Shown here piece after piece: positions 1-64,000 of a stretch of 64,000 bases of DNA. Below the pieces are notes generated by a model. It saw nothing but the letters and a program-made list of their open reading frames with translations, ran no database searches and was not told the origin of the DNA. The DNA is from Methanosarcinales archaeon Methan_01 (GTDB lineage: Archaea > Halobacteriota > Methanosarcinia > Methanotrichales > Methanotrichaceae), in contig LUYE01000024.1 of the NCBI GenBank assembly GCA_001602645.1, positions 1 through 64,000 on the forward strand, written 5' to 3'. Both the position numbers and the translations under genes were made by a program. Position 1 is the stretch's first letter, and each line of letters begins with the position of its first letter.

Positions 1-116
1 AGAACCAGGAGCTGGAGGATAGCAGCCCCTGATCTCGATTTAATAGGGTTTTACATGGGAAAGAGGATGAGCGGGCTTGGAGTGGATGAAAAAATAGAGG
101 GCAAAGGAGGGAGGAA

Positions 117-179
117 ATGGCACGTTACATGCCGTTCTATACCACGGCATTTGTCGAATATAAAGGTTTCGGTCGGAGG
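117..179 (+). pseudogene. possible short gene start cut by the insertion sequence
   Basis: An ATG at 117 follows a very strong ribosome-binding site (GGAGGGAGG, about 106-114) and opens a reading frame beginning MARYMPFYTT that runs straight into the insertion sequence at 180. Joining the flanks by removing the element and one target copy gives a frame that stops after a few codons. A protein-like frame with good codon bias restarts one base away on the far side (about 3228-3370, reading ...VTDLVTGG...). It may be a small gene split by the element and later frameshifted. The evidence is only the ribosome-binding site and codon bias. Confidence 0.25.
171..179. repeat. target-site duplication, left copy
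   Basis: GGTCGGAGG immediately outside the left inverted repeat. The identical 9 bases lie immediately outside the right inverted repeat at 3225-3233. A 9-bp duplication is typical of several DDE insertion-sequence groups and fixes both ends of the element. Confidence 0.85.
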
Positions 180-194
180 GGCTTTGCACGTAAA
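180..194 (+). repeat. insertion sequence left inverted repeat
   Basis: GGCTTTGCACGTAAA, the exact complement of 3210-3224. Two further GCACRTAAAGT-like copies follow in the same orientation at about 203-213 and 224-234. They are probable extra transposase-binding sites. Confidence 0.85.
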
Positions 195-290
195 CCCCGT
201 TCTGCACATAAAGTCTTGGACTTGCACGTAAAGTCAAGATCAATCATGAAATGCAAAATCGTAGGATTTACGCCGGTACTAAGGTGACCG

Positions 291-1502
291 ATGATTGCCC
301 CGAAAGAAATTTGTATCGGAATACCTATTCCCACCCAAGCGAGAAAAGTGGAGGTCATTCCGATGGGTAGAGAAGAGCGACAAAAGCTGATCAGTGAAAT
401 CGAAACATTGAGATGTAGCAAAGTAATAACATACATGATAACAACGAAACCGGGGGTGCCATCTCAAATTGACACGGTTGATTTGCGTGAGATGTATGAC
501 CATCTATTAAAAATTGGAAAAGCTGAAAAAATTGACTTAGTTATATACAGTTTAGGCGGCACGGCAACTGTGGCATGGGCGTTATCGAATTTGATAAGAG
601 AATTTACAGAAAAATTCACCGTGTTGGTTCCAAGTTTCGCGTTCAGTTGTGCTACAGCTATCGCCCTTGGAGCGAATAATATAATTATGGGTAAAATGGG
701 AACGCTTGGCCCGGTTGACCCTTCCGTATCAAATGCATTCAATCCTATTATAAAAAATCAAAAAGAGCCCATATCAGTTGAAGATATCGGCGGGTATATA
801 TCATTATTAAGAGACAAAATTGATTTAAGGGATGAAAAGAATTTCACAGAAGTATTCTCCCGTCTCTGTGTTGAAGTTCACCCATTAGCTCTTGGAAATG
901 CATATAGACATTATATAAAAGCGAGGGACGATACTAGAAAGCTGTTGGAATTGCATATGGACCCGAAGGAGCAAGGAACTCAAATCAATAATATAATCGA
1001 CACCCTAGTTGAAAAACTGTATTTTCATGGACATCACATTCCTCGCACCGAAGCAGATAAAATAGGCTTGAAAGTCCAAAATGCAGAAGACATTCGGTGT
1101 AATGGGAGAAATCTGGATGAGATAATGTGGGACCTATTCCTGGATTATGAAAAAGAATTGGATCTCAAAACGCCATATGAGGACGATGTATCCACCGGAG
1201 ATAAAAGGGTAATACCAATGAAATTTATCGAGTCTATAGGGTCTACTTCAGCACTTGTAGTAGGTCAAAGGTTTGACAAACTATCATTACCAGGAGGATC
1301 GTTTTTTACCCAAATATCGACCCCCACAGGTCAAATGCTATCGTTAGCAGTTATGAAAGAAGGGGGGCAAATTCAGATCGTACCATATATTGGGAAAGGC
1401 GGGAGAGCGGTATATATCAACGGAGATCTTTATGAGAAACACGAAACTGTTTCCTGGAGAAACTTTTCCACAGATGACGAACTTTACAAAACAGATGCGT
1501 AG
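291..1502 (+). CDS. SDH-family Clp-fold serine protease-like protein (passenger)
   Basis: A 403-aa protein resembling the SDH/ClpP-fold serine proteinase family, which is related to signal-peptide peptidase SppA and ClpP. Residues about 80-95 hold a glycine-rich oxyanion-type segment (YSLGGTATVAW). A serine-containing stretch follows (FAFSCATAIALGA), then a signature close to the family (MGKMGTLGPVDPS, about 127-139). The C-terminal third is less conserved. The ATG at 291 follows AAGGTGA and was chosen as start; an ATG at 363 is an alternative. There is no signal peptide, so it is probably cytoplasmic. It lies inside an insertion sequence and is A+T-rich, so it is likely a transferred passenger. 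Its substrate and role in the element are unknown. Confidence 0.7.
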   Translation: MIAPKEICIGIPIPTQARKVEVIPMGREERQKLISEIETLRCSKVITYMITTKPGVPSQIDTVDLREMYDHLLKIGKAEKIDLVIYSLGGTATVAWALSNLIREFTEKFTVLVPSFAFSCATAIALGANNIIMGKMGTLGPVDPSVSNAFNPIIKNQKEPISVEDIGGYISLLRDKIDLRDEKNFTEVFSRLCVEVHPLALGNAYRHYIKARDDTRKLLELHMDPKEQGTQINNIIDTLVEKLYFHGHHIPRTEADKIGLKVQNAEDIRCNGRNLDEIMWDLFLDYEKELDLKTPYEDDVSTGDKRVIPMKFIESIGSTSALVVGQRFDKLSLPGGSFFTQISTPTGQMLSLAVMKEGGQIQIVPYIGKGGRAVYINGDLYEKHETVSWRNFSTDDELYKTDA

Positions 1503-1552
1503 GGAAAACTAGATATCGTTTCGGAACAACACCTTTTAAAAGGAGGATATTT

Positions 1553-1690
1553 ATGATAACTGAAGTTGAAACCATGGATATTAGTGAGGTCGTAACTGGG
1601 CAGCATATTGAATTGGTACCCCACGTCGGAGCTTGCGTGGTGGATATCAGTCTATATGTTGCGGATATAGACGAAAATCCTCCAATTTGA
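1553..1690 (+). CDS. 45-aa hypothetical protein
   Basis: A short frame beginning MITEVETMDI and ending DENPPI, preceded by a good ribosome-binding site (AGGAGG, about 1541-1546, 6 bases from ATG). It starts 50 bases after the protease stop in the same direction and may be co-transcribed with it. I do not recognise it. The strong ribosome-binding site argues that it is translated. It could be the remaining N-terminus of a longer decayed gene. Confidence 0.45.
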   Translation: MITEVETMDISEVVTGQHIELVPHVGACVVDISLYVADIDENPPI

Positions 1691-1698
1691 CGTTGCCC

Positions 1699-1872
1699 TC
1701 AATCTGATGATTTTATTTTTCTCTCTATGATTAATTTTCCGTCTTCTATTTTCGCGGTTAATTCTTCGCCAACATCAAAGGGAAATGTACTGTCCCTAAC
1801 AAGATCACTTGGCAAATTGATGCTGTGCCTTGATTTGTAGGCATAGAGCTTGACGTTGGCTTGATTCGTCAT
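1699..1872 (-). CDS. AbrB/SpoVT-like DNA-binding protein
   Basis: About 57 aa beginning MTNQANVKLY. The middle matches the swapped-hairpin AbrB pattern: a strand, then a basic INLPSDLVR segment, then FDVGEELTAKIEDGKLIIERK. These small dimers usually act as antitoxins or autorepressors. The ATG at 1872 is chosen because a TATA-like element (GTATTATATACC, about 1899-1910 on the minus strand) sits at leaderless distance; an ATG at 1947 is possible. It is transcribed away from the transposase, and a perfect palindrome lies in the shared promoter region. I infer that it represses itself and perhaps the transposase. No partner toxin is recognisable in the element. Confidence 0.6.
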   Translation of the reverse strand: MTNQANVKLYAYKSRHSINLPSDLVRDSTFPFDVGEELTAKIEDGKLIIERKIKSSD

Positions 1873-1901
1873 AGAGATAAGGAGGTTTTCTAGGTATATA
1901 A

Positions 1902-1923
1902 TACTTTGGTACATACCAAAGTA
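1902..1923. promoter_or_regulatory. 22-bp palindrome between divergent promoters
   Basis: Two 10-base arms (TACTTTGGTA and its exact complement) separated by CA. It lies between the AbrB-like gene (minus) and the transposase (plus) and overlaps the promoter elements of both: TATA-like sequences at about 1893-1900 and 1932-1940. Position and symmetry fit an operator for the element's own AbrB-like protein. That binding is inferred. Confidence 0.5.
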
Positions 1924-1963
1924 AGCACAAGGTTTAAGTACATACAACGGTATATACTATAGT

Positions 1964-3190
1964 ATGCAAGACGCGCCAGATCCTAGAGAAGAGCGTGGCA
2001 GGGCAATCGCAAACCAGGGAAACCAGATCAAGAAAGTAAGTGACACCTCATTTAAGGTGAGATCGCAGTCAGGTAACAAGGTCTATGAGGTCAAAAGTAC
2101 ACCAACAGGGATGACTTGCACGTGTCCTGATTTTGTTTACCGAGGGGGTAAGTGCAAGCACATCATGGCCACCCGTTATTACCTTGAAGTCGAGAAGGAC
2201 ACACCAAAGGGAACCATAACCGAGAAGGTCCACCTAACCTATGCACAAGCCTGGAACGCCTATAATGAAGCTCAGAAGGCAGAGGTGAAGCTGTTTGACG
2301 AGCTACTTAAGGATCTGGTGAAGGCGATACCTGAGCCCGAACAGATAACAGGCAGACCTCGCATACCACTCCAAGAGAACCTATTCTGTGCCATCCAGAA
2401 GGTATACTCTCAGCTTTCGAGCCGTCGCGCATACAGCATATTCCAAAATGCCACCGAGAAAGGGCAGATCAACCATGTACCACATTTTAATGCAACATCA
2501 GAACTCTTTAATAAACCAGAGACAACAGAGATTTTACACCAACTTGTAATGCTTTCCGCCTTACCTGTTGCTGGTATCGAAACTAACTTCTCTGTGGATT
2601 CAACGGGATTCCGTACAACCACATTCAATGCCTACTGTGGCATGAAGCACGGCGAAAAGAAACAACACCGATGGGTGAAAGCTCATCTTTGTTCAGGTGT
2701 CAAAACCAACGTTGTAGCTGCGGTGGCAATAACTGATGAACATGGTAACGACTCGCCTCAGTTCGGTCCCTTGATCAGAAAGACCGCCGAGGGCTTCACC
2801 ATCGATGAGGTGTCTGCTGATATGGCTTATTCGTCGCGAAAGAACCTCGAAATTGTAGGTGGTGTTGGAGGTACGGCATATATCCCGTACAGGAAGAACG
2901 CGACAGGAAGAGCTGGAGGATCGCCCCTTTGGAAAAAGATGTACCATTTCTTCCAGCTTAACAGAGACGAGTTCATGGACCACTATCATAAGAGGAGCAA
3001 TATCGAAGCTACGAATGCCGCGATCAAGAGGAAGTTCGGTGAGACCTTAAAGTCGAAGAATCCCGTTGCTCAGGTAAACGAACTGCTGGCAAAAATTGTA
3101 GCCTACAACCTCACCGTCGTCATCCATGAGATGTATGAGAATGGAATCAACCCTGAGTTCTTGCACGTAAAGTCTGGTGTCTGCACGTAA
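1964..3190 (+). CDS. DDE transposase with N-terminal SWIM zinc finger
   Basis: A 408-aa transposase. Residues about 50-70 form a SWIM-type zinc finger (C-x-C near 52, C-K-H near 64-66) likely to bind DNA. The catalytic core has DSTGF (Asp about 212), SADMAYSS (Asp about 285) and RSNIEATNAAIKRKFG (Glu about 348), the D-D-E triad of IS4/IS5-type enzymes. The ATG at 1964 stands about 25 bases after a TATA-like GGTTTAAG, so the transcript is probably leaderless. The stop codon lies inside one of the GCACGTAA end motifs. The reading frame is complete, so the enzyme may be active. The exact insertion-sequence family cannot be named without a database search. Confidence 0.85.
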   Translation: MQDAPDPREERGRAIANQGNQIKKVSDTSFKVRSQSGNKVYEVKSTPTGMTCTCPDFVYRGGKCKHIMATRYYLEVEKDTPKGTITEKVHLTYAQAWNAYNEAQKAEVKLFDELLKDLVKAIPEPEQITGRPRIPLQENLFCAIQKVYSQLSSRRAYSIFQNATEKGQINHVPHFNATSELFNKPETTEILHQLVMLSALPVAGIETNFSVDSTGFRTTTFNAYCGMKHGEKKQHRWVKAHLCSGVKTNVVAAVAITDEHGNDSPQFGPLIRKTAEGFTIDEVSADMAYSSRKNLEIVGGVGGTAYIPYRKNATGRAGGSPLWKKMYHFFQLNRDEFMDHYHKRSNIEATNAAIKRKFGETLKSKNPVAQVNELLAKIVAYNLTVVIHEMYENGINPEFLHVKSGVCT

Positions 3191-3218
3191 AGTAGGGCTA
3201 AATCAGCCCTTTACGTGC
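3183..3218. repeat. stem-loop at the right end of the insertion sequence
   Basis: GCACGTAAA (3183-3191) pairs with TTTACGTGC (3210-3218), and inner GGGCT (3195-3199) pairs with AGCCC (3205-3209). The outer arms are copies of the end motif, one of them inside the terminal repeat. It overlaps the transposase stop codon, so it could end the transcript, block incoming transcription, or be a paired transposase-binding site. Confidence 0.6.
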
Positions 3219-3224
3219 AAAGCC
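3210..3224 (-). repeat. insertion sequence right inverted repeat
   Basis: TTTACGTGCAAAGCC, the perfect complement of the left end 180-194. It is followed directly by the second copy of the 9-bp target duplication. Confidence 0.85.
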
Positions 3225-3233
3225 GGTCGGAGG
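3225..3233. repeat. target-site duplication, right copy
   Basis: GGTCGGAGG, identical to 171-179 on the other side of the element. Confidence 0.85.
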
Positions 3234-3431
3234 AGGCGGAGGTCGAGGTGACCGACCTCGTCACCGGTGGACGTCGGGCTCTGGTGGTCCTCCGCCCCGG
3301 GGATTTATATACGCGAGAGAATTTGATCATCGATGGGCGGGGCTCCCGGGAGCGAGGGGCCTACGCCTGAAGGCTCGCTTTCGATGAGGAGCAGTCCTGG
3401 CGGGGCCCGGAGAAGCGCCGGCAGCTAGTCC

Positions 3432-4655
3432 TCAGGTCGACGGCCAGATCATCTCCTCGATGGACTTTGCGAGCCTTCCCATCCCTTCCACGATCCTCTC
3501 CTCGCTGGAGTTGGAGAAGTTCAGCCGGAGGGTGTTGTCTCCGCCGCCGTTGGCGTAGAAGGCCTGCCCCGGAACGAAGGCAACGTTGTTCTCGATGGCC
3601 CGGTTGAAGAGGTCGAGGGAAGAGAGGCCGCCGGGAAGGGAGACCCAGAGGAACATCCCTCCCTCGGGCCTGGTGTACTCGACCCCGGCGGGGAAGCTCT
3701 CCTCGATCATCTTCACCATCAGGTCCCTCTGCCTCCTGTACCCGGACCGGATCCGCTCGAGATGCTCGCCGACGTCGTTATCCGCCAGGTACTGGTAGGC
3801 GATCCTCTGAGATAGGATGCTGGTGTGCAGGTCCGATGCCTGCTTTGCGATGACCAGCTTCTCCATGATGTCGCTTCTAGCGCAGGCCCAGCCGAGGCGA
3901 AGCCCCGGCGAGATCACCTTGGAGAAGGAGCCGAGGAGGACGGCCTTCCCCCCGAGAAAACGCCTCATCGACGGGGCCTCCTCGCCGATGAACCTCAGCT
4001 CGCCGTAGGGGTCGTCCTCGATGAAGACGGTCCTGCAGCCTCGCATCGCTCTTGCCACCATCCTCCTCCTCTCCTCCGAGTAGCTCACACCGGTGGGGTT
4101 CTGGAAGTTGGGGACGGCGTAGAAGAGCTTCGTCGGCCTTTCCGAGAGGGCGGCCGAGAGGGCCTTCGGGTCTATCCCATCCCCCTTCAGGGGGACGGAG
4201 CGGAACTCCGGCTCGAAGATCCCGAAGGCCTGGATGGCGGCGAGATAGGTCGGCTCCTCGACGATGACCCGGTCTCCCTTGTCGAGAAACGTCTTTCCCA
4301 AGAGGTCGAGACCCTGCTGAGAGCCCGTCGTTATGAGGACCTCCTCGGGATCGACCTTCATCCCCTTCATCGCATATCTCTCGACGATCAGCTCTCTCAG
4401 GGGAAGATAGCCCTCGGTGGTGCTGTACTGGAGGGCGGCCTCGCCGCTCTCCCTCAATACCTTCTGGGCGGCTTCTGCCACCTCCCTCACCGGAAAGAAC
4501 CGAGGATTTGGAAGGCCGCCCGCAAAGGAGATCGTCCTAGGGTCCTCCGTCACCTTAAGGATCTCCCTTATGAAGGACCTGGGAACCCGAGACATCCTCT
4601 CCGCAAAGGGGCTGATGACCTCGTCGACGCCCCTCTGACCGATCATATCATCCAT
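3432..4655 (-). CDS. PLP-dependent class I/II aminotransferase
   Basis: A 407-aa fold-type I aminotransferase of the LysN/2-aminoadipate and aromatic aminotransferase subgroup. Typical features in order: an N-terminal ISFAGGLPNP segment, QYSTTEGYLPLRE, NPTGVSYS, IEDDPYGELRF, and the PLP-binding lysine in LGSFSKVISPGLRLGW, followed by a C-terminal arginine region. It should move an amino group between an amino acid and a 2-oxoacid in the cytoplasm; the substrate is uncertain (2-aminoadipate, aromatic or branched-chain). It appears to be a single-gene unit. A GGTGG element precedes the ATG, and a TATA box lies about 60 bases upstream. Confidence 0.85.
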   Translation of the reverse strand: MDDMIGQRGVDEVISPFAERMSRVPRSFIREILKVTEDPRTISFAGGLPNPRFFPVREVAEAAQKVLRESGEAALQYSTTEGYLPLRELIVERYAMKGMKVDPEEVLITTGSQQGLDLLGKTFLDKGDRVIVEEPTYLAAIQAFGIFEPEFRSVPLKGDGIDPKALSAALSERPTKLFYAVPNFQNPTGVSYSEERRRMVARAMRGCRTVFIEDDPYGELRFIGEEAPSMRRFLGGKAVLLGSFSKVISPGLRLGWACARSDIMEKLVIAKQASDLHTSILSQRIAYQYLADNDVGEHLERIRSGYRRQRDLMVKMIEESFPAGVEYTRPEGGMFLWVSLPGGLSSLDLFNRAIENNVAFVPGQAFYANGGGDNTLRLNFSNSSEERIVEGMGRLAKSIEEMIWPST

Positions 4656-5096
4656 GCCGTAACCACCATCCGGAACATCGTCCCTGGTAGCTCCAGGGCG
4701 AGCCCTCCAATATATATAAGTATGATGGTGAGAACTTCTAGAAGATCCCGTCGAGGGAGGGAAGGTCCCTTATAAAAAAGCCCGCCAGCTAAAGATAAAA
4801 TGAATCCTCACAAGCCTGGAAAGGTTTACGAAGTAAAAAACTACAGCCCCGTCAGCCGCGCCTCGACGGCGGAGGAGGATCGACCCAACCGGCCGGCCCC
4901 AGGCCCCTTCCCTTCCCGTTCCAGATCCTGACGGCCCTTGTGATGGAATATTTGATGTCATCTATCAACGTCGGGGATTTGGTGGTGAGATACTTGGGAT
5001 CTTCCATCCCATGAGTGCAGATGCGTATTATATATTTTGGCAATATAAATTTTAAATCGAAAATTTGATATATGGAAAAAAACATTTTATAGCTGT
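4656..5096. other. intergenic region with two divergent promoters
   Basis: No gene is seen in these 441 bases. At the left a TATA element (about 4711-4720) serves the minus-strand aminotransferase. At the right the DNA turns very A+T-rich, with TATA-like sequences at about 5026-5036 (TTATATATT) and 5084-5092 (TTTTATAG) ahead of the plus-strand membrane protein. The middle part is plain G+C-rich sequence with no convincing reading frame. Confidence 0.5.
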
Positions 5097-5948
5097 ATGT
5101 CGAATGATGCCACCATTAAAGATGCTTCAACTCCTCAGCTCGAAGAGGAACTGAGGATGAGAACTTGGGCAGAAGAGAAGCTTATCAAGCTTGGAAGTCT
5201 TCTGGAGATAGGAGAGTCGAGAAACGTCCACGTAGAAGATGCCATATCAAATTATGATAAATCTCGAGAGATGCTGTATAAAGATAAGAATTCTCTTGAG
5301 TCGATTAAAGAGTCGGACAAGGGTATGCGGCTTTTTACGATGGAGCTGAATCAGCATAAGTTCAAATTTTTTGGTCTGCCGAGATGGACTTATCTCTCCT
5401 TCGTCATCGCGAAATATGGACTCTCCTCAATGTTCTACGGGATGGCTACAGCCATCTTTTTTGGATATTTATTGATGCATCCGCCTTATAAATACGTCCT
5501 CAATGTTCCCCTTTGGGCGTCCCTCTTCGCCGGACTGGGCGCATCGGCGCAGATCATGATGGGCACTGTGAATGACATAAAAACGACCGGCGTCGTCCAG
5601 GAGTATAAGAGGCTCTGGTACACCGCCCTACCATTCCTCGCGGCGATATTCGGCTTCATAGCCTACCTGCTCACAGATCTAGGGATGATGACTACGGGAG
5701 GCGGACCGACCACCAGCTATCTTAATGCCACCAGCATCGGCCTTTTGAACCTGTCGGGACTGGATGGACCTCTGCTGATCAACAACACGACGCTGATCGC
5801 TTCGAGCGCCGAAACCCTCACGGCTCAGGACGTCTCATCCTTCGAGGCGAACTTCGGCGATAACATGAGGGTCGTCGTCTGCTTCCTGGTGGGGGTGTTT
5901 ACGAACGCATTCATAGAAAAATTGTCGGATTTGGCGGAGAAGTTTTGA
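5097..5948 (+). CDS. membrane protein of unknown function, 283 aa
   Basis: Not recognised. The first 110 residues are hydrophilic and helical, probably a cytoplasmic coiled region. Predicted membrane segments follow at about 112-130 (FYGMATAIFFGYLL), 138-158 (PLWASLFAGLGASAQIMM) and 175-195 (ALPFLAAIFGFIAYLL). A threonine/asparagine-rich loop of about 60 residues comes next and is probably outside. A last segment lies near 262-275 (VVVCFLVGVFTNAF), with a short FIEKLSDLAEKF tail. It is A+T-richer at its start than later. It stands alone, with a TATA-like element directly upstream and no clear ribosome-binding site. Confidence 0.65.
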   Translation: MSNDATIKDASTPQLEEELRMRTWAEEKLIKLGSLLEIGESRNVHVEDAISNYDKSREMLYKDKNSLESIKESDKGMRLFTMELNQHKFKFFGLPRWTYLSFVIAKYGLSSMFYGMATAIFFGYLLMHPPYKYVLNVPLWASLFAGLGASAQIMMGTVNDIKTTGVVQEYKRLWYTALPFLAAIFGFIAYLLTDLGMMTTGGGPTTSYLNATSIGLLNLSGLDGPLLINNTTLIASSAETLTAQDVSSFEANFGDNMRVVVCFLVGVFTNAFIEKLSDLAEKF

Positions 5949-6220
5949 TCATCAAAAGAGCTGCCAGCGAGCAGGAGGGAGGGGCCTATACGGTCAATCG
6001 AAGGGTGCGCGAGACTCGTTCGGCATGACCCATCGGTCGCCCCGGGATGGCGGAGGGGACCTGCCCACCCGGCGCGCCCCTCCGTATCAGGCTTGTCGCC
6101 GAGACCAGCCAGCTCATCCAACCCGGCGATGGGAAGAAGCTTCCCAAGGCCTCCGACCCCTGGGCTCAGAGCCTCGGAGGGATGGGAGACGCGACTGAGG
6201 AAAGGGGAGAGGCTATGGCC

Positions 6221-6424
6221 CTACTCCTCCTCTCCAGGGAAGCTGAAGGGCAAAAAGAGGGCTTTGAACCCCAGATAGGCCGTCAGGAGGACGAGGATAG
6301 CCCTCGATGCCGCGACGTATTCGGGGGGCCAGTACCCAGGCTGGTCCAGCACCCCGACGGAGGACATGACGGTCCAAGGAAGATGCCACCAATAAGAGGG
6401 TCCTATGCTCCATAACGGTCCCAT
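6221..6424 (-). CDS. 67-aa putative membrane protein
   Basis: A small protein beginning MGPLWSIGPS with one clear hydrophobic helix (AILVLLTAYLGFKALFLPF, about residues 43-61) and an acidic GEEE end. It is supported by a strong ribosome-binding site (GGAGGTG, 4 bases before ATG) and by an A+T-rich TATA region on the minus strand at about 6463-6480. Function unknown. Confidence 0.5.
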   Translation of the reverse strand: MGPLWSIGPSYWWHLPWTVMSSVGVLDQPGYWPPEYVAASRAILVLLTAYLGFKALFLPFSFPGEEE

Positions 6425-6756
6425 AATCCACCTCCAGGATCATCGGCTCCCATCATCTCTTCCATCATTATATTAAAAATTTTTGTAGATCCCGCAGCCA
6501 TCGTCGGAGGACGCCCCTTCGACGACGACCATGGCTCCGGGAAACCCCACGAGATGAGAACTCCGGAGAGCCTACCTCCAACGCCTCTACTGAGGGGAGG
6601 GCCAGGCGGTGGGACTAAGGTGTTGGTTCGCCCTTTGCCCGGGCGGCCTCCCCTGGGCCGCCCCCGCGAGGCGGAGCGATCCGGCGATGCCCGGCTTCGC
6701 CCCTCCGGTTCTGGCCCCCCATCCCGGGGAGGTGAGGCGACGAGGGCCCTCCGATA
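6425..6756. other. intergenic region
   Basis: Holds the A+T-rich promoter (about 6463-6482) for the small membrane protein to its left. The remaining 270 bases are G+C-rich, with only out-of-frame open stretches that lack ribosome-binding sites. Nothing else recognised. Confidence 0.4.
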
Positions 6757-7071
6757 TCATCGGGCCCTCCGGTAAGGATACCTCATCTCCTCTCCGCACT
6801 CAAGGCAGGTTACCGTGACGACCCCATCCCTCAGCCTCACCCGGGTTCTCTCTGGGCAGAGGTAGCACCGACACCCCTTGCAGATCCGCCTCTTCAGCCG
6901 ACGGGGAATCCGAACCCTCATCCTCATCCCCATCCTCCTGGCGATCTCCACATACCGGTCGCTCCTCTCAGGATGGTGGCGATGCTCCTCCTCGGCGAGG
7001 ACGAAGAGCCTCTCGATCCTCTGCCTCGCCAGGTCCCTACCCCTGTAGTATCCCTTCTTCCTCCTGGCCAC
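6757..7071 (-). CDS. rnp4: ribonuclease P protein component 4
   Basis: A 104-aa Rpr2/Rpp21 homologue, one of the protein subunits of archaeal RNase P, which removes 5' leaders from pre-tRNAs. It has two N-terminal helices rich in Arg/Lys (RQRIERLFVLAEEE). A zinc ribbon follows with four cysteines in C-x2-C ... C-x2-C arrangement (CKGC, CYLC and CLEC segments), and a YPYRR tail. Length fits the family. It starts with GTG at 7071, about 25 bases after a TATA box, so it is probably leaderless. It shares its promoter region with the divergent gene at 7155. Confidence 0.9.
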   Translation of the reverse strand: MARRKKGYYRGRDLARQRIERLFVLAEEEHRHHPERSDRYVEIARRMGMRMRVRIPRRLKRRICKGCRCYLCPERTRVRLRDGVVTVTCLECGEEMRYPYRRAR

Positions 7072-7091
7072 GAGGGAGGGTTCAACACCGG

Positions 7092-7106
7092 GGCTTATAA
7101 AAGGTA
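7092..7106. promoter_or_regulatory. overlapping divergent TATA boxes
   Basis: GGCTTATAAAAGG reads as a good TATA box on both strands. On the minus strand it is at the right distance for the GTG of rnp4 (7071). On the plus strand it would start a transcript near 7128, ahead of the gene at 7155. Confidence 0.5.
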
Positions 7107-7154
7107 TACCATAGCCGGGGCCGAGGAGGCCTGCCCATCCGAAAAGAGGACGAT

Positions 7155-7511
7155 ATGCTGTACCGGATGGCGGCAGAAGAGCCCTTCAGGAGGTATACTA
7201 TTTCTAGGGGCAGGGAGAACTCTCAGGAGATGCCAGGAAGACCCGCTCGAAATTGCCCTCCTCCTGACCCGTCCATATCCCCCGAGATCAGAGATTACAT
7301 CAAAAACAGCTTCTCGGAGCTCCGGATAGCCACCACCTGCGAGGGGCCCATCCTCCTCCCGGTGAGGCTCAGCCCTCCAAAGCCGATGGACCAAAAAGTC
7401 GAAGTGGAGGGGAGGACCCTCTACATCTCTGCCGTCCAGGCCCCCCGGATAAAGGAGATCGACAGCCGTATGCTCCCCAAGTGCGTCCTTCAGAAGAGGA
7501 AGAAGTGCTGA
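7155..7511 (+). CDS. conserved-looking hypothetical protein, 118 aa or shorter
   Basis: The C-terminal 75 residues look like a real small domain, with alternating strands and conserved-type turns (IRDYIKNSFSELR, ILLPVRLSPPKP, TLYISAVQAP) and a cysteine/lysine-rich end. The first 30 residues look less natural. An ATG at 7230, about 30 bases after another TATA-like sequence (7193-7203), could be the true start, giving 93 aa. Function unknown. It is convergent with rdgB, ending 11 bases away. Confidence 0.5.
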   Translation: MLYRMAAEEPFRRYTISRGRENSQEMPGRPARNCPPPDPSISPEIRDYIKNSFSELRIATTCEGPILLPVRLSPPKPMDQKVEVEGRTLYISAVQAPRIKEIDSRMLPKCVLQKRKKC

Positions 7512-7521
7512 CCCCGGCAGA

Positions 7522-8055
7522 TCACCGGGATGAGAGCCACACCTTCAGGGCGCGGATCGATACCCCTCGGTGAGAGATCCGGTTCTTCTCATCGAGGCCC
7601 ATCTCGGCGATCGTCTTCTCCCCCACCCGGAAGATCGGGTCGTACCCGAAGCCCCCAGAACCCCGGGGCTCGAGGGCGATCGTCCCTTCCAGCTCCCCCG
7701 AAAAGAGGACCGGCTCCATCCCCGGCTCCCCGTAGGCCACCACCGACCTGAAGGTCGCCCTCCTCTCCTTCACCCCGTCCAAAAGCTTCAGGATGCCGTC
7801 GTTTCCGATGGTATCGAAGACGTAGGCGGAGTAGACCCCTGGAAAGCCCCGCAAAGAGTCGATGAAGAGCCCGGCGTCCTCGATCATCACGGGGCCCGCC
7901 AGCCGTTTCAAGACATCCCAGATGCCGAATACCGCCACATCCTCTAAGGCCTCGGCCTGGATCTCGGGGTAGCCGATGTTCCTCTGCTCGACCTCCCCCA
8001 GGATCCCCAGGGCCTCCTCGAATTTTCCCCTGTTTCCGGTGACGAAATATATCAA
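7522..8055 (-). CDS. rdgB: XTP/dITP diphosphatase (Ham1/RdgB family)
   Basis: A 177-aa nucleotide-pool cleaner that hydrolyses XTP, dITP and ITP to monophosphates so that deaminated purines stay out of DNA and RNA. Family marks: TGNRGKFEEA at the N-terminus, VMIEDAGLFIDSLRGFPGVYSAY around residues 55-80, GSGGFGYDPIF near 132-142, and KNRISHRG near the end. Length is normal for archaea. It starts with TTG (MIYFVTGN) after a GGAGAGG site. Confidence 0.93.
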   Translation of the reverse strand: MIYFVTGNRGKFEEALGILGEVEQRNIGYPEIQAEALEDVAVFGIWDVLKRLAGPVMIEDAGLFIDSLRGFPGVYSAYVFDTIGNDGILKLLDGVKERRATFRSVVAYGEPGMEPVLFSGELEGTIALEPRGSGGFGYDPIFRVGEKTIAEMGLDEKNRISHRGVSIRALKVWLSSR

Positions 8056-8197
8056 GGTTGAACCCTCTCCAGAGACCTTCGACGGATCGATATTAATCAG
8101 CTTTCCTCTGGATGGGGAGGCCGTGGCGATGGGACGAATTGATCCCGAGAGGAATTTGAGCCCGGGACGAATTAGGGGCCGAGAAGGGGAGAAAGGT

Positions 8198-9190
8198 TCA
8201 ATCGAGGATATCTACCCGGCAGCTCGCCACCTCCGAGTTGCAGGCCTGATCGAGGGCGTCCGTCCACCAGACGGTGATCGTAACCCGAGAGCTCGATTGA
8301 TCGAGGGCGACAGGGCACGGGTCACCGTAGACGATGGTGGTCCTCGCCTCCCCCGGCGCCAGGTCTCCGAGGTCCAGGAAGCCGATCCACTCACCCTCAT
8401 CGCCGGTCGCCTCGTCCCTGTACCTCGCTCCGTTCAGCCAGATGGCTGCGGGGATGAGATCCTTGAACCAGACATTTCTAGCATCGCTCGGGCCGTGATT
8501 TCTGATGGCTACGGTGTAAAGGTACCGATCCTCCAGCTCCCCCTCCGGGGACGAGCTGGTCACGATCACCTCTACATCCGCGTCGGTCGTCACCGCGGAT
8601 TGCCAGGTGGCCTCATCGTCTTCAGGGTTGAGATCGATCCCCTCCCCCGTCACCTTTCCGGAGTAAAAGATCGCACCTCCCGGTGGGACCGAAGAGGCGA
8701 CGGATAGCTCTATGGTCAGGCTCTCGACCTCCCCTGCGGGCAGGGACCCAACGGTCCAGACCCCCGTCTTCTGGTCATACTCTCCACCGCTGACGGCAAA
8801 AGACGAAATGGAGACCCCCTCGGGAATGGATAGATCGGAGCTGACCAGAACGCCGGTGGCGTCGTCGGGGCCGGAGTTTCTCACGGTGACGGTGTAGCCA
8901 AACGCCTCCCCCGCGACGATCACTTCACCGCCAGACGACGGCGCCGATGAGAGCGAGAGGTCTGAGGTGGCGGAGGCGCCTCCGGCGACCATTCCCACCG
9001 TCGAGAGGAGAGCTATCAGGCCGACGATAAGAGGGATGGCGAGCTGGTGGCCGGAAACAAAAACTCGCCGACGGGAGACCGCCCCAGAACTCTGAGCCAA
9101 ACGAGGAGCAGAGCCGGTGCTGAGACCTAAAAGAAGAGGATATGAGCCTCGAGACCGCCCTTTCGTACCCGACCTACCCCAGGATTCCAT
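8198..9190 (-). CDS. secreted/surface DUF11-repeat protein
   Basis: A 330-aa protein with an N-terminal hydrophobic segment at about residues 52-72 (IPLIVGLIALLSTVGMVAGG) acting as signal or anchor. Two beta-sandwich repeats of the DUF11 type follow: FGYTVTVRNSGPDDATGV... and YLYTVAIRNHGPSDARNV.... Such repeats build extracellular stalks or surface layers in archaea. A cysteine pair near the C-terminus (DQACNSEVASC) may form a disulfide. There is no sorting signal or second membrane segment. An SD-like GGAGG stands upstream of ATG 9190. It appears to be a single-gene unit. Confidence 0.75.
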   Translation of the reverse strand: MESWGRSGTKGRSRGSYPLLLGLSTGSAPRLAQSSGAVSRRRVFVSGHQLAIPLIVGLIALLSTVGMVAGGASATSDLSLSSAPSSGGEVIVAGEAFGYTVTVRNSGPDDATGVLVSSDLSIPEGVSISSFAVSGGEYDQKTGVWTVGSLPAGEVESLTIELSVASSVPPGGAIFYSGKVTGEGIDLNPEDDEATWQSAVTTDADVEVIVTSSSPEGELEDRYLYTVAIRNHGPSDARNVWFKDLIPAAIWLNGARYRDEATGDEGEWIGFLDLGDLAPGEARTTIVYGDPCPVALDQSSSRVTITVWWTDALDQACNSEVASCRVDILD

Positions 9191-9271
9191 CTCCGCCCTC
9201 CTCCATTCGAATTTATTGGCAACATTGTTGTTTCATAGCAATTTTGCTGCGTCACTCTGAAGGGAGGTAAA

Positions 9272-9284
9272 CGAAGATATAAAT
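9272..9284 (+). promoter_or_regulatory. TATA box for gatD
   Basis: GAAGATATAAATC lies about 125 bases before the gatD start. It would give an unusually long leader of roughly 100 bases. No clear riboswitch was recognised in it. Confidence 0.35.
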
Positions 9285-9404
9285 CTATCGGACATCGGCG
9301 GAGGAGATGGCAGCACCCTCGTCGGTGGGAGACCTCCCGCGGAGGGGAACGTTTTTCATCCACCGGCGTCACACCGTGCCAAAAAGGAGGCAGGAGATGA
9401 TGCG

Positions 9405-10652
9405 GTGATGCTGGAACTGGGGGACAGAATAGCGGTGACGAAGGACGGCATCCGGCGCGAGGGGGTTCTTATGCCTTCGGTGAGCGGCCGCGTCGTCATA
9501 AAGATGGACAGCGGCTACAACGCCGGCTTCGATCCGGAAAGGGCCACCGTGGAGCTGGTGGCCAAGGGTAAAGCCCTCAAGATCCCGCCGCCTCCGCCCC
9601 CGCCGCGGCGGGAGGGACTCCCGAAGGTCTCGATCCTCTCCACGGGGGGGACGATAGCAAGCAAAGTCGACTACAGGACCGGGGCCGTAACCAGCCAGTT
9701 CTCCGCCGAAGAGATAATCTCATCGATCCCGGAGCTTCTGGAGATCGCGAACTATGAGGGGAAGGTGATATACAACATCCTCAGCGAGAACATGAAGGCA
9801 GAGTACTGGCAGGAGCTGGCCAGGGCCGTCGGATCGGAGATTGAGAAGGGAGCTGACGGCGTCATCGTCACCCACGGAACCGATACCATGACCTACACCG
9901 CCGCCGCCCTCTCCTTCATGATAAAGACGCCTGTTCCCATAGTCCTCGTCGGCTCCCAGCGGTCCTCCGACCGCCCCAGCAGCGACGCCGCCATGAACGC
10001 CATATCGGCGGCGGCTGTGGCGACGAGCGATATCGCCGAGGTGACGGTGGTGATGCACGGCACCTCCAGCGACGGCTTCTGTCTCGTCCACCGGGGAACC
10101 CGGGTCCGGAAGATGCACACCTCCCGCAGGGACGCCTTCCAGAGCATAAACCAGCACCCCATCGCCCGAGTAGATTACCCATCGCGGGATATCGTGATCC
10201 TGGGGGAGCACCGGAGGAGGGGCGAGGTCGAGCTGGAGGTGAAAGACGGGCTTGAGCCGAGATGCGCCCTCGTCAAGTACTTCCCCGGAGCGAGCCCCGA
10301 CCTCTTCGAGCATTACATCACCTCCGGGTACCGGGGGATCGTCCTGGAGGGGACGGGCCTCGGCCACGTCGCCTCCGACTGGGTGGGGGCGATAAAGACC
10401 GCCAGCGACGCCGGAATCCCCGTGGTGATCACCTCCCAGTGCCTCCGGGGTAGGATCTGCGACCGGGTATACGATACCGGGAGAGACATCCTCGCCGCCG
10501 GAGGGATCGAGGGCGGGGACATCCTCCCCGAGGTGGCCCTGGTGAAGCTGATGTGGGCCCTCGCCAACACCAGCGCCGTCGACGAGGCGGAGGCTCTCAT
10601 GAAGGCGCCCATCGCGGGAGAGATCTCTCCATCGACACCGACGACGGTCTGA
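9405..10652 (+). CDS. gatD: glutamyl-tRNA(Gln) amidotransferase subunit D
   Basis: A 415-aa asparaginase-like subunit of the archaeal GatDE complex. It releases ammonia from glutamine so that GatE can convert Glu-tRNA(Gln) to Gln-tRNA(Gln). Residues 1-60 form the GatD-specific N-terminal barrel. A proline-rich linker follows (about 64-70), then the asparaginase core with STGGTIASK and [11 protein letters not shown], the threonine motifs of the active site. The start is GTG 9405 or ATG 9408; GGAGG and CAGGAG sites lie just upstream. gatE is not in the window. It is followed by rpl10e after 106 bases. Confidence 0.95.
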
Positions 10653-10699
10653 ACACCAAGCCCTGGGAGTGGTGGGAGGCTCCCGCCTCCTCCCCCAAC

Positions 10700-10711
10700 G
10701 CTTATAAACCA
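10700..10711 (+). promoter_or_regulatory. TATA box for rpl10e
   Basis: CGCTTATAAACC stands about 55 bases before the TTG start. A GGAGG ribosome-binding site (10745-10749) lies between. Confidence 0.55.
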
Positions 10712-10758
10712 TATCGATGTATTAGGCTGGCTCAAGATCACTTTGGAGGAATTCAGTT

Positions 10759-11274
10759 TTGACACGTAAACCAGCAAGCATGTACAGAAGGCTGGAGCGC
10801 CCCTACACCCGGAGAGAGTATATGGGGGGCGTTCCAGGAAGCAAGGTCGTCCACTTCGACATGGGCAACCTCAACACCGAATTTCCCGTCACTCTCACCC
10901 TCGTGGCCAAGGAGCCCTGCCAGATCAGGCACACCGCCCTCGAGGCTGCCAGGGTCACCGCCAACCGTTACCTCATGACCTACGTCGGCAGGCTCAACTT
11001 CCACATGAAGCTGAGGGTCTACCCCCACCAGGTGATCAGGGAGAACAAGCAGGCGACGGGGGCCGGGGCAGACCGAGTCTCCAGCGGCATGCGCCACGCC
11101 TTCGGGAAGGCCGTCGGGACCGCGGCGAGGGTGGACGCGGAACAGAAGATATTCTCCGTCAGCACCACGCCCCAGGGGGTCCCCCAGGCGAAGATGGCCC
11201 TGAGGAGGGCTGGACATAAGCTGCCCACGCCGATCTACATCGTCGTCGAGAAGGGCGCCGAGCTGATAAAATAA
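10759..11274 (+). CDS. rpl10e: large-subunit ribosomal protein L10e (uL16)
   Basis: A 171-aa ribosomal protein of the archaeal/eukaryotic L10e (bacterial L16) family, placed near the peptidyl-transferase centre and 5S rRNA. It shows the family N-terminus ([10 protein letters not shown]...YTRREYMGG) and the central [13 protein letters not shown] and [23 protein letters not shown] stretches. It starts with TTG at 10759, set by GGAGG 10 bases upstream. It begins a plus-strand run that continues through aIF2-beta to cofC. Confidence 0.96.
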
Positions 11275-11295
11275 CCGAGATCGATCGGTGTTCTG

Positions 11296-11922
11296 ATGGA
11301 AGACTACATGAAAGGGCTCGAGCGGGCCATGAGCAGGCTTCCCGCCTCCAGGGGGACCGAGGACAGGTTCGTGATACCAACGCCCAAAATATTCTACGAG
11401 GGGAAGACGACGGTCCTCGAGAACTTCGCCAGCATCGCCGACGCCCTCAACCGCGATCCGGACCACCTGATGAAGTTCATCCTCCAGGAGATGGGGACCG
11501 CCGGCAAGATCGAGGGGCAGCACGCCGTCTTCCAGGGAAGGTTCACGGAGCAGAACCTGGAGCGGCACATCGATTCCTACGTCCAGGAGTACGTCATCTG
11601 TTCCGAGTGCCACAGGCCCGACACCCAGCTGATCAGAAGCGACCGCGTCCTGATGCTCAAGTGCGAGGCCTGCGGGGCTCATAGGCCCGTCAGGAAGAGG
11701 AAGACGAAGACGGTCGTCCCCAAGGACGTCATCGAGGAGGGAGAGACCTACGAGCTGCGGATCGACTCGGTGGGAAGGAAGGGCGACGGCATCGCCAGGG
11801 TCGATAAGTTCATGATCTTCGTTCCTGGGACCGCCAAGGGCGACATCGTCCGGGCGAAGATCAAGAAGATCAGCGGAACCCTCGCCTTCTCAGAGGTCGT
11901 GGAGAAGAAGGGCTCGGCCTGA
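11296..11922 (+). CDS. translation initiation factor aIF2 subunit beta with C-terminal TRAM domain
   Basis: A 208-aa protein. Residues 1-135 are the usual archaeal aIF2-beta: helix, alpha-beta core and a C4 zinc ribbon (CSEC near 103-106 and CEAC near 125-128), followed by a basic RKRKTK patch. It helps aIF2 carry initiator Met-tRNA to the ribosome. Residues about 145-205 add a TRAM domain ([27 protein letters not shown]...), a small RNA-binding barrel absent from the roughly 140-aa standard subunit. I recall similar fusions in Methanosarcinales. It follows rpl10e by 21 bases. Confidence 0.93.
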
Positions 11923-11937
11923 GGGGGCTGACCTGCC

Positions 11938-12171
11938 ATGAAGCCGGAGATAAGCCTTTCCTTCACCGACCGCCACCTCTACCTCCTGGAGTTCCTCCCG
12001 GCGGAATATTGGAGGGAGCTCGCCGAGAGCTACAACTCTCTGCCGTGGGAGGAGAGGGGCGACCAGAGGCTCGCCATCGTCGCCGAGAACTACTCCTACC
12101 TCCTCGACCTCCTCGTCCATGCGAGGCTCTACCACCTGAGCAGAATGCCTTACGAGGAGCGGTTCAGGTAG
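11938..12171 (+). CDS. 77-aa hypothetical protein
   Basis: A small acidic/aromatic protein predicted to be helical (LYLLEFLPAEYWRELAESY, then LVHARLYHLSRMPYEERFR). It sits between aIF2-beta and cofE in the same direction with short gaps (15 and 27 bases), so it is probably in the operon. No known domain is recognised. A GAGGGGGCTGA sequence precedes the ATG. Confidence 0.6.
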   Translation: MKPEISLSFTDRHLYLLEFLPAEYWRELAESYNSLPWEERGDQRLAIVAENYSYLLDLLVHARLYHLSRMPYEERFR

Positions 12172-12198
12172 CTAGGAGCCGCTCCGGAGCCGATATCG

Positions 12199-12942
12199 AT
12201 GGACCCGGTCTGTTGCCATCTGGTGAGGGGCCTTCCCGCCATCGAAGAGGGGGACGACCTCGCGGCGATGGTCAGGGAGCGCTTTCCCGTCCAGGACGGT
12301 GACGTCGTCTGCATAGCCTCCACCGTCGTCTCCAAGGCGGAGGGACGGGCGAGGGAGCTTGAGGGTTACTCCCCCTCAGCTCGGGCCGAGGAGATCGCTG
12401 GAAAGCTGGAGAAGGACCCGCGGTTCGTCGAGGCGGTTCTGGAGGAGGCGGCGGAGGTTCTTTTAGATGACCCCTTCCTCCTGGTGGCGACGAAGTTCGG
12501 CCACATCGGCGTCAACGCTGGCATAGATAGATCGAACGTCAGCCAGGGGAGAATCCTCCTCCTACCGGTGGACCCCGGAGCCAGCGCCGAGAGGATCCGC
12601 TGCGGCCTCGGTAAGGAATGCGCCGTCATCGTCACCGACACCTGCGGTAGGCCTTTCCGATGCGGCGTCGCCGGCGTCGCCATCGGCTGGGCCGGCGTCG
12701 CTCCGCTGCGGGACTGGCGGGGCGAGCGGGACCTGGAGGGAAGAGAGCTGGAGATCACCCTAGAGGCGATCGCCGACGAGATCGCCGGTATGGCAAACCT
12801 CCTCATGGGCGAAGGCGGAGACGGGACCCCCGCCGTCGTCCTCCGGGGGCTCTCCCTCCCGAAGGCCGGGGGGAGGCTCTTCCGACCTCGGGAGCTGGAC
12901 GTGATCCGGGCCTGCCTCTCGAGTCGAGATAGACGTCATTGA
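12199..12942 (+). CDS. cofE: coenzyme F420-0:L-glutamate ligase
   Basis: A 247-aa CofE that adds gamma-linked glutamates to F420-0 using GTP, the last step of F420 synthesis in methanogens. Recognised by QDGDVVCIASTVVSKAEGR near residues 32-50, VATKFGHIGVNAGIDRSNV near 96-114, and VTDTCGRPFRCGVAGVAIGWAG near 145-168, the metal- and GTP-binding parts. Length is typical. It is followed 6 bases later by cofC, which acts earlier in the same pathway. Confidence 0.95.
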   Translation: MDPVCCHLVRGLPAIEEGDDLAAMVRERFPVQDGDVVCIASTVVSKAEGRARELEGYSPSARAEEIAGKLEKDPRFVEAVLEEAAEVLLDDPFLLVATKFGHIGVNAGIDRSNVSQGRILLLPVDPGASAERIRCGLGKECAVIVTDTCGRPFRCGVAGVAIGWAGVAPLRDWRGERDLEGRELEITLEAIADEIAGMANLLMGEGGDGTPAVVLRGLSLPKAGGRLFRPRELDVIRACLSSRDRRH

Positions 12943-12948
12943 CCAGAT

Positions 12949-13629
12949 ATGCGGTCGATCCGAGTCATCATGCCCTTCAAGCTCGACTGTCCGAAGAGCA
13001 GGCTTTCGGCGGTCTTGTCGTCGGAGGAGAGGGCGGAGCTCGCCCTCGCCATGCTCGAGGACGTCCTCGAGGCGGTCTCGGGTTTGGGAAGGGTAACGAT
13101 CCTGCTGAAGGGCCTCCTTCCCGAGGAGTGGCTCCTGGACCATAGGATACGCGGAGGAGGAACGGGGTCCGGGATCGAGGTTCAGGACTGTCCGAAAGAG
13201 CTGGACGAGGCCCTCAACCTCGTCATCGAGGCGGAGGGAAGGAGGGGCTGGCCTTCCGACCTCCTGATCGCCATGGCGGACCTCCCCCTGATGAGGCCCT
13301 CGGATCTCGACGGCCTCGTCAAAACCCCGGGGGACGTGGTGATCGCTCCGGGGAGGGGCGGCGGGACGAACCTGATCCTCATCAGAGACCCTCGGTTCCG
13401 GGTCAGCTACTACGGCCTGAGCTTCTTGAAGCACCTTCGGAAGGCGGAAGAGCTGGGCCTCTCGGCGGGGGTCTTCGAGTCGTTCCGGTGTTCAACGGAC
13501 ATCGACGAGCCTCTGGACCTGGTGGAGGTGCTGATCCACGGCAGCGGCAGGACCCAGGAACTTCTGAGGAGCCTCGGCTTTTCGCTCTCTGGAAAGAGAG
13601 AGAAAGCGAGGGCGGAGTTCCTCCGGTGA
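12949..13629 (+). CDS. cofC: 2-phospho-L-lactate guanylyltransferase
   Basis: A 226-aa nucleotidyltransferase that activates 2-phospholactate (or phosphoenolpyruvate) with GTP during F420 synthesis. Family marks: MPFKLDCPKSRLSAVLSSEER at the N-terminus, LLIAMADLPLMRPSDLD near residues 105-120, APGRGGGTNLILIR near 137-150 and SYYGLSFLKHLRKAEELG near 156-173. It is the last gene of the plus-strand run. Its 3' end faces a minus-strand gene 17 bases away. Confidence 0.95.
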   Translation: MRSIRVIMPFKLDCPKSRLSAVLSSEERAELALAMLEDVLEAVSGLGRVTILLKGLLPEEWLLDHRIRGGGTGSGIEVQDCPKELDEALNLVIEAEGRRGWPSDLLIAMADLPLMRPSDLDGLVKTPGDVVIAPGRGGGTNLILIRDPRFRVSYYGLSFLKHLRKAEELGLSAGVFESFRCSTDIDEPLDLVEVLIHGSGRTQELLRSLGFSLSGKREKARAEFLR

Positions 13630-13646
13630 GTTGGGGCAGGGGGGCT

Positions 13647-13877
13647 CTATCCTGAGATGTACTGGCAGAAGCCGAGGCTTATCGGCCCCGCCCTCGTCGT
13701 CTCGCATGGGAACTCGGGGCAAGAGAAACAATGGCTCACGCCTTTATTTAAGGCGCAGGTCGATATCTTGCAAAACTCGTTCATCCTGGGAAGGCATCCC
13801 GCCTCCCCGTTGGGGCATGCCCCCTTCAACCTTCGGGGGCAGATCTCACAGGATACTCCGCATACTCCGATCTTCAT
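13647..13877 (-). CDS. DUF3795-like cysteine-rich protein, 76 aa
   Basis: Begins MKIGVCGVSCEICPR and holds ten or more cysteines in paired spacings (C-x2-C, C-x4-C and similar), the look of DUF3795 proteins thought to bind zinc or an iron-sulfur cluster. It is shorter than many members, which run to 90-130 aa. Function unknown. It lies just downstream of the ACT regulator on the same strand (18 bases). Confidence 0.7.
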   Translation of the reverse strand: MKIGVCGVSCEICPRRLKGACPNGEAGCLPRMNEFCKISTCALNKGVSHCFSCPEFPCETTRAGPISLGFCQYISG

Positions 13878-13895
13878 CTCCCATCACCCCGAGCC

Positions 13896-14399
13896 CTAGT
13901 AGACCGTCACCCTCCTGACGCCCCGGATGTCCATGAGGAGCCGGACGAGCTCCCCGGGGATCTTCGCCTCGGTGATGATCGTCAGCTTCGGCTGCTCGAC
14001 GAAGTAGGGGTCGTCGGAGACCGCCTGCCTTATCGAGAGGCCGTAACCCGCGACGGCGCTCGCCACCTCTCCCAAAAGGCCGGTCTGGGCGGCGTCGACG
14101 GGGGTGATCTCGATGACGCCTAGGCCCATGACGGGCGCCACGTCGGCGAGGGATGTCATGGAACGGACGTTCTTGAAGATCTTCCAGAGCTCCCCGTCCT
14201 CGACGATCGCCGCAGCGGTGGTGTCCACCACCCTCCGGTCGACGTCCAGCTCCTTCGCGATCTGGGCGTGGGGTATCTCGATCCCCCCCGAGACGACCCT
14301 CCCCCGCTCGCTCACCTGAAATCCCCTCTCCAGGATCAGCCTTACAACCTTCTCTTGCGCTGGATAGCGCTTGAACTTCGCCAAAATCTCCCGCCACAT
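13896..14399 (-). CDS. HTH-ACT regulator of amino acid metabolism
   Basis: A 167-aa protein of the archaeal COG2150 type. Residues about 1-70 form a winged helix (IPHAQIAKELDVDRRVVDTTAAAI). Residues about 95-167 form an ACT ligand-binding domain (GVIEITPVDAAQTGLLGEVASAVAGYGLSIRQ). It probably senses an amino acid and controls amino-acid genes; the ligand is unknown. The starting ATG is followed by WREILAKFKRYPAQEKV, matching the family N-terminus as I recall it. Confidence 0.8.
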   Translation of the reverse strand: MWREILAKFKRYPAQEKVVRLILERGFQVSERGRVVSGGIEIPHAQIAKELDVDRRVVDTTAAAIVEDGELWKIFKNVRSMTSLADVAPVMGLGVIEITPVDAAQTGLLGEVASAVAGYGLSIRQAVSDDPYFVEQPKLTIITEAKIPGELVRLLMDIRGVRRVTVY

Positions 14400-14736
14400 A
14401 ACATCGCCATTCTGACCCCTATTGGACTGAAGTGTACAAAAGCCCTTTCCTCAGGCGGCTCCGCCGATGGGGCCATCGGAAGGAAGGCGATCGGCCGAAA
14501 TTGGGCGGGCGGACGGATGGAGAGGAGGTAAGAAGAGGCAATAGATGGCGAAGTTAGGGGGGATGAGGAGAAGGAAGAAGACGATTGGGCGGGAGGAGAT
14601 GGTGGAAGGAATCCGGGGTATTAGAAGGAAGATGAAGGGATCGGAGGGGGGTGGGATGAGAGAGAAGACGAGGATGGCGGGTATTAAGGCGAGGAAGCCG
14701 ACGGGAGGATGAAGGGGCGAAAGAAGGCTTGCGCCC
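14400..14736. other. purine-rich intergenic region
   Basis: From about 14510 to 14720 the plus strand is almost all A and G, with very few C or T. The purine run leaves open frames on both strands, one of them a possible basic mini-protein (14545-14712). No TATA box or RNA gene is evident apart from the upstream region of the ACT regulator at the left (A+T-richer near 14400-14430). Confidence 0.5.
14545..14712 (+). CDS. possible 55-aa basic protein in purine-rich DNA
   Basis: ATG at 14545 opens a frame of 55 codons starting MAKLGGMRRRKK and ending KARKPTGG, rich in Lys, Arg, Gly and Met. An AGGAGGT sequence lies about 15 bases upstream, too far to be ideal. The composition could simply reflect the purine run. 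I cannot assign a function. Confidence 0.2.
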   Translation: MAKLGGMRRRKKTIGREEMVEGIRGIRRKMKGSEGGGMREKTRMAGIKARKPTGG

Positions 14737-15846
14737 TCAGGAGAACATCTCCGCCGGAGGCTCCTTAGTCTCCTTCTTCGCCTTCGCCGCCGCCGCCTCC
14801 AGATGGCGCTGCTCGATGGTGACATCGTCGATGATGGCGCCGTGGAGGGCCACCTTCAGGACCTTCTCGACGAGGTCCCGGCCGGAGAAGCCCTCCGTCA
14901 GCCTGGAGATGGCGGCGAGGTCTAGGGGTCCCACCACCACCGGGAGGGTCTCGACGTTCCTCGCCAGGATCGCGAGCCTCTCCTCCGCTTTCGGGAGCCC
15001 GAACTTTATCTCCTCCTCGAACCTGCTCCGGATCGACTCGTCGAGGAACTCGATCTTGTTGGTGGCGGCGATGGTGCAGACCCCCTTCCTCGAGTGGATC
15101 CCGTCCATCTCCGTCAGAAGGGCGTTCACCACCTCCGAGACGTCGCCCCGGAGGTCCTGGTACCTCCGGTCGAGGGCGATGGCGTCCAGCTCGTCGATGA
15201 AGATGATGCAGGGGGCCATCTGCTCCGCCCTCTGGTAGAGGCCGTGGATCTGGCGGGACCCCTCGCCGACGAACTCGCCGATGAGGGACGTCGCCTTGAT
15301 CGGGATCATGGGGACCTTCGTCTCCCGAGAGAGGGCCTTGGCCATCATCGTCTTCCCGGTGCCGGAGGGGCCGTAGAAGAGGATGTTCCTGGGGGCCCAC
15401 TTGCCGAAGATCTCGGGGTCGGCGAGGAACCTCTCGACGATCTTCATCTTCCGCCTCGCCTCCTCCTGGCCGACGACGTCGTCGAAGCTGACCTCGCTCT
15501 TGATCTTCTCCGCCTCGGCCTTCTTCCTCTCCACCACGATCCTCGTCTCCGATCCGACGACCGAGACCCTGGGGTTGGCCTTTACCACCTTGAAGGCGAA
15601 GTCGGGGTAGAGCCTCCGGTCGAAGAGGTAGCAGCCCGGCCTCACCAGCTCCCCATACCACTGCTCCCGGGCGTAGCGCTCGAAGAGGCGGGGGTCGTCG
15701 ACCTCGGGGTTGTCCTGAAAGACGCTCTTGAGAGGATAGCCTGCCGGCCTCAACAGGACATATCTCGCCCCCGACGTCCTGCTCCGCTCCAGTTTGCCGC
15801 CAGCCTCTTTTGTTCCAGTCTTCTGGATCGATCGCACGTCCTCCAA
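14737..15846 (-). CDS. AAA ATPase of archaeal type (MJ1494-like)
   Basis: A 369-aa single-domain AAA ATPase related to proteasomal ATPases but lacking a coiled coil at the start. The N-terminal 110 residues form a separate substrate-binding-like domain. Then come VSFDDVVGQEEARRK, Walker A (GPSGTGKTMMAKAL, about 160-173), Walker B (IIFIDELDAI, about 217-226), sensor 1 (TIAATN), an SRFEEEI arginine-finger region, and a helical lid (FSGRDLVEKVL). It resembles the protein MJ1494 as I recall it; its substrate is unknown. The TTG start at 15846 lies about 25 bases after a TATA-like sequence. Confidence 0.8.
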   Translation of the reverse strand: MEDVRSIQKTGTKEAGGKLERSRTSGARYVLLRPAGYPLKSVFQDNPEVDDPRLFERYAREQWYGELVRPGCYLFDRRLYPDFAFKVVKANPRVSVVGSETRIVVERKKAEAEKIKSEVSFDDVVGQEEARRKMKIVERFLADPEIFGKWAPRNILFYGPSGTGKTMMAKALSRETKVPMIPIKATSLIGEFVGEGSRQIHGLYQRAEQMAPCIIFIDELDAIALDRRYQDLRGDVSEVVNALLTEMDGIHSRKGVCTIAATNKIEFLDESIRSRFEEEIKFGLPKAEERLAILARNVETLPVVVGPLDLAAISRLTEGFSGRDLVEKVLKVALHGAIIDDVTIEQRHLEAAAAKAKKETKEPPAEMFS

Positions 15847-16067
15847 CTCCAGCCCGAATATAGTTAAAGGTATTGGCCTTTTGTCGCCGGGCCAGCGAGC
15901 TGCCCCACCCCCCCAATCCCTCCACCAGCCCCTCCCGGAAACCCCACCATCAAGCCTTTCAGGGTCCTCGATAATGGGGAGGACAGGATCATCGAGGATA
16001 TGAAGACGGCGAAGCGCAAGAATACAGTTAAATAGGTGTACTGCGACTTGATTGTTGCCTCTTGATC

Positions 16068-16155
16068 GCGGGGGTCGCCAAGCCAGGTCAACGGCGCTAG
16101 GTTCAGGGCCTAGTCTCGCAGGAGTTCGTGGGTTCGAATCCCATCCCCCGCACCA
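16068..16155 (+). tRNA. tRNA-Leu (CAG), CCA encoded
   Basis: Acceptor stem GCGGGGG / CCCCCGC, anticodon stem-loop CTAGG-TTCAGGG-CCTAG with anticodon CAG, a long variable arm as in leucine tRNAs, T-arm GTGGG-TTCGAAT-CCCAT, discriminator A and a genomic CCA at 16153-16155. A TATA-like CAGTTAAATAGG lies at about 16025-16036. Confidence 0.95.
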
Positions 16156-16197
16156 ATTTACTTGTAATCTTTAAAAGCCTGATGCCCAATTACACCT

Positions 16198-16581
16198 TTG
16201 GTAGACGTATTGGTTAAGCTTGACAGGGCTCGTTATGTCTATCTCTACCTTCCTTCCGCCGAGGATAAGAAGCGATGGGAGAACCTCGCCACCGAGGCCG
16301 GAGAACCCCTCTCGAATCTGGCCGAAGAGTCAGAGATCAAGCCTCGGAGAGAGTTCGTCAAACAACACGGCTCTCTGAGGGACGAGATCAGAGAGTTCCA
16401 GGAAGAGCTGAAGCTCAAAGAGATCGTCCTCGATGAGTACGATAACGAGCTCAAGAATCAGAGCGGAGACTTCCTTGAAGACGATTTTGAGGGCGCCCGG
16501 AAATACAGCCGAGAGCCAATTGAAATACCGAAATGTGGGGATCTGGTTATTGAGGGAGGATCCTCTCGGTCAAGCATTTGA
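16198..16581 (+). CDS. 127-aa hypothetical protein next to tRNA-Leu
   Basis: Starts with TTG (MVDVLVKLDR) about 25 bases after a TATA element (TTTAAAAG, 16170-16177), so it is probably leaderless. Residues 20-95 are charged and helical (WENLATEAGEPL, LRDEIREFQEELKLKE), suggesting a coiled coil. The N-terminal YVYLYLPSAEDKKRWENLA segment resembles the small DNA-binding-like proteins that sit before integrases on archaeal elements, but that is only an impression. It lies 43 bases after a tRNA 3' end, a classic integration site. No integrase is present. Confidence 0.5.
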   Translation: MVDVLVKLDRARYVYLYLPSAEDKKRWENLATEAGEPLSNLAEESEIKPRREFVKQHGSLRDEIREFQEELKLKEIVLDEYDNELKNQSGDFLEDDFEGARKYSREPIEIPKCGDLVIEGGSSRSSI

Positions 16582-16825
16582 CTTTGGCTTATGGTACGCG
16601 GATCGCCGTTTTTTTGGCCGATAAGGCCTCTGCTGGCAGCGGAATATGACGGCGTCCTGAGGGAGGGGCTCCGGCGAATCGAAGTCCACAGATTGATCTA
16701 TCTATCAATTGTGCCTCGTTGATATGCTATTTGACAGCATTTTCTATCGGCGTAATTGTTATAAACCTTGAGGATTAATGGGGATATCGGGGTCCAAAAT
16801 AGATGGATAAATGGAGGTTAGTGAC

Positions 16826-17323
16826 GTGAGAAAGATTCTCTCGGTTTTAGGGTGCCTCTTGCTGGCAGCAATAGCGATCGGATCGCCACCACCAGCCAAT
16901 CGGGAGGCTGCAGCGCCGGAGGTGGGACCGGAGCTGCAGCCTCCCGATTGGCTTTCATCTGGCTCAGGCTTCATCACCCACTATGGGGCCTACGGCTATC
17001 CCATAGCAGTGGGATTTTATGATGACAGCATCTTCCACGACGAGTGGTATCCCGTGGCGCGATCCTTCCTGGATGGGACCACATACCGGACTTACTATAG
17101 TGCATATGGTTATCCCATCGCCTTCAGAGATTATGATGACCGCATCTTTCATGACGAATGGTATCCAGTGGCGCGATCCTTCCTGGACGAGACCGCGTAC
17201 CAGACATATTACTACAGCAGCCTTCCACCGGTTAACATAGACGGCAGTTGGTGGAGAGACCCGCGAGGTTATCGGCCATTATATAGACAAGAGCCTCGAT
17301 TTGTTCCGATATTCGGCAGATGA
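16826..17323 (+). CDS. secreted protein with two 40-residue tandem repeats
   Basis: Start chosen as GTG 16826 because GGAGG lies 8 bases before it and it gives a clean signal peptide (MRKILSVLGCLLLAAIAIG); an ATG at 16811 is in frame. After a proline-rich stretch come two nearly identical units of about 40 residues. Each contains AYGYPIA, a DYDD-like turn, IFHDEWYPVARSFLD and a Tyr/Thr-rich end, repeating through about 16982-17215. The tail is rich in Arg, Pro and Tyr. It is probably exported; function unknown. The DNA coding residues about 24-43 contains a perfect 21-bp inverted repeat. Confidence 0.6.
   Translation: MRKILSVLGCLLLAAIAIGSPPPANREAAAPEVGPELQPPDWLSSGSGFITHYGAYGYPIAVGFYDDSIFHDEWYPVARSFLDGTTYRTYYSAYGYPIAFRDYDDRIFHDEWYPVARSFLDETAYQTYYYSSLPPVNIDGSWWRDPRGYRPLYRQEPRFVPIFGR
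16894..16953. repeat. perfect 21-bp inverted repeat inside a gene
   Basis: The arm at 16894-16914 (begins AGCCAATCGGG, ends CTGCAGC) is the exact complement of 16933-16953, with an 18-base loop. It lies within the coding sequence, just after the signal peptide. Such a long perfect arm is not expected by chance and would fold strongly in mRNA. Confidence 0.85.
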
Positions 17324-17543
17324 GGTTTGATGTCCTGGAGCCTGCGGCAGCGGAGCATGAGGGTTCTCTTCACCTTTTCGGTCCCGGAGGCGGGAGAGAA
17401 GGTTCATCCTGGCATCCCCTTCTCCCACCCGCCTACAATCGTCAGCAGCCCTGGCGGCGTCGTAGGCTCCTCGATCCCTCGGATTTTAGAAATCAAAAAA
17501 TATATATCTTTATAGCACCTCTTACCTCCCGAGGGAGCCAGCA

Positions 17544-17852
17544 ATGAAGGATAGCATTAGCGTAGACCGAAATGCCGATGACCAGGCTGGAGCCACCCCG
17601 GGGGATTTCGGGGTCGATGAGAAAGGCGGCCCGCCCCAGTTCCTGCCTGAGCTTCTGAATCGGCCCATCATGATCCGGATGAAGGACGGCCGCCCCATCA
17701 AGGGCGTCCTGGTGGCTTACAACAACTACGAGCTTCTGATAGATCTGGGGCAGGGGAAGAGGCTGATCGTCTTCAAGGGCGCCGTATCCTCGATAGATTG
17801 CGAGGATAGGCCGCAGAAGGGGGATGAGGACCGGAGGAGGGGATCGATATGA
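17544..17852 (+). CDS. Lsm/Hfq-like RNA-binding protein
   Basis: A 102-aa protein with a disordered acidic N-terminus of about 32 residues, then an Sm fold: LPELLNRPIMIRMKDGRPIKGVLVAYNNYELLIDLG (Sm1-like) and KRLIVFKGAVSSIDC (Sm2-like, closer to the Hfq YKHAIS motif than to archaeal SmAP). It should form a ring that binds U-rich RNA. The charged tail ends at the ATG of the next gene, which overlaps its stop by 4 bases. A TATA region (AAATATATATCTTTATAGC, about 17498-17516) lies upstream. Confidence 0.7.
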   Translation: MKDSISVDRNADDQAGATPGDFGVDEKGGPPQFLPELLNRPIMIRMKDGRPIKGVLVAYNNYELLIDLGQGKRLIVFKGAVSSIDCEDRPQKGDEDRRRGSI

Positions 17853-18220
17853 AGGAGGGGACGTTAAAGGCGCTGGACGAAGATGACGTCGAGTTCGTCG
17901 AGATCCTTCAAAGCCTCGGCATGCAGCGGGCGGTGGCCGTCGTCATCACATACATCTCAAAGGCTGGGGAGGCCACATCCAAAGAGATCGAGGAGGCTGC
18001 GCAACTGAGCCAGTCTGAGGTGAGCATTGCGGTTCAAGACCTCCGGGTCGAGGAGTGGATAGATGAGCGGACGGCCCAACCCAGGGGGAAGGGGCGACCA
18101 CCAGTGGTCTACTCCCTAAGGACGCCGGTAGGCGAGATCATAAAGCAGCTCGAAGAGGAGAAGCTGAGGGAGTATGCCGATGTCATGGAGGATATCCGGA
18201 GGCTGAAGGGACTGGCATAG
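17849..18220 (+). CDS. winged-helix transcriptional regulator
   Basis: A 123-aa protein with a winged helix at about residues 22-85: AVAVVITYISKAGEATSKEIEEAAQLSQSEVSIAVQDLRVEEWI, then a basic wing (AQPRGKGRPPVVYSL). A C-terminal helix (IIKQLEEEKLREYADVMEDIRRL) probably gives the dimer. It resembles TrmB/ArsR-type archaeal regulators. Its start overlaps the Lsm-like gene stop, so the two are co-translated. The target is unknown. Confidence 0.75.
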   Translation: MKEGTLKALDEDDVEFVEILQSLGMQRAVAVVITYISKAGEATSKEIEEAAQLSQSEVSIAVQDLRVEEWIDERTAQPRGKGRPPVVYSLRTPVGEIIKQLEEEKLREYADVMEDIRRLKGLA

Positions 18221-18308
18221 TCCTGATGCGGCTCTCAGAGCCGAAGACCCCGAGAGGGGGCTTGAAACCCGTATTCTATCGCGGATGGGAGAAGGAGGTG
18301 GAAGGAAG

Positions 18309-18482
18309 ATGAGGCCAGGATCGATCCTGAAAAAGAGCACTGTGGCTATCTATGTAGCGTTGCTGTTGATCGGATTTATCATGATGTTCATTCTGCCGCC
18401 GATCGGTTTCGTGATCGTCCTCTTCTCCGCCCTTCTGCTGGTGATTTACGCCGTCCTCACCGGGAGAGGGAAGGGGCCTTAG
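18309..18482 (+). CDS. 57-aa membrane protein
   Basis: Begins MRPGSILKKSTVAIYVALL and has two hydrophobic segments (about residues 10-30 and 33-51) with a short PPIG turn between, ending TGRGKGP. A GGAAGG element precedes the ATG at 18309. The frame can be extended upstream to 18285, but without a better start. Function unknown. Confidence 0.55.
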   Translation: MRPGSILKKSTVAIYVALLLIGFIMMFILPPIGFVIVLFSALLLVIYAVLTGRGKGP

Positions 18483-19217
18483 GTTGACGGAGAAGGGGAA
18501 GGGCCAGAGATGAAACGAGAGATGGGGAGCGGGGCGAGTAAGGGGCGATTATGAGCCCGTTAACGCCATTAAGAAGATGGGATGGGTTCAATCTCTCGAT
18601 GCTGAAAACGAAGGGGACGATCGTATCTCAGGGGTACAACCCCTTATTTGGATTGGGACTGAAGGTCGGATGGTGGCCAAGGTCCCTCCAGAGCTGTGAC
18701 GAAAATATACAGGAAGGGATTGGGGATGATGCCAGAAAATGGTTTAATCGAGCTTCAGGCGGACCAGCACCGACGACGTTGCCCTCTTTTGGGGTCGGTC
18801 AAATCTGTGACGGCCTGTCCGCCCCGAGCTCGACTCAAAGCCTGCCGGCAAAGCAGTGGACTCGTCATACCTCCGTCCTCGTCGCGAGAATCCGAGGGCG
18901 GCTTATCGGGATTATTGCGATGCCAGAGGTTTGGGCCGCGCCTCGCCCTCGGCGAGGGCTCTCGGATCCGGCTGAGCTTCTGGCATATACTACGCCCGTT
19001 ACGGCGTGCATATATCCGACCTTTCCGGTTTTCAGCCGATCCACCGCTTTCCGGATGCCGCCTCAATAGACGGCACCTCCCAGGTCTAGCCTGAAGAGCT
19101 TTGCCGGTATGCTCGTCCTCGTTCTTACAGCGCGAAACGCGGCAAACTCCATATATAACCATTATAAATACTTATAGTTTTTGGTTCAGCGGGTGGGGTT
19201 GTATAGTCCCGAAACCT
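18483..19217. other. gene-poor region with possible structured RNA
   Basis: No convincing protein gene. Open frames here lack ribosome-binding sites and codon bias. Between about 18900 and 19080 there are several stems: ATGCCAGA (18920-18927) with TCTGGCAT (18979-18986); GCCCTC/GAGGGC at 18945-18959; ACGCC (18992-18996) with GGCGT (19003-19007), continued by ATATA/TATAT; and TGCCGYC/GGCGGCA at 19056-19075, which pairs better on the minus strand through a G-U. A TATA-like TATTTATAATGG stretch on the minus strand at about 19155-19172 could start such an RNA. RNase P RNA and SRP RNA signatures were looked for and not seen. Confidence 0.35.
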
Positions 19218-19266
19218 TTGACTTTAAATACTCAACAATCCCGCATGGAAAAGCGAAATAAGGTTG
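19218..19266 (+). repeat. dispersed 48-bp repeat, copy 1
   Basis: A sequence with CAACAATCCCGCATGGAAA at its centre and GGTTG at its end matches 47918-47965 at roughly five of six positions. It contains a TATA-like CTTTAAATA. It stops a few bases before the point where the truncated DUF4198 frame begins, suggesting the repeat marks a recombination junction. Confidence 0.6.
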
Positions 19267-19269
19267 TAG

Positions 19270-20004
19270 CTGAAAGGTTATGCGTTCTTCGGACATCCTT
19301 CTAAGTCGACATCCATCTTTCCGCCTCGAATCGAATCTGCGTTTCTCCTGACACCAGCAGGTGAACGGATTGGTCTGGACTTAAAAAAGGGAGAATGGCT
19401 GCCAGGATACGGGAATATGGATTACTTGTTCTCGGATATGATGCTTTACTGGCCAGGAGACTATGTCTTCGGCTTGGTCAGATCTCCGGGTGTATATGAT
19501 CTGTCCTGGCACGGAGGAAAGAGCGGGCTGTTTCTCTCACGTAGTTTCGCCAAGGTGATAATTCACGCCGAGGGTCAGAATGTCCAGGAGTCCCAGGGCG
19601 CGTGGGACGCGGGTTTTCCATTGGAAATACTTCCCGAGAGAGCTCCTTACAGCGTAAAGGCGATGGAGAGTCTCAAGCTCAAGGTAAAGTATCTGAACCA
19701 GCCTGTGAAAGCCAGTTACTATGCATCTTACTGGGCCTGGGACGAAAGTGGTGATCCCAGAGTTCAAAGGGGGACAACTGAAGAAGATGGCTCGTTCTCC
19801 GTCGATCTGAACCGTGGTGGGATGTGGATCATAGATGCTAGCCTTACCCAGGAGGAGTCTGGAACTTTGATCGCAGATAACTCCAAATCAAAATTCTACA
19901 AGGCGGGGGATGTGCTGGAGTACAAGACAGTCCAAATAAAGACCGAGCTTACTATATGGGTTCGAGAAAATAGGAGTCGAACACCGTCCTCAAAGGGAGA
20001 GTAG
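19270..20004 (+). pseudogene. 5'-truncated DUF4198-like gene
   Basis: The frame is open from 19270 after a TAG and reads GYAFFGHPSKSTS...LLTPAGERIGL before the first ATG at 19417. The segment upstream of that ATG clearly belongs to the protein, because GHP...and TPEGER-type motifs are typical of the DUF4198 family, linked to periplasmic metal (nickel/cobalt) systems. The usual signal peptide and start codon are missing and replaced by the dispersed repeat. Downstream the domain looks intact (GDYVFGLVRSPGVYDL, GTTEEDGSFSVDL, AGDVLEYKTVQI). It is best read as a gene that lost its 5' end. Translation from ATG 19417 would give a 195-aa fragment. Confidence 0.55.
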
Positions 20005-20078
20005 AGATGGCGTCCTGAGAGTCTGGAATATGTCCCAGGAAACGATCAAATCCAAATCATCGTTATCGCCCGAATATA

Positions 20079-21005
20079 CTAGCTGCCGGTCTCGAGGACC
20101 CATCCCTCGGCTTCGAACCCCTCGCCTGCGAACTTGGCGAGGACCTCCTCGACGAACCCGGCGATCCCGCCCGGATGGTACGCCTCGAGGGCGTCGAGCT
20201 CTGCAATTCTATCGGGGCCTAGGCCGGCGGGCTTGACGTACCGGCTGTACAACTTCGTCTCTTTTTTTCCGCCCGCCTTCCCAGGGATGGTGGGGATCCC
20301 GAGGTCCACGACCTGGCGGGGGGAAAGGCCGATCCGCGCCATCCTCAGGTCAGGTCCATCGGCACTGGAGCTGATTTTGTCTCTTATCAGCAAGGCGAGC
20401 TCCCTAGAGAAGGCGAGGCCCTCCGGGGAGAGGTCTGAGAGGCAGAGGGCGAGGGTCGGGCTCCGGCTTCGGCCCCGGCCATCTCTGCCGCCTCTTGCGC
20501 GGTCGATGAGCCGCTCCGCCGCCTCCGCCGTCGGCCGCCCGTCGACGGAGACGAGGGCGGCGCCCCTCTTCGAGCAGACAGGGAGGACGAGGCGGGCGAG
20601 GCCGGGGCTCGCCATCCAGAGCTCGATCCTCGGCCTCTCGGGGCCGGCGGCCCCGGCCCCATCCCCTCCCCCTTCCGCGGATTCATCCTCGAAGGCGGAG
20701 GGGAGGAACTCGCCGACGAGGGGCAGAAAGATGGCGTCCTCCGGGAGGCGGCCGAAGAGCTTCGCCCTCCCGACCCACTTATCGAGCTTGGGGCAGTCGG
20801 TCTCGTGGTACCTTCTTACCGCCCTGATCTCGCCGACGAAGCCGCCGCAGATGGGGTAATCGGCAGCTTCTCGCCCCAGGGCAAAGTAGTATAGGGCGGC
20901 GACGGTGGTCCTCGGCCGCCCAAACTCCCGATGGACCTTCGCCACCCAACTCGTCTTCGTCCTGTCCACCGGGGTTTCGAGGGGCTTTCCCGCGATCTCC
21001 TTCAT
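20079..21005 (-). CDS. putative TOPRIM/Spo11-like domain protein, 308 aa
   Basis: The second half contains TLALCLSDLSPEGLAFSRELA (about residues 185-205). This resembles the acidic DxDPxG-type TOPRIM strand of topoisomerase VI subunit A and its plasmid relatives. RIGLSPRQVVDLGIPTIP (about 227-244) matches the segment that follows in those proteins, and a LYSRYVK...ELDALEAYHP end is like their C-terminus. The first half may be a winged helix. A low-complexity insert (ESAEGGGDGAGAAGP) divides it. There is no obvious catalytic tyrosine, so it may bind or nick DNA rather than relax it. The assignment is by motif likeness only. Confidence 0.4.
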   Translation of the reverse strand: MKEIAGKPLETPVDRTKTSWVAKVHREFGRPRTTVAALYYFALGREAADYPICGGFVGEIRAVRRYHETDCPKLDKWVGRAKLFGRLPEDAIFLPLVGEFLPSAFEDESAEGGGDGAGAAGPERPRIELWMASPGLARLVLPVCSKRGAALVSVDGRPTAEAAERLIDRARGGRDGRGRSRSPTLALCLSDLSPEGLAFSRELALLIRDKISSSADGPDLRMARIGLSPRQVVDLGIPTIPGKAGGKKETKLYSRYVKPAGLGPDRIAELDALEAYHPGGIAGFVEEVLAKFAGEGFEAEGWVLETGS

Positions 21006-21179
21006 AGGCCTCTTAAAAAAGGCGGTTCTGGGATATCAGCCTGGCGACGGCTCCTTCCGGCCCGAACGGGCGCTCTTCACCCCGATCCCCTTCCCCAAAC
21101 CTGCCGGTTCATCTTCTGCACAAGGGTTTTTAGCCGAAGAGTTTCATCTAACAACATAGCAACGATAGAAGCTGAAAAG

Positions 21180-21524
21180 ATGTCAAACGCCAGGGCGGAT
21201 TCACCAGGAGACGACTCCGACCCCTTCCTCGCCGAGATCCGGAGGCTTCGGGGGGGTCGAGAGGCGAAAGAAGGAGAAGACTGGGTCGAGAGGGCGGTGG
21301 ACCTGAAGGTAGATCAGCTCCTGGACCTCTCCGAGTGCCTGAGGAGCCTCGACCCATCTCAAGAGCTGATCGATATCAGAAACGAGTGCGACGGGATCCT
21401 GGAGGAGATGGTGACCGGCAGGCTCGTCGGCGAGGCGGCGGTCGGGAGGACGGACGCCTTTCTCTGCAAGACCGCCTCTGTCATCATGGAGCGGCTCCTC
21501 GGCGAGATCGAAGAGCCGGAGTGA
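21180..21524 (+). CDS. 114-aa acidic hypothetical protein
   Basis: ATG at 21180 gives MSNARADSPGDDSDPF, followed by an all-helical acidic chain (LAEIRRLRG, VDQLLDLSECLRSLDPSQELIDIRNECDGILEEM, ASVIMERLLGEIEEPE). It is divergent from the TOPRIM-like gene and convergent with the ABC transporter. An upstream extension of the same frame to 20931 overlaps the neighbour and looks unnatural. Function unknown. Confidence 0.55.
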   Translation: MSNARADSPGDDSDPFLAEIRRLRGGREAKEGEDWVERAVDLKVDQLLDLSECLRSLDPSQELIDIRNECDGILEEMVTGRLVGEAAVGRTDAFLCKTASVIMERLLGEIEEPE

Positions 21525-21550
21525 GATACAGATCGAGATTTATCCGGCGA

Positions 21551-23275
21551 TTAGAACTCCCTCGCCCTGATCGTCGGCCCCTCCGGAACGGCCCAGGGGC
21601 CGCTCATCCCCCGACCTTTTGGGTCGAGGTCGGGGGCGACCTCCAGAAGCCTCATGGTGTAGGGGTGAATGGGCGCTGTCGTCACCCCGCCGGCGGACCC
21701 CTCCTCGACGATCTTTCCCTTCAGCATCACCGCCAATCTGTCGGAGACCTTCCTCGCCAGGGCGATGTCGTGGGTTATGAAGAGGATGGCGAGGCCCCTC
21801 TTCTCCTGTATATCGAGGAGGAGCTTCAGGATCTTAGCCTGGACGGAGGGGTCGAGGGCTGAGGTCGGCTCGTCGGCGATGAGGAGCTTGGGGTTGAGGA
21901 CGAGGGCTCTTGCGATCGCCACCCTCTGGGCCTCGCCGCCGCTGATCTGGTGGGGGTACCTCTTCAGGAAGGCCTCATCGGTGGATAGCTCCACCTCCTC
22001 GAGGACCCTTTTAGCGATCTCGATCCTCTCGGCGGCGCCACCGACCTTCTGGATGAGGAGGGGCTCGGTGACGGCGTCGAGGACCGTCATCCGGTGGCTG
22101 ATCGACTCCTTGGGGTTTTGGTATATCATCTGGACTTTCCGATAGAAATCCCGGTCCCTCCGGACCAGCGGCTCCCCCTCCAGCCTCATCTCCCCCTCCG
22201 CGAGGTCGAAGAGGCCGATGACGGTCTTCGCCAGGGTCGTCTTCCCCGAGCCGCTCTCGCCGACGAGGGCGATCGTCTCCCCCTCGTAGAGGGTGAGGTC
22301 GACGCCGTCGACGGCCGCCAGGCCCCCGAACCTGGTCACAACCCTCGATAGCTCCAAGAGGGGGACGATGCCACCCCGGTGGCAAGCGATCAGTCGCCCG
22401 CCCGCCTCCACCAGGGGGGGGACCGCCTCTGAGCAGATCTCTATCCTCTGGGTGCACCGGTCGCTGAAGGGGCAGCCGGATACGCCGTGAATCATCCTCC
22501 CCGGGATCCCCTGAAGGTCCTTGGGGGTGGTCATGTTGGGAGAGGACCTGATCAGCCCCCGGGTGTAGGGGTGGCGGGGCGACCCCAGAAGGTCCTGGGT
22601 GTCGCCGAGCTCGACGATCCGTCCTGCGTAGAGGACCGCCATCTTATCCGTCAGCCTCGCGGCGGTGGAGATGTCGTGAGTGATTACGAGGGCAATTTTG
22701 TTCTCCATCCTCTCCCTGAGGAGCCGGGTGATCTCGGCCTTGGTGACGGCGTCGAGGGAGGCCGTCGGCTCGTCGAGGATCAGGACCTGGGGGTCGTTCG
22801 CGAGAGCCATGGCGATGAGGGCCCTCTGCTTCTCGCCCCCGCTCAGCTGGTGGGGAAAGGATCTCCCCTTCGCCTCGTCCAACCCCACGGCCCTGAAGAG
22901 ACGACGAACCCGGTCCCCGACGTATCCGGGATCGCCCCTCTCCCGATGAACATCGATCGCCTCTTTGATCTGGTCGGAGACGGTCATGATGGGGTTGAGG
23001 GCATCCTCCACGTTCTGAAAGACCATGGCCATCTCCTTCCCCCTGATCCTCCGACGGGCTACCTCGTCGAGGGTGGTTAGGTCCTTTCCGTCCAGGAGGA
23101 CCCTCCCGGAGACCCTCCCCTCTCCGAGGCCCATGAGGGCGAGACCCAGGGTCGTCTTCCCCGCCCCGGACTCGCCGATGATGGCGAGGGAGTCGCCCCG
23201 GAGGAGGTCGAGGTCGACCCCCGCCAGGATCAGAGCCCCGTCGTAAGAGACCTTCAAATCTTGGATATTGAGCAT
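21551..23275 (-). CDS. fused double ATPase of a peptide/nickel ABC importer (DppD-DppF-like)
   Basis: 574 aa with two complete ABC ATPase domains. Domain 1: Walker A GESGAGKTT (about residues 36-44), signature LSGGEKQR, Walker B VLILDEPTASLD. It is followed by the oligopeptide-family C-terminal cysteine segment (GCPFSDRCTQRIEICSE). Domain 2: GESGSGKTT, ISGGEAQR, LLIADEPTSALD. In most importers of this family these are two proteins (DppD and DppF); here they are one chain. It powers uptake by the two permeases encoded just upstream. The ATG at 23275, after GGAGGAG, gives the clean N-terminus MLNIQDLKVSYDG. Confidence 0.88.
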   Translation of the reverse strand: MLNIQDLKVSYDGALILAGVDLDLLRGDSLAIIGESGAGKTTLGLALMGLGEGRVSGRVLLDGKDLTTLDEVARRRIRGKEMAMVFQNVEDALNPIMTVSDQIKEAIDVHRERGDPGYVGDRVRRLFRAVGLDEAKGRSFPHQLSGGEKQRALIAMALANDPQVLILDEPTASLDAVTKAEITRLLRERMENKIALVITHDISTAARLTDKMAVLYAGRIVELGDTQDLLGSPRHPYTRGLIRSSPNMTTPKDLQGIPGRMIHGVSGCPFSDRCTQRIEICSEAVPPLVEAGGRLIACHRGGIVPLLELSRVVTRFGGLAAVDGVDLTLYEGETIALVGESGSGKTTLAKTVIGLFDLAEGEMRLEGEPLVRRDRDFYRKVQMIYQNPKESISHRMTVLDAVTEPLLIQKVGGAAERIEIAKRVLEEVELSTDEAFLKRYPHQISGGEAQRVAIARALVLNPKLLIADEPTSALDPSVQAKILKLLLDIQEKRGLAILFITHDIALARKVSDRLAVMLKGKIVEEGSAGGVTTAPIHPYTMRLLEVAPDLDPKGRGMSGPWAVPEGPTIRAREF

Positions 23276-23277
23276 CG

Positions 23278-24141
23278 TCAGACTCCTCCTTCGGCATGAT
23301 CGTCCCGATCCCGGAGCCGCGGGTCGAGGGCCGACTCCAGGGCGTAGCCGGTGAAGCTCAGACCTATCAGGGTGGAGGAGAGAGCGAGGCCCGTCGGCAG
23401 AAGCCACCACTTCCAGACCTCCAGGTAGGTGAAGACCCTGGCATACTGCATCATCTTTCCCCAGCTCATCACTGAGGGATCGGAGATGCCAAGGAACGAG
23501 AGACCCGCCTCCATGAATACCGCCCTCCTCGCATCCTGGATCATTATAGCCACCAGCACCGGCGCCAGGTCCGGGACGATGTGGCGGAATAGGAGGTGAG
23601 ACCATCCGGCACCGAAGGTCCTGGCGGCGGAGACGTGCATCCTCTCCTTCAGGGTGAGGGTCTGGGCCCTGATCACCCTCGCTCCCCCCGGCCAGGATAG
23701 GGCGGAGAGGAGGAGGATCATCAAGAGGACGTTCGGCCGGAGGTACGCCGCCACCAGGATTATGACGACTACGTCGGGGATGGCGATGGTGGCATCTACG
23801 ATCCTCATCCAGAACCTGTCGTAGAGGCCGCCGAAGATCGCCGCCGTCCCCCCGACGAGGACGCTGATGAACCCCGAGAGGAGGGCAACCCCGAACCCGA
23901 CGGATAGGGAGGTTCTGGCGCCGTAGAGGAGCTGGGTCCAGATGTCCTGCCGGGCGTCGTTTGTTCCCAGCCAGTGATCGGCGGAGGGGCGGCTGAAGGC
24001 CTGGGTGCTGGTGTTCTCCCGGGGGGAGTAGGGGGTGAGGACGGGGGCGAAGATGGCGAGGAGGACGATCAACCCGATCAGAAGGAGACCTGCCCGTCCG
24101 ACGTTCCTCTCCCCAACCTCGTGCCAGACGTCAACGTGCAT
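23278..24141 (-). CDS. peptide/nickel ABC transporter permease (DppC-like)
   Basis: A 287-aa inner-membrane permease with about six helices. It has the N-terminal signature of the DppC class (APVLTPYSPRENTSTQAFSRPSADHWLGTNDARQDIWTQLLYGARTSLSVG) and the EAA loop near GARVIRAQTLTLKERMHVSAARTFGAGWSHLLFRHIVPD. It overlaps the upstream DppB-like gene by 11 bases and is followed directly by the fused ATPase, so the three form one operon. The substrate could be peptide, nickel or a chelate. Confidence 0.88.
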   Translation of the reverse strand: MHVDVWHEVGERNVGRAGLLLIGLIVLLAIFAPVLTPYSPRENTSTQAFSRPSADHWLGTNDARQDIWTQLLYGARTSLSVGFGVALLSGFISVLVGGTAAIFGGLYDRFWMRIVDATIAIPDVVVIILVAAYLRPNVLLMILLLSALSWPGGARVIRAQTLTLKERMHVSAARTFGAGWSHLLFRHIVPDLAPVLVAIMIQDARRAVFMEAGLSFLGISDPSVMSWGKMMQYARVFTYLEVWKWWLLPTGLALSSTLIGLSFTGYALESALDPRLRDRDDHAEGGV

Positions 24142-25186
24142 CGCTAACCCTCGGATCGATCTTTAGGTATAGGAGGTCCACCAGGAGGTTTGCCAAAAGG
24201 ACCGCTAACGTCACCATGAGAAGGATCCCCTGGATCAGGGGGTAATCTCGGGTGAGGAGGGAGTTGTAGAGGAGCCAACCGACCCCTGGGTAGGTGAATA
24301 CGATCTCGACGAAGAGGGCCCCTGTGATCATCTGGGGGACCATAAGCCCTGTGGAGGTGACGACGGGGAGGAGGGAGTTTCTGCCCGCGTGCCGGTACTT
24401 GATCTGCCCCTCGGTGCAGCCTTTGGACCTGGCCGTCATGACGAAGTTCTCCCGGAGGGTTGTGATCATGGTATTCCTGGTGAGGAGGTAAGGGGATGTC
24501 ACCCTCACCAAGACGAGGGCAGCGAGGGGGGCAAGGAGGTGGTGGAGGATGTCCCGGACGAGGGCGAGCCCCTCAAGGCCGCTGTAGGGGGTGAGGGCCC
24601 CAGAGAGGGGGACTACCCCAAAAACCACCCCGAAGAAGAGGAGGAGGACGATCCCCATGAAGAAGTCAGGAAAGCCGTTGAGGAACATCAGGCTCGCTAG
24701 GAGGGCCTTGTCGAGAGAGCGCCCCCGACGGTACCCGGACTCGATCCCCAGAACGAGCCCCGCCAGGGTAGATAGAACCAGGGCTGTTCCCATCAATAGA
24801 AGGGTCCAGGGGAGGAAGTCGAGGATCACCGTCAGAACCTGCTGGTTGTAGTAGTAGGAGTATCCCAGGTCTCCCTGAACGAGGGCGAGGATGTATGCAA
24901 CAAACTGCTGGCCCATCGACTGGTCGAGGGAGAGCCTCTCGATCAGCTGGGCCTTCAGCTGAGGGGTCATGGCCAGGAGGGCCTCCTGCCCGTAGATCGC
25001 CTGGAAGGGGTCTCCTGGCATCAACCTCGGTAGGACGAAGTTGAGGGTCAGGATCAGGAGGAAGGCTACGACGTAGTTGGTGAAGAAGGCGGCCCGCCGG
25101 AGGAGGGCCCAAGCTCGCACCGTCGCCTTCGGGATATCCCATCCGACCTTCGGCCCCTCCAGAGGGCGCCCATACTGATCCTCCAT
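24131..25186 (-). CDS. peptide/nickel ABC transporter permease (DppB-like)
   Basis: A 351-aa permease, first gene of the operon. It has a long N-terminal cytoplasmic piece and a first helix (TNYVVAFLLILTLNFVLPRLMPGDPF). The family MPGDPF motif follows, then a periplasmic loop, and further helices with the EAA-type loop (FVMTARSKGCTEGQIKYRHAGRNSLLPVVT). It works with the DppC-like permease and the double ATPase. No substrate-binding protein gene lies beside the operon, which is unusual. The upstream 230 bases are A+T-rich and hold the likely promoter. Confidence 0.88.
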   Translation of the reverse strand: MEDQYGRPLEGPKVGWDIPKATVRAWALLRRAAFFTNYVVAFLLILTLNFVLPRLMPGDPFQAIYGQEALLAMTPQLKAQLIERLSLDQSMGQQFVAYILALVQGDLGYSYYYNQQVLTVILDFLPWTLLLMGTALVLSTLAGLVLGIESGYRRGRSLDKALLASLMFLNGFPDFFMGIVLLLFFGVVFGVVPLSGALTPYSGLEGLALVRDILHHLLAPLAALVLVRVTSPYLLTRNTMITTLRENFVMTARSKGCTEGQIKYRHAGRNSLLPVVTSTGLMVPQMITGALFVEIVFTYPGVGWLLYNSLLTRDYPLIQGILLMVTLAVLLANLLVDLLYLKIDPRVSDAR

Positions 25187-25417
25187 CGAACGATCCGCCT
25201 CTGTCGCCTCATTCTGGCCATCTTAATAAATTCCGCTTAATATAGCGCTCAAATTCTCAAGGGTTTACTTAATCGGGTCATTATTTATGAAACTTTCCCG
25301 AATCGTATGTAACTCAAACGATCGATCTGATGTTCTATAACACAGAATCTGCTCCAATTTAACAATTGAGCCTGGAAGAAAGAGGGAACGATGAGGAGGG
25401 GCAGGCGGCCCCATCGT

Positions 25418-26236
25418 TCAAGGTGGCAAATTCGGGGGCGCTCTCATCCTCCCCCTTCCGCCCCTCTGCCTGTCCTCCGTCGCCGGGCACCATCCGCCCG
25501 GAGGGTCGCCCCCGAGGGTCCGGGGCGAGAGGTGGGGGAAGGTCCTGCAGATCATCGGCCGGGCCCCATGTATCTTGCAGAGGCCTTCGGCCTCGTCGAG
25601 GAAGCCGCAAGGGAGGGTCTTCTTCATGGCCCAGGCCTCATATCCCTCCACCTCCACCCGGTGGGCGTAGACCTCGACCGTCTCTCTTATGCCGATCCCG
25701 AGATGGGCCGAGAGCCTCTCGACGTCCTGGGGCTCCAGGGTTATGGGGGTGGAGAGGGTGCAGCAAAGCCCGCACATCCTGCATTCGAGGTGGGAGTGAG
25801 CCTCGAAGAGCCGGGCCCCAAGATATGGGTCTGGTACTCCGGGATAGAGGCCGACCGCCCCCATCAACCGGATCGCCTCCATCACTCGTCGATGGACGGG
25901 GGGAGAGTTGAACGCCGCCGGGAGCCAGGTCGGCTGATCGCAGGGTCTCTGGACGTAGGATACCGGGAGGTCGAGAAAGAGGCCGTCGAGGTGGTAGGCG
26001 GTCCTGGAGATCGGGGACCAGAAGATCCTCCCCTCGGCCACCAGGGAGATGAGGGCCTCCGCCACCTTCTGGGATAGGCCGGGGGCCACCACCAGGTTCT
26101 CGGCGCAGGTTACCGCAGCTTTAGGGTCTTCGCCGAATTCTCTGGCGATCCGAGCTGAGGTCACGTGCATCTCGGAATGGATGAACCCCTCGATCTTTCG
26201 TTTCAGCTCCGAGCTCGTCATCTGCCCTTCACCCAA
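25418..26236 (-). CDS. YkgJ-type cysteine-cluster protein
   Basis: 272 aa. The C-terminal half carries the CxxCxxCC-like cluster (CRMCGLCC, about residues 153-160) and CGFLDEAEGLCKIHGARPMICRTFPH (about 208-233), the zinc/iron-chelating pattern of the YkgJ/UPF0153 family. The N-terminal 120 residues look like a winged-helix or helical domain not usual for the family. It probably binds metal; its function is unknown. It lies between a transporter operon and the uptake island on the opposite strand from the neighbouring methyltransferase. Confidence 0.75.
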   Translation of the reverse strand: MGEGQMTSSELKRKIEGFIHSEMHVTSARIAREFGEDPKAAVTCAENLVVAPGLSQKVAEALISLVAEGRIFWSPISRTAYHLDGLFLDLPVSYVQRPCDQPTWLPAAFNSPPVHRRVMEAIRLMGAVGLYPGVPDPYLGARLFEAHSHLECRMCGLCCTLSTPITLEPQDVERLSAHLGIGIRETVEVYAHRVEVEGYEAWAMKKTLPCGFLDEAEGLCKIHGARPMICRTFPHLSPRTLGGDPPGGWCPATEDRQRGGRGRMRAPPNLPP

Positions 26237-26333
26237 AATTGTCGCTCCGGAGTGGGCGGGCCTCCTCTAAGTAGATGTCCCCGGCGGATCTGGTCGGTTA
26301 TACTAATTACGGCAAACATCTTAAGCACAGAGG

Positions 26334-26351
26334 TCTGTTTAATCGAACAGA
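26334..26351. promoter_or_regulatory. possible operator dyad upstream of methyltransferase gene
   Basis: TCTGTT-6 bases-AACAGA lies about 120 bases before the methyltransferase start in the A+T-richer promoter region. No regulator can be assigned. Confidence 0.25.
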
Positions 26352-26468
26352 TCGCTCAAAATAGAAAACCGGATCATCCCACTGCGCCCTCGCTCGCATC
26401 GCGGCGGCGGCATTGCAGCGGGGCTGAGGCCGGGGATGGGAAAATGAAAATCCGAGGAGAATATCACG

Positions 26469-27341
26469 ATGAACCCGATGACCGAGATCGACTGGAACGA
26501 GGTATGGATTGATCAGATGAAGAGGAGCCGGATGGTGAGCACCACCCGGGACTGCGTCCGGATCTGGGAGAAGAGGGAGAGCGCCCTCAAGTTCTGGAAT
26601 ATGTCAAAAGAGAACAGCCACCGCGTCGAGGAGACGATCGCGGGAACGGAGATCACCCCCGACTCCAGGGTCCTGGACATCGGGTCCGGCCCCGGAACCC
26701 TCGCCATCCCCTTCGCTCAAAGGGTCAAACACGTCACCGCCGTCGAGCCCGCCGAGGGGATGGTCTTGGTCCTCCAAGAGAAGATGGCCGAGGAGGGGGT
26801 CAATAACATCGACGTAGTCCAGAAGCGGTGGGAGGAGGTCTCCGTCGCCGACGATCTCAAACCCCCTTACGACGTCGTCATCGCCTCCTTCTCCCTGGGG
26901 ATGCCCGACATCCGGGGGGCGATCGAGAAGATGATCGCTTCCGCCGCAAAGGGCGGTACCATCTACCTCTACCACTTCGCCGGAGAGACCCACTGGGACC
27001 GGGACTGCCGCGACCTCTGGCCGAGGCTCCACGGTCGGGAATACCAGCCCGGCCCCAAGAGCGACGTCCTCTACAACGTCCTCTATTCGATGGGGATCTA
27101 CCCCTCCGTCCGGACCTTCCGCCTGCGGCACCAGCAGCGGTTCGCCGATTTCGAGGAGGCGATGGCCCACTTCCGAAGCCAGTACGCCATAACGACCCCC
27201 GAGCAGGAGGCGATCGTCCGGGAGCACCTGGGCCGGGTTCTCGTAGAGGAGAACGGCGGCTTCAGCCTCCCAGCGTCGTCGATCAGGGCGAAGATATGGT
27301 GGGATAATGGGTCGGAGGAGGATGGGTTGGTCGAAAGGTGA
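26469..27341 (+). CDS. class I SAM-dependent methyltransferase (paralogue A)
   Basis: A 290-aa Rossmann methyltransferase. SAM-binding motif I is VLDIGSGPGTLAIPFA (about residues 67-82), then VTAVEPAEGMV (motif II) and DVVIASFSLGM (motif IV). The C-terminal half has a paralogue-specific QRFADFEEAMAHFR segment. It is clearly related along its whole length to the methyltransferase at 35577-36422 (shared WNE start, KRWE, DVVIAS.SLGM, ENGG end). A GAGGAG site precedes the ATG. It stands alone on the plus strand beside decayed copies of transporter genes, so it may be the survivor of a duplicated uptake island. The substrate is unknown. Confidence 0.8.
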   Translation: MNPMTEIDWNEVWIDQMKRSRMVSTTRDCVRIWEKRESALKFWNMSKENSHRVEETIAGTEITPDSRVLDIGSGPGTLAIPFAQRVKHVTAVEPAEGMVLVLQEKMAEEGVNNIDVVQKRWEEVSVADDLKPPYDVVIASFSLGMPDIRGAIEKMIASAAKGGTIYLYHFAGETHWDRDCRDLWPRLHGREYQPGPKSDVLYNVLYSMGIYPSVRTFRLRHQQRFADFEEAMAHFRSQYAITTPEQEAIVREHLGRVLVEENGGFSLPASSIRAKIWWDNGSEEDGLVER

Positions 27342-27369
27342 GGGAAGGCTTTTGAATGGGCGGAGGGCC

Positions 27370-27424
27370 TGGGCGCCCTCTCAGCATTCTCCAACAGGGC
27401 CACCATCTCTCGCTGGTACCTCAT
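27370..27424 (-). pseudogene. 5' remnant of a HEPN gene
   Basis: The ATG at 27424 overlaps the stop of the nucleotidyltransferase remnant (ATGA). It reads MRYQREMVALLENAERA, the usual beginning of a HEPN-domain protein that pairs with MNT nucleotidyltransferases. The likeness ends after about 17 codons, where it runs into the 3' flank of the methyltransferase gene. The rest of the gene is gone. Confidence 0.45.
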
Positions 27425-27746
27425 ACCGCTATCCCATCCTCCTTCACGCTCAGAAGAGACGGCGTGCTGTACTCCTGGAAGGTCTTCGAAGGATAGACGA
27501 TGGCCGAGATCACCACGTCGTACTTTAGCGCCGTCCGCGATCAGACCGTCTATCGCATCCTTCTCCTCCTGGCTGAGACCCCATCCGAGAGGATCAAATG
27601 GTCCACATCTGAGGACGCGTATAATCCCCTGTCGAATGGGAGCCGAAGAGGAGGAGCCCGGCCAGCTTATCTCCCAGCTTCTCTTTCATCTCGGCCTTCA
27701 GCTCTTCAAGGAGCTTCAAGACCTCTTTGCGGTCAAATCTTTCATA
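27421..27746 (-). pseudogene. frameshifted MNT-type nucleotidyltransferase
   Basis: Starting near 27746 the frame reads YERFDRKEVLKLLEELKAEM...KLAGLLLFGSHSTGDYT. A one-base shift near 27617 is needed to continue as SSDVDHLIL, completing the GS-x10-DxD catalytic pattern. A second shift gives a normal C-terminus (YDVVISAIVYPSKTFQEYSTPSLL...DGIAV) ending in the ATGA overlap with the HEPN start. Its own start codon has been lost by fusion to an ABC-2 permease fragment. MNT-HEPN pairs are toxin-antitoxin modules; this one is dead. Confidence 0.6.
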
Positions 27747-27893
27747 TAGCGTCCCCATCTCCGGCGCCGGCTCCCGCAAGATGTGGCCCTGCAGGAGGGC
27801 GTGCCTCATCCCGTTCAGGGAGTAGGTTATCCGACCAAAGCCGCCCCCAAACCCCTCTCCTCGAACTCATTTCCAGAATAATGCCAATGAACG
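27747..27893 (-). pseudogene. remnant of a second ABC-2 ATPase/permease pair
   Basis: Bases 27750-27831 match the intact ABC-2 permease gene at about 31102-31187, by eye near 85-90 percent, encoding MRHALLQGHILREPAPEMGTL against MRHALLQGYTLRELTPEIGTL. Bases about 27845-27885 match the end of the intact ABC-2 ATPase gene (about 31900-31935). So an ATPase tail and a late permease piece are joined by a large internal deletion. It shows that the ABC-2 pair once existed twice in this island. Confidence 0.6.
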
Positions 27894-27909
27894 TCCCTTG
27901 ATTTTGGCA

Positions 27910-27965
27910 TGAAGATGGATCCTCCATGGATCCATCTTCATCACCATCGATGGCCAACTGGCCAT
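27910..27965 (-). terminator. two strong hairpins after binding-protein gene 1
   Basis: A perfect 13-bp inverted repeat with a 5-base loop (27910-27922 with 27928-27940; arm TGAAGATGGATCC) is preceded on the minus strand by a second hairpin (ATGGCCA 27950-27956 with TGGCCAT 27959-27965). They lie directly after the stop of the binding-protein gene. No T-run follows, so they may protect or process the mRNA end rather than terminate. Confidence 0.45.
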
Positions 27966-27973
27966 GAGGTCTT

Positions 27974-29284
27974 CTACCAGTTCTTCGCCACTGGGGGATC
28001 CTCTATCAAGTCGCGGATGTAGCCTTTATCATCGGCTAACCATGAGAAAAGATCCTCTTCATGAGTAAACTTCTCCAAAATCTCGTTGCCCTCTTTCTCC
28101 AGATCTAGATCTGCGAATTCCTCAGGATGGAAGATCTTGGCAAGATACATGGTCTCTATAATGTATCTCTGTATGGGATATCCTCTGCACGTAGCCATGC
28201 AGTAATAAACTGCACTGCTCTCCACGGCACCCACGCTGCCATCCTGAAACACCGGATCTGAGAGCGCCATCTCTATGGTATACTGGTTCTCCAATGGAGG
28301 ATTGCTCTTATGACCTTTGAGGAGAATTATATCGGGATCCCATATGACGATCTGCTCTTTTGAGATCGTGAATTCGCTGGTGCTGACTGCATCCTCCCTT
28401 GCAACATTGATCCCCCCCGCCAACTCAATCGGATCATAGTAGCCCGTAGTCGTTACGATGTCATATGTATGAGAACCTGCTCGAGCCGCGAAGTACACTC
28501 TCGGCTTCTCAGCATCGTCGATATGAGATGATATGTCTGTCACCATAGCCAATTTTTCTTCCATGAACGAGATCAGGTCTTCAGCCTCGGCATCCCTCCC
28601 GAGCACTATTCCAGCAAATCTGATCTGTTGTGACCACTGTTCCATAATTGTCATGTTCTCAGTTCGAGAGGGGCTGCTGACCACCACCGGAGCGCCGATC
28701 TTGTCCTGAAGGGCATCAGCATCGCTTGACGAACCGAAGATCACATCCGGCTCCAGCTCCGCTATCGTCTCCACCTTGGTGCCACCCCAGCCAACGTCCA
28801 CAACCTCCTTTATTGAGCCGCCGCAGGCAAATTGGTGTTCACCGACGCAGCTGGCACCAGCCCAGTCACCATTCCCGCTGCTGTCAATCTCGGATCCCTT
28901 GAGCCGATCACATCCGTCAAGCGCAATGATAATTCGGGTCGTCCCAAGCGAAGTGGAGACCACACGCTCTATCGGCCTTGGTATCGTCACGATCCTGCCA
29001 GCCATATCGATCAGCGTAAGCTCCTTCTCCTCACCCCTCATGATCAGCTCTATCTGAGCTATGTCATCCTCATCAACATCGCCATCATAATCGGCATCTG
29101 ATAGCTCAGTCTCCTTGTTTGTCCCTTCGATTATCCCTCTCGCGTATTCTATGTCACCCTCGTCTATGGTGTCATCCATGTTCGCGTTCCCGAAGATGCT
29201 CAGCGCATAATCTGACGCCGTAGTCGGCATAACTGCCAATAACGCACATGACATCAGAGCCAATACCCAGGCCATTTGCCTCAT
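27974..29284 (-). CDS. periplasmic metal/cofactor-binding protein with N-terminal dockerin-like domain (copy 1)
   Basis: 436 aa. A signal peptide (MRQMAWVLALMSCALLAVMPTTA) is followed by two calcium-loop segments, GNANMDDTIDEGD (about residues 32-44) and DADYDGDVDEDD (about 63-74), arranged like a dockerin. A Peripla_BP_2 domain follows (DMAGRIVTIPRPIERVV at about 94-110, then two lobes joined by a long helix). This fold binds iron-siderophores, corrinoids or similar chelates for FecCD-type importers. It is very similar to the next gene (29367-30677), a tandem duplication. It is probably co-transcribed with it and ends before two strong hairpins. Confidence 0.85.
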   Translation of the reverse strand: MRQMAWVLALMSCALLAVMPTTASDYALSIFGNANMDDTIDEGDIEYARGIIEGTNKETELSDADYDGDVDEDDIAQIELIMRGEEKELTLIDMAGRIVTIPRPIERVVSTSLGTTRIIIALDGCDRLKGSEIDSSGNGDWAGASCVGEHQFACGGSIKEVVDVGWGGTKVETIAELEPDVIFGSSSDADALQDKIGAPVVVSSPSRTENMTIMEQWSQQIRFAGIVLGRDAEAEDLISFMEEKLAMVTDISSHIDDAEKPRVYFAARAGSHTYDIVTTTGYYDPIELAGGINVAREDAVSTSEFTISKEQIVIWDPDIILLKGHKSNPPLENQYTIEMALSDPVFQDGSVGAVESSAVYYCMATCRGYPIQRYIIETMYLAKIFHPEEFADLDLEKEGNEILEKFTHEEDLFSWLADDKGYIRDLIEDPPVAKNW

Positions 29285-29366
29285 TTTGCAGCCTCGTAAT
29301 CGTGTGCAGACTGGTCCAGCAATAATATTCCGTCGCGTCTAAACATCGATACCGCCTTGATCTTTT

Positions 29367-30677
29367 CTACCAGCTCCCTTCCTCTGGGGGATCTGCTATC
29401 AAGTCGCGGATGTAGCCTTTATTATCCGCTAACCATGAATAAAGATCATCTTCGTGGAAGAACTTCTTCATTATCTCATTGCCCTCTGTCTCCAGATCTA
29501 GATCCGCGAATTCCTCAGGATGGAAGATCTTGGCAAGATACATGGTCTCCGGGATGAGTCTCTGGATAGGGTATCCTCTGCTCGTAGCCATGCAGTAATA
29601 AACTGCACCGTTCTGCACGGCATTAACACCGCCTTTCTGGAACAGTGGGTCTGAGAGCACCATCTCTCTCGTATACTGGGTTTCTGATGAAAGATTGGTA
29701 CATTTGAGGAGAATTATATCAGGATCCCAGACGACGATCTGCTCTTTAGATACCTCGAATTCGCTGGTGCTGGTTGCACACTCCTTTGCCACATTGATGC
29801 CCCCTGCCAACTCAATGGCGTCATAGTAGCCTGTAGTCTTTGTAACGTCAGGTTCTATACTTGTCCGAGCTGCGAAGTACACCCGTGGTTTCTTACTATC
29901 ATCTATCTGAGATGAAATGTCCGTCACAAGAGCTAATTTCTCTTCCATGAACGAGATCAGCTCTTCAGCCTCGGCATCTCTACCAAGTACTATCCCCGCA
30001 AATCTGATATGTTGGGAATGTTGGTCCATCAATGTCATGTTTTCAGTTCGAGAAGGTCTGCTGACCAAAGCCGAGACACCGATCTTGTCCTGAAGGGCAT
30101 CAGCTTCCGTTCCTGATGAGGCGAAGATCACATCCGGTTTCAGCATTGCTATCGTCTCAGCATTCGTGCCGCTCCAGCCAACGTCAACAACATCTTTTAT
30201 TGCGCCGCCACATGCATATTGCATTTCACCGATATTGAAACCGCTAGTCCAGTCACTGAGACTGCTACCAGTCTCAGCGATCTCCGATCCCTTGAGCCTG
30301 TCACATCCATCAAGCGCAACAATTATTCGGGTATCAGGCAGTGAAGCGGAGACCACACGCTCGATCGGCCGTGGTATCGTCACGATCCTGCCGGCCATAT
30401 CGATCAGCGTAAGCTCCTTCTCTTCACCCCTCATGATCAGCTCTATCTGAGCTATGTCATCCTCATCAATGTCGCCATCGTAATCGGCATCAGCCAGCTC
30501 GGTAGCTTCGTTTGTCCCTCCGATTATCCCTCTCGCGTATTCTATGTCATCCTCGTCTATCGTATCATCCATGTTCGCGTTCCCGAAGACCTGCAGCGTA
30601 TAATCTGATGCAGTAGTCGGCATAACTGCCAACGCCATGCATAACATCATTGCCAATACCCAGGCCATTTGCCTCAT
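29367..30677 (-). CDS. periplasmic metal/cofactor-binding protein with N-terminal dockerin-like domain (copy 2)
   Basis: 436 aa, same plan and same length as copy 1, 82 bases away. It has a signal peptide, the calcium loops GNANMDDTIDEDD and DADYDGDIDEDD, and a Peripla_BP_2 domain starting DMAGRIVTIPRPIERVV. The two copies differ mostly in the presumed ligand-facing parts (for example the TGSSLSDWTSGF region and the AGSHTYDIV/SIEPDVTK region), so they may bind different ligands. Upstream 326 bases carry the promoter for both. Confidence 0.85.
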   Translation of the reverse strand: MRQMAWVLAMMLCMALAVMPTTASDYTLQVFGNANMDDTIDEDDIEYARGIIGGTNEATELADADYDGDIDEDDIAQIELIMRGEEKELTLIDMAGRIVTIPRPIERVVSASLPDTRIIVALDGCDRLKGSEIAETGSSLSDWTSGFNIGEMQYACGGAIKDVVDVGWSGTNAETIAMLKPDVIFASSGTEADALQDKIGVSALVSRPSRTENMTLMDQHSQHIRFAGIVLGRDAEAEELISFMEEKLALVTDISSQIDDSKKPRVYFAARTSIEPDVTKTTGYYDAIELAGGINVAKECATSTSEFEVSKEQIVVWDPDIILLKCTNLSSETQYTREMVLSDPLFQKGGVNAVQNGAVYYCMATSRGYPIQRLIPETMYLAKIFHPEEFADLDLETEGNEIMKKFFHEDDLYSWLADNKGYIRDLIADPPEEGSW

Positions 30678-31003
30678 TTTGCAGCCTCATAATTCTTTAA
30701 AATCCAGCTCTTGCCAGCCCTAACAGGGCGCTACATCAACAGCAACGCCTCACATAGACTCGGCCGCCGGAATAATACGAATCATAAAATTGGTATGCTT
30801 AACTCGTATATTATTGTGTCGTTAGTCCCTACGGAATATTAGCAGCGAAGATACATCGAAGAAGGAAGACTATATGGACGAGCAGATCGAGGTCCTTGTA
30901 AAATGGACTATGGGCTGGGAGAGACCTTCAGGGACCCCCTTCCTGAAACGGCCTCCCGCTGACAACCCGCGCGATTTTTTCAATCTCTTTCGTTCCAACA
31001 CGT
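30678..31003. other. promoter region of the tandem binding-protein genes
   Basis: No gene. Bases about 30770-30840 are A+T-rich and carry TATA-like elements on the minus strand (ATTTTATGA near 30783, AATAATATACG near 30806) for the binding-protein pair. The remaining 160 bases reach the end of the ABC-2 permease gene without recognised content. Confidence 0.45.
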
Positions 31004-31816
31004 TCAATAGTGCACCAGCGTCCCCTCCATCTTCGCCTTCCGGACCGCATACCGAAAGGCGAGGAGGCTCAACGGCACCAGGATCGCCGAGAAGAGGACG
31101 AGGGTCCCTATCTCCGGCGTCAGCTCCCGCAAGGTGTAGCCCTGGAGGAGGGCGTGCCTCATACCGTTCAGGGAGTAGGTCATCGGCAGAAGGTGCGAGA
31201 CCGTCTGAAGCCACGCCGGCAGGACCGATATGGGGAAGAAGACGCCCCCGAAGAGCTCCGAGGTGCTCATGAAGAGCATGTTGATGGGGTCTCCCCTCTT
31301 GAAGATCATGATGAAGCTCGCCGAGAGGATCCCGATGCTGCTGAAGCACACTATCGTCAGGACGAGGATGATCAGCGCCGCGAGGACGTTAGCGCCGGCG
31401 AGGCTGACGCCGAGGAGGACCCCTATGACGAGGTAGAGGAGGACCCGGAAGGAGGCGAAGATGAAGCTCCAGAGGGTCGAGAGGGTGATGATCGCCGAGG
31501 CGTCGGTGGGGGTGACCAGCATCGCCTCCAACGTCCCCATCATCTGCTCGTCTCGGACGCTCTCGGAGAACCCCCGGAGCGAGACCATCAGGTACCCGGA
31601 GAAGGCTATCCCGATGAGGACGAAGGAGAAGTAGTCGCCGCCGTAGGGCTCGAGGTACTTCATCCCGGCGGTCCCGATCAGCTTTGCGACGAAGTAGTAG
31701 GTGAGGATGTTGAAGAACATGAAGAAGAGCCGGAGGAAGAACTCGAACTTGTAGCTCATCTGGAGGACGTAGCTCCTCCTTACGAAGGATAGGGCCTTCC
31801 GATAGATCGCGATCAT
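31004..31816 (-). CDS. ABC-2 type transporter permease
   Basis: A 270-aa integral membrane protein with six predicted helices. The N-terminus (RRSYVLQMSYKFEFFLRLFFMFFNILTYYFVAKL), GTLEAMLVTP near residues 94-103, and the late SELFGGVFFPISVLPAWLQTVSHLLPMTYSLNGMRHALLQG stretch are hallmarks of ABC-2 exporters. Its ATG overlaps the stop of the ATPase gene (ATGA). A broken second copy lies at about 27750-27831. It exports an unknown compound; a chelator or lipid is an inference from context. Confidence 0.88.
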   Translation of the reverse strand: MIAIYRKALSFVRRSYVLQMSYKFEFFLRLFFMFFNILTYYFVAKLIGTAGMKYLEPYGGDYFSFVLIGIAFSGYLMVSLRGFSESVRDEQMMGTLEAMLVTPTDASAIITLSTLWSFIFASFRVLLYLVIGVLLGVSLAGANVLAALIILVLTIVCFSSIGILSASFIMIFKRGDPINMLFMSTSELFGGVFFPISVLPAWLQTVSHLLPMTYSLNGMRHALLQGYTLRELTPEIGTLVLFSAILVPLSLLAFRYAVRKAKMEGTLVHY

Positions 31817-32733
31817 ACCCCACCCCTCCTCCGGCCGAAGCCGCCCCCCCGGCCGAGGCCCCGCCGGTCCCGGCGGAATCCCGGTGCCGTTACACCGGCC
31901 CCACCCCTCTCCTCAAACCTCTTTCCAGTATGGTGAAGGAAGACGTCGGATAGCTTCGAGCCGTCGCCCAGGCTGGCCTTCAAGTCGGCGGGGGTTCCTA
32001 TGACCTTGATCTTTCCATCGTCGAAGATCGCAACCTGATCGCATAGCTCCTCCGCCTCGGCGAGGTTGTGGGTCGAGATGAATATCGTCTTTCCCCGCTC
32101 CTCGACGATCTCTTTCTTGATGAAATCCCGGAGGCCCTGGGCAGCCCCTGGATCGAGGCTTCTCGTCGGCTCGTCCATGAAGAGGACGGCGGGATCATTC
32201 AAAAGCCCCCTTGCGATGGCCATCTTCTGCTTCATCCCGGCCGAGTAGTTGAGGAACCGCTCGTCTGCGGCATACTTCAGATCGACGATCCCGAGGAGCT
32301 CGTCGACCATATATCGAGCGTCGTCGGAGAAGAAGTTGTGGAGGGAGGCGAAGAACTCGAGGTTCTGCCTCCCGGTGAGCCTCCAGTAGAAGGACCGCTC
32401 GTCGGTGGTGACGAGGCCTATCGACTCCCGAACTCGTCCGCTCTCCTTCTCGACGTCGAATCCGTTTACTCGGGCTTCGCCCCCAGTCGGGAGGATCAGG
32501 GTGCAGAGGATCTTGATCAGCGTCGTCTTCCCGGCGCCGTTCGGGCCGAGGATCCCGAAGACCTCTCCTTTTCTGATCAATAGGTCGACGCCATCCACCG
32601 GCGTGATACCGCCGGCAGAGGGCCGCCGTCGGATGAGGTCGGTGATCCCCCTCGACACCACGAACGTCTTCGTCAGTTTGCAGGTCTCAATAGCCGTCTC
32701 TCGTATGATCCCGCCTCCAGAATATCTATGCAT
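31813..32733 (-). CDS. ABC-2 type transporter ATPase
   Basis: A 306-aa ABC ATPase of the drug/polysaccharide exporter class: Walker A GPNGAGKTT (about residues 68-76), Q-loop, LNYSAGMKQKM (signature with an unusual YSAGM form), Walker B AVLFMDEPTRSLD and an H-loop in STHNLAEAEELCDQ. The C-terminal 35 residues are Gly/Arg-rich (RRDRRGLGRGGGFGRRR), an odd tail. ATG 32733 is used; a TTG at 32736 directly before it is possible. It starts 13 bases after the FecCD-type ATPase stop, so importer and exporter genes appear co-transcribed. Confidence 0.88.
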   Translation of the reverse strand: MHRYSGGGIIRETAIETCKLTKTFVVSRGITDLIRRRPSAGGITPVDGVDLLIRKGEVFGILGPNGAGKTTLIKILCTLILPTGGEARVNGFDVEKESGRVRESIGLVTTDERSFYWRLTGRQNLEFFASLHNFFSDDARYMVDELLGIVDLKYAADERFLNYSAGMKQKMAIARGLLNDPAVLFMDEPTRSLDPGAAQGLRDFIKKEIVEERGKTIFISTHNLAEAEELCDQVAIFDDGKIKVIGTPADLKASLGDGSKLSDVFLHHTGKRFEERGGAGVTAPGFRRDRRGLGRGGGFGRRRGGV

Positions 32734-32745
32734 CAAGAGCCAGGA

Positions 32746-33627
32746 TCACGATAACCTGATCTCCTTTATCTCTCCTAGGCTCCGAGGTAGCCTGGACCTC
32801 CTCTTCCCGCCTGAAAAAAACCTCCCTCCGGGGCGAGGGCTCGAGCCGTTCGGCCTAATCTGCCTGATGGGGACGATGAAGGGATCCTCGGATTGGGACC
32901 TCACCGCCACCTCGACGTTGTAGATCGTCTCGATGTTCTCGGGGGTGAGGACGGAGGCGGGGTCACCTGCGGCCATGATCCTCCCCTTCTTCATCATGAT
33001 GATGCCATCAGAGTACTTCGAGGCGAGGTTCAGGTCGTGAAGGGCCATAAGAGCCGTCATCCTCCTCTTCTTCACCAGGTCGCGGACGATGTTCATGACG
33101 TCGAGCTGGTGCCAGATGTCAAGGTTGCTCGTCGGCTCATCGAGGAGCATCACCTTCGTATCCTGGACGAGGGCTCTTGCGATCAGGACCTTCTGCTGCT
33201 GCCCACCGCTCAGCTCGCCAAAGCCGCTCATGGCCAGCTCCTCGATCCCGAGGAGCCTCAATACCTCCCAGACCCTTTCTTCGTCGTCGGAGCTACTGAG
33301 CCAGCCGATGTGGGGCCTTCTGCCCATCAGGACGGTGTCGAAGACGTTCGACGAGAAGGTCCGGGCGGAGCTCTGGGGGACGTAGGCGAGGTTTCTTGCG
33401 ATCTCCATCCTGTCCATCTTCGTCACCTCCTTTCGATCGATGAGGATGCTACCCTTCTCCGGCGCTAGGATCCGGTCGATGCACTTGATCAGGGTCGACT
33501 TTCCGGAGCCGTTCGGCCCGACGATCGTCACAAGCCTCGAGGGCCCGATCTCAAAGCTGACGTCTTTTAATATCGTTGAGCTGCTGTAACCAAATACTAT
33601 CCCCTTAGCCTGAAGCTGGATCATCAT
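32746..33627 (-). CDS. FecE/BtuD-type ABC importer ATPase
   Basis: A 293-aa ATPase for iron-siderophore or corrinoid uptake: GPNGSGKSTLIKCIDRILAP (Walker A about 32-40), YVPQSS (Q-loop), LSGGQQQKVLIARAL, VMLLDEPTSNLD, and ALHDLNLASKYSDGI (H-loop). The C-terminal 35 residues are basic and low in complexity. ATG 33627 overlaps the permease stop (ATGA), giving tight translational coupling. A frame extending further upstream overlaps the permease and is not the start. Confidence 0.9.
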   Translation of the reverse strand: MMIQLQAKGIVFGYSSSTILKDVSFEIGPSRLVTIVGPNGSGKSTLIKCIDRILAPEKGSILIDRKEVTKMDRMEIARNLAYVPQSSARTFSSNVFDTVLMGRRPHIGWLSSSDDEERVWEVLRLLGIEELAMSGFGELSGGQQQKVLIARALVQDTKVMLLDEPTSNLDIWHQLDVMNIVRDLVKKRRMTALMALHDLNLASKYSDGIIMMKKGRIMAAGDPASVLTPENIETIYNVEVAVRSQSEDPFIVPIRQIRPNGSSPRPGGRFFSGGKRRSRLPRSLGEIKEIRLS

Positions 33628-34721
33628 GCCCAAAACTCCTTTCTTCTCCCTTTCAGCATAAGATACATGAAGAACGGAACTCCGATCACGCTGGTCATAA
33701 TCCCCGTCGGTATCACCGTCGGAGCGATGATGTTCATGGCGACGCCGTCGGCGGAGACTAGGACCACCGCCCCCAGGATCCCCGAGGCCGGGATTACGAA
33801 CCTGTGATCTCCGCCTAGGATCATCCGGGCCATGTGGGGCGCTACAAGCCCGATGAACCCGATCGTACCCGTGAAGCAGACGACCGTCGCCACCACCAGG
33901 CTTGAGACGAGCATTATGTGTATCCTGACCCGATTTGCGTCCACCCCGATGCTCTTGGCGGTCTCGTCGCCTGATGTCATGATGTTCAGATCCCAGGCCT
34001 TGAGCATCATAAGAGGTATGCATACGGCGAATACCCCCAAAATCAGAGGGATCTTGGTCCAGGAGAAGGCGGCAAGATCCCCCATACCCCAGGATGTCAT
34101 GAGCCGGAGCTGCTCGTCGGTGGCGAAGTACTTGAATAGCTGGCTCATGGCGGAAAAGAAGTAGTTGACGGCGATCCCTGCGAGGATCAGGGTCTCCGAG
34201 GTCGCCCCCTTAATGGCTGAAAGCCCTATGATGAAGCAGGAGCAGAGGAGGGCGAAGAAGAAGGCGTTGCCTATGAGGATGTAGGGGCCGCCCACAAGCG
34301 AGATCCCCAAGACCGCGGCGATGGATATGCCGAACTGGGCTCCTGAGGAGATCCCGAGGGTGAAGGGGCTGGCCAGGGGGTTCTTCAGGACCGCCTGCAT
34401 GACGCATCCACACACCCCAAGGCCAAACCCGGCGAGGATCCCGCCCACGATCCTCGGAAACCTTATGTTCCAGACGACCCGCGATGTCAGAGGTTCAACG
34501 TTGAAGTAGCCAGGATAGAACCTGTCGATGAGGGCCTGATACGCCTCGGCAACGGATATGTCCAGAGGCCCCAGGGTGATGATCACCCCCGTCAGGATGA
34601 TGATGGAGGCGACGATCACCGCCATGAAGAGGTACCGTGCGAAAACGAAGGAATCGTGGGCCTCCTGCATCCTGCTCCTCTTTCCTGCCCGCGTCGTAAC
34701 TCGCCTCACCATCTTCGCCAT
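33624..34721 (-). CDS. FecCD-type ABC importer permease
   Basis: A permease of about 365 aa with about ten helices. Typical motifs: NIRFPRIVGGILAGFGLGVCGCVMQAVLKNPLASPFTLGISSGAQFG, GMGDLAAFSW, and FTGTIGFIGLVAPHMARMILGGDHR. It forms the homodimeric channel for chelated metal or corrinoid. ATG 34721 is chosen because GGGGAG stands 5 bases before it; a GTG at 34727 is possible. There is only one permease for the four binding proteins in this island. Confidence 0.9.
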   Translation of the reverse strand: MAKMVRRVTTRAGKRSRMQEAHDSFVFARYLFMAVIVASIIILTGVIITLGPLDISVAEAYQALIDRFYPGYFNVEPLTSRVVWNIRFPRIVGGILAGFGLGVCGCVMQAVLKNPLASPFTLGISSGAQFGISIAAVLGISLVGGPYILIGNAFFFALLCSCFIIGLSAIKGATSETLILAGIAVNYFFSAMSQLFKYFATDEQLRLMTSWGMGDLAAFSWTKIPLILGVFAVCIPLMMLKAWDLNIMTSGDETAKSIGVDANRVRIHIMLVSSLVVATVVCFTGTIGFIGLVAPHMARMILGGDHRFVIPASGILGAVVLVSADGVAMNIIAPTVIPTGIMTSVIGVPFFMYLMLKGRRKEFWA

Positions 34722-34736
34722 ATCCACTCCCCTGCC

Positions 34737-35522
34737 TTACTTCCCGACGACGGCCTTTGCGAGGCCTACGGTTGCAGAGATATCCCCGGCCGAAGGCCTG
34801 ATGGCGTCGGAGCCTGTCGAGACGACTATGAGATTCTTCTCTTTCGCGATCTCGGTGAGGGTCTGAAACTCCCTCAGCTTCATGGCGGAGGGCTTCTCCT
34901 CGTAGAGGGTTGCTGCGTCGTTCATCCTCTGGGAAGCCTGATACTCCCCCTCGGCGAGGATGATCCTCGCCCTCTTCTCCCGCTCCGCCTCCGCCTGCCT
35001 CGCTATCGCTCGGAGCATGTTCTCCGGGAGGGCCACATCCCTCAAGGTGGCAGTGACCACCTTGATCCCCCAGGGGTCGGTCATCTCGTCCAGGATCGTC
35101 TGAATCTCCGCGTTCAGCTCGTCCCGGTTGGAGAGGATCGTGTCCAGCTCGTTCTGGCCGAGGACATCCCTCAAGGTCGTCTGAGCGAGAAGAGCGGTAG
35201 CAGCCTCGTAGTCCTCCACCTCCACGATCGCCTTCGTCGAGCTCGTCACCTTGTAGTAGATGACGGCGTCGACCTCGACGCTGACGTTGTCGCTGGAAAT
35301 CACCGTCTGTCTCGGGACGTCCAGCTCTCGGATCCTCAAGTCCACCTTGACGATCCTGTCGACGATCGGTATTATCAGAAATAGACCGGGGCCCCTCTCG
35401 CCGAGGAGCTTTCCGAACCGAAATACGACGGCCCGCTCGTACTGTCTTGTGATCTTCAGAGATGAAAATAGTATCAGGCCTATGGCCAATACGCCAGCCA
35501 AGAGCCGGATGTCAAATGCCAC
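34737..35522 (-). CDS. slipin (stomatin/SPFH-domain membrane protein)
   Basis: About 261 aa: one N-terminal membrane helix (LLAGVLAIGLILFSSL), then an SPFH domain with the slipin signature (YERAVVFRFGKLLGERGPGLFLIIPIVDRIVKVDLRIRELDVPRQTVISSDNVSVEVDAVIYYKV). A helical region then drives oligomer formation (ARQAEAEREKRARIILAEGEYQASQRM). Slipins build membrane microdomains and often pair with NfeD proteases; no NfeD is here. GTG 35522 follows GGGGGAC and is preferred; TTG at 35561 is possible. Its place inside an uptake operon, directly before the permease gene, is unusual. Confidence 0.88.
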   Translation of the reverse strand: MAFDIRLLAGVLAIGLILFSSLKITRQYERAVVFRFGKLLGERGPGLFLIIPIVDRIVKVDLRIRELDVPRQTVISSDNVSVEVDAVIYYKVTSSTKAIVEVEDYEAATALLAQTTLRDVLGQNELDTILSNRDELNAEIQTILDEMTDPWGIKVVTATLRDVALPENMLRAIARQAEAEREKRARIILAEGEYQASQRMNDAATLYEEKPSAMKLREFQTLTEIAKEKNLIVVSTGSDAIRPSAGDISATVGLAKAVVGK

Positions 35523-35576
35523 TTTTTTGTCCCCCTGGAATTTCGTCTCGCTTGATATCAAAGAAACTTCAACGCA

Positions 35577-36422
35577 TCACGAGCTTTCCGACTTGGGCCA
35601 CCATATCATGGCGCTCTTCGTCCTCCGCCTGAATACAAGCCCACCGCCGTTTTCGTCTTCGAGATTTTTGGCGAGGTACTCTCTCAGAAGCGGCTCGTTC
35701 TCAGGGGGAATCTCCCTCCTCTCTTTCCACCTCTCTACGGCCTCATCGATGCTCCCGTATCGCTGGACGTGCTCAGAGTCCCTGATCTCGACGTTGGCGT
35801 AGATCCCCATGTCGTGGAGGATGTTGTAGAGGAGCATGTAATCGGATCGGAAGCCTCCACCTCGCCTCGGCGGCCTATCGTAGATTCGCTCCCAGAGCTC
35901 CTCCTCCTGATCGTCGAAGAACCACTTGCCAGCGGCGGTGAATATGTAAACGCGCCTCTTCGCCGCAGCGTCCATCTTCGCCAAAGCCTCCTGGAGGTCG
36001 AACATCCCCAGGGAGTGGGATGCTATGACCACATCGTGGGGCTCGATATCGACCCCCAGCTCGACATCCTCCCACCTCTTCTGGATGGCCTTGTAGTTGG
36101 AAAGGCCTCCCTCGGCCATGTTCTCCTCGAGATAGCTGAGCATCCCTCCCGACTGATCGACCGCCGTCACCTGTTTCACGATTTTAGCTATGGGGACTGA
36201 GAGGCGACCTGTTCCTGCGCCGACGTCCAGGACGGTGTAATCCGGATCGAGCTTTAGGCTTGCCACCTGCTTCTCGGTCCGCTCGCTCCCCCCTCTCGTC
36301 GACTTGTTGAACTCCTCTGCCCTCTTGTCCCACATCTCTTCGGGGCGTTCGTGACTCCTTCGTCTCCGTCCTTCCGAGACGATCGCCTTTCGAAGCTCGT
36401 TCCAATTTATTATGCCGGTCAA
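35577..36422 (-). CDS. class I SAM-dependent methyltransferase (paralogue B)
   Basis: 281 aa from the TTG at 36422, which follows GGAGGG by 6 bases and gives MTGIINWNELRK, aligning with the start of paralogue A. Motif I is VLDVGAGTGRLSVPIA, then VTAVDQSGGML and DVVIASHSLGM. The C-terminus ends with an ENGGGLVFRRRTKSAMIWW segment shared in part with the paralogue. It sits between binding-protein gene 3 and the slipin gene, with gaps of 27 and 54 bases. It may modify a chelator or corrinoid, but no substrate can be read from the sequence. Confidence 0.82.
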   Translation of the reverse strand: MTGIINWNELRKAIVSEGRRRRSHERPEEMWDKRAEEFNKSTRGGSERTEKQVASLKLDPDYTVLDVGAGTGRLSVPIAKIVKQVTAVDQSGGMLSYLEENMAEGGLSNYKAIQKRWEDVELGVDIEPHDVVIASHSLGMFDLQEALAKMDAAAKRRVYIFTAAGKWFFDDQEEELWERIYDRPPRRGGGFRSDYMLLYNILHDMGIYANVEIRDSEHVQRYGSIDEAVERWKERREIPPENEPLLREYLAKNLEDENGGGLVFRRRTKSAMIWWPKSESS

Positions 36423-36449
36423 TATTCTCCCTCCTTTAGTTCCCAAAAT

Positions 36450-37721
36450 TTACTGAGAATTTATGAACTCCCTCGGCCAGACGAGGCAGTCTGCATACTC
36501 GGTGAAGACGCCGTCAATTCCGAGGAACGCCTTCATGATCTCATTGCCCTCTTTCTCCAGGTCGACATCTTTGAACTCCTCGGGGTGGAAGAGCTTCGCC
36601 ATGTAGATCATGTTGAAGAGGCTTTTGTCAGGCGGGGAGCCTCTGGAGTGGGGAGAGAAGCAGTTGTAGACGTTGCCGTTCTTGATTGCAGATATCGATT
36701 GGAGCTCGGGTGAGGTCAATATGAACTCGAGGGCTTCGTTGTTTTCGGAACTGCCGCTGGAAAGGAGGATGTAATCCGGGTCCCAGGCGATGATCTGTTC
36801 GATCCCGACGTTTATGGTGGTCCCTTCGCTTCCAGCTGCCACATTGATGCCGCCGGCGATGTCTATCGGCTCATAATGGGTCTCGGTCCGGGTGAAATCA
36901 CGACTTTCCTTTGGATCGTAGAAGCCCTTGGTAGCGCCTCTTGTCGCGTAGTAGACCTTCGGCTTTTCGCTTTCGTCCAAGGTTTCTGTGACCGACCTTA
37001 TCATATCGATCTTGGACTCGATGAAACCGATGAGTTCGTCTGCCTCCTCTTCTTTCTCCAGTAGATCGCCTATAACCTCGACCTGCCCGTAGAGGCCGCC
37101 GTTGTCATAGCTGTATGTCCAGCCACTGCCAGTTGCCACCACGCAGGGGCAGCCGACCTTATTTTCGAAGTCCGGGGCTTCGGTGGCGCTGGATGTCAGG
37201 ATCACGTCCGGGTTGAGGGCAGCCATCTGCTCGTAGTAGATATCGTATCGCGTGCTCGTCTCAGGAAGGTCCGGCATCCTTCCATCGAGGATCGTAAAGT
37301 AGCACGTCGGACAGCATTCCTCGGAACAGAGATTTTTGATCGAACCCTCCGAGGCGACGATCTTGTCACCATCGCCCAGGGCGATGACTATGCGAGCGGT
37401 GTGAGCCTCACGGGTGATGATCCGCTCGACGGGCTTGTAGAAAGTCACCTCACGGCCCGCGGTGTCGACTATCGTCTTAGGGTAATTTTCGTTGATGTGC
37501 TTGATCTTCTCCAGCTCTTCGGCGGTGATCTTTCCATCGTCGAAGGAACTCTGAGCTGCCTCCAACTCCTCTTCCGAGACGATCAGGTCGCTGTCGAGGT
37601 CTCCAGGGACCACGACTTCGTAGGCGACGGCGGGCATGGCCGCTGTGAAGATCGAGATCGCCAGAAGGTGGATAAGGGGCAATCTTATGATTGCTCTCGA
37701 TATTTTGATTATTTCTCTCAC
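36450..37721 (-). CDS. periplasmic metal/cofactor-binding protein with EF-hand-like N-terminus (copy 3)
   Basis: A 423-aa exported Peripla_BP_2 protein. The signal peptide ends near MPAVAYEVV. A calcium-loop-like GDLDSDLIVSEEEL (about residues 39-52) and a helical EELEKIKHI segment follow, reminiscent of half a dockerin. The binding domain begins DTAGREVTFYKPVERI (about 86-101). A cysteine cluster (CSEECCPTC near 131-139) is absent from copies 1 and 2 and might touch a metal. It starts with GTG at 37721 after AGGAGAT. It is related to copy 4 and appears to head the methyltransferase-slipin-permease run. Confidence 0.85.
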   Translation of the reverse strand: MREIIKISRAIIRLPLIHLLAISIFTAAMPAVAYEVVVPGDLDSDLIVSEEELEAAQSSFDDGKITAEELEKIKHINENYPKTIVDTAGREVTFYKPVERIITREAHTARIVIALGDGDKIVASEGSIKNLCSEECCPTCYFTILDGRMPDLPETSTRYDIYYEQMAALNPDVILTSSATEAPDFENKVGCPCVVATGSGWTYSYDNGGLYGQVEVIGDLLEKEEEADELIGFIESKIDMIRSVTETLDESEKPKVYYATRGATKGFYDPKESRDFTRTETHYEPIDIAGGINVAAGSEGTTINVGIEQIIAWDPDYILLSSGSSENNEALEFILTSPELQSISAIKNGNVYNCFSPHSRGSPPDKSLFNMIYMAKLFHPEEFKDVDLEKEGNEIMKAFLGIDGVFTEYADCLVWPREFINSQ

Positions 37722-37765
37722 ATCGATATCTCCTTATTTACAACTTAATCCTACGAAGTTAAATT

Positions 37766-37788
37766 TAGTAAGCACTATTTATAATTGC
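37766..37788 (-). promoter_or_regulatory. promoter of binding-protein gene 3
   Basis: On the minus strand AATTATAAATAG is followed by GCTTACTA. The same order (TAATAAATAT, then GCTTACTA) occurs before binding-protein gene 4, so the two promoters share a box just after the TATA element. Confidence 0.5.
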
Positions 37789-37939
37789 CGGCAAAAATAA
37801 TACGAATAAAGAGATTATAATTAAGTGATATGATCATTTTTCGGGATCATCGTCCTTAGAATCTTCCTGTTGATTCTGGTGGAATTGGATAGAGGAAGGG
37901 CGAGGAAGCCATCCATCGCCTCTCCAGATATCCGACCGT

Positions 37940-39235
37940 TCACTGAGCGTTCAGCCACTCCCTAGGCCAGACCAGGTAGTCGGCGTACTCGGTGAAGACG
38001 CCGTCAACGCCGAGGAAGGCCTTGAAGATCTCGTTCCCCTCTTTCTCCAGGTCCAGGTCACTGAACTCATCGGGGTGGAGGAGCTTCGCCATGTAGATCA
38101 TGTTCAGGAGGCTTCTATCGGCAGGTCTCCCCCTGCAGTGGGGATAGAAGCAGTTGTAGACGTTCCCGTTCTGGACGGCGGCTATCGACTGGAGGTCAGG
38201 AGAGCTCTTGATCCAGTCGATCACCTCCGCATCCTCCGGAGTGCTGCAGGCGACGAAGATGTAGTCGGGGTTCCAGGCGATGATCTGCTCGACGGCGACG
38301 TTTATCTCGTACCCTTCCGCCCCCTCAGCGACGTTTTTGCCGCCTGCTATCTCCAGGGGGTCGTAGTCGGTGAACGTCCTGGTGAAGTCGCGCCCCTCCT
38401 TCGGGTCGTAAAATCCGAGCTTCGCGCCCCGGGGGGCGAAGTAGACTTTCGGCCTCTCGCTCTCATCGATGGAGTCAGTAACCGATCCGATCATATCGAT
38501 CTTCGACTCGACGAGGCCGATCAGCTCTTCCGCCTCCTCTCCCCTCTCCAGGACGTCGCCTATCACCTCGATCATGCCGTAGAGGCCGTCATCCCGGCTG
38601 TAGTTCCAGCCGTCCCCACCGGCGACGACGACGGGACAGCCGATCTTCGTCTCGAAATCCTGGACGTTGGTCGTTCCCGAGGTGATGATGACGTCGGGGT
38701 TGAGGGAGGCGATCAGCTCGTAGTAGATGTCGTACCGTGTGCTCGTCTCGGGGAGGTCCGCGAGCCTTCCGCCGAGGATGGAATTGTAGCATTCAAGGCA
38801 CCCCTCTTCGAACGTCTCGAAGGTGGTGGGACAGAGGCACGACTTGACCGCCTGCTCCGAGGCGACGACCTTATCGCCGTCTCCTAGGGCGACGACTATC
38901 CTGCAGGTGTCGGGCTCGCGGGTGATGATCCGCTCGACGGGCTTGTAGAATGTGACCTCCCGACCCTCAGTATCGACGACGGTCCTCGGATAGTTGTCGT
39001 GGATGTGCTCAATTTTCGCCAGCTCCTCGTCGGTGATCTTGCCGGCATCGAGGGAGGCCTGGGCCGCCTCCAGCTCCTCGTCCGAGACGATCAGATCCCC
39101 GTCCTCGTCCCCCGGGACCACCAACTCGTAGCCGAAGGCCGGTACAGCCGCTAAGGAAACCGAGATCGATATCGCCAAGAGGAGCAGTATCGGCGATATT
39201 GCGATTTTTCTCAATTTTTTGGAGATTTCTCTCAT
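37940..39235 (-). CDS. periplasmic metal/cofactor-binding protein with EF-hand-like N-terminus (copy 4)
   Basis: 431 aa with the same architecture as copy 3: signal peptide, GDEDGDLIVSDEEL calcium-like loop (about residues 42-55), then DTEGREVTFYKPVERI and the two lobes. A cysteine group (CLCPTTFETFEEGCLEC, about 130-146) replaces the cluster of copy 3. ATG 39235 follows GAGGT. It has its own promoter and a 218-base gap to copy 3, so it may be expressed separately. The G+C-rich third positions differ from the more A+T-rich copies 1-3. Confidence 0.85.
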   Translation of the reverse strand: MREISKKLRKIAISPILLLLAISISVSLAAVPAFGYELVVPGDEDGDLIVSDEELEAAQASLDAGKITDEELAKIEHIHDNYPRTVVDTEGREVTFYKPVERIITREPDTCRIVVALGDGDKVVASEQAVKSCLCPTTFETFEEGCLECYNSILGGRLADLPETSTRYDIYYELIASLNPDVIITSGTTNVQDFETKIGCPVVVAGGDGWNYSRDDGLYGMIEVIGDVLERGEEAEELIGLVESKIDMIGSVTDSIDESERPKVYFAPRGAKLGFYDPKEGRDFTRTFTDYDPLEIAGGKNVAEGAEGYEINVAVEQIIAWNPDYIFVACSTPEDAEVIDWIKSSPDLQSIAAVQNGNVYNCFYPHCRGRPADRSLLNMIYMAKLLHPDEFSDLDLEKEGNEIFKAFLGVDGVFTEYADYLVWPREWLNAQ

Positions 39236-39280
39236 TTCTATACCTCATAATTTATGATTCAGTCTTATGAAGATAGAAAT

Positions 39281-39303
39281 AGTAAGCTATATTTATTACT
39301 ATT
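39281..39303 (-). promoter_or_regulatory. promoter of binding-protein gene 4
   Basis: Minus-strand AGTAATAAATATAGCTTAC shares TATA, GCTTACTA and spacing with the promoter of binding-protein gene 3, suggesting duplication or common control. Confidence 0.5.
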
Positions 39304-39517
39304 GGTTAAATTAGTATGAAATAGATGAATCTGAAGGGATGACAAAAATCTGAAAGAGTGAAAGAACCATGAGTCTTGACCCCGGCCATTCTGGGCGGGC
39401 CTTTGGCAGAAGGGACGATCCGTCAGAGTCCAATGGGCAATTCGAGATCAATTGAAGAGATATCCGTCAGAATTACCGATGAAGAAGCCTTAAAATCGAG
39501 GACGGAAACGCTAAATG

Positions 39518-39590
39518 TGGGGCCACGGCGATTTGAACGCCGGTCACAGGACCCCCAGTCCTGTAGGATACCAGGCTACCCTATGGCCCC
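39518..39590 (-). tRNA. tRNA-Pro (GGG)
   Basis: On the minus strand: acceptor GGGGCCA / TGGCCCC, anticodon stem-loop CAGGA-CTGGGGG-TCCTG with anticodon GGG, T-arm CGGCG-TTCAAAT-CGCCG, discriminator A. CCA is not encoded. 73 bases. Confidence 0.93.
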
Positions 39591-39627
39591 GCTGCGGATT
39601 TGTGGATGCATACCACCCATATAAAGG

Positions 39628-39876
39628 TTATCGCCCGACTCCGTCGCCTCTTGCGCCGACGGCCACCATCCATAGGCCGCATAGGACGAGGAGGCCGTTG
39701 AAGAAGAAGGGTATGGGATTGAGGGCGTTCGGGACGATGGTGAAGAGGAAGACCCCCGCCGCCACCGTCCCCAGGCCTGCCAGGACGACCCCCGCCCGGG
39801 CCGATACGAGGGTGTAGAGGATCCCGACGGTGATGAGGACGATCCCCGCCATGATCAGCGGGTTGTAGGCTAGCAT
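39628..39876 (-). CDS. 82-aa membrane protein
   Basis: Three hydrophobic segments (about residues 8-25, 28-48 and 58-76: AGIVLITVGILYTLV, GVVLAGLGTVAAGVFLFTIV, FFFNGLLVLCGLWMVAVGA) with short loops and an arginine/glycine end. It stands upstream of tRNA-Pro in the tRNA direction. Function unknown. Confidence 0.6.
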   Translation of the reverse strand: MLAYNPLIMAGIVLITVGILYTLVSARAGVVLAGLGTVAAGVFLFTIVPNALNPIPFFFNGLLVLCGLWMVAVGARGDGVGR

Positions 39877-40088
39877 GGCCGAAGATCGGGCGGCCGCTTA
39901 CTTATAATTTCTCGTCGACGCCTGCCACAAGGTCTTGGATCCCAGATCGAGCGGCCTCCCCTCATGAACGCCCACCATACCGGCCTTGCGACCTGGAGCC
40001 CTCTATCGCCAACCCGCTTCCGGCGCGGTCGACATCATCCTCCCAACCCTCGCCGCCTATTTACCCTATGGGCTCCTCGGATTTTCCC

Positions 40089-41249
40089 ATGAAGAGGATC
40101 TACATGGACCATGCCTCCACCACCCCGATGGCCCCGGAGGTGATCGAGGCGATGGCTGCAGCCTTCGTCGAGATCTTCGGCAACGCCTCCAGCCTCCACC
40201 AGCCGGGGCTTTCTGCCCGGGCCGCCCTGGAGGAGGCCCGAGAGCGGGTGGCGGGGCTCATCGGGGCCGAGGCGGGAGAGGTCTACTTCACCAGCGGCGG
40301 GACCGAGTCGGACAACCTGGCGATAAGGGGCGCCGCCCTGGCGAACCGCGACCGAGGGCGCCACATCATCACCACCACCATCGAGCACCCCGCAGTCCTC
40401 GAGCCCTGTAAGGCTCTGGAGAAGGAGGGCTTCGAGGTGACTTATCTCCCGGTGACCCGGGAGGGTCTGGTGGAGGTGGAGGCCCTGGAGGCGGCGATCC
40501 GGGAGGATACGATCCTCATCTCCATCATGCACGCAAATAACGAGATCGGGACGATCCAGCCGATCGCCGAGGCGGGGGAGATCGCCCGGTCGAGGGGGAT
40601 CGTCTTTCACACCGACGCCGTCCAGACCGTCGGGAAGATCCCGGCGAAGGTCGACGACTTGGGGGTGGACCTCCTCTCGATCTCATCCCACAAGCTCCAC
40701 GGTCCGAAGGGGGTCGGCGCCCTCTACATCCGGAAAAAAACGCCGATCGAGCCGATCATCTTCGGCGGAGGCCACGAGCGGGGGATGAGGTCCGGGACTG
40801 AGAACGTCCCCGGGATCATCGGCCTCGCCGCGGCCTCGGAGCTGGCCGGGAGGAACCTGGAGGAGGAGATGGTCAGGATCAGCGGGATGAGAGACCGGCT
40901 CGCTGACTACGTCCTGGAGCGGGTCGAAGACACCTGGGTCAACGGCTCTCGGACTAAGAGGCTCCCAAATAACCTCAACCTTGGCTTCTCCTTCATCGAG
41001 GGGGAGGCTCTGCTGCTGCGGCTAGACGCGAAAGGTATCGCCGTCTCCACCGGCTCCGCCTGCTCCTCGAAGAAGACGGTGGCAAGCCACGTCCTCACCG
41101 CCATCGGCCTGCGGCCCCAGGAGGCCCACGGGTCGCTCCGGGTCACCCTGGGGAGGGAGAACACCGACGAGGAGGTCGATCGCGTCGGAGAGGCGATCGT
41201 GGAGGTGGCTGAGAGCCTCCGGGCGATGTCGCCCTTCAGGAGATCCTGA
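40089..41249 (+). CDS. cysteine desulfurase (NifS/IscS family)
   Basis: 386 aa from ATG 40089 (MKRIYMDHASTTPMAPE); an ATG at 40068 adds seven unnatural residues. This PLP enzyme takes sulfur from cysteine for Fe-S clusters and thiolated tRNA. Motifs: FTSGGTESDN (about 72-81), IMHANNEIG, HTDAVQTVGK, the PLP lysine in SISSHKLHGPKG (about 200) and the catalytic cysteine in VSTGSACSSKK (about 325). No scaffold (IscU) gene is adjacent. It is probably leaderless, as a TATA-like CTATTTACC lies about 30 bases upstream. Confidence 0.92.
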   Translation: MKRIYMDHASTTPMAPEVIEAMAAAFVEIFGNASSLHQPGLSARAALEEARERVAGLIGAEAGEVYFTSGGTESDNLAIRGAALANRDRGRHIITTTIEHPAVLEPCKALEKEGFEVTYLPVTREGLVEVEALEAAIREDTILISIMHANNEIGTIQPIAEAGEIARSRGIVFHTDAVQTVGKIPAKVDDLGVDLLSISSHKLHGPKGVGALYIRKKTPIEPIIFGGGHERGMRSGTENVPGIIGLAAASELAGRNLEEEMVRISGMRDRLADYVLERVEDTWVNGSRTKRLPNNLNLGFSFIEGEALLLRLDAKGIAVSTGSACSSKKTVASHVLTAIGLRPQEAHGSLRVTLGRENTDEEVDRVGEAIVEVAESLRAMSPFRRS

Positions 41250-41328
41250 AGGCCCCCACCTTGAGGCGAAAAACTTTGAGATTTCGGCGCCGATTCGGTC
41301 TCAGAGAGGGGGGGGCTCGAAGCCCGCC

Positions 41329-41802
41329 CTACTCCTCTTGGCCGGACCTCACGAGGACGGCAGGGCCGCGGCGGATCGTCATCATCTCCTCGGGGGAGAG
41401 GACCGCCCTCCCGGTGGCGATGAGGCGCCCTTCCTCATCGACGACGAGGACCTCCTCCCCCGCCCTGATATCGGGGTCGACGCCGACGACGTGCTTTGCG
41501 AAGGCTGTCCCCCCCTTTGCCACGTAGGGAGCCACCTCGCTTTTGATCACGACCCTCTGCCGGGGCGGGGGAAGAGAGTCGTAGAGGAGCTTTGCTCCCA
41601 AAGCGCTCAAGGTGAGAAGGCCGTCTCTCGCCCTCACCGTCGCTATCCTCTCGCCGTCCCGGTGAAGGTGCCTCAGCCTTCCGGTATTCGAGAGCTGAAA
41701 GGTCGTATCGTCCCCGAAGAGGGCCCGCCCGCAGCCGCGGCCGAACTGGAGGTCGGCTATCATTCTTGCCCTTCTGAGCATCCTTCTCGGGTTTTGCATC
41801 AT
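41329..41802 (-). CDS. PUA-domain RNA-binding protein
   Basis: A 157-aa protein of an archaeal family with an N-terminal FGRGCGRALFGDDTTFQLSNTGRLRHL segment and a C-terminal PUA domain (about residues 80-150: RVVIKSEVAPYVAKGGTAFAKHVVGVDPDIRAGEEVLVVDEEGRLIATGRAVLS). PUA domains bind structured RNA in tRNA-modifying enzymes such as archaeosine transglycosylase. This protein has no catalytic domain. It is divergent from glyA. Confidence 0.82.
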   Translation of the reverse strand: MMQNPRRMLRRARMIADLQFGRGCGRALFGDDTTFQLSNTGRLRHLHRDGERIATVRARDGLLTLSALGAKLLYDSLPPPRQRVVIKSEVAPYVAKGGTAFAKHVVGVDPDIRAGEEVLVVDEEGRLIATGRAVLSPEEMMTIRRGPAVLVRSGQEE

Positions 41803-41913
41803 CGGCTAAAAAGGCTGCCGATACACCCCGCGCTACGAGAGGCGCGCCGGAGCACCATAACCTATTTTGCCCCCGAGGCAATCCTCACCAGAGATCGTTT
41901 ACCGGTGATTTAA

Positions 41914-43158
41914 TTGAACTTCCTGGATGATGTGGACCCCGAGATCGCCTCCGCCATAAGAAAAGAGCTGGAGCGACAGAGAAACGGCCTGGAGCTGATC
42001 GCCGCCGAGAACTTCACCAGCCCCGCGGTGATGGAGGCCTACAACAACGTGATGACGAATAAGTATGCTGAGGGCTACCCTGGCAAACGATACTACGGCG
42101 GTTGCACCTTCGTCGACGTCGCTGAGAACCTGGCGAGAGACCGTTGCCGGGCTCTCTTCGGCGCAGAGCACGTCAACGTCCAGCCTCACAGCGGCTCCCA
42201 GGCGAACATGGCCGTCTACCTCGCCCTCCTCAAGCCCGGCGATACCGTCATGGGGATGGCCCTCGACCACGGCGGCCACCTCTCCCACGGAAGCCCCGTC
42301 AACTTCTCCGGCAAGATCTATAACGTCGTCCACTACGGCGTCAACCGCGAGACCGAGATGCTCGACTACGGCGAAATTCTAAAGATCGCGAGAGATTGCT
42401 CCCCAAAGATGATCGTCACCGGCGCCTCGGCCTACCCGCGGACCATCGACTTCAAAGCCCTCCGGGAGGTGGCCGACGAGGTGGGAGCCTACCTGATGGC
42501 AGACATTGCCCACATCGCGGGGCTCGTCGCCGCCGGCGTCCACCCCTCGCCGATACCCCACGCCGACGTCGTCACCACCACCACCCACAAGACCCTTCGG
42601 GGTCCAAGGGGCGGAGTCGTCATGTGCCGGCAGGAGATCGCCCCCGCCATCGACAGGGCCGTCTTCCCCGGGGTCCAAGGCGGTCCTCTGATGCACGTCA
42701 TCGCCGCAAAAGCCGTCGCCTTCAAGGAGGCCTCGACCCCTGAATTCAAACGCTACCAGGAGCAGATAGTTAAGAACGCCGCCGTCATCGCCAAGGCCCT
42801 TCTGGAAAAAGACTTCGAGCTCGTCAGTGGCGGGACCGACAATCACCTGATGCTCGTCAAGCTCTTGAATATGCCCTACTCCGGCAAAGACGCCGAGGCG
42901 GCCCTGGAGCGGGCGGGGATCACCCTCAACAAGAACACCATACCCTTCGATCCGACGTCGCCGTTCATCACCAGCGGGATCAGGATCGGGACCCCGGCCG
43001 TCACCACCCGGGAGATGAAGGAGCCGGAGATGGTCCAGATCGCTGAGATGATCGCCTCCGTCCTCCAGAATATGGGGGATGATAAGGTGATAAGCAGAGT
43101 TCGGTCCGAGGTGGCGGAGCTCTGTCAGAGGTTCCCCCTCTACCCGGAGCTGGGATGA
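41914..43158 (+). CDS. glyA: serine hydroxymethyltransferase
   Basis: A 414-aa PLP enzyme that interconverts serine and glycine while loading a one-carbon unit on a tetrahydropterin. Marks: [48 protein letters not shown], and the PLP lysine in [14 protein letters not shown] (about residue 227). Its start is TTG 41914, after GGTGAT. Its stop overlaps the ATG of folD, so serine-derived one-carbon units pass to the next enzyme of the same operon. Confidence 0.96.
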
Positions 43159-43997
43159 TCATCGACGGCAAGGCCCTCGCCTCGGAGCTGGAGGCGGAGA
43201 CGAGGAGGAGGGTCGAGAGGCTCGGCCGAAGGCCGGGGCTTGCGACGATCATAGTGGGCGATAACCCCGCCTCCATGATGTACGTCAGGATCAAGCACTC
43301 CGCCTGCGACCGGGTCGGGATCAGGTCGGAGAACGCTCGCCTCCCGGAGGGCACAAGCCTCGAGGAGATCGTCGGGACGATCGAAAGCCTCAACAAGAGG
43401 GAGGACGTCAGCGGGGTTCTCCTCCAGCTCCCCCTTCCCCGGGGGCTTGACCCATCCCGAGCGATGGCGGCCATCGACCCCACAAAGGATGTTGACGGCT
43501 TCCACCCGATGAATATGGGCTCCCTCCTCGCCGGGGCCGAGGGGCTCGTCCCCTGCACCCCGAAGGGGATCATCTGGGCCCTCGAGCGGCTCGGCGTCTC
43601 CCTGGAAGGGAAGGATGCGGTGATCGTCGGCCACAGCAACGTCGTCGGAAAGCCCCTCGCGGCGATGATGCTCAACAGGAACGCCACCGTCTCCGTCTGC
43701 CACGTCTTCACCAGGGACCTGGCGGCCCACACCCGGAACGCCGAGATCCTGGTGGTGGCGGCGGGGGTCCCCGGCCTCATCCGGGGGGATATGGTCCGGC
43801 CGGGAGCCTACGTCTTCGACGTCGGGATAAATCGGGTCGGGGACAGGACCGTGGGGGACGTCGAGTTCGACGAGGTAGTGAAGGTGGCGGCGGCCGTCAC
43901 CCCCGTCCCCGGGGGGGTTGGGCCCCTCACCGTCTCGACGCTGATGAGCCAGACGGCGACCGCGGCTGAGATGCAGATGAAAAGGAACGGGAGATGA
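43155..43997 (+). CDS. folD: methylenetetrahydrofolate dehydrogenase/cyclohydrolase
   Basis: 280-aa FolD converting methylene- to formyl-tetrahydrofolate. Marks: [14 protein letters not shown] with the catalytic Tyr/Lys region (about residues 47-60), [22 protein letters not shown], and the Rossmann [18 protein letters not shown] (about 157-174), ending [15 protein letters not shown]. It overlaps glyA by 4 bases. Its presence beside glyA suggests a folate branch of one-carbon metabolism next to methanopterin, consistent with acetoclastic methanogens. Confidence 0.95.
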
Positions 43998-44014
43998 AAG
44001 CCGGATGAAAGGGT

Positions 44015-44617
44015 GTGCTTGAGTTGTCTCTGGTGGTCGGCTTTGCGGGGAAGAAGAGGGCGATTTTAGCTGGAGACAAAAGAAGGATCGCCTTCTTTGG
44101 CAGAGCCGAACGGCTGGAGGAGGAGCTTTACGGTGGCGAGATCAGGAGCAGCGAGGATCTCGAGAGGAGGGCCGTAGAGTTCGGCTCAAAGATTGCGATC
44201 ACCGACGGCCGGGAGAAGGTCTGGAAGAGAGGCGGCGTCCAGGTGGGGGAGGTGACGGAGCTCTCCGCCGAGAGGCAGAGGCGTAGGAGGGTCTACCTCG
44301 TCCCCGGAGGGTACCTCCTCGTCGAGGTCGATGGCCAAAAGGCCGAGATATCGAAGAGGGGGGCGTCGACGCTGATCATCCTCGGAAACAGGTTCACCCG
44401 AGATTTCGCATTCAAGCGGCTCGGATCCGGGATGCCGCCGGACGAGGCGTCCTTAAGATCCCTTTTCGAGGAGGTGGGGAGGTTGACCGCCTCCGTCAGC
44501 CCCGATTACACCATTCTCATCTCCGACTCCGTTCATCCGGACCCCGAGGCCGTCCTCCTCCGGGCCCTGAAGGAGGACTGCGAGGAGGGAGGATGGGAGC
44601 TCTCCGGTCCTGCGTGA
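44015..44617 (+). CDS. DUF2121-family protein of methanogens
   Basis: A 200-aa protein beginning (GTG start) MLELSLVVGFAGKKRAILAGDKRRIAFFG, a pattern like the proteasome-type self-processing fold starts but without a known active site. It is conserved in methanogens as I recall (DUF2121, COG4079). The C-terminal half (DYTILISDSVHPDPEAVLLRALKEDC) is typical. It lies between folD and mobA and overlaps mobA by 25 bases. Function unknown. Confidence 0.75.
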   Translation: MLELSLVVGFAGKKRAILAGDKRRIAFFGRAERLEEELYGGEIRSSEDLERRAVEFGSKIAITDGREKVWKRGGVQVGEVTELSAERQRRRRVYLVPGGYLLVEVDGQKAEISKRGASTLIILGNRFTRDFAFKRLGSGMPPDEASLRSLFEEVGRLTASVSPDYTILISDSVHPDPEAVLLRALKEDCEEGGWELSGPA

Positions 44618-45261
44618 TCCTCGCCGGGGGCGTCGGAAGGAGGATCGGCTCTGAGAAGGCGTTCCTAGAATTTTTCGGCATGACCATGATCGAGAGGGCC
44701 GTCGAGGTGGCGGGCCAAGTCGCAGGCGACCTGGTGGTGGTGGGAAGGGACATGGATCAGCTCCGAAGGCTGAAAGCGGTCGTCCCGGAGGCGAGGCTCG
44801 TCGCCGACTCCGTCCAGGGGTTCGGCCCTGTGGCGGGGCTCGCCGCTGGTATGGCGGCGGCCGAAGGCGAGCTCGCCCTGGCGGTCGGCTGCGACCTCCC
44901 CTTCATCAACCCCCGGGTGGTGGACCTCTTATTCGACCTCGCCGAAGGCTACGATGCCGCCGTCCCGGAGAGGGAGGGCGGTCTCCTCGAACCGCTCCAC
45001 GCAGTCTATAAAGCAGGCTTCATGGCCCGGGCCTGCCGGGAGGCTCTCGCCGCTGGCGAGCGGAGGATCCGCCCCCCCCTGGAGGGGCTGCGGGTAAAAA
45101 CGGTATCTTTGGACCTCCTCCGCCCCCTCGACCCCGATCTCTTGAGCCTCTTCAACCTCAACACCGATGAGGATCTCATCGAGGCCCGCAGGATCGAGGA
45201 GGAGGTCAGAGGTGGCGCCGTAGGATCAGGTATATCACGTAGACGATCAAGGCGAAGATGA
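44593..45261 (+). CDS. mobA: molybdenum cofactor guanylyltransferase
   Basis: A 222-aa nucleotidyltransferase that attaches GMP to molybdopterin, used by formylmethanofuran and formate dehydrogenases. Marks: CVILAGGVGRRIGSEKAF (residues about 7-24), ADSVQGFGPVAGLAAGM and AVGCDLPFINPRVVDLL (about 95-111). The last 20 residues (AVGSGISRRRSRRR end) are encoded on DNA that also encodes the C-terminus of a minus-strand membrane protein, a 56-base convergent overlap. Confidence 0.9.
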   Translation: MGALRSCVILAGGVGRRIGSEKAFLEFFGMTMIERAVEVAGQVAGDLVVVGRDMDQLRRLKAVVPEARLVADSVQGFGPVAGLAAGMAAAEGELALAVGCDLPFINPRVVDLLFDLAEGYDAAVPEREGGLLEPLHAVYKAGFMARACREALAAGERRIRPPLEGLRVKTVSLDLLRPLDPDLLSLFNLNTDEDLIEARRIEEEVRGGAVGSGISRRRSRRR

Positions 45262-45388
45262 CAACCCCGGCGAGAAAGCCTATGACGTTCCAGAGGAGGA
45301 CGGCGACTATGAAGGCGAGGACGAGGAGGAGGGCGTTCTTTGCGAGGGAGCCGCTCCCTCCGGTTCGGACTGGAATCTGACGAGTCAT
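45206..45388 (-). CDS. 60-aa membrane protein, tandem family member 1
   Basis: Polar N-terminus (MTRQIPVRTGGSGSLAKN), then a two-part hydrophobic run ALLLVLAFIVAVLLWNVIGFLAGVVIFALIVYVIYLILRR. It shares LLW, F, VVI/VYVIYL-like positions and length with the two neighbours upstream. A TATA-like TTAAAAAC stands about 25 bases before ATG 45388, so it is probably leaderless. It overlaps the mobA 3' end on the other strand. Confidence 0.6.
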   Translation of the reverse strand: MTRQIPVRTGGSGSLAKNALLLVLAFIVAVLLWNVIGFLAGVVIFALIVYVIYLILRRHL

Positions 45389-45449
45389 GGATCGGGCTCT
45401 TCCCGTCTAGTTTTTAACGATTTCCATCTCCTCTTTCGCCATCACGCCA

Positions 45450-45632
45450 TCAGGTCCAGCTCTGGAGGAGGCGGTACACCAGGTAGACGACGGCAGCGAA
45501 GAGGACGAGCCGGAGGATGACCCCCAGGAAGTTCCAGAGGAGGGCGACGATCACCACCGCCAGGACCACCAGGATGATGTTCTGCTCGCGGCTCCGGACC
45601 CTGCCCGATCTGCCCACCATTCTGCATCTCAT
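45450..45632 (-). CDS. 60-aa membrane protein, tandem family member 2
   Basis: Basic N-terminus (MRCRMVGRSGRVRSREQN), then IILVVLAVVIVALLWNFLGVILRLVLFAAVVYLVYRLLQSWT. It is closely similar in layout to member 1 (LLWN, then two helices ending VYLVY). ATG 45632 is chosen because a TATA-like TTATCAAAAG lies about 25 bases before it; ATG 45620 is an alternative. Function unknown. Confidence 0.6.
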   Translation of the reverse strand: MRCRMVGRSGRVRSREQNIILVVLAVVIVALLWNFLGVILRLVLFAAVVYLVYRLLQSWT

Positions 45633-45687
45633 GGCCGGGAGGTGGGCCCTGCCTTTTGATAACCCTTTCCATCTGATCCGAGCCAAA

Positions 45688-45942
45688 TCAGGATCGAGAC
45701 CTTGCGACGAGATAGAGGACGTAGACGATGACGAAGGCGAGGAGGAACTTGGATAGGAACCAGTACGCATCCCAAAAGATGAAGGCGAAGAGGAGGGCGA
45801 GGAAGAGGAGGCCCGCCGTCTTCTCCTTCCTCCTCTCCTCCCCCGCCTCCGTCGGGGCCGCTGGCCGATCCGTATCGAGATCTGCACCGCGATCCGTCTC
45901 CCTGGCCCTCCTCCTCCCCTTCCCCAGCACCTTCGGCCTCAT
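45688..45942 (-). CDS. 84-aa membrane protein, tandem family member 3
   Basis: A longer charged N-terminus (MRPKVLGKGRRRARETDRGADL...ERRKEK), then AGLLFLALLFAFIFWDAYWFLSKFLLAFVIVYVLYLVARSRS. It has the same helix pair and VYVLYL end as members 1 and 2. A TATA-like GGTTATTATCC stands about 25 bases before ATG 45942. The three genes point the same way, each with its own promoter-like element. Confidence 0.6.
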   Translation of the reverse strand: MRPKVLGKGRRRARETDRGADLDTDRPAAPTEAGEERRKEKTAGLLFLALLFAFIFWDAYWFLSKFLLAFVIVYVLYLVARSRS

Positions 45943-46245
45943 GCCCTCCAGTTTTGGGGAGGCGGATAATAACCCTTTCCCGCCGTCTCCAGGCGCCTTC
46001 TGCCACCTCCTAAACCCGCCTTCCGGGGCGGAGTACCCTCATCTCGTCATCTGGTCATCTCATCATATCCTCTCTCCTCAACCAGACCCACCTTCCTCGA
46101 CTCCGCCACCTCGGCCGACCTGACCTCGACGGCAGCTCCGCCGGAAACTGCGCCGATGGTTCGGAGCCGTCAACATTTGGCCTTCAGCCCCGAGGAACCA
46201 AAAGCGTTATACATCCCCTCTCCTCTGGAGGGGTGGTGATATCTT
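45943..46245. other. intergenic region before tyrS
   Basis: Contains the TATA-like sequence of the mini membrane gene at the left and a plus-strand TATA (GCGTTATACATC, about 46204-46215) for tyrS at the right. A small hairpin (CCCCTC/GAGGGG, 46216-46233) lies just before the tyrS ribosome-binding site. Nothing else is recognised. Confidence 0.45.
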
Positions 46246-47199
46246 TTGGAGAGGCTTGAGCTGGTGATCAGGAACGCGGAGGAGGTCGTTACCCTCGACG
46301 AGCTGAAGGTGTTGATGGAGGGAAAGGAGAGGCCGAGGGCGTACGTCGGGTACGAGCCGAGCGGGAAGGTCCACATGGGCCACATGCTCACCGCAAACAA
46401 ACTGATCGACCTCCAGGCGGCCGGCTTTCAAGTGGTCGTCCTCCTCGCGGACCTTCACGCCTACCTCAACGAGAAGGGGACCCTGGAAGAGGTGAGGGCG
46501 ACGGCCAACTACAACCGGGACTGCTTCATCGCCCTCGGCCTCGACCCGAAAGAGACGGAGTTCGTCTACGGGACCGACTACCAGCTCGAGCCGGAGTACG
46601 TCAAAAACGTCCTTAAGATGGCGAGGAACACCACCCTCAACCGGGCTCGCCGGTCGATGGACGAGGTGGGGCGGAACATGGACAATCCCCACGTATCCCA
46701 GATGATCTACCCCCTGATGCAGGCGGTGGACATCGCGGCCCTCAGAGTCGACCTCGCCGTCGGGGGGATCGACCAGAGGAAGATCCACATGCTGGCGAGG
46801 GAGGAGATGCCGAAGCTCGGCCTCCAGCCGCCGGTCTGCCTCCACACTCCGATCATCTCCGGCCTCAACGGCGGGAAGATGTCCTCCTCCAAGGGGAACT
46901 ACATCTCCGTCGACGACTCCGCCGAGGATCTGGAGAAGAAGATCATCTCCGCCTACTGCCCGGCAAAAGACATAGAGGGCAACCCCGTCACCGAGCTCTT
47001 CAAGTACCACATCCTCCCCCGCCTCGAGGCGGTCACCATAAGGCGGCCAGAGAAGTTCGGCGGCGATGTGACATACGATAAGTACGAGGCTCTGGAGGCG
47101 GACTACCTCGCCGGGAAGATGCACCCCCTCGACCTCAAGAAGAGCGCCGTCGAGCACCTGAACGCGATCCTGGAGCCGGTGAGGCAGAAGATGGGGTGA
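46246..47199 (+). CDS. tyrS: tyrosyl-tRNA synthetase, archaeal type
   Basis: A 317-aa class I synthetase charging tRNA-Tyr. Marks: YVGYEPSGKVHMGHM (HIGH-like, residues about 34-48), tyrosine pocket residues in NYNRDCF and YPLMQAVDIAAL, and GGKMSSSKGN (about 208-217). The short C-terminal anticodon domain is typical of archaea. It starts with TTG after a GGTGGTGAT site. A small hairpin precedes it in the leader. Confidence 0.95.
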   Translation: MERLELVIRNAEEVVTLDELKVLMEGKERPRAYVGYEPSGKVHMGHMLTANKLIDLQAAGFQVVVLLADLHAYLNEKGTLEEVRATANYNRDCFIALGLDPKETEFVYGTDYQLEPEYVKNVLKMARNTTLNRARRSMDEVGRNMDNPHVSQMIYPLMQAVDIAALRVDLAVGGIDQRKIHMLAREEMPKLGLQPPVCLHTPIISGLNGGKMSSSKGNYISVDDSAEDLEKKIISAYCPAKDIEGNPVTELFKYHILPRLEAVTIRRPEKFGGDVTYDKYEALEADYLAGKMHPLDLKKSAVEHLNAILEPVRQKMG

Positions 47200-47430
47200 A
47201 GGAACTGATCTTTAAACGATCTTATTTTTTCATCTACATTCAAGTAAAACAATAGATTCAGCTGGATCTGACCACATCCGAAGTTTGGTATGATGCTCAG
47301 CCACATATGCTGGCAAATATGACGTATTCAATCCTATTTTTGACACCTACACTATTTAGATCACGATATCAACCCTTTCGCAGCATGTACCCGCTTTTGC
47401 AGATTAAAAAAGTTATCTGGAACGTCTTCA

Positions 47431-47850
47431 TTATTGTCCGATGATGAGGTAGTTCACTATGAATGTGAATGGATCATCGTCGTTTTCATCATTTATGAAT
47501 CCCACGAACCTTCCCTGGACCTCCCCCATTGAGTTGACTTTGAACTCGCCGTTGGTCCACTTCCAACCTCCCTGGATGGCTTCCTGGGTCCAGATGCCAA
47601 TATCATCGATCGGTCTCGGACCACTGCCGGTGCCGAAATCAAAGCTCCAACCATTTAACGCTACATATGCAGCAGTTCCTGGTGTAAACCCTCCTACTTT
47701 AAAATCCGCATTACCGGAGCCGACTACATTTGTGCCTTGAGCAGTTCCTGTCCTGAAGATCAGTTCCTGAGCAGATGCATGTGACATAATCAAAAATATT
47801 AACACTACCGACAGAGTCACTACCATCTTTTTCCAGTTCAAGTTTATCAT
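47431..47850 (-). CDS. 139-aa secreted protein of unknown function
   Basis: A signal peptide (MVVTLSVVLIFLIMSHASA, residues about 9-27) is followed by a beta-rich domain with Gly/Asn/Trp-rich strands (GSGNADFKVGGFTPGTAAYVALNGWSFDFG, WKWTNGEFKVNSMGEVQGRFVGFI). It is A+T-richer than the neighbouring G+C-rich genes and has A+T-rich flanks, suggesting a transferred or fast-evolving gene. Possibly a small surface protein. Confidence 0.6.
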   Translation of the reverse strand: MINLNWKKMVVTLSVVLIFLIMSHASAQELIFRTGTAQGTNVVGSGNADFKVGGFTPGTAAYVALNGWSFDFGTGSGPRPIDDIGIWTQEAIQGGWKWTNGEFKVNSMGEVQGRFVGFINDENDDDPFTFIVNYLIIGQ

Positions 47851-47917
47851 ATATAATCGTCATCGTTGTTACTATATGAATATTTCGGCAAATGATTTGG
47901 GATAACATCTAAATGTT

Positions 47918-47965
47918 TCGACTTTATATATCCAACAATCCTGCATGGAAAGCAAAAAAAGGTTG
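47918..47965 (+). repeat. dispersed 48-bp repeat, copy 2
   Basis: Matches 19218-19266 over its whole length with one gap, sharing CGACTTTA/TGACTTTA, CAACAATCC, GCATGGAAA and AAGGTTG. It lies between the secreted protein gene and the aldo/keto reductase gene, in A+T-rich DNA. Confidence 0.6.
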
Positions 47966-48041
47966 CAAAGCGAGGTTAAGATTTAATGAGTTATACAATC
48001 TAAAACAAATAGCATAAGTACCAGGCGCATTGCCCATAGGC

Positions 48042-48899
48042 TTACAACACGCCCCGATAGAATGCGAGCCTCCTCGCGTACGGCCGGAAGAGGGCGAGCA
48101 GCTTCTCCTCCTCTTCACTGGACAAAGGCTCAGCTTCCCGCCCCATCTGGGCGAGGAGCCGGACCTCCTCGGAGGTCGAGCAGCCGACGATGATGAGGGA
48201 TACATCCTGAGTTAAAGCATACCGGAGGAGCAGCTCGGGGCCGATCCCGGCTTTGGGGTTCAGGTAGTGGGAGCCACCCAGGACCTTCATCCCGATGACG
48301 GCGATCCCCCGCTCCTTCGCCGCCGCGAGGGTTCCGTCGAGAAACCCGCCGATCACCCCCTCCAGCGGGTTTGCCGGGATGAGGATCGAGTCTACGGGCC
48401 AGTTTTCGACGGCATACGTGATGATCGAGGGGTCGTGGTGGCCCGTCACGCCGATGAGCTCTGTCCTTCCGACCTCCTTCGCCTCGGTGAAGGCCTCTAG
48501 GGCCCCGCCCGGCCCCTCGATCTCCCTGAGGTCCTGGCGGGTCCTGACGTCGTGGATCTGCCATAGGTCGATGTGATCGAGGCCGAGGGTGCCGAGGGTC
48601 CGGTCCAGGTCGGCCCTGGCGCCGCCAGCGGTCCGGGCCGCCGACTTGCTCGTCTGAAAGATCCGGCCCCGACGCTCGGGATGAGATCGCCAGAATGCGC
48701 CGTAGTAGCCCTCGCTCCCCGAGTAGGCGGGAGCGGTATCGAAGTAGCCGATCCCCGAGGCTGCGGCCTCCTCAATCACGGCAGCCGCCCTCGCCTCCTC
48801 GCCGCAGGTCCGAAGAACCCCCTCGCCGCCGAGGCCGACTGCGGTGACATTGCGGCCGGTCTTGCCGAAGGGCAGGGTCTTGATCTGAGTTGTGCTCAT
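48042..48899 (-). CDS. aldo/keto reductase family oxidoreductase
   Basis: 285 aa from MSTTQIKTLPFGKTG (ATG 48899). An NAD(P)H-dependent TIM barrel: LPFGKTGRNVTAVGLGGEG, GIGYFDTAPAYSGSE with the catalytic Asp and Tyr, the TSKSAARTA lysine position, and LDHIDLWQIHDVR with the histidine. The C-terminal part is shorter than in ferredoxin-containing archaeal members. The substrate is unknown. Confidence 0.85.
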   Translation of the reverse strand: MSTTQIKTLPFGKTGRNVTAVGLGGEGVLRTCGEEARAAAVIEEAAASGIGYFDTAPAYSGSEGYYGAFWRSHPERRGRIFQTSKSAARTAGGARADLDRTLGTLGLDHIDLWQIHDVRTRQDLREIEGPGGALEAFTEAKEVGRTELIGVTGHHDPSIITYAVENWPVDSILIPANPLEGVIGGFLDGTLAAAKERGIAVIGMKVLGGSHYLNPKAGIGPELLLRYALTQDVSLIIVGCSTSEEVRLLAQMGREAEPLSSEEEEKLLALFRPYARRLAFYRGVL

Positions 48900-49004
48900 C
48901 GCCACCCCATCCAGCACAAATCTGCTCGGAAGGCCTCGGCCACCTCAGACTGCACTGACCTGATCAGAGGTGGACCGAATCCGATCTTTCTAGCTCTTCC
49001 AGCC

Positions 49005-49298
49005 CTACTTCTCGCCCCTCACCATCACCCTTCCGGCGGTGATGTCGGCGGGGAGGGGGAAGTAGTTGGAGAGGTTCTCCTTCACCCACTCCGAGGCGAT
49101 CTCGTTCGACCGCTCGGCTCCGGCCTCCTCCTCGAAGAAGTTTATGAAGGCTACGAGGCCGTCCCCGCAGTCCACGCCGTAGTACTTGATGAAGCCGGGG
49201 ATCTCCCGGACTCTAGGCAGAAACCTGTCCTCCACAAGCCTCATCACCTCGCCGACCCGCTCCTCGTCGGTCTTGTAGCGCCTTATGCTCAGGTACAT
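49005..49298 (-). CDS. 97-aa protein, probable ferredoxin-like (ABM) fold
   Basis: Begins MYLSIRRYKTDEERVGEVMRLVEDRFLPRVREIPGFIKYYGVDCGDGLVAFINFF. The strand-helix-strand pattern and PGFIKYYGV-type core resemble small antibiotic-biosynthesis-monooxygenase-like proteins, which act as dimers. No catalytic residue can be assigned. Confidence 0.6.
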   Translation of the reverse strand: MYLSIRRYKTDEERVGEVMRLVEDRFLPRVREIPGFIKYYGVDCGDGLVAFINFFEEEAGAERSNEIASEWVKENLSNYFPLPADITAGRVMVRGEK

Positions 49299-49516
49299 TT
49301 TTCCACCACCTATGTTTATGAACCGTCTCCGATAATAACCTTATCCGAAGATGCCAATCTTATCGGCCCTGGGGCTTGAGCTGAAAGCTGGATCGACCAA
49401 CTTCCACCGGGGAGCTCTTTTGGAAGAGCCCTCCTTGAAGGGGAGGGTTTTTGGCTGGATAGAAGTAGAGATGACATTGATGACGGTCTTTCTGGCGAGA
49501 TCTTGAGGGAGGCTCT

Positions 49517-50062
49517 ATGGATGGAGGAAGGAAAGTTCAGGTGAAGCTCCTCGAAATTGACCATCAGATGGCTGCTTTAATGGAACGGTGTGCCGGGGAG
49601 TTTGAGGCGCATTTCAGGGTGAGCTTGGGCGAGAACTCCGAGGTAGCAGGAGTGGTGATCGCCCAAACTCTGGCGATGGTCGAGGCCGACCCGAGGGATC
49701 GGCCGTGGGGGGGCTACTTAGCCATCGATCCCCTCACGGCGAAGGTCGTCGGCACATGCGCCTTCAAGGCGAGGCTGGCGGAGGACGGCTCGATCGAGAT
49801 CGCCTACTTCACCTTCCCCCCCTTCGAGGGAAAGGGGTACGGAACGGCGATGGCCCTCCAGCTGATCGAGATGGCAGAGTCGTCCCGAAAGGTCGGGAGG
49901 ATCCTGGCCCACACCCTCCCCGAGAGGAGCGGATCGACGAGGATCCTCGAAAAGGCCGGGATGAGGCTCATCGGCGAGGTTATCGACCCGGAAGATGGCC
50001 CTGTATGGCGGTGGGCTTGCGATCTCGAGGGCGCGGGATCGGGGAAGCCCCGACCGCCATGA
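49517..50062 (+). CDS. GNAT-family acetyltransferase
   Basis: 181 aa resembling ribosomal-protein acetyltransferase RimJ/L-like enzymes. The acetyl-CoA motif is FEGKGYGTAMALQLIEMA (about residues 109-126). GGYLAID and VVGTCAFK strands come before it, and ILAHTLPERSGSTRILEKAGMRLIGEVIDPEDGPVWRW after it. It is followed after a few bases by a methyltransferase gene in the same direction. Confidence 0.85.
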   Translation: MDGGRKVQVKLLEIDHQMAALMERCAGEFEAHFRVSLGENSEVAGVVIAQTLAMVEADPRDRPWGGYLAIDPLTAKVVGTCAFKARLAEDGSIEIAYFTFPPFEGKGYGTAMALQLIEMAESSRKVGRILAHTLPERSGSTRILEKAGMRLIGEVIDPEDGPVWRWACDLEGAGSGKPRPP

Positions 50063-50077
50063 GCAAACTTGAGAAAT

Positions 50078-50947
50078 ATGTCCAGAAACCATCAGATCGA
50101 GACCCCGGCCATGCTGAAGCTCCACCCCACCGCCAGCCTGGTGACCCTCTGGTCCCTCCCCCTCTACGCCGGGGCGGGGGCGCAGGTCCGGGAGTTTTTG
50201 AAGATGCTGGACCTCTCCTCCGGCGAAGGGCTCCTCAGAAGGTGCAACGCCATCTGCGACTGGTACGGCGAGGTGATCCTCAACAGAAAGCATTTCATAA
50301 AATGCATCGCGAAAAGGCTCATCGCCGGGTCAGAGGGTCCGGTCCAGATCGTCATCCTCGCCTCGGGAAAGTCGCCGCTGGCCCTCGAGCTCCTCGTCGA
50401 GGACGGATCCAGAATCACCGGGGTCTTCGAGGTGGACATGGCGGGGATGGAGGAGAAGGCCCGCCTATACAGCCGCCTCCTCCCGCCGGGGGCGGGGATG
50501 CTGAAGTGCCTGGAGGCGGACGTCTCCGGAGCCGATCTCGCCGAGAGGCTCGCTCTGGAGGGGTTCGACCCGGATGCTCCGGCGATCGTCGTCATGGAGG
50601 GGATCAGCTACTACCTTTCGAAGGAGGATCTGGCGGGGATCGTCTCAGGTTTTCGGTCCGGTGGGAGGAACCGGCTCATCCTCGAGTACCTCGTCCCCTG
50701 CCCCGAGGTGAGGTGGGGGAGGAGGGAGATCCCCCGGCGGATCTTCTCCCTGATCCGAGAGGAGGCGGGGGCGGGAAGGATCACCTGCTACACCTGGGGA
50801 GAGCTATCGGCCCTCTTCGAAGAGCTCGGAGGAAGGGTCGTCTCCACCACCAGCATGGCGGAGATGGAGCGGCTCCGCCTCGGCAGTAACGAGCGGTTCC
50901 GCAATAGGGATGATGGATGGATCGAGGGGCTTGTCGCCGCCTTATGA
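50078..50947 (+). CDS. leucine-carboxyl-methyltransferase-like protein
   Basis: 289 aa; ATG 50078 is used (a TTG at 50069 is possible, and no ribosome-binding site decides). A SAM-dependent enzyme of the PPM1/TcmP type: VQIVILASGKSPLALELLV (motif I, with an unusual SGKSP), FEVDMAGMEEKARLY, and PAIVVMEGISYYLSKEDLAGIV, the characteristic EG-YYL segment. Such proteins methylate small acids or protein ends; the substrate here is unknown. It is probably co-transcribed with the acetyltransferase. Confidence 0.72.
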   Translation: MSRNHQIETPAMLKLHPTASLVTLWSLPLYAGAGAQVREFLKMLDLSSGEGLLRRCNAICDWYGEVILNRKHFIKCIAKRLIAGSEGPVQIVILASGKSPLALELLVEDGSRITGVFEVDMAGMEEKARLYSRLLPPGAGMLKCLEADVSGADLAERLALEGFDPDAPAIVVMEGISYYLSKEDLAGIVSGFRSGGRNRLILEYLVPCPEVRWGRREIPRRIFSLIREEAGAGRITCYTWGELSALFEELGGRVVSTTSMAEMERLRLGSNERFRNRDDGWIEGLVAAL

Positions 50948-51051
50948 TATTCCCCTTCTGCCCTCCCCACCCCCAGGCTCCGGCTCCCCCTGGGAGGGAT
51001 GCCTCTTCCAAAGAACCGTCGCATCGCCCCCCTGCCCCTCATCAGGGCTGG

Positions 51052-52083
51052 TCACATCCCGGCGAGGACCATCTCCGCCGTCCTCCGGGGGGTGTGCTTG
51101 GCGGGAGGCGCGTACCCCATCCGGATGAGGATCTGGGGATAGTCGACGCAAAGGATCTCCGTCATCCTCTCTCTGAGCTCCGCGATCGCCACCGGCTGGC
51201 TGAAGAGGTCGAACCTGACGCCCAGCTTCGTGGCGGTCAAAAAGAGCTTTTCAAACCGCATCCCCGCCTCGACCCAGATCCGTTTGTCCTCGGCGTCGGT
51301 GGAGAGGACCCCGACGGCCGGCGAGGCCTTCATCAGGGCCATCTCCTTTCGGGCCCTGGACGCCGAGGTGTCGAAGGTCCCGAAGACGAACTTGCCGAAG
51401 TAGGACTCGAAGTCCGAGTAGCCGAAGGCGTAGCCGGGAAGGCCGTCCCAGGCGTCCTCGTCGTTTCTCCTGATCCACCGGGCGAGGTCCTTTCGGAAGG
51501 CCTTGTTCCCGAGCTGGATCCTGTGGGACTCCCCCAGGACCTCGGCCATCGCCGCCCTCTCCGCGGGGTCGGTGAGGACGTCGAGGCGGAAGCCCCCGTC
51601 TCCGACGGCCTCTTTCATCGCCTCGATCTTATCGGCCTTTATCGGCCGTTCGTCGTAGGCGCCGCGGTTGGTGTGCCTTTCTGTAATCTCGGGGAAGAGG
51701 TATGGCGGAAACTTCGGCGATGCTCCTCCATCCTCCTGGAACTTCACGACGGCAATCGTCTCGGCGTCGATCCCGTCGGGGAAGCGCTCGACCTGGTAGC
51801 CGAGATCGAAGTGCTCTGCGGCCAAAAGCAGATTTGTGAGGAGGCACCCCAGGCTCATGTAGGTCGTCCTGTTCGTCGGCTCGACGTCAGGAAGGGTCCG
51901 GCTGAAGTCGGCCATCACCGCCACCTTGTTCCCGTTTACAGCGAGCTTCCAGGGCTGGTTGTTCGGCCCCGAGGGTGCCAAGACGGCGTACCGGAGGAGG
52001 AACTTCAGCTTCTCGTCGATCTCTCCCGACGCGGGGTAATCTCCGGCGTCAACGCTCCAGGCGATAAGGTTCTTCTCTGCCAT
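51052..52083 (-). CDS. nitroreductase-family flavoprotein
   Basis: 343 aa, longer than the 200-aa standard and built like the double-lobed Acg-type nitroreductases. FMN-binding pieces: LLRYAVLAPSGPNNQPWKL (residues about 29-47), MSLGCLLTNLLLAAEHFDLGYQVERFPD, ERHTNRGAYDERPI, and an RFEKLFLTATKLGVRFDLFSQPV repeat of the fold. It probably reduces a quinone or similar compound. A stand-alone gene divergent from nurA. Confidence 0.8.
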   Translation of the reverse strand: MAEKNLIAWSVDAGDYPASGEIDEKLKFLLRYAVLAPSGPNNQPWKLAVNGNKVAVMADFSRTLPDVEPTNRTTYMSLGCLLTNLLLAAEHFDLGYQVERFPDGIDAETIAVVKFQEDGGASPKFPPYLFPEITERHTNRGAYDERPIKADKIEAMKEAVGDGGFRLDVLTDPAERAAMAEVLGESHRIQLGNKAFRKDLARWIRRNDEDAWDGLPGYAFGYSDFESYFGKFVFGTFDTSASRARKEMALMKASPAVGVLSTDAEDKRIWVEAGMRFEKLFLTATKLGVRFDLFSQPVAIAELRERMTEILCVDYPQILIRMGYAPPAKHTPRRTAEMVLAGM

Positions 52084-52192
52084 CGTAATCTACCTCTCCA
52101 CTCCTATTTTGGCTTACGAGCTTTTTAGGTTTATGGAGTCGGGGGACATTTGGGGGTAGGGGAGGAACTCTTCCCTATTTAGCCGGGGTTAC

Positions 52193-53269
52193 TTGCCCGC
52201 CACTCTCAAAATCGGTATATACATCGACGTCAAACAAATATCGATGATCGAGAGGGAGAAGCTCGCCGAGGCAGCCCGCGTCATGAGGGAGTACTTGGCC
52301 CCCGTCGACCCCAACGAGTTTGAGGCGGAGACGGGTATCCGCGAAAGCGACTTTTGCGAGATCGTCCCCCGAGAGTTCGGCGGCCGGATCTTCGCCATCG
52401 ACGGGTCCAACGTCGTAGTCTTCGACCTCGGGAACGTCACCCTGAACAGGATCAGGGCCGGATACGTCGTCTACCAGGGCACCAAATGGCAGAAGACCGT
52501 CACCGTCTACGACGACCTCTTCACCGCCGATCGGGAGAGTTACCGCCAGCAGTTCGACCGGTTTCGCCGGGAGATCTTCGGCCTCGAGGACTCCTTCGAG
52601 CTGAAGACTGAGGAGGAGCTGGAGAGGATATCGACCTTTTATAGAGACCTCCAGGAGCACGTCGCCTTATCCGAGGCCGTCTCGGAGGCCGAGGCCGGAG
52701 ACCTCGTCCTCTACGATGGGGGCTTCTCCCTCTGGAGCGACCCCTACTATCGAGAGGTCTTAAACCAAATATTCGAGGAGGCCGAGGGAAGGAGGGTCGA
52801 CCTCCTGGCCGTCAGCAAGTCGAGCAAGCTCTCCTGGGGGCGCGGGATCTCAAGGCCTCTCGTGAAGTCCACAGACCGCATCGGGAGCCTGGCGGTCCCG
52901 GACAAGCCGTGGAGGGTCCAGGTGAGCGGCAAAAGAGCGATTCGTGAGGATCCCTGGCGGGGAAGGACTTACGTGGCGAAGTTTCACCCGCGGGCAACCC
53001 ACGCCTTCAGGGTCGATGCCCCCGACAGCGTCGCAGAAGAGATCGACGAGGCCCTGGGCAGGGCGGCGATGTACGCCCGGTCCTCAGAGAGCTTGGGATA
53101 TCCCCACGCCCTCTTCAGGGCCCACCAGGACCTGAAGATCCCGGTCCAGGAGAGGAACTTCACGCGGCTCTCCCTATTCGAGGGTCTCCGGGCGGAGGGG
53201 TTGAACGAGACGGAGATCCGCAGCGCCCTCGACTATCACGAGGTTCTGGACGGACTATCCAGGAGGTAG
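52193..53269 (+). CDS. nurA: 5'-3' nuclease NurA
   Basis: A 358-aa nuclease of the NurA family that works with HerA to resect DNA ends. Conserved acidic residues sit in RIFAIDGSNV (Asp near residue 67) and GDLVLYDGGFSLWSD (about 166-180). Further family segments are AVSKSSKLSWGRG and YPHALFRAHQDLKI. It starts with TTG at 52193, about 25 bases after a TATA-like CCTATTTAG. First gene of nurA-herA-mre11-rad50. Confidence 0.92.
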   Translation: MPATLKIGIYIDVKQISMIEREKLAEAARVMREYLAPVDPNEFEAETGIRESDFCEIVPREFGGRIFAIDGSNVVVFDLGNVTLNRIRAGYVVYQGTKWQKTVTVYDDLFTADRESYRQQFDRFRREIFGLEDSFELKTEEELERISTFYRDLQEHVALSEAVSEAEAGDLVLYDGGFSLWSDPYYREVLNQIFEEAEGRRVDLLAVSKSSKLSWGRGISRPLVKSTDRIGSLAVPDKPWRVQVSGKRAIREDPWRGRTYVAKFHPRATHAFRVDAPDSVAEEIDEALGRAAMYARSSESLGYPHALFRAHQDLKIPVQERNFTRLSLFEGLRAEGLNETEIRSALDYHEVLDGLSRR

Positions 53270-53271
53270 AG

Positions 53272-54930
53272 ATGGCAGATCTATCAGACGAGAGATGGGG
53301 AGGGGAATCTGGAATGGCGACAACATCGTCGGATGGAGAAGGCAAAGTCGAAAAAAAGTATCAGACTACGAAGAACGACGACAATTCAAGCCCCTACCAC
53401 AAGATAATCTCTAAAGATGTGAGGGAGTACCACTTCATCGTCCCGAGTGGAGAGTGGGTGGAGCTGGGGGAGATCGTCTCGATCCACGACCTTAGGGACG
53501 AGATGGACGCCACCTTTCTCGCCAGGATAACCGACATCAGGCACGATTCCAACTACGACGGAAATTGGGACACGGTGATCCGGGGCGACGGCTTCTACGA
53601 CCCCGATCACATATTCCACCGGGTGGTGGCAGAGCCCCTCGGCTGCATAACGAAGGAGGATGGTGGAAGGGAGCGGTTTCGAAAGTCGAGGACGATCCCC
53701 GCCAAGTTCTCCCCCGTGACCAAGGCGGAGAAGGAGGAGTTTCGGTTCCTCGCGGAGGTGATGGGGGATATCGAGGTGGGAAGGCTCAGGAACGGGAGCC
53801 GGGAGGTTAGGGAGATCCCCGTCGCCCTTCATAGCGAGGCGATGGACCACCACATGGGGGTCTTCGCCACGACCGGCATGGGCAAATCGAACTTCATGAA
53901 GGTCTTCGCCGCCTCCTGTATGAAGAATGCCTCCTCGAAGAGGTCGAAGTTCGGCCTATTGATCGTCGACCCCCACGGCGAGTACATCTTCGGCAAGAAG
54001 GGGACGAAGGGGCTCCTCCACCTGGACAGGTACAGGAGTGGGATCGTCTGCTACTCCACCGACCCCGGCCACCTCAATGACCCCCTCGTATCGCAGCTGA
54101 CGGTGAAGAGGAGCGAGATCCTCCCCCAGGACATCGAGGTCCTCTACGACTGGACCCCTGCCCAGAGGGAGGCGTTGGAGGCGGTATCAAGGGTCTTCTA
54201 CGAGGAGGCCTGGCTCGAGGATATCATAACCCCCGAGGGGGCCTCCAGGATGGTCTCCGAGGGCTTCCACGAGAAGACGGTAGGCAGGATCAGCCGGACG
54301 ATAAAGACGATCCTGGACAAGAACCGGTACATCTCGGACCTCACCTCCAGCGTCCCAGGCATAATATCCAACCTCCTGGCAGGAAAGGTCGTCCTGGTGG
54401 ACATCCCCACCCTCGGAGAGAGGTCGGAGCTATTTCTCCTCTCTCTATTATCCCGGTCAATCCTAGACAGGTACAAGAGAGAGAGCGCCGAGGGGGCGAA
54501 GGGGAGAAGCTGCCTGATAACGGTGGAGGAGGCTCAGCGGGTCCTCGGCGGAGGCGAGGGGAGCCTCGCCCGGTTCGAGTCGATCGCCCGGGAGGGCCGA
54601 AAGTTTGGGGTGGGCCTATGCGCCGTAACCCAGCAGCCGAAGCTGATAGATAAGCAGCTCCTCTCCCAGTTCAACACCCTCGTCATCCTCGGCCTCGCCG
54701 ACCGAAACGACCGGACCCGCCTGGAGGAGTCGGCGAAGCAAGACCTCTCGACTTTGGACGTCGAGATCCAGACCCTGGAGAAGGGGGAGGCGATCGTCAG
54801 CACCCTGAAGATCCCCTTCCCCGTCCCCGCCAGCATCCATCTGTACGAAAAGTACCTGGAATGGCTCAACCGAGATGGCTCGGCTGAGACGAGGGGGAGG
54901 ATCGGGGGATTCAACCCTCCCCCTGATTAG
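53272..54930 (+). CDS. herA: bipolar DNA translocase/helicase HerA
   Basis: A 552-aa FtsK-like ATPase. The N-terminal HAS barrel (about residues 55-195) binds NurA. Walker A is FATTGMGKSNF (about 197-207), LLIVDPHGEY is near 229, Walker B is CLITVEEAQRVLGG (about 411-424), and an arginine-finger region lies near LADRNDRTRLEESAKQD. A hexamer pumps DNA into NurA. The first 40 residues are hydrophilic and likely disordered. It starts 2 bases after the nurA stop. Confidence 0.94.
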   Translation: MADLSDERWGGESGMATTSSDGEGKVEKKYQTTKNDDNSSPYHKIISKDVREYHFIVPSGEWVELGEIVSIHDLRDEMDATFLARITDIRHDSNYDGNWDTVIRGDGFYDPDHIFHRVVAEPLGCITKEDGGRERFRKSRTIPAKFSPVTKAEKEEFRFLAEVMGDIEVGRLRNGSREVREIPVALHSEAMDHHMGVFATTGMGKSNFMKVFAASCMKNASSKRSKFGLLIVDPHGEYIFGKKGTKGLLHLDRYRSGIVCYSTDPGHLNDPLVSQLTVKRSEILPQDIEVLYDWTPAQREALEAVSRVFYEEAWLEDIITPEGASRMVSEGFHEKTVGRISRTIKTILDKNRYISDLTSSVPGIISNLLAGKVVLVDIPTLGERSELFLLSLLSRSILDRYKRESAEGAKGRSCLITVEEAQRVLGGGEGSLARFESIAREGRKFGVGLCAVTQQPKLIDKQLLSQFNTLVILGLADRNDRTRLEESAKQDLSTLDVEIQTLEKGEAIVSTLKIPFPVPASIHLYEKYLEWLNRDGSAETRGRIGGFNPPPD

Positions 54931-54945
54931 CTTTGGGGGAAGTTC

Positions 54946-56112
54946 ATGAAGATCGTCCACATGGCAGACTCCCACCTCGGCTTCTCCGCCTACGGCCGGG
55001 TCGATAGGTGGGGGAGAAACCTCCGGGAGGAGAAGATTTACCAGGGCTTCGCCAAAGCGGTAGAGACGATCATCGACCTTTCGCCCGACGCCGTCGTCCA
55101 CGCCGGGGACGTCTTCCACCACGTCCGACCTCGGATCAGGCCCCTCTACGTCCTCCAGCAGAACCTGGAGAAGCTGGTGGATGCGGGGATCCCTGTGGTC
55201 ATCATCAGCGGAAACCACGACGCTCCCAAGAGCTACGCCTCCCTCTCCCCCTTCAGCCTCTTTGAAGGGATGGAAGGCGTCCAGATCGCCCACCGATACC
55301 GGCACGAATGCTTCGAGGTCGGAGACCACCACTTCCACTGCATCCCCTTCTGTCTCGGCCCCGAGGACTACATGGAGGAGTTTAGAAAGATGCAGGAGCT
55401 CCGGGCGGAGATGTCGGGAGGAAGGGACGTCCTGGTGATGCACGGCCTGGTGGAGGCGCTCTGGGACCGGAGGCTTCGGACCGTCGGCGAACACGAGCTT
55501 AAAGAGAGCTTCCTGAAGGGGGACCTCTCCTACATCGCCCTCGGCCACTACCACGGCCAGGCTCGGGTGGCGAAGAACGGCTGGTACAGCGGCTCCGTCG
55601 AGTACTTCAGGTTCAGCGAGGCCGGCGACGAGAAGGGGATCCTCCTCGTCGACCTCGAATCCGGGAGGGTGAAGCAGATCCCCATCCAGGATAAATACAT
55701 GCTCGACCTCGACCCGATCGACTGCGGCGGCCTAGCCTCCCGGGAGGTGGAGGAGGAGATCGCCGCCGTCTGCGGCCGTCGGGGGATAAAGGAGAAGATC
55801 GTGCGGCTGCGCCTCACGGCCCTCTCGAGGGAGGCGTACAGGTCCCTCAGCCGGCGGATGGTCGGCGAGCTTAGGGCTGAGGCCCTCCATATCGAGATCC
55901 TCCCGGAGTTCAGCGACGAGCCCTCCCACCAAGAGACGGAACCGATGGCCGCGGAGGATCTGCCCCAGGAATTTAGAAAGTTCATCCAGGAAGAGGCGGC
56001 CGATGGCTCCATCCCCGCGGCTATAAGAGAGGAGGTCCTGGGCTACGGGACCAACCTAATGGCCCAGATATCGGAGAGGAGGAGGACGGAGAGGTTCGAT
56101 GCGCCTCAATAG
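54946..56112 (+). CDS. mre11: DNA double-strand break repair nuclease Mre11
   Basis: A 388-aa metallophosphoesterase that with Rad50 recognises and trims DNA breaks. Metal-binding motifs: MADSHLG (Asp8, His10), HAGDVFH (Asp55), ISGNHDAP (Asn90, His91), MHGLVEA (His165) and GHYHGQ (about 200-202). The C-terminal part contains the capping and Rad50-binding region (PEFSDEPSHQ...EFRKFIQEEA). It overlaps rad50 by 14 bases. Confidence 0.95.
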   Translation: MKIVHMADSHLGFSAYGRVDRWGRNLREEKIYQGFAKAVETIIDLSPDAVVHAGDVFHHVRPRIRPLYVLQQNLEKLVDAGIPVVIISGNHDAPKSYASLSPFSLFEGMEGVQIAHRYRHECFEVGDHHFHCIPFCLGPEDYMEEFRKMQELRAEMSGGRDVLVMHGLVEALWDRRLRTVGEHELKESFLKGDLSYIALGHYHGQARVAKNGWYSGSVEYFRFSEAGDEKGILLVDLESGRVKQIPIQDKYMLDLDPIDCGGLASREVEEEIAAVCGRRGIKEKIVRLRLTALSREAYRSLSRRMVGELRAEALHIEILPEFSDEPSHQETEPMAAEDLPQEFRKFIQEEAADGSIPAAIREEVLGYGTNLMAQISERRRTERFDAPQ

Positions 56113-59100
56113 CCTATTGATGAAGAACTTCAAAAAGTACCGGGGCATTGTGACGGTCGAGTTCCAGGACGGCCTCACCGGCATCCTCGGAGGGAACGGC
56201 TCGGGAAAGAGCACCATCGTCGAGGCGATCGCCTGGGCCCTCTACGGGAGCAGGGCCTCGACGGTCAGGCGCGACTTCATCAAGAACTCCCGGGCTTCCG
56301 AGGGAGAGGACCTGGAGGTGAGCCTCTCCCTCCAACACGACGGCAAAGAGATGACGATCCTCCGGGCGATGAGGGGCAAGAATATGTCGCCGGAGGCGCG
56401 GCTCCGGATCGATGGAGAACTCGTCGCCACCGGGACGAGGGAGGTGGACGCCCGCCTCGAGGAGATCCTCCGGATAAGCTTCTCAGACTTCATGAAGACC
56501 TTCTATGCGCGGCAGAAGGACCTGGACAACCTGATAAGAGATCGGGGCTCCGAGAAGCGGGAGTACCTCCTCACCCTTCTGGGGCTCGATGAGGTCCGGA
56601 ATAGGGCGATGGAGATGATCAGGTCCGACCTGAGGGAGGCGGAGGGGGAGGTCGGACGGGTCGAGGGAGCCCTAGATGAGATCGGCGACGTAGACGGCTC
56701 CATCGAAGATGGGGAGAGGATGGTCTCCTCGGCGAGGGAGGTTTTGGCCGAGGCGAGGTGCCTTGAAGCGAAGATCGCCTCCACCGTCGAGGGGTGCCGT
56801 CGGCGACTGGAGAGAGAGGCGGAGCGGAAGCGGTCCCGAGAAGCCATCGCCGCGGATTTGGAGCGGCTCCGAGCCGACCTAGCCTCAATGGAGAGGTCGA
56901 TCGCCGTGGACGATGGGAGGCTAGCCGAGATCGAGGAGGGCAGGTGGCAGCTCTTCGAGCTGGAAACTAAGCTCAATAAGCTCCGCGACCTCCGGTTCCG
57001 CCTGGAGGCGATGGAGACGAAGAGGCCTCGCCACCACCTCCTCGTCGAGAGGCGGGCCGGGGTCAGAGCTGACCTGGAGGGCCGGGGTCGCCTCCTCTCA
57101 GAGGCGGAGGCGAGGCTCGCAAGGCTCCGGGATGAGGTCCTGGAGCTGGAGGCGATCCGACCTTTTGAGGAGGAGTACCGGCGGCTCCTATCGGAGCTGG
57201 AGGGGATGGAGTCGAAGAGGGATCGCTTCCAGGAGCTCGCATCCCTCGTTGGGAGGGAGAGGGCTCGGAAGGAGGGGGCGGAGGAGAACCTCGCCAGGGT
57301 CGAGGAGGAGATCAGGGGCCTAACGGCAGCGAAGCTCCGGATCGCCGAGATCACCCCATCCGTCGAGATCTTCCAGACCCTCCAGGAGGAGATCCGCCGG
57401 CAGGAGAGAGAGGCGGAGAAGGACCGGCTCCTCGTCGGCCTCCGGGAGAGGGCCGGAACCGCCCGGTATCGGGCAGAACGGGTGGAGGCGGAGGTGGAGG
57501 AGATCGAGGGGGCGATCTCGGACATCGATGACCGGGTGGTGGGAGAGGCGGTCCTCCTCACAAGGGAGGGGGAGATCATTCGCCTCCTGGCCGGGGCGGA
57601 GGAGGAGCTGGCGGACCTCAACCTCGGCCTGGAGGTGGCGAGGCGAGAGCTTCGGGATGCGGAGGCCCAGAGGTCGAGGATCGAGGCCCTCGGGGAGGAG
57701 AGCCTCTGCCCCACCTGCGAGAGGCCCCTGGCGGAGCAGAGGCCCCTCCTTCTTTATAAGTACAGGACCGTTGCCGCCGGGGCGGCGGATAGGATCGCCG
57801 CCCTCGAGGAGAGGAGGGGGAAAGCCCTCGCCCGGATCGACGAGGGGAGGAGGGAGAAGGAGGAGATCAGGAGGGAGCTTTCCCAGATCGCAGAGCAGAA
57901 GGCTAGGCGTGGAGAGCTTCTGGCCGAGATGAGGAGCCTGGCCGCCCGGGGCCATGAGCTTTCGACGGAGGCGGAGGAGATCGAGGGGGAGATACGAGCC
58001 ATCGGCCCCGTCGACTACGACCCCCCTCGGCTTTCCATCCTCGCGGCGAAGGCCTCCTCCCTCCTCCCCCTCGTCGAGGAGCACCGACAGCTCTCCGTCC
58101 GGATCGAGGACCTACCGAAGAAGAGGTCGGAGGAGGCGGAGATGAGGTCCGCCCTGGCGAGGTCTCTCGCCAGGATCGCCTCCCTGGACGAAGAGATCGC
58201 CACCCTCGGCTACAGCGATGGGGAGAGGCTGAGGTTGCGGGAGACGATCGCCTCCCGGAGGGAGGATCACAGGAGGTTTTCGTCCCTGGAGGGGCGCGTC
58301 CGGGAGATCCCGGCCGCCGAGGAGGCGGCTGAGGGGCTGAGATCGGAGGTCGGATGGCTTCGAGATCATCTGAAGGAGGTCGAGGGGGAGATCGAAGAGC
58401 TCGGCTTCGATCCAGCCGAGCACGATCGCCTCCTGGTGGAGGCGAGGTCCCTGGCGAAGGCCGAGACGGCGGCAAACGAGATCAGGCTCGCCCTGGCCGC
58501 CGAGGGGGAGGTGAGGCGCCACCGGGAGGAGGCGGAGACGGCGGCCAACCGGCTCTGGGGCGAGGTCGAGCGCGCCGAGAAGAATCTCATCGACCTCGCC
58601 TTCTCCGAGGAGGCGTTAGGCGAGGCGAAGGCCGCCCTGGAAGAGGCCTCCCTCCAGCTGGAGGCGGCCCGGAAGAAGGCGTCGGACCAGACGGTCCGCC
58701 TCGGCCTCGCCGAGGGGAACCTCGAACGGCTCAGGGCCGAGGCCGCGAGGAAGAGGGAGCTGGAGGAGAGGGGGGCCGCCATGAGGAGGCGGGTCCAGGT
58801 CGTCGAGACGACCAGGAGCCTTGCCAACCGGTTCATGGATGCGATCCTGGTGAGGATGAGGAGGGAGATCGCCGAGAGCGCTGGCCGGATCCTTCAGGAG
58901 GTGACGGGAAAGTACGGAAGGATCAGCATCGACGAGGAGTTCAACATCCTCGTCGAGGACGAGGGAGAGTTCTACCCCATATCCCGATACTCCGGAGGCG
59001 AGATCGACATGATCGCCGTCTCCGTCCGGGTAGCCATCAGTGAGCGGCTGATGAGGTTTTCACAGAATGGCCCCGGCTACTCCTTCCTCATACTGGACGA

Positions 59101-59287
59101 GATATTTGGGAGCCAGGACGTGGAGCACCGGGAGAGCATGATCAACATGCTCCGGAGCCTCGACGACAGGTTCCCTCAGATCTTCGCCATCAGTCACATC
59201 GGGGAGGTCCAGGGACAGTTCGACAACACGATCCTCGTCGTCGAGGAGGAGGACGGGTCGAGCCGAATCGAGGTGGACCTGAGGTGA
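56099..59287 (+). CDS. rad50: DNA double-strand break repair ATPase Rad50
   Basis: A 1062-aa SMC-like ATPase, a normal archaeal length. Walker A is LGGNGSGKSTIVEAI (about residues 30-44). Two long coiled coils flank a zinc hook, LCPTCERPL (Cys about 538 and 541), through which dimers join. The signature is YSGGEIDMIAVSVRVA (about 963) and Walker B is SFLILDEIFGSQD (about 995-1007). It tethers and opens breaks for Mre11. The coil regions are very rich in Arg, Glu and Leu, which creates long false frames on the other strand. Confidence 0.96.
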   Translation: MRLNSLLMKNFKKYRGIVTVEFQDGLTGILGGNGSGKSTIVEAIAWALYGSRASTVRRDFIKNSRASEGEDLEVSLSLQHDGKEMTILRAMRGKNMSPEARLRIDGELVATGTREVDARLEEILRISFSDFMKTFYARQKDLDNLIRDRGSEKREYLLTLLGLDEVRNRAMEMIRSDLREAEGEVGRVEGALDEIGDVDGSIEDGERMVSSAREVLAEARCLEAKIASTVEGCRRRLEREAERKRSREAIAADLERLRADLASMERSIAVDDGRLAEIEEGRWQLFELETKLNKLRDLRFRLEAMETKRPRHHLLVERRAGVRADLEGRGRLLSEAEARLARLRDEVLELEAIRPFEEEYRRLLSELEGMESKRDRFQELASLVGRERARKEGAEENLARVEEEIRGLTAAKLRIAEITPSVEIFQTLQEEIRRQEREAEKDRLLVGLRERAGTARYRAERVEAEVEEIEGAISDIDDRVVGEAVLLTREGEIIRLLAGAEEELADLNLGLEVARRELRDAEAQRSRIEALGEESLCPTCERPLAEQRPLLLYKYRTVAAGAADRIAALEERRGKALARIDEGRREKEEIRRELSQIAEQKARRGELLAEMRSLAARGHELSTEAEEIEGEIRAIGPVDYDPPRLSILAAKASSLLPLVEEHRQLSVRIEDLPKKRSEEAEMRSALARSLARIASLDEEIATLGYSDGERLRLRETIASRREDHRRFSSLEGRVREIPAAEEAAEGLRSEVGWLRDHLKEVEGEIEELGFDPAEHDRLLVEARSLAKAETAANEIRLALAAEGEVRRHREEAETAANRLWGEVERAEKNLIDLAFSEEALGEAKAALEEASLQLEAARKKASDQTVRLGLAEGNLERLRAEAARKRELEERGAAMRRRVQVVETTRSLANRFMDAILVRMRREIAESAGRILQEVTGKYGRISIDEEFNILVEDEGEFYPISRYSGGEIDMIAVSVRVAISERLMRFSQNGPGYSFLILDEIFGSQDVEHRESMINMLRSLDDRFPQIFAISHIGEVQGQFDNTILVVEEEDGSSRIEVDLR

Positions 59288-59335
59288 GCCGGACCGATTC
59301 AGGCCGGAGGGATGGTCCTTTTCTGTTCCGATGAT

Positions 59336-60535
59336 TCAGAGATCTCCACGGAGGAAAACCCTCAACAGTGTCCCCATCATCCTCAGCTCCGATAACCCCA
59401 TCCTAAGGCCGACCTCTTTGATCGCCCTGCTCGGCCGATCGACGTCCCCCACCTCCTCGAGGATCCTCAGGAGGTCCTCCCGGTCCAATAGATGGCGGAT
59501 CAGGCCGTCGAGCTCAGGGTCGGCCATCCCCGCCCTCAGGCGGTGGACGGCCATCCCGAGGCGGAGCTCCCGGCCGAGGGCCGCCCTCCACCTCCTATCG
59601 TACTCAGAGAGCCTCGCGGCGGAGGCGTCCTCCGCCAGGGCAGCGGCTGCTGCCACATCACCGGCGATCTTGGCGCTGACGAGGCCGGGATAGATCCCGC
59701 CGCCGCTGGTGGGCTTCACCTGCCCCGCGGCATCGCCGACGGCGATGATCCCGTCGGCCACCGTCGAGGCGGGGGGACCCAGGGGTAGCCCCCCGACGGC
59801 GAGGTGGAGGGGGCCTCCTTTGATTCTGGAACGGATGGGGGGGCTTTTTAGGAGGCGTTTCAGATATGTGCAGGCGTTATTTCGGCAGGAGAGCCCCACC
59901 CTTCCACCCCCCTCCGATGCGGGGATCGCCCAGGCGAAGAAGCCTGGGGCGACGGCGCTCCCTAGGAAGACCTCCACCCTCTCGGGGTCCTCGAACTCGA
60001 TAGGAACCTCCACCTGGGCGGAGGAGAGAATTTGTCGGGGCGGCCCTATCCCTGCCCCTCTCGCGATCCGGGCCCCCACCCCCTCGGCGGATACGACGAC
60101 CTTCGCCTCAATCTCCCTCTGGTCAGAGCCGCGGCCGACTTTGAGGACGCTTCGTCCGCCGCCCCTAACAAGGCCCGTCACAGGGGAGGCCATCATCACA
60201 TCGGCCCCGGATCTCGCCGCCTCCGCCAGGAGCGCCCGATCGAAGATTCTGCGGTCGACGACCCAGGCCTTCGTCTTAGGGGCCCGGAAGGTGAGCTGAA
60301 CTCCCCCGGGGGATACGACCTTCGCCCCCCGGACGGGCCTGATGGCGCGGTGGCCGACGGCCAGCTCCGCCTCCTCCATCGCCCGCACCCCGAGGAGCCC
60401 GGCGCACTGGACCGGCCATCCCGCCCGGGGGTGCTCCTCAAAGATGACGACCTCGGCGCCAGCCTCGACCGCCTTCTTCGCTGCCATCGATCCGGCGGGG
60501 CCGGCTCCGATGACGGCGACGTCGTACCGCTCCAT
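59336..60535 (-). CDS. geranylgeranyl-reductase-family flavoprotein
   Basis: 399 aa from ATG 60535 (MERYDVAVIGAGPAGSMAAKKA). FAD-binding motifs: the N-terminal dinucleotide fold, WPVQCAGLLG with a cysteine as in archaeal digeranylgeranylglycerophospholipid reductases, and IIAVGDAAGQVKPTSGGGIYPGLVSAKIAG (about residues 265-295). It probably saturates isoprenoid chains of membrane lipids or quinones using ferredoxin or F420. Longer frames upstream have no start signal. It is divergent from the alanine dehydrogenase-like gene. Confidence 0.88.
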   Translation of the reverse strand: MERYDVAVIGAGPAGSMAAKKAVEAGAEVVIFEEHPRAGWPVQCAGLLGVRAMEEAELAVGHRAIRPVRGAKVVSPGGVQLTFRAPKTKAWVVDRRIFDRALLAEAARSGADVMMASPVTGLVRGGGRSVLKVGRGSDQREIEAKVVVSAEGVGARIARGAGIGPPRQILSSAQVEVPIEFEDPERVEVFLGSAVAPGFFAWAIPASEGGGRVGLSCRNNACTYLKRLLKSPPIRSRIKGGPLHLAVGGLPLGPPASTVADGIIAVGDAAGQVKPTSGGGIYPGLVSAKIAGDVAAAAALAEDASAARLSEYDRRWRAALGRELRLGMAVHRLRAGMADPELDGLIRHLLDREDLLRILEEVGDVDRPSRAIKEVGLRMGLSELRMMGTLLRVFLRGDL

Positions 60536-60626
60536 CTCCAGGAGCTTCGATCGATCAAGGGGATAGCCTTTTCCATCTGGGGACGATAGGATATGAGAGA
60601 AGCCGAACGGTCTGGAGGAGAGCGGT

Positions 60627-61607
60627 TTGGATATTTTGTGGCTATCAGAGGAAGAGGTTAGTTCGCTCTTGACTATGGAGGAGGCGATCGTGGCGGTGGA
60701 GGAGGCCTTCCGAGAACACGGCAAGGGAACGGCCCAGATGCCCCCCAAGGCCTACCTCTACTACCGAAAGCACCACGGCGACCTCCGGACGATGCCGGCG
60801 TACCTGGAGGGGATGGATGCGACGGGGGTCAAGGTGGTGAACGTCCATCCGGATAATCCTGGAGCTGGCCTCCCCACGGTGATGGCGGTGATGATCCTCA
60901 ACTCGCCGAAGACCGGAGCCCCCATCGCCCTCATGGGGGGGACCCACCTCACCAACATGAGGACCGGCGCGGCCGGGGCGGTCGCTGCCAAATACCTCGC
61001 GAGGAGGGGCTCCAAGAGGGTGGGGATCATCGGAGCCGGAGCCCAGGGGAGGACCCAGCTTTTGGGGCTCGCGAAGACCTTCAATATAGAGGCGGTATCG
61101 ATCGCCGACGTCTCCATCGACCGGTGCAGGGCCCTGGAAGGTTGGGCGAAGAGCTTTCTGGAAGCTGAGTACGTCATCTCATCGGATATCAGGGACGTCT
61201 GCGACGCCGATATCCTCGTCACCACCACGCCGTCGCGAAAGCCCCTGGTGAGGGACGAGTGGATCTCTGACGGGACCCACATAAACGCCATCGGGGCCGA
61301 TGCCGCCGGCAAAGAGGAGCTCGACCCGGCGATCCTCAAAAGGTCGAAGGTGGTGGTCGACGACATCGTCCAGGCCTCCCACTCCGGGGAGGTGAACGTC
61401 CCCCTGGCGGAGGGGCTCCTCCATCCAGGGGACATATACGCCACCATCGGCGAGGTGGTGGCGGGAATGGTCCCGGGCAGGATGAACGACGAAGAGGTGA
61501 CGGTCTTCGACTCCACTGGCCTCGCCATCCAGGACGTGGCTACGGCGACGAGGGTAAGCCAGAGGGCCCTGGCAAGGGATCTCGGGATGCGGCTCCCGTT
61601 CCTGTGA
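60627..61607 (+). CDS. ornithine cyclodeaminase/archaeal alanine dehydrogenase family
   Basis: A 326-aa mu-crystallin-type enzyme. Marks: MPPKAYLYYRKHHGDLRTMPAYL (substrate-binding region), GGTHLTNMRTGAAGAVAAKYLARRGSKRVGIIGAGAQGRTQL (NAD-binding, about residues 105-147), NAIGADAAGKEELD and FDSTGLAIQDVATA. Archaeal members convert alanine to pyruvate or act on imino acids; which one is uncertain. Its TTG start at 60627 follows TGGAGGAG by 6 bases. Confidence 0.88.
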   Translation: MDILWLSEEEVSSLLTMEEAIVAVEEAFREHGKGTAQMPPKAYLYYRKHHGDLRTMPAYLEGMDATGVKVVNVHPDNPGAGLPTVMAVMILNSPKTGAPIALMGGTHLTNMRTGAAGAVAAKYLARRGSKRVGIIGAGAQGRTQLLGLAKTFNIEAVSIADVSIDRCRALEGWAKSFLEAEYVISSDIRDVCDADILVTTTPSRKPLVRDEWISDGTHINAIGADAAGKEELDPAILKRSKVVVDDIVQASHSGEVNVPLAEGLLHPGDIYATIGEVVAGMVPGRMNDEEVTVFDSTGLAIQDVATATRVSQRALARDLGMRLPFL

Positions 61608-61648
61608 GCCTCCCCTTCGGATAAGCGATATATAAGATCCCGACGACG

Positions 61649-62245
61649 ATGAGGTTGTCCATGTATGCGATCATCGCCTGCGGCGTATTCAGAGATGAGA
61701 TCGAGAAGATAGCAGGCCAGCTCGACTTCCCTTTCGAGGCTTGCTACCTTGAGGCGGGGCTTCACGTCGACTTCGACGACCTGGCCGGGGCCTTGAAGGA
61801 GGAGCTGGAGAGCTGCAAAGACCACGACGGCATCATCGTCGCCTTCGGCGAATGCCACCCTCGGATCTCTGAGATCCTGGCCCCATACAACGCCGCCCTT
61901 CTGCGGTGTCAGAACTGCATCGACGCCTTCATAACCAGAAAGAGGGTAGAGGAGATTGCAGATAGGGGGCTTTACTTTTACCTATCGCCGGGGTGGGTCA
62001 AGAGCTGGAGGGATATGTTCGAGCGGATGAGCTGGAGCCAGGAGGAGGCCCGCTTCCAGCTAGCCCCCTTCAAGGGGGCGATATTCCTCGACACCCTCGG
62101 CAACGCCCAAGATTACGAGGATGGCCTGATAGAATTTCTCGATTTCACCCTCCGCCCCTACGAGAAGATGTCGGTGGATCTGGACCACTTCAAGTCTCTG
62201 ATTCTGGAGGCAAAAGAGAGGTGTGATCTTGGACGAGGAGCTTGA
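61649..62245 (+). CDS. DUF1638 protein
   Basis: 198 aa with ACGVFRDEIEKIAGQLDFPFEACYLEAGLHVDFDDLAGALKEEL at the start and CQNCIDAFI at about residues 88-96 in place of the family's usual C-x-metal type motif. DUF1638 proteins are frequent in methanogens next to corrinoid methyltransferases, though none is near here. Function unknown. It overlaps the thioredoxin gene start by 23 bases, so the two are translationally coupled. Confidence 0.78.
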   Translation: MRLSMYAIIACGVFRDEIEKIAGQLDFPFEACYLEAGLHVDFDDLAGALKEELESCKDHDGIIVAFGECHPRISEILAPYNAALLRCQNCIDAFITRKRVEEIADRGLYFYLSPGWVKSWRDMFERMSWSQEEARFQLAPFKGAIFLDTLGNAQDYEDGLIEFLDFTLRPYEKMSVDLDHFKSLILEAKERCDLGRGA

Positions 62246-62630
62246 AAGGATACGGAGAAAGAAGCTCGAGGAGATGAAAAAGATGGCAAACGAACCAAAG
62301 GTGGACTATCCCAACAGCCCCGTCAAGGTGACGGACGGCACCGTCGACGACGTGGTCGCCAGATATCCTCTCGTCATCGTGGACTGCTGGGCGGAGTGGT
62401 GCGGACCCTGCAGGATGGTCGGGCCGGTCATCGACGACCTGGCAAAGGAGATGGCAGGAAAGGTCGTCTTCGGCAAATTGAACGTCGATGAGAACATGAA
62501 GACCTCCACCAAGTACGGGATCATGGCGATACCGACGTTGCTAGTATTCAAGAACGGCGAGCTTATTGACCAGATGGTGGGAGCCTACCCCAAGAACACC
62601 CTCGCAAACAAAATTCTGAAATATCTCTGA
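62223..62630 (+). CDS. thioredoxin with N-terminal helical extension
   Basis: 135 aa. The thioredoxin fold has the active site WAEWCGPCRM (about residues 56-65) and the cis-proline in MAIPTLLVF. The first 25 residues (DEELERIRRKKLEEMKKM) form a charged helix not in standard 105-aa thioredoxins. GTG 62223 is inside the DUF1638 gene; an ATG at 62286 would remove the extension. A thiol-disulfide carrier in the cytoplasm. Confidence 0.92.
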   Translation: MILDEELERIRRKKLEEMKKMANEPKVDYPNSPVKVTDGTVDDVVARYPLVIVDCWAEWCGPCRMVGPVIDDLAKEMAGKVVFGKLNVDENMKTSTKYGIMAIPTLLVFKNGELIDQMVGAYPKNTLANKILKYL

Positions 62631-62677
62631 GGCCAGCAGGTTGCCGCCTCAGAATACGATCTTAGGCGGCAGCTCCG

Positions 62678-63205
62678 TCAGGCCCTGACCTTCGAGGGGA
62701 TCAGAACCCCCTTATTCTCCTGGGAGCCGATCTCCTGAAGGTCCTTCAGCCTCAAGTAAGCGTCCACCTGGATGACGGGCTTTCGATCTCTGCCGAGCTC
62801 CGTCGGCTCCTGGCCGGTCTCCGAAGGGACGGTGAAGGCCGCCTTCCGGCGGGCGGCGATCTCCCGGACCTCCTTTATTCTGAAGTAGGAGGCGACGTCG
62901 TAGAGGGGCTTCGCCACTCTGCTGAGGACGTTCGGCTCCCGGCCCGTCTCCGACGGGACGATGAAGGTCCCCCGTTCGCGGGCGGCGATCTCTCTCGTCT
63001 CCTTGAGACGGAAGTAGGCGTCAACCTGGTACAGGGGCTTCGCCTCTTTGCCCAGCTCGATGGGGTCTAGGGCCCGGTAGGCGAAGGCTCCGAAGCTCGA
63101 AGCCTCGGCCGCCGATCCGCCTGCCTCTCCGAAGGCCGGCATGGCCAGGACGAAGATCAGCAGAACGGCCCCCAGGGGGGCGAGAAGGGAAATTCTCAGA
63201 CTCAT
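62678..63205 (-). CDS. secreted protein with three 43-residue repeats
   Basis: 175 aa from ATG 63205 (AGGAGG 6 bases upstream), giving a signal peptide MSLRISLLAPLGAVLLIFVLAMPAFG. The mature part has three units: KPLYQVDAYFRLKETREIAAR...SETGREPNVLSRV, KPLYDVASYFRIKEVREIAAR...SETGQEPTELGRD, and a shorter KPVIQVDAYLRLKDLQEI...PSK. Conserved are KP, the Y-x-R-x-K core and the PSETG turn. No known domain is recognised. It is probably outside the cell or cell-wall associated. Confidence 0.6.
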   Translation of the reverse strand: MSLRISLLAPLGAVLLIFVLAMPAFGEAGGSAAEASSFGAFAYRALDPIELGKEAKPLYQVDAYFRLKETREIAARERGTFIVPSETGREPNVLSRVAKPLYDVASYFRIKEVREIAARRKAAFTVPSETGQEPTELGRDRKPVIQVDAYLRLKDLQEIGSQENKGVLIPSKVRA

Positions 63206-63329
63206 GTCAATCCTCCTGGTTGCAATAGGTCGGATGCGCATATAAATTTTTAGGGTGCAGGATCTAGGCTTTCCGGGATCCTCTAAAGGGATCTACACCC
63301 AGGCCCGGCCCTGGCCGGGCCTGAGCCCC

Positions 63330-63953
63330 TCAGTTCACCCTGATGATCTGGAGGAGGGATGATACGGGAACTCCCCGGATCTCGTCGACGCCCTTCTTGT
63401 CGAGGAGGACTCCGATGGCGTTGGTCGAGGCGCCGTGGTCGTTCAGCTCCTCCACCGCCTCTTCCAGGGTCCTGCCGGAGGTGATGACGTCATCGATGAT
63501 GACGCACTCGGCGTCGACGACATCGGCGAAGTTGGAGCTGAAGGTCCCCGAGAGCTCCTTCTCACCCGTCTCCTGGGACCACCTCTGCTTGGTGGGAGTG
63601 TAGACGGCGAGCTCCACTTCCAGCTCCTCGGCGACCATGCTGGCCAGGGGGACGCCGCTCAAGGCGATCCCGACGACGACGTTGACGTCGGCGTCGGCAG
63701 AGTCCAGGCTGTCGAGGATCATGTCGGTCAGGGCCTGAGAGACGTGCCGGAGTCGTATGGAGCTCCTGCCGATGGCGCTCCAGTCGACGGAGACGTCCTT
63801 TGGTCCCTGGACCCCCGACCTCTTCTCGCCGTGGGTGAGAAGCCAGGTGACCGTCTCCCGAGATACGTTCAGCTCCTCGGCGATCTGTCCCTCCACCAAT
63901 CCCTCCGCCTTCAGCTCGGCGGTCTTTGCAATCAAACTATCTATATTTTTCAT
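63330..63953 (-). CDS. gfcR: GfcR-like transcriptional regulator (OPRTase-like)
   Basis: 207 aa. Residues 1-45 form a helix-turn-helix (LIAKTAELKAEGLVEGQIAEELNVSRETVTWLL). The rest is a phosphoribosyltransferase fold with the PRPP loop VIIDDVITSGRTLEEAV (about 151-167). The family was first called orotate phosphoribosyltransferase-like, and haloarchaeal GfcR is a regulator of sugar metabolism genes. It probably senses a phosphorylated metabolite. Its ATG overlaps the stop of the gene upstream, cut by the window end. Confidence 0.85.
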   Translation of the reverse strand: MKNIDSLIAKTAELKAEGLVEGQIAEELNVSRETVTWLLTHGEKRSGVQGPKDVSVDWSAIGRSSIRLRHVSQALTDMILDSLDSADADVNVVVGIALSGVPLASMVAEELEVELAVYTPTKQRWSQETGEKELSGTFSSNFADVVDAECVIIDDVITSGRTLEEAVEELNDHGASTNAIGVLLDKKGVDEIRGVPVSSLLQIIRVN

Positions 63954-64000
63954 AATTTACCCCCTCTTCTCTTCTTAGCCGGGGTGCCGCAGACGGGACA
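63950..64000 (-). CDS. partial gene: zinc-ribbon-like C-terminus
   Basis: Only the last 16 codons are inside the window, reading CPVCGTPAKKRRGGKL, so the protein ends with a CxxC pair and a basic tail. Its stop overlaps the gfcR start. It may be a small zinc-ribbon protein; too little remains to name it. Confidence 0.5.
   Translation of the reverse strand, partial: CPVCGTPAKKRRGGKL

Follow-up and report, generated by a model that had tools for sequence, protein, structure and literature searches.

Near the start of contig LUYE01000024.1 of Methanosarcinales archaeon Methan_01, a transposase gene and several further genes lie within one pair of exact inverted repeats, which raises the questions of whether they form one mobile unit and where such a unit lands. 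Direct reading of the window, the 64,000-nucleotide stretch of this contig that was analysed, delimits an element of 3,045 bp (180–3224). As the initial annotation had reported, its left terminal inverted repeat, GGCTTTGCACGTAAA (180–194, plus strand), is matched at 15 of 15 positions by its exact reverse complement at the right end (3210–3224, minus strand), and two exact copies of the 9-bp target-site duplication GGTCGGAGG enclose it (171–179 and 3225–3233). The window's left flank measures only 170 bp, up to the contig start, and the left and right flanks of the element match relatives at different places. For the end finder, a reversed-sequence control was replaced by a cross-locus control, in which the left flanks of one element were paired with the right flanks of another, because reversal preserves inverted repeats and direct duplications and is therefore uninformative. 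None of the 98 GGCTTTG-type cross-locus pairs gave a 9-bp duplication. A search of related genomes found a degenerate end pattern in 24 of 50 Methanotrichaceae genomes and the reversed control pattern in none; given these two results, ends of the quality seen here are not due to chance.

The claim that the enclosed genes constitute one mobile unit is also supported by a survey of 85 transposase loci, none of which had GGCTTTG-type ends placed tightly around just the transposase and none of which was a bare copy without cargo. Such a unit could in principle be mimicked by a misassembly or by two elements that are nested or lie side by side, as the genome is a draft, the contig has 170 bp to the left of the element, and cargo and transposase are unlike in G+C content. 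We give this reading almost no credence, because exact ends and a duplication enclose the whole unit, the same architecture and ends recur in dozens of independently assembled genomes, some of which consist of one or two contigs, and clean empty sites exist for two sister elements.

The cargo gene on the plus strand (291–1502) encodes a 403-aa ClpP-like SDH-type serine protease (PF01972, E = 2.9e-15), whose Ser119 and GPxDP motif are conserved in an alignment with three relatives. It is followed by a 45-aa ORF (1553–1690, plus strand) that a family search assigned to no recognised family and that may not be a gene, and by a minus-strand gene (1699–1872, with 1872 as the better start) for a small AbrB-like protein of 57 aa, a putative regulator with no Pfam match. 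The 408-aa transposase (1964–3190, plus strand) combines a SWIM zinc finger (E = 9.8e-6) with a DDE domain (DDE_Tnp_1, E = 1.1e-18) in the domain search; the SWIM residues C52, C54, C64, and H66, the DDE residues D212, D286, and E348, and the Y341-R344-E348-K355 motif are invariant in 27 homologues. The G+C content is about 39% in the cargo, 47% in the transposase, and 62% in the right flank. Acquisition from another genome, as had been proposed for the A+T-rich cargo, is compatible with these values, but they do not identify a donor. The proposal of recent movement likewise stands in part: the ends and the duplication match perfectly, and the main reading frames are open. The sole other copy in the draft genome, however, is only 83% identical across the common transposase end, so nothing points to a recent burst.

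The initial annotation had counted the AbrB-like gene as cargo. However, about two thirds of the elements have a small divergent ORF directly upstream of the transposase, and AbrB-like homologues in the same position in two elements with unrelated cargoes (L077 and L120) are 69–79% identical. Because of this recurrence, the gene more likely belongs to the transposition module and is probably a backbone gene; small divergent genes beside the transposase often encode putative DNA-binding proteins. Position weight matrix (PWM) scans predicted a promoter on either side of the divergent space: CAAAGT ATTATATA (1895–1908, minus strand), with the ATG of the AbrB-like gene 23 bp downstream, and ACAAGG TTTAAGTA (1927–1940, plus strand), with the transposase ATG 24 bp downstream in a leaderless arrangement. 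Amid these promoters lies a near-perfect palindrome, ACTTTGGTACATACCAAAGT (1903–1922), a candidate operator through which the AbrB-like protein may repress the transposase. A repeat scan further revealed three TGCACGTAAAGT-type subterminal repeats at the left end (185–234, plus strand; starts at 185, 203, and 223), which are likely transposase-binding sites, and TGCACGTAAAGT repeats at the right end (3162–3219) at 3162 and 3182 on the plus strand and at 3208–3219 on the minus strand.

A MULE/Mutator-type transposon, considered for the SWIM finger and the 9-bp duplication, was rejected, since Pfam shows only DDE_Tnp_1 (IS4/IS5 type) and SWIM. The NCBIfam model transpos_IS5_2 gave 123 bits, under its cut-off of 140. 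No solved structure of a close transposase relative was found, and a predicted model (pLDDT 80.6) points to a general RNase H-type integrase fold only; its best structural match, ISCth4, is weak (TM 0.33, 13% identity). On direct comparison, IS903 in phage HK022 has similar ends (GGCTTTGTTGAATAAATC), a 9-bp duplication (TCATTCCAA), and a homologous DDE domain (27% identity, E = 6e-13), but it is 1,057 bp long, has one gene, and carries a DDE_Tnp_1_5 N-terminal domain with no SWIM finger. Judged by its sequences, the family has a transposase in which an IS903/IS5-type DDE domain is joined to an N-terminal SWIM zinc finger, a domain found in all members tested. Like IS5/IS903 elements, it has a DDE transposase with the Y-R-E-K signature, GGCTTTG-type ends, and 9-bp duplications; unlike the short (about 0.8–1.3 kb) transposase-only elements of that type, it carries extra DNA in every copy and shows promoter-adjacent insertion in archaeal hosts.

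The family is widespread: altogether, 49 complete elements were delimited, from archaeal genomes (DPANN among them), from some bacteria, and from viral contigs. Their ends are of the GGCTTTG type, their duplications span 8–10 bp (nearly always 9 bp), and their lengths range from 2.46 to 9.98 kb, the shortest being 2,462 bp; clean ends were missing at 14 of 42 loci with long flanks. The elements from bacterial hosts form a single nested group in the family tree. Multi-gene content, which had been regarded as exceptional among insertion sequences, is the rule for this family. Transporter IS (tIS) are IS derivatives with passenger genes unrelated to transposition (PMC9330008). As in tIS, passenger genes lie between IS-type ends and move as one unit; unlike tIS, the SWIM-DDE family has no bare version that we could find, swaps cargo among close relatives, carries DNA methyltransferases in nearly half of its elements, and follows a target rule. 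The fixed backbone comprises the GGCTTTG ends, the subterminal repeats, the transposase, and usually the small divergent gene, a putative regulator; this backbone moves as a single unit with an exchangeable cargo, which is very often a conflict system such as restriction-modification.

Exchange of cargo is apparent within the host itself. The second copy in the draft genome (contigs C23/C4, common duplication CTAGCATGG) has an 88%-identical transposase and HsdM-like and HsdS-like genes, which form a type I-like restriction-modification operon, and the sister element L072, whose transposase is 91% identical, carries HsdM and HsdS. DNA methyltransferase domains occur in 22 of the 49 complete elements, and in 23 of 118 cargo proteins versus 0 of 118 flank proteins; PADLOC families matched numbered 394 for cargo versus 29 for flanks. 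On this sequence evidence, cargo is exchanged between close relatives and enriched in defence genes. By extension, the window protease may serve defence. It could also be a regulatory or housekeeping protease acquired by chance, a reading to which we assign somewhat less than an even chance: the protease has no PADLOC match, and several other elements carry membrane proteins or proteins of no recognised role, but defence enrichment in the sister cargoes is strong, and further SDH-type proteases are found in L076, a related element (30% identity), and in L085, where element-like ends enclose the gene. Relatives of the protease in three further genomes (G172, G059, and G184) lie outside elements of the SWIM-DDE family. 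Exchangeable defence cargo combined with a site preference is also known from Tn7-like and other defence-cargo transposons. Unlike Tn7-like elements, the SWIM-DDE family is small and has a single DDE transposase; no second transposase, AAA regulator, or target-selector gene was recognised in it, and its target is a generic promoter rather than one attachment site.

This target is visible in the window, where a core promoter consisting of GAAACC at the BRE position and the TATA box TTTATATT (157–170, minus strand; PWM score 15.8) abuts the duplication and faces away from the element. The sequence GAAANCTTTATATW has two exact matches in the 2.6-Mb genome, one of them at this promoter. Across the family, a one-sided motif, TATATAWAGNTTTC, lies beside the duplication with a log-likelihood (LL) of 130.5, compared with control maxima of 9.3 and 9.2 at random positions, and the opposite flank contains almost no motif information. 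The 99% null was exceeded at 25 of 32 archaeal sites and by 23 of 41 held-out ends (0.4 expected). The preference is not absolute, since about a fifth of the archaeal sites score below that level. In bacterial hosts, 0 of 7 sites exceeded it. Rfam and tRNA searches of the insertion site gave no matches. A TATA box facing into the element was also considered and was overturned by the BRE position and by gene starts: an ATG ORF begins 15–45 bp past the TATA box at 16 of 32 sites in the direction away from the element and at 2 of 32 across it (random, 13.6%), and the BRE-TATA motif is also associated with gene starts in other parts of the element loci. Looser ORF criteria (15 versus 10 of 32; random, 37%) did not separate the directions. 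Read from these alignments, the duplication in archaea adjoins a BRE-TATA core promoter at single-base spacing, with the promoter facing outward. The initial annotation had noted neither this choice of target nor that the cargoes of sister elements are defence-related.

The promoter predates the insertion, as empty sites in relatives confirm. For the sister elements L072 and L076, relatives contain a single copy of the duplicated sequence, and the exact duplications together with these empty sites indicate movement as a unit. The promoter flank of the window element is 84–96% conserved in relatives that lack the element there; in one of them (G003), a 447-aa ORF that by eye resembles a MoxR-type AAA ATPase is found downstream of this promoter. 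Ordinary transporter IS with random targeting could leave such a pattern if only harmless upstream insertions survived, given that insertions in genes are purged and archaeal intergenic regions contain promoters. This is very unlikely and already contradicted: selection cannot account for single-base spacing (27 above-threshold matches at offset 0, none at offset 1, and 7 at offset 2), two bare archaeal IS5-type elements under equal selection show no offset peak (1/18 at offset 0), and A+T-matched random positions lack the pattern.

We put the probability at about 0.8 that these elements are compact cargo transposons with a fixed backbone, an exchangeable cargo, and promoter-adjacent landing in archaea, with TBP/TFB capture and AbrB-like repression as presumptive steps. 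In archaea, the transposon enters directly upstream of a core promoter, its 9-bp duplication stopping where the BRE starts, 6 bp ahead of the TATA box, and TBP/TFB or the pre-initiation complex at the promoter may capture the transposition complex. The fixed insertion position relative to sites of the TBP/TFB-binding type is consistent with such guidance, which we favour. The main rival is that the transposase, perhaps via its SWIM domain, itself recognises BRE/TATA-like DNA or its bendability with no host factor. A DNA-recognising transposase would yield the same sites, the motif is sequence-specific with single-base spacing, and the SWIM domain is present in every member tested and missing from IS903. 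We nevertheless hold direct recognition to be possible rather than probable, since a symmetric transposase complex should show a preference on both flanks, whereas the other flank is almost uninformative, and SWIM-bearing relatives found in bacteria lack the motif. Loss of the preference in bacteria could reflect a protein change rather than the absence of TBP, because the bacterial-host elements form one nested group. IS5-family relatives are, moreover, steered by a host DNA-binding protein: DNA-bound H-NS captures the transposition of ISAba13, IS903, and insH3, in broad A+T-rich regions and not via the underlying sequence (PMC11335895). The archaeal SWIM-DDE insertions differ in being fixed to one base from the TATA box.

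Integration at a fixed or preferred promoter-near position, guided by transcription proteins, is known from yeast Ty3, Ty1, and Tf1. Those are eukaryotic retrotransposons, whereas the SWIM-DDE family is an archaeal DDE DNA transposon with a hypothetical guiding factor. The open-access literature yielded no promoter-targeted archaeal insertion sequences, an absence that carries little weight as subscription journals were mostly uncovered. It seems to us an even bet that these archaeal DNA transposons, IS903-related, equipped with a SWIM finger, and bearing obligatory, exchangeable, often defensive cargo, land on promoter-bound TBP/TFB and so parallel, among prokaryotes, the promoter-tethered integration known from yeast.

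The family offers a concrete means by which restriction-modification and other conflict systems can travel among archaea, the tiny genomes of DPANN included. Its base-exact rule settles the transposon ahead of host genes and leaves the core promoter in place. Because this promoter reads away from the element, the neighbouring gene retains it, and because landing occurs just before it, defence genes can spread with host genes unbroken. The rule also makes new insertions and new cargo predictable. If transcription factors guide the insertion, archaeal and eukaryotic elements would have a targeting principle in common, and a few archaeal proteins could be enough to rebuild a simple system for promoter-directed integration.

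The element under study (180-3224) is bounded by identical 15-bp inverted ends (GGCTTTGCACGTAAA), has TGCACGTAAAGT-type repeats at both ends, and is flanked by a 9-bp target duplication, GGTCGGAGG (171-179 and 3225-3233), all read from the sequence. The initial annotation had placed four genes between exact ends and a 9-bp duplication, and this was borne out by direct sequence reading and Pfam: a cargo gene for a ClpP-like SDH-type protease (PF01972, 291-1502), a 45-aa ORF whose gene status is doubtful, a minus-strand AbrB-like gene (57 aa, better start at 1872), and a transposase (1964-3190) that combines a SWIM zinc finger with a DDE_Tnp_1 domain. The protease has no entry in PADLOC. Its Ser119, at the nucleophile position, and its GPxDP motif are kept in relatives; a distant one (30% identity) lies inside a related element, L076, and a second (36%) lies in locus L085 between element-like ends without a transposase. 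The L085 segment (G044:C239, 3738-5627) encloses SDH protease and RelE-like genes; its ends and duplication are imperfect, and it is possibly a non-autonomous carrier of cargo. A second protease-like cargo protein, by eye a proteasome-beta-type hydrolase with no Pfam match, is encoded at 6713-7537 of locus L159. Window bases 1-62 are also the very start of host contigs C7, C63, and C65 (97-100% identical), so the window contig breaks at another interspersed repeat.

An alignment of 11 transposases, used to scan genomes and viral contigs, yielded 79 and 21 loci, respectively. A script that accepted a transposase locus only if at least 12 of the 15 end bases matched and a 9-bp duplication enclosed it delimited 49 distinct complete elements (33 archaeal, 7 bacterial, and 9 in viral contigs); calls for the longest elements and for ends matching at 12/15 positions are less certain (e.g., L134 and L183). 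Their lengths range from 2,462 to 9,983 bp (median 4,231), and their duplications are all exact, a few being fitted best as 8 or 10 bp. The archaeal hosts include Methanotrichaceae, other methanogen relatives, Thermoplasmata, Micrarchaeota, Nanoarchaeota, Woesearchaeota, Pacearchaeota, Aenigmatarchaeota, and Nanohaloarchaeota; the bacterial hosts are Acidobacteriota, Chloroflexota, and Abditibacteriota. When left and right flanks of different elements were paired as a control, GGCTTTG-type matches occurred in 0 of 98. The family resembles IS903 (read from phage HK022) in its GGCTTTG ends, 9-bp duplication, and homologous DDE domain (27% identity); however, IS903 is 1,057 bp long, has a single gene, and lacks the SWIM domain. 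GGCTTTG ends within 350 bp of the transposase on both sides were found at 0 of 85 loci, and thus the data examined contain no bare form of the family.

The cargo was characterized using 118 proteins of at least 140 aa and, as a control, 118 proteins encoded beside the elements at these loci. DNA methyltransferase domains are present in 23 cargo proteins (N6_Mtase, 12; C5, 4; N6_N4, 4; D12, 3) and in 22 of the 49 elements; among the listed families, no flank protein has a domain of these kinds. Other cargo domains are HSDR_N, Methylase_S, HNH, AIPR, BrxC/D, DUF3800, DUF2326, and SocA-like, and 394 PADLOC families were matched in the cargo set compared to 29 in the flank set. The host genome (a 2.6-Mb draft in 85 contigs) has one further copy, divided between two contig ends (left end on C23, right end on C4) with the duplication CTAGCATGG at both parts. 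Its transposase is 88% identical to that of the window, and its unrelated cargo comprises an HsdS-like gene and a 713-codon HsdM-like open frame whose start is of HSDR_N type, both identified by eye and from their resemblance to proteins of L072 and L120 that have Pfam matches. L072, a 5,383-bp element in a genome of the same genus (G001), has a transposase 91% identical to the window's and both HsdM and HsdS confirmed by Pfam. Such unrelated cargo beside closely related transposases indicates that cargo is exchanged. We regard this account of the unit and what it carries as highly probable. About two-thirds of the elements also have a small divergent ORF directly upstream of the transposase, mostly of 46-98 aa in a scan whose extreme sizes may be spurious; the products recognizable by eye are AbrB-like, ribbon-helix-helix-like, or zinc-ribbon proteins. 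The divergent genes of the window have predicted promoters, with TATA boxes ending 23 and 24 bp ahead of the start codons, and we infer that both are repressed through a near-perfect palindrome (1903-1922) between them.

Empty sites were found for two elements. The joined flanks of L076 match uninterrupted sequence in several family genomes (G028, G024, G026, G036, and others), and those of L072 match contig C78 of the window's host (88%). In these alignments the duplicated sequence is single-copy and the TATA-like sequence is already there. Archaeal insertion sites were aligned on the duplication edge, with the better side picked by expectation-maximisation. Across 32 sites, a motif, TATATAWAGNTTTC, lies directly outside the duplication on one side (leave-one-out log-likelihood 130.5, against a mean of -2.6 and a maximum of 9.3 for random positions in these loci and a maximum of 9.2 for A+T-matched positions). 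The opposite flank holds almost no information, and left and right sides are used about equally. In the outward direction, the motif reads GAAAnC-TTTATATA, corresponding to a BRE-like hexamer plus a TATA box; at the window it is GAAACC TTTATATT (170-157), in a flank conserved in a relative (G003) upstream of a 447-aa ORF resembling, by eye, a MoxR-type AAA ATPase. The 99% null was exceeded at 25 of the 32 sites and the 99.9% null at 20. Held-out single ends exceeded the 99% single-side null in 23 of 41 cases (0.4 expected by chance), where an always one-sided motif would give about half; these include the further copy in the host (AAAACC CTTTTATA). Above-threshold matches, training sites included, numbered 27 at offset 0, none at offset 1, 7 at offset 2, and at most 2 elsewhere. 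The pattern could in principle reflect survival of harmless insertions, but this single-base spacing contradicts that explanation and rules it out as the main cause. Two bare IS5-type elements from different archaeal genomes (G073 and G023, nine copies each) had 1 match among 18 at offset 0, without any peak; they are ~1.0 kb long, with duplications mostly of 8 bp and ends GGCTCTGTAGAAATCC and TGCTGTGTTGGATAA.

The insertion-site motif is a real promoter. At other positions of these archaeal loci, its matches are most frequent 20-39 bp ahead of gene starts (52 forward vs. 20 reverse). In the direction leading away from the element, an ATG frame begins 15-45 bp past the TATA box at 16 of 32 sites (13.6% at random), many at 21-29 bp, as in leaderless genes; across the element, the same geometry occurs at 2 of 32. 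This spacing fits Methanolobus data, in which BRE/TATA was located ~19-22 nt from transcript starts (PMC5378194). We put the probability that archaeal insertions abut promoters by rule well above 0.9.

L102 (G024:C41:30598-30917) is a 320-bp miniature non-autonomous derivative with family ends, an exact duplication (CAAAGCACC), and the promoter motif ACAACC ATTAAATA. L075 and L121 (G044:C222) form 2-3 head-to-tail copies of one element, spaced by a single 9-bp sequence identical to the target duplication; this array, on a partly palindromic contig, is either a tandem insertion or an assembly artefact. IMG/VR contigs L198-L218 contain family members (L198 transposase, 81% identical); contigs with this viral label may either travel between hosts as carriers or represent host DNA that was mis-called. 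The L125 and L126 transposases, in two MAGs labelled bacterial, are 71-72% identical to the window's, far closer than other bacterial copies, and are possibly on mis-binned archaeal contigs.

The component parts are of known kinds, namely an IS903-type transposase, passenger genes, and promoter-proximal integration, as in yeast; the literature searched, mostly without subscription journals, contained no report of the combination, the obligatory cargo, or the base-exact archaeal promoter target. The motif exceeded the 99% null at none of the 7 bacterial-host sites and at 1 of 9 viral-contig sites (L200, which groups with Nanoarchaeota). The transposase possibly recognises promoter DNA directly, given that the bacterial-host elements cluster as a single nested clade. 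In the favoured reading, TBP/TFB bound at the promoter would capture transposition, much as IS5-family elements are captured by H-NS (PMC11335895). We give this host-factor step roughly even odds; capture by TBP/TFB is consistent with a motif that lies on one side only, recurs across archaeal branches, and is missing from the bacterial group.
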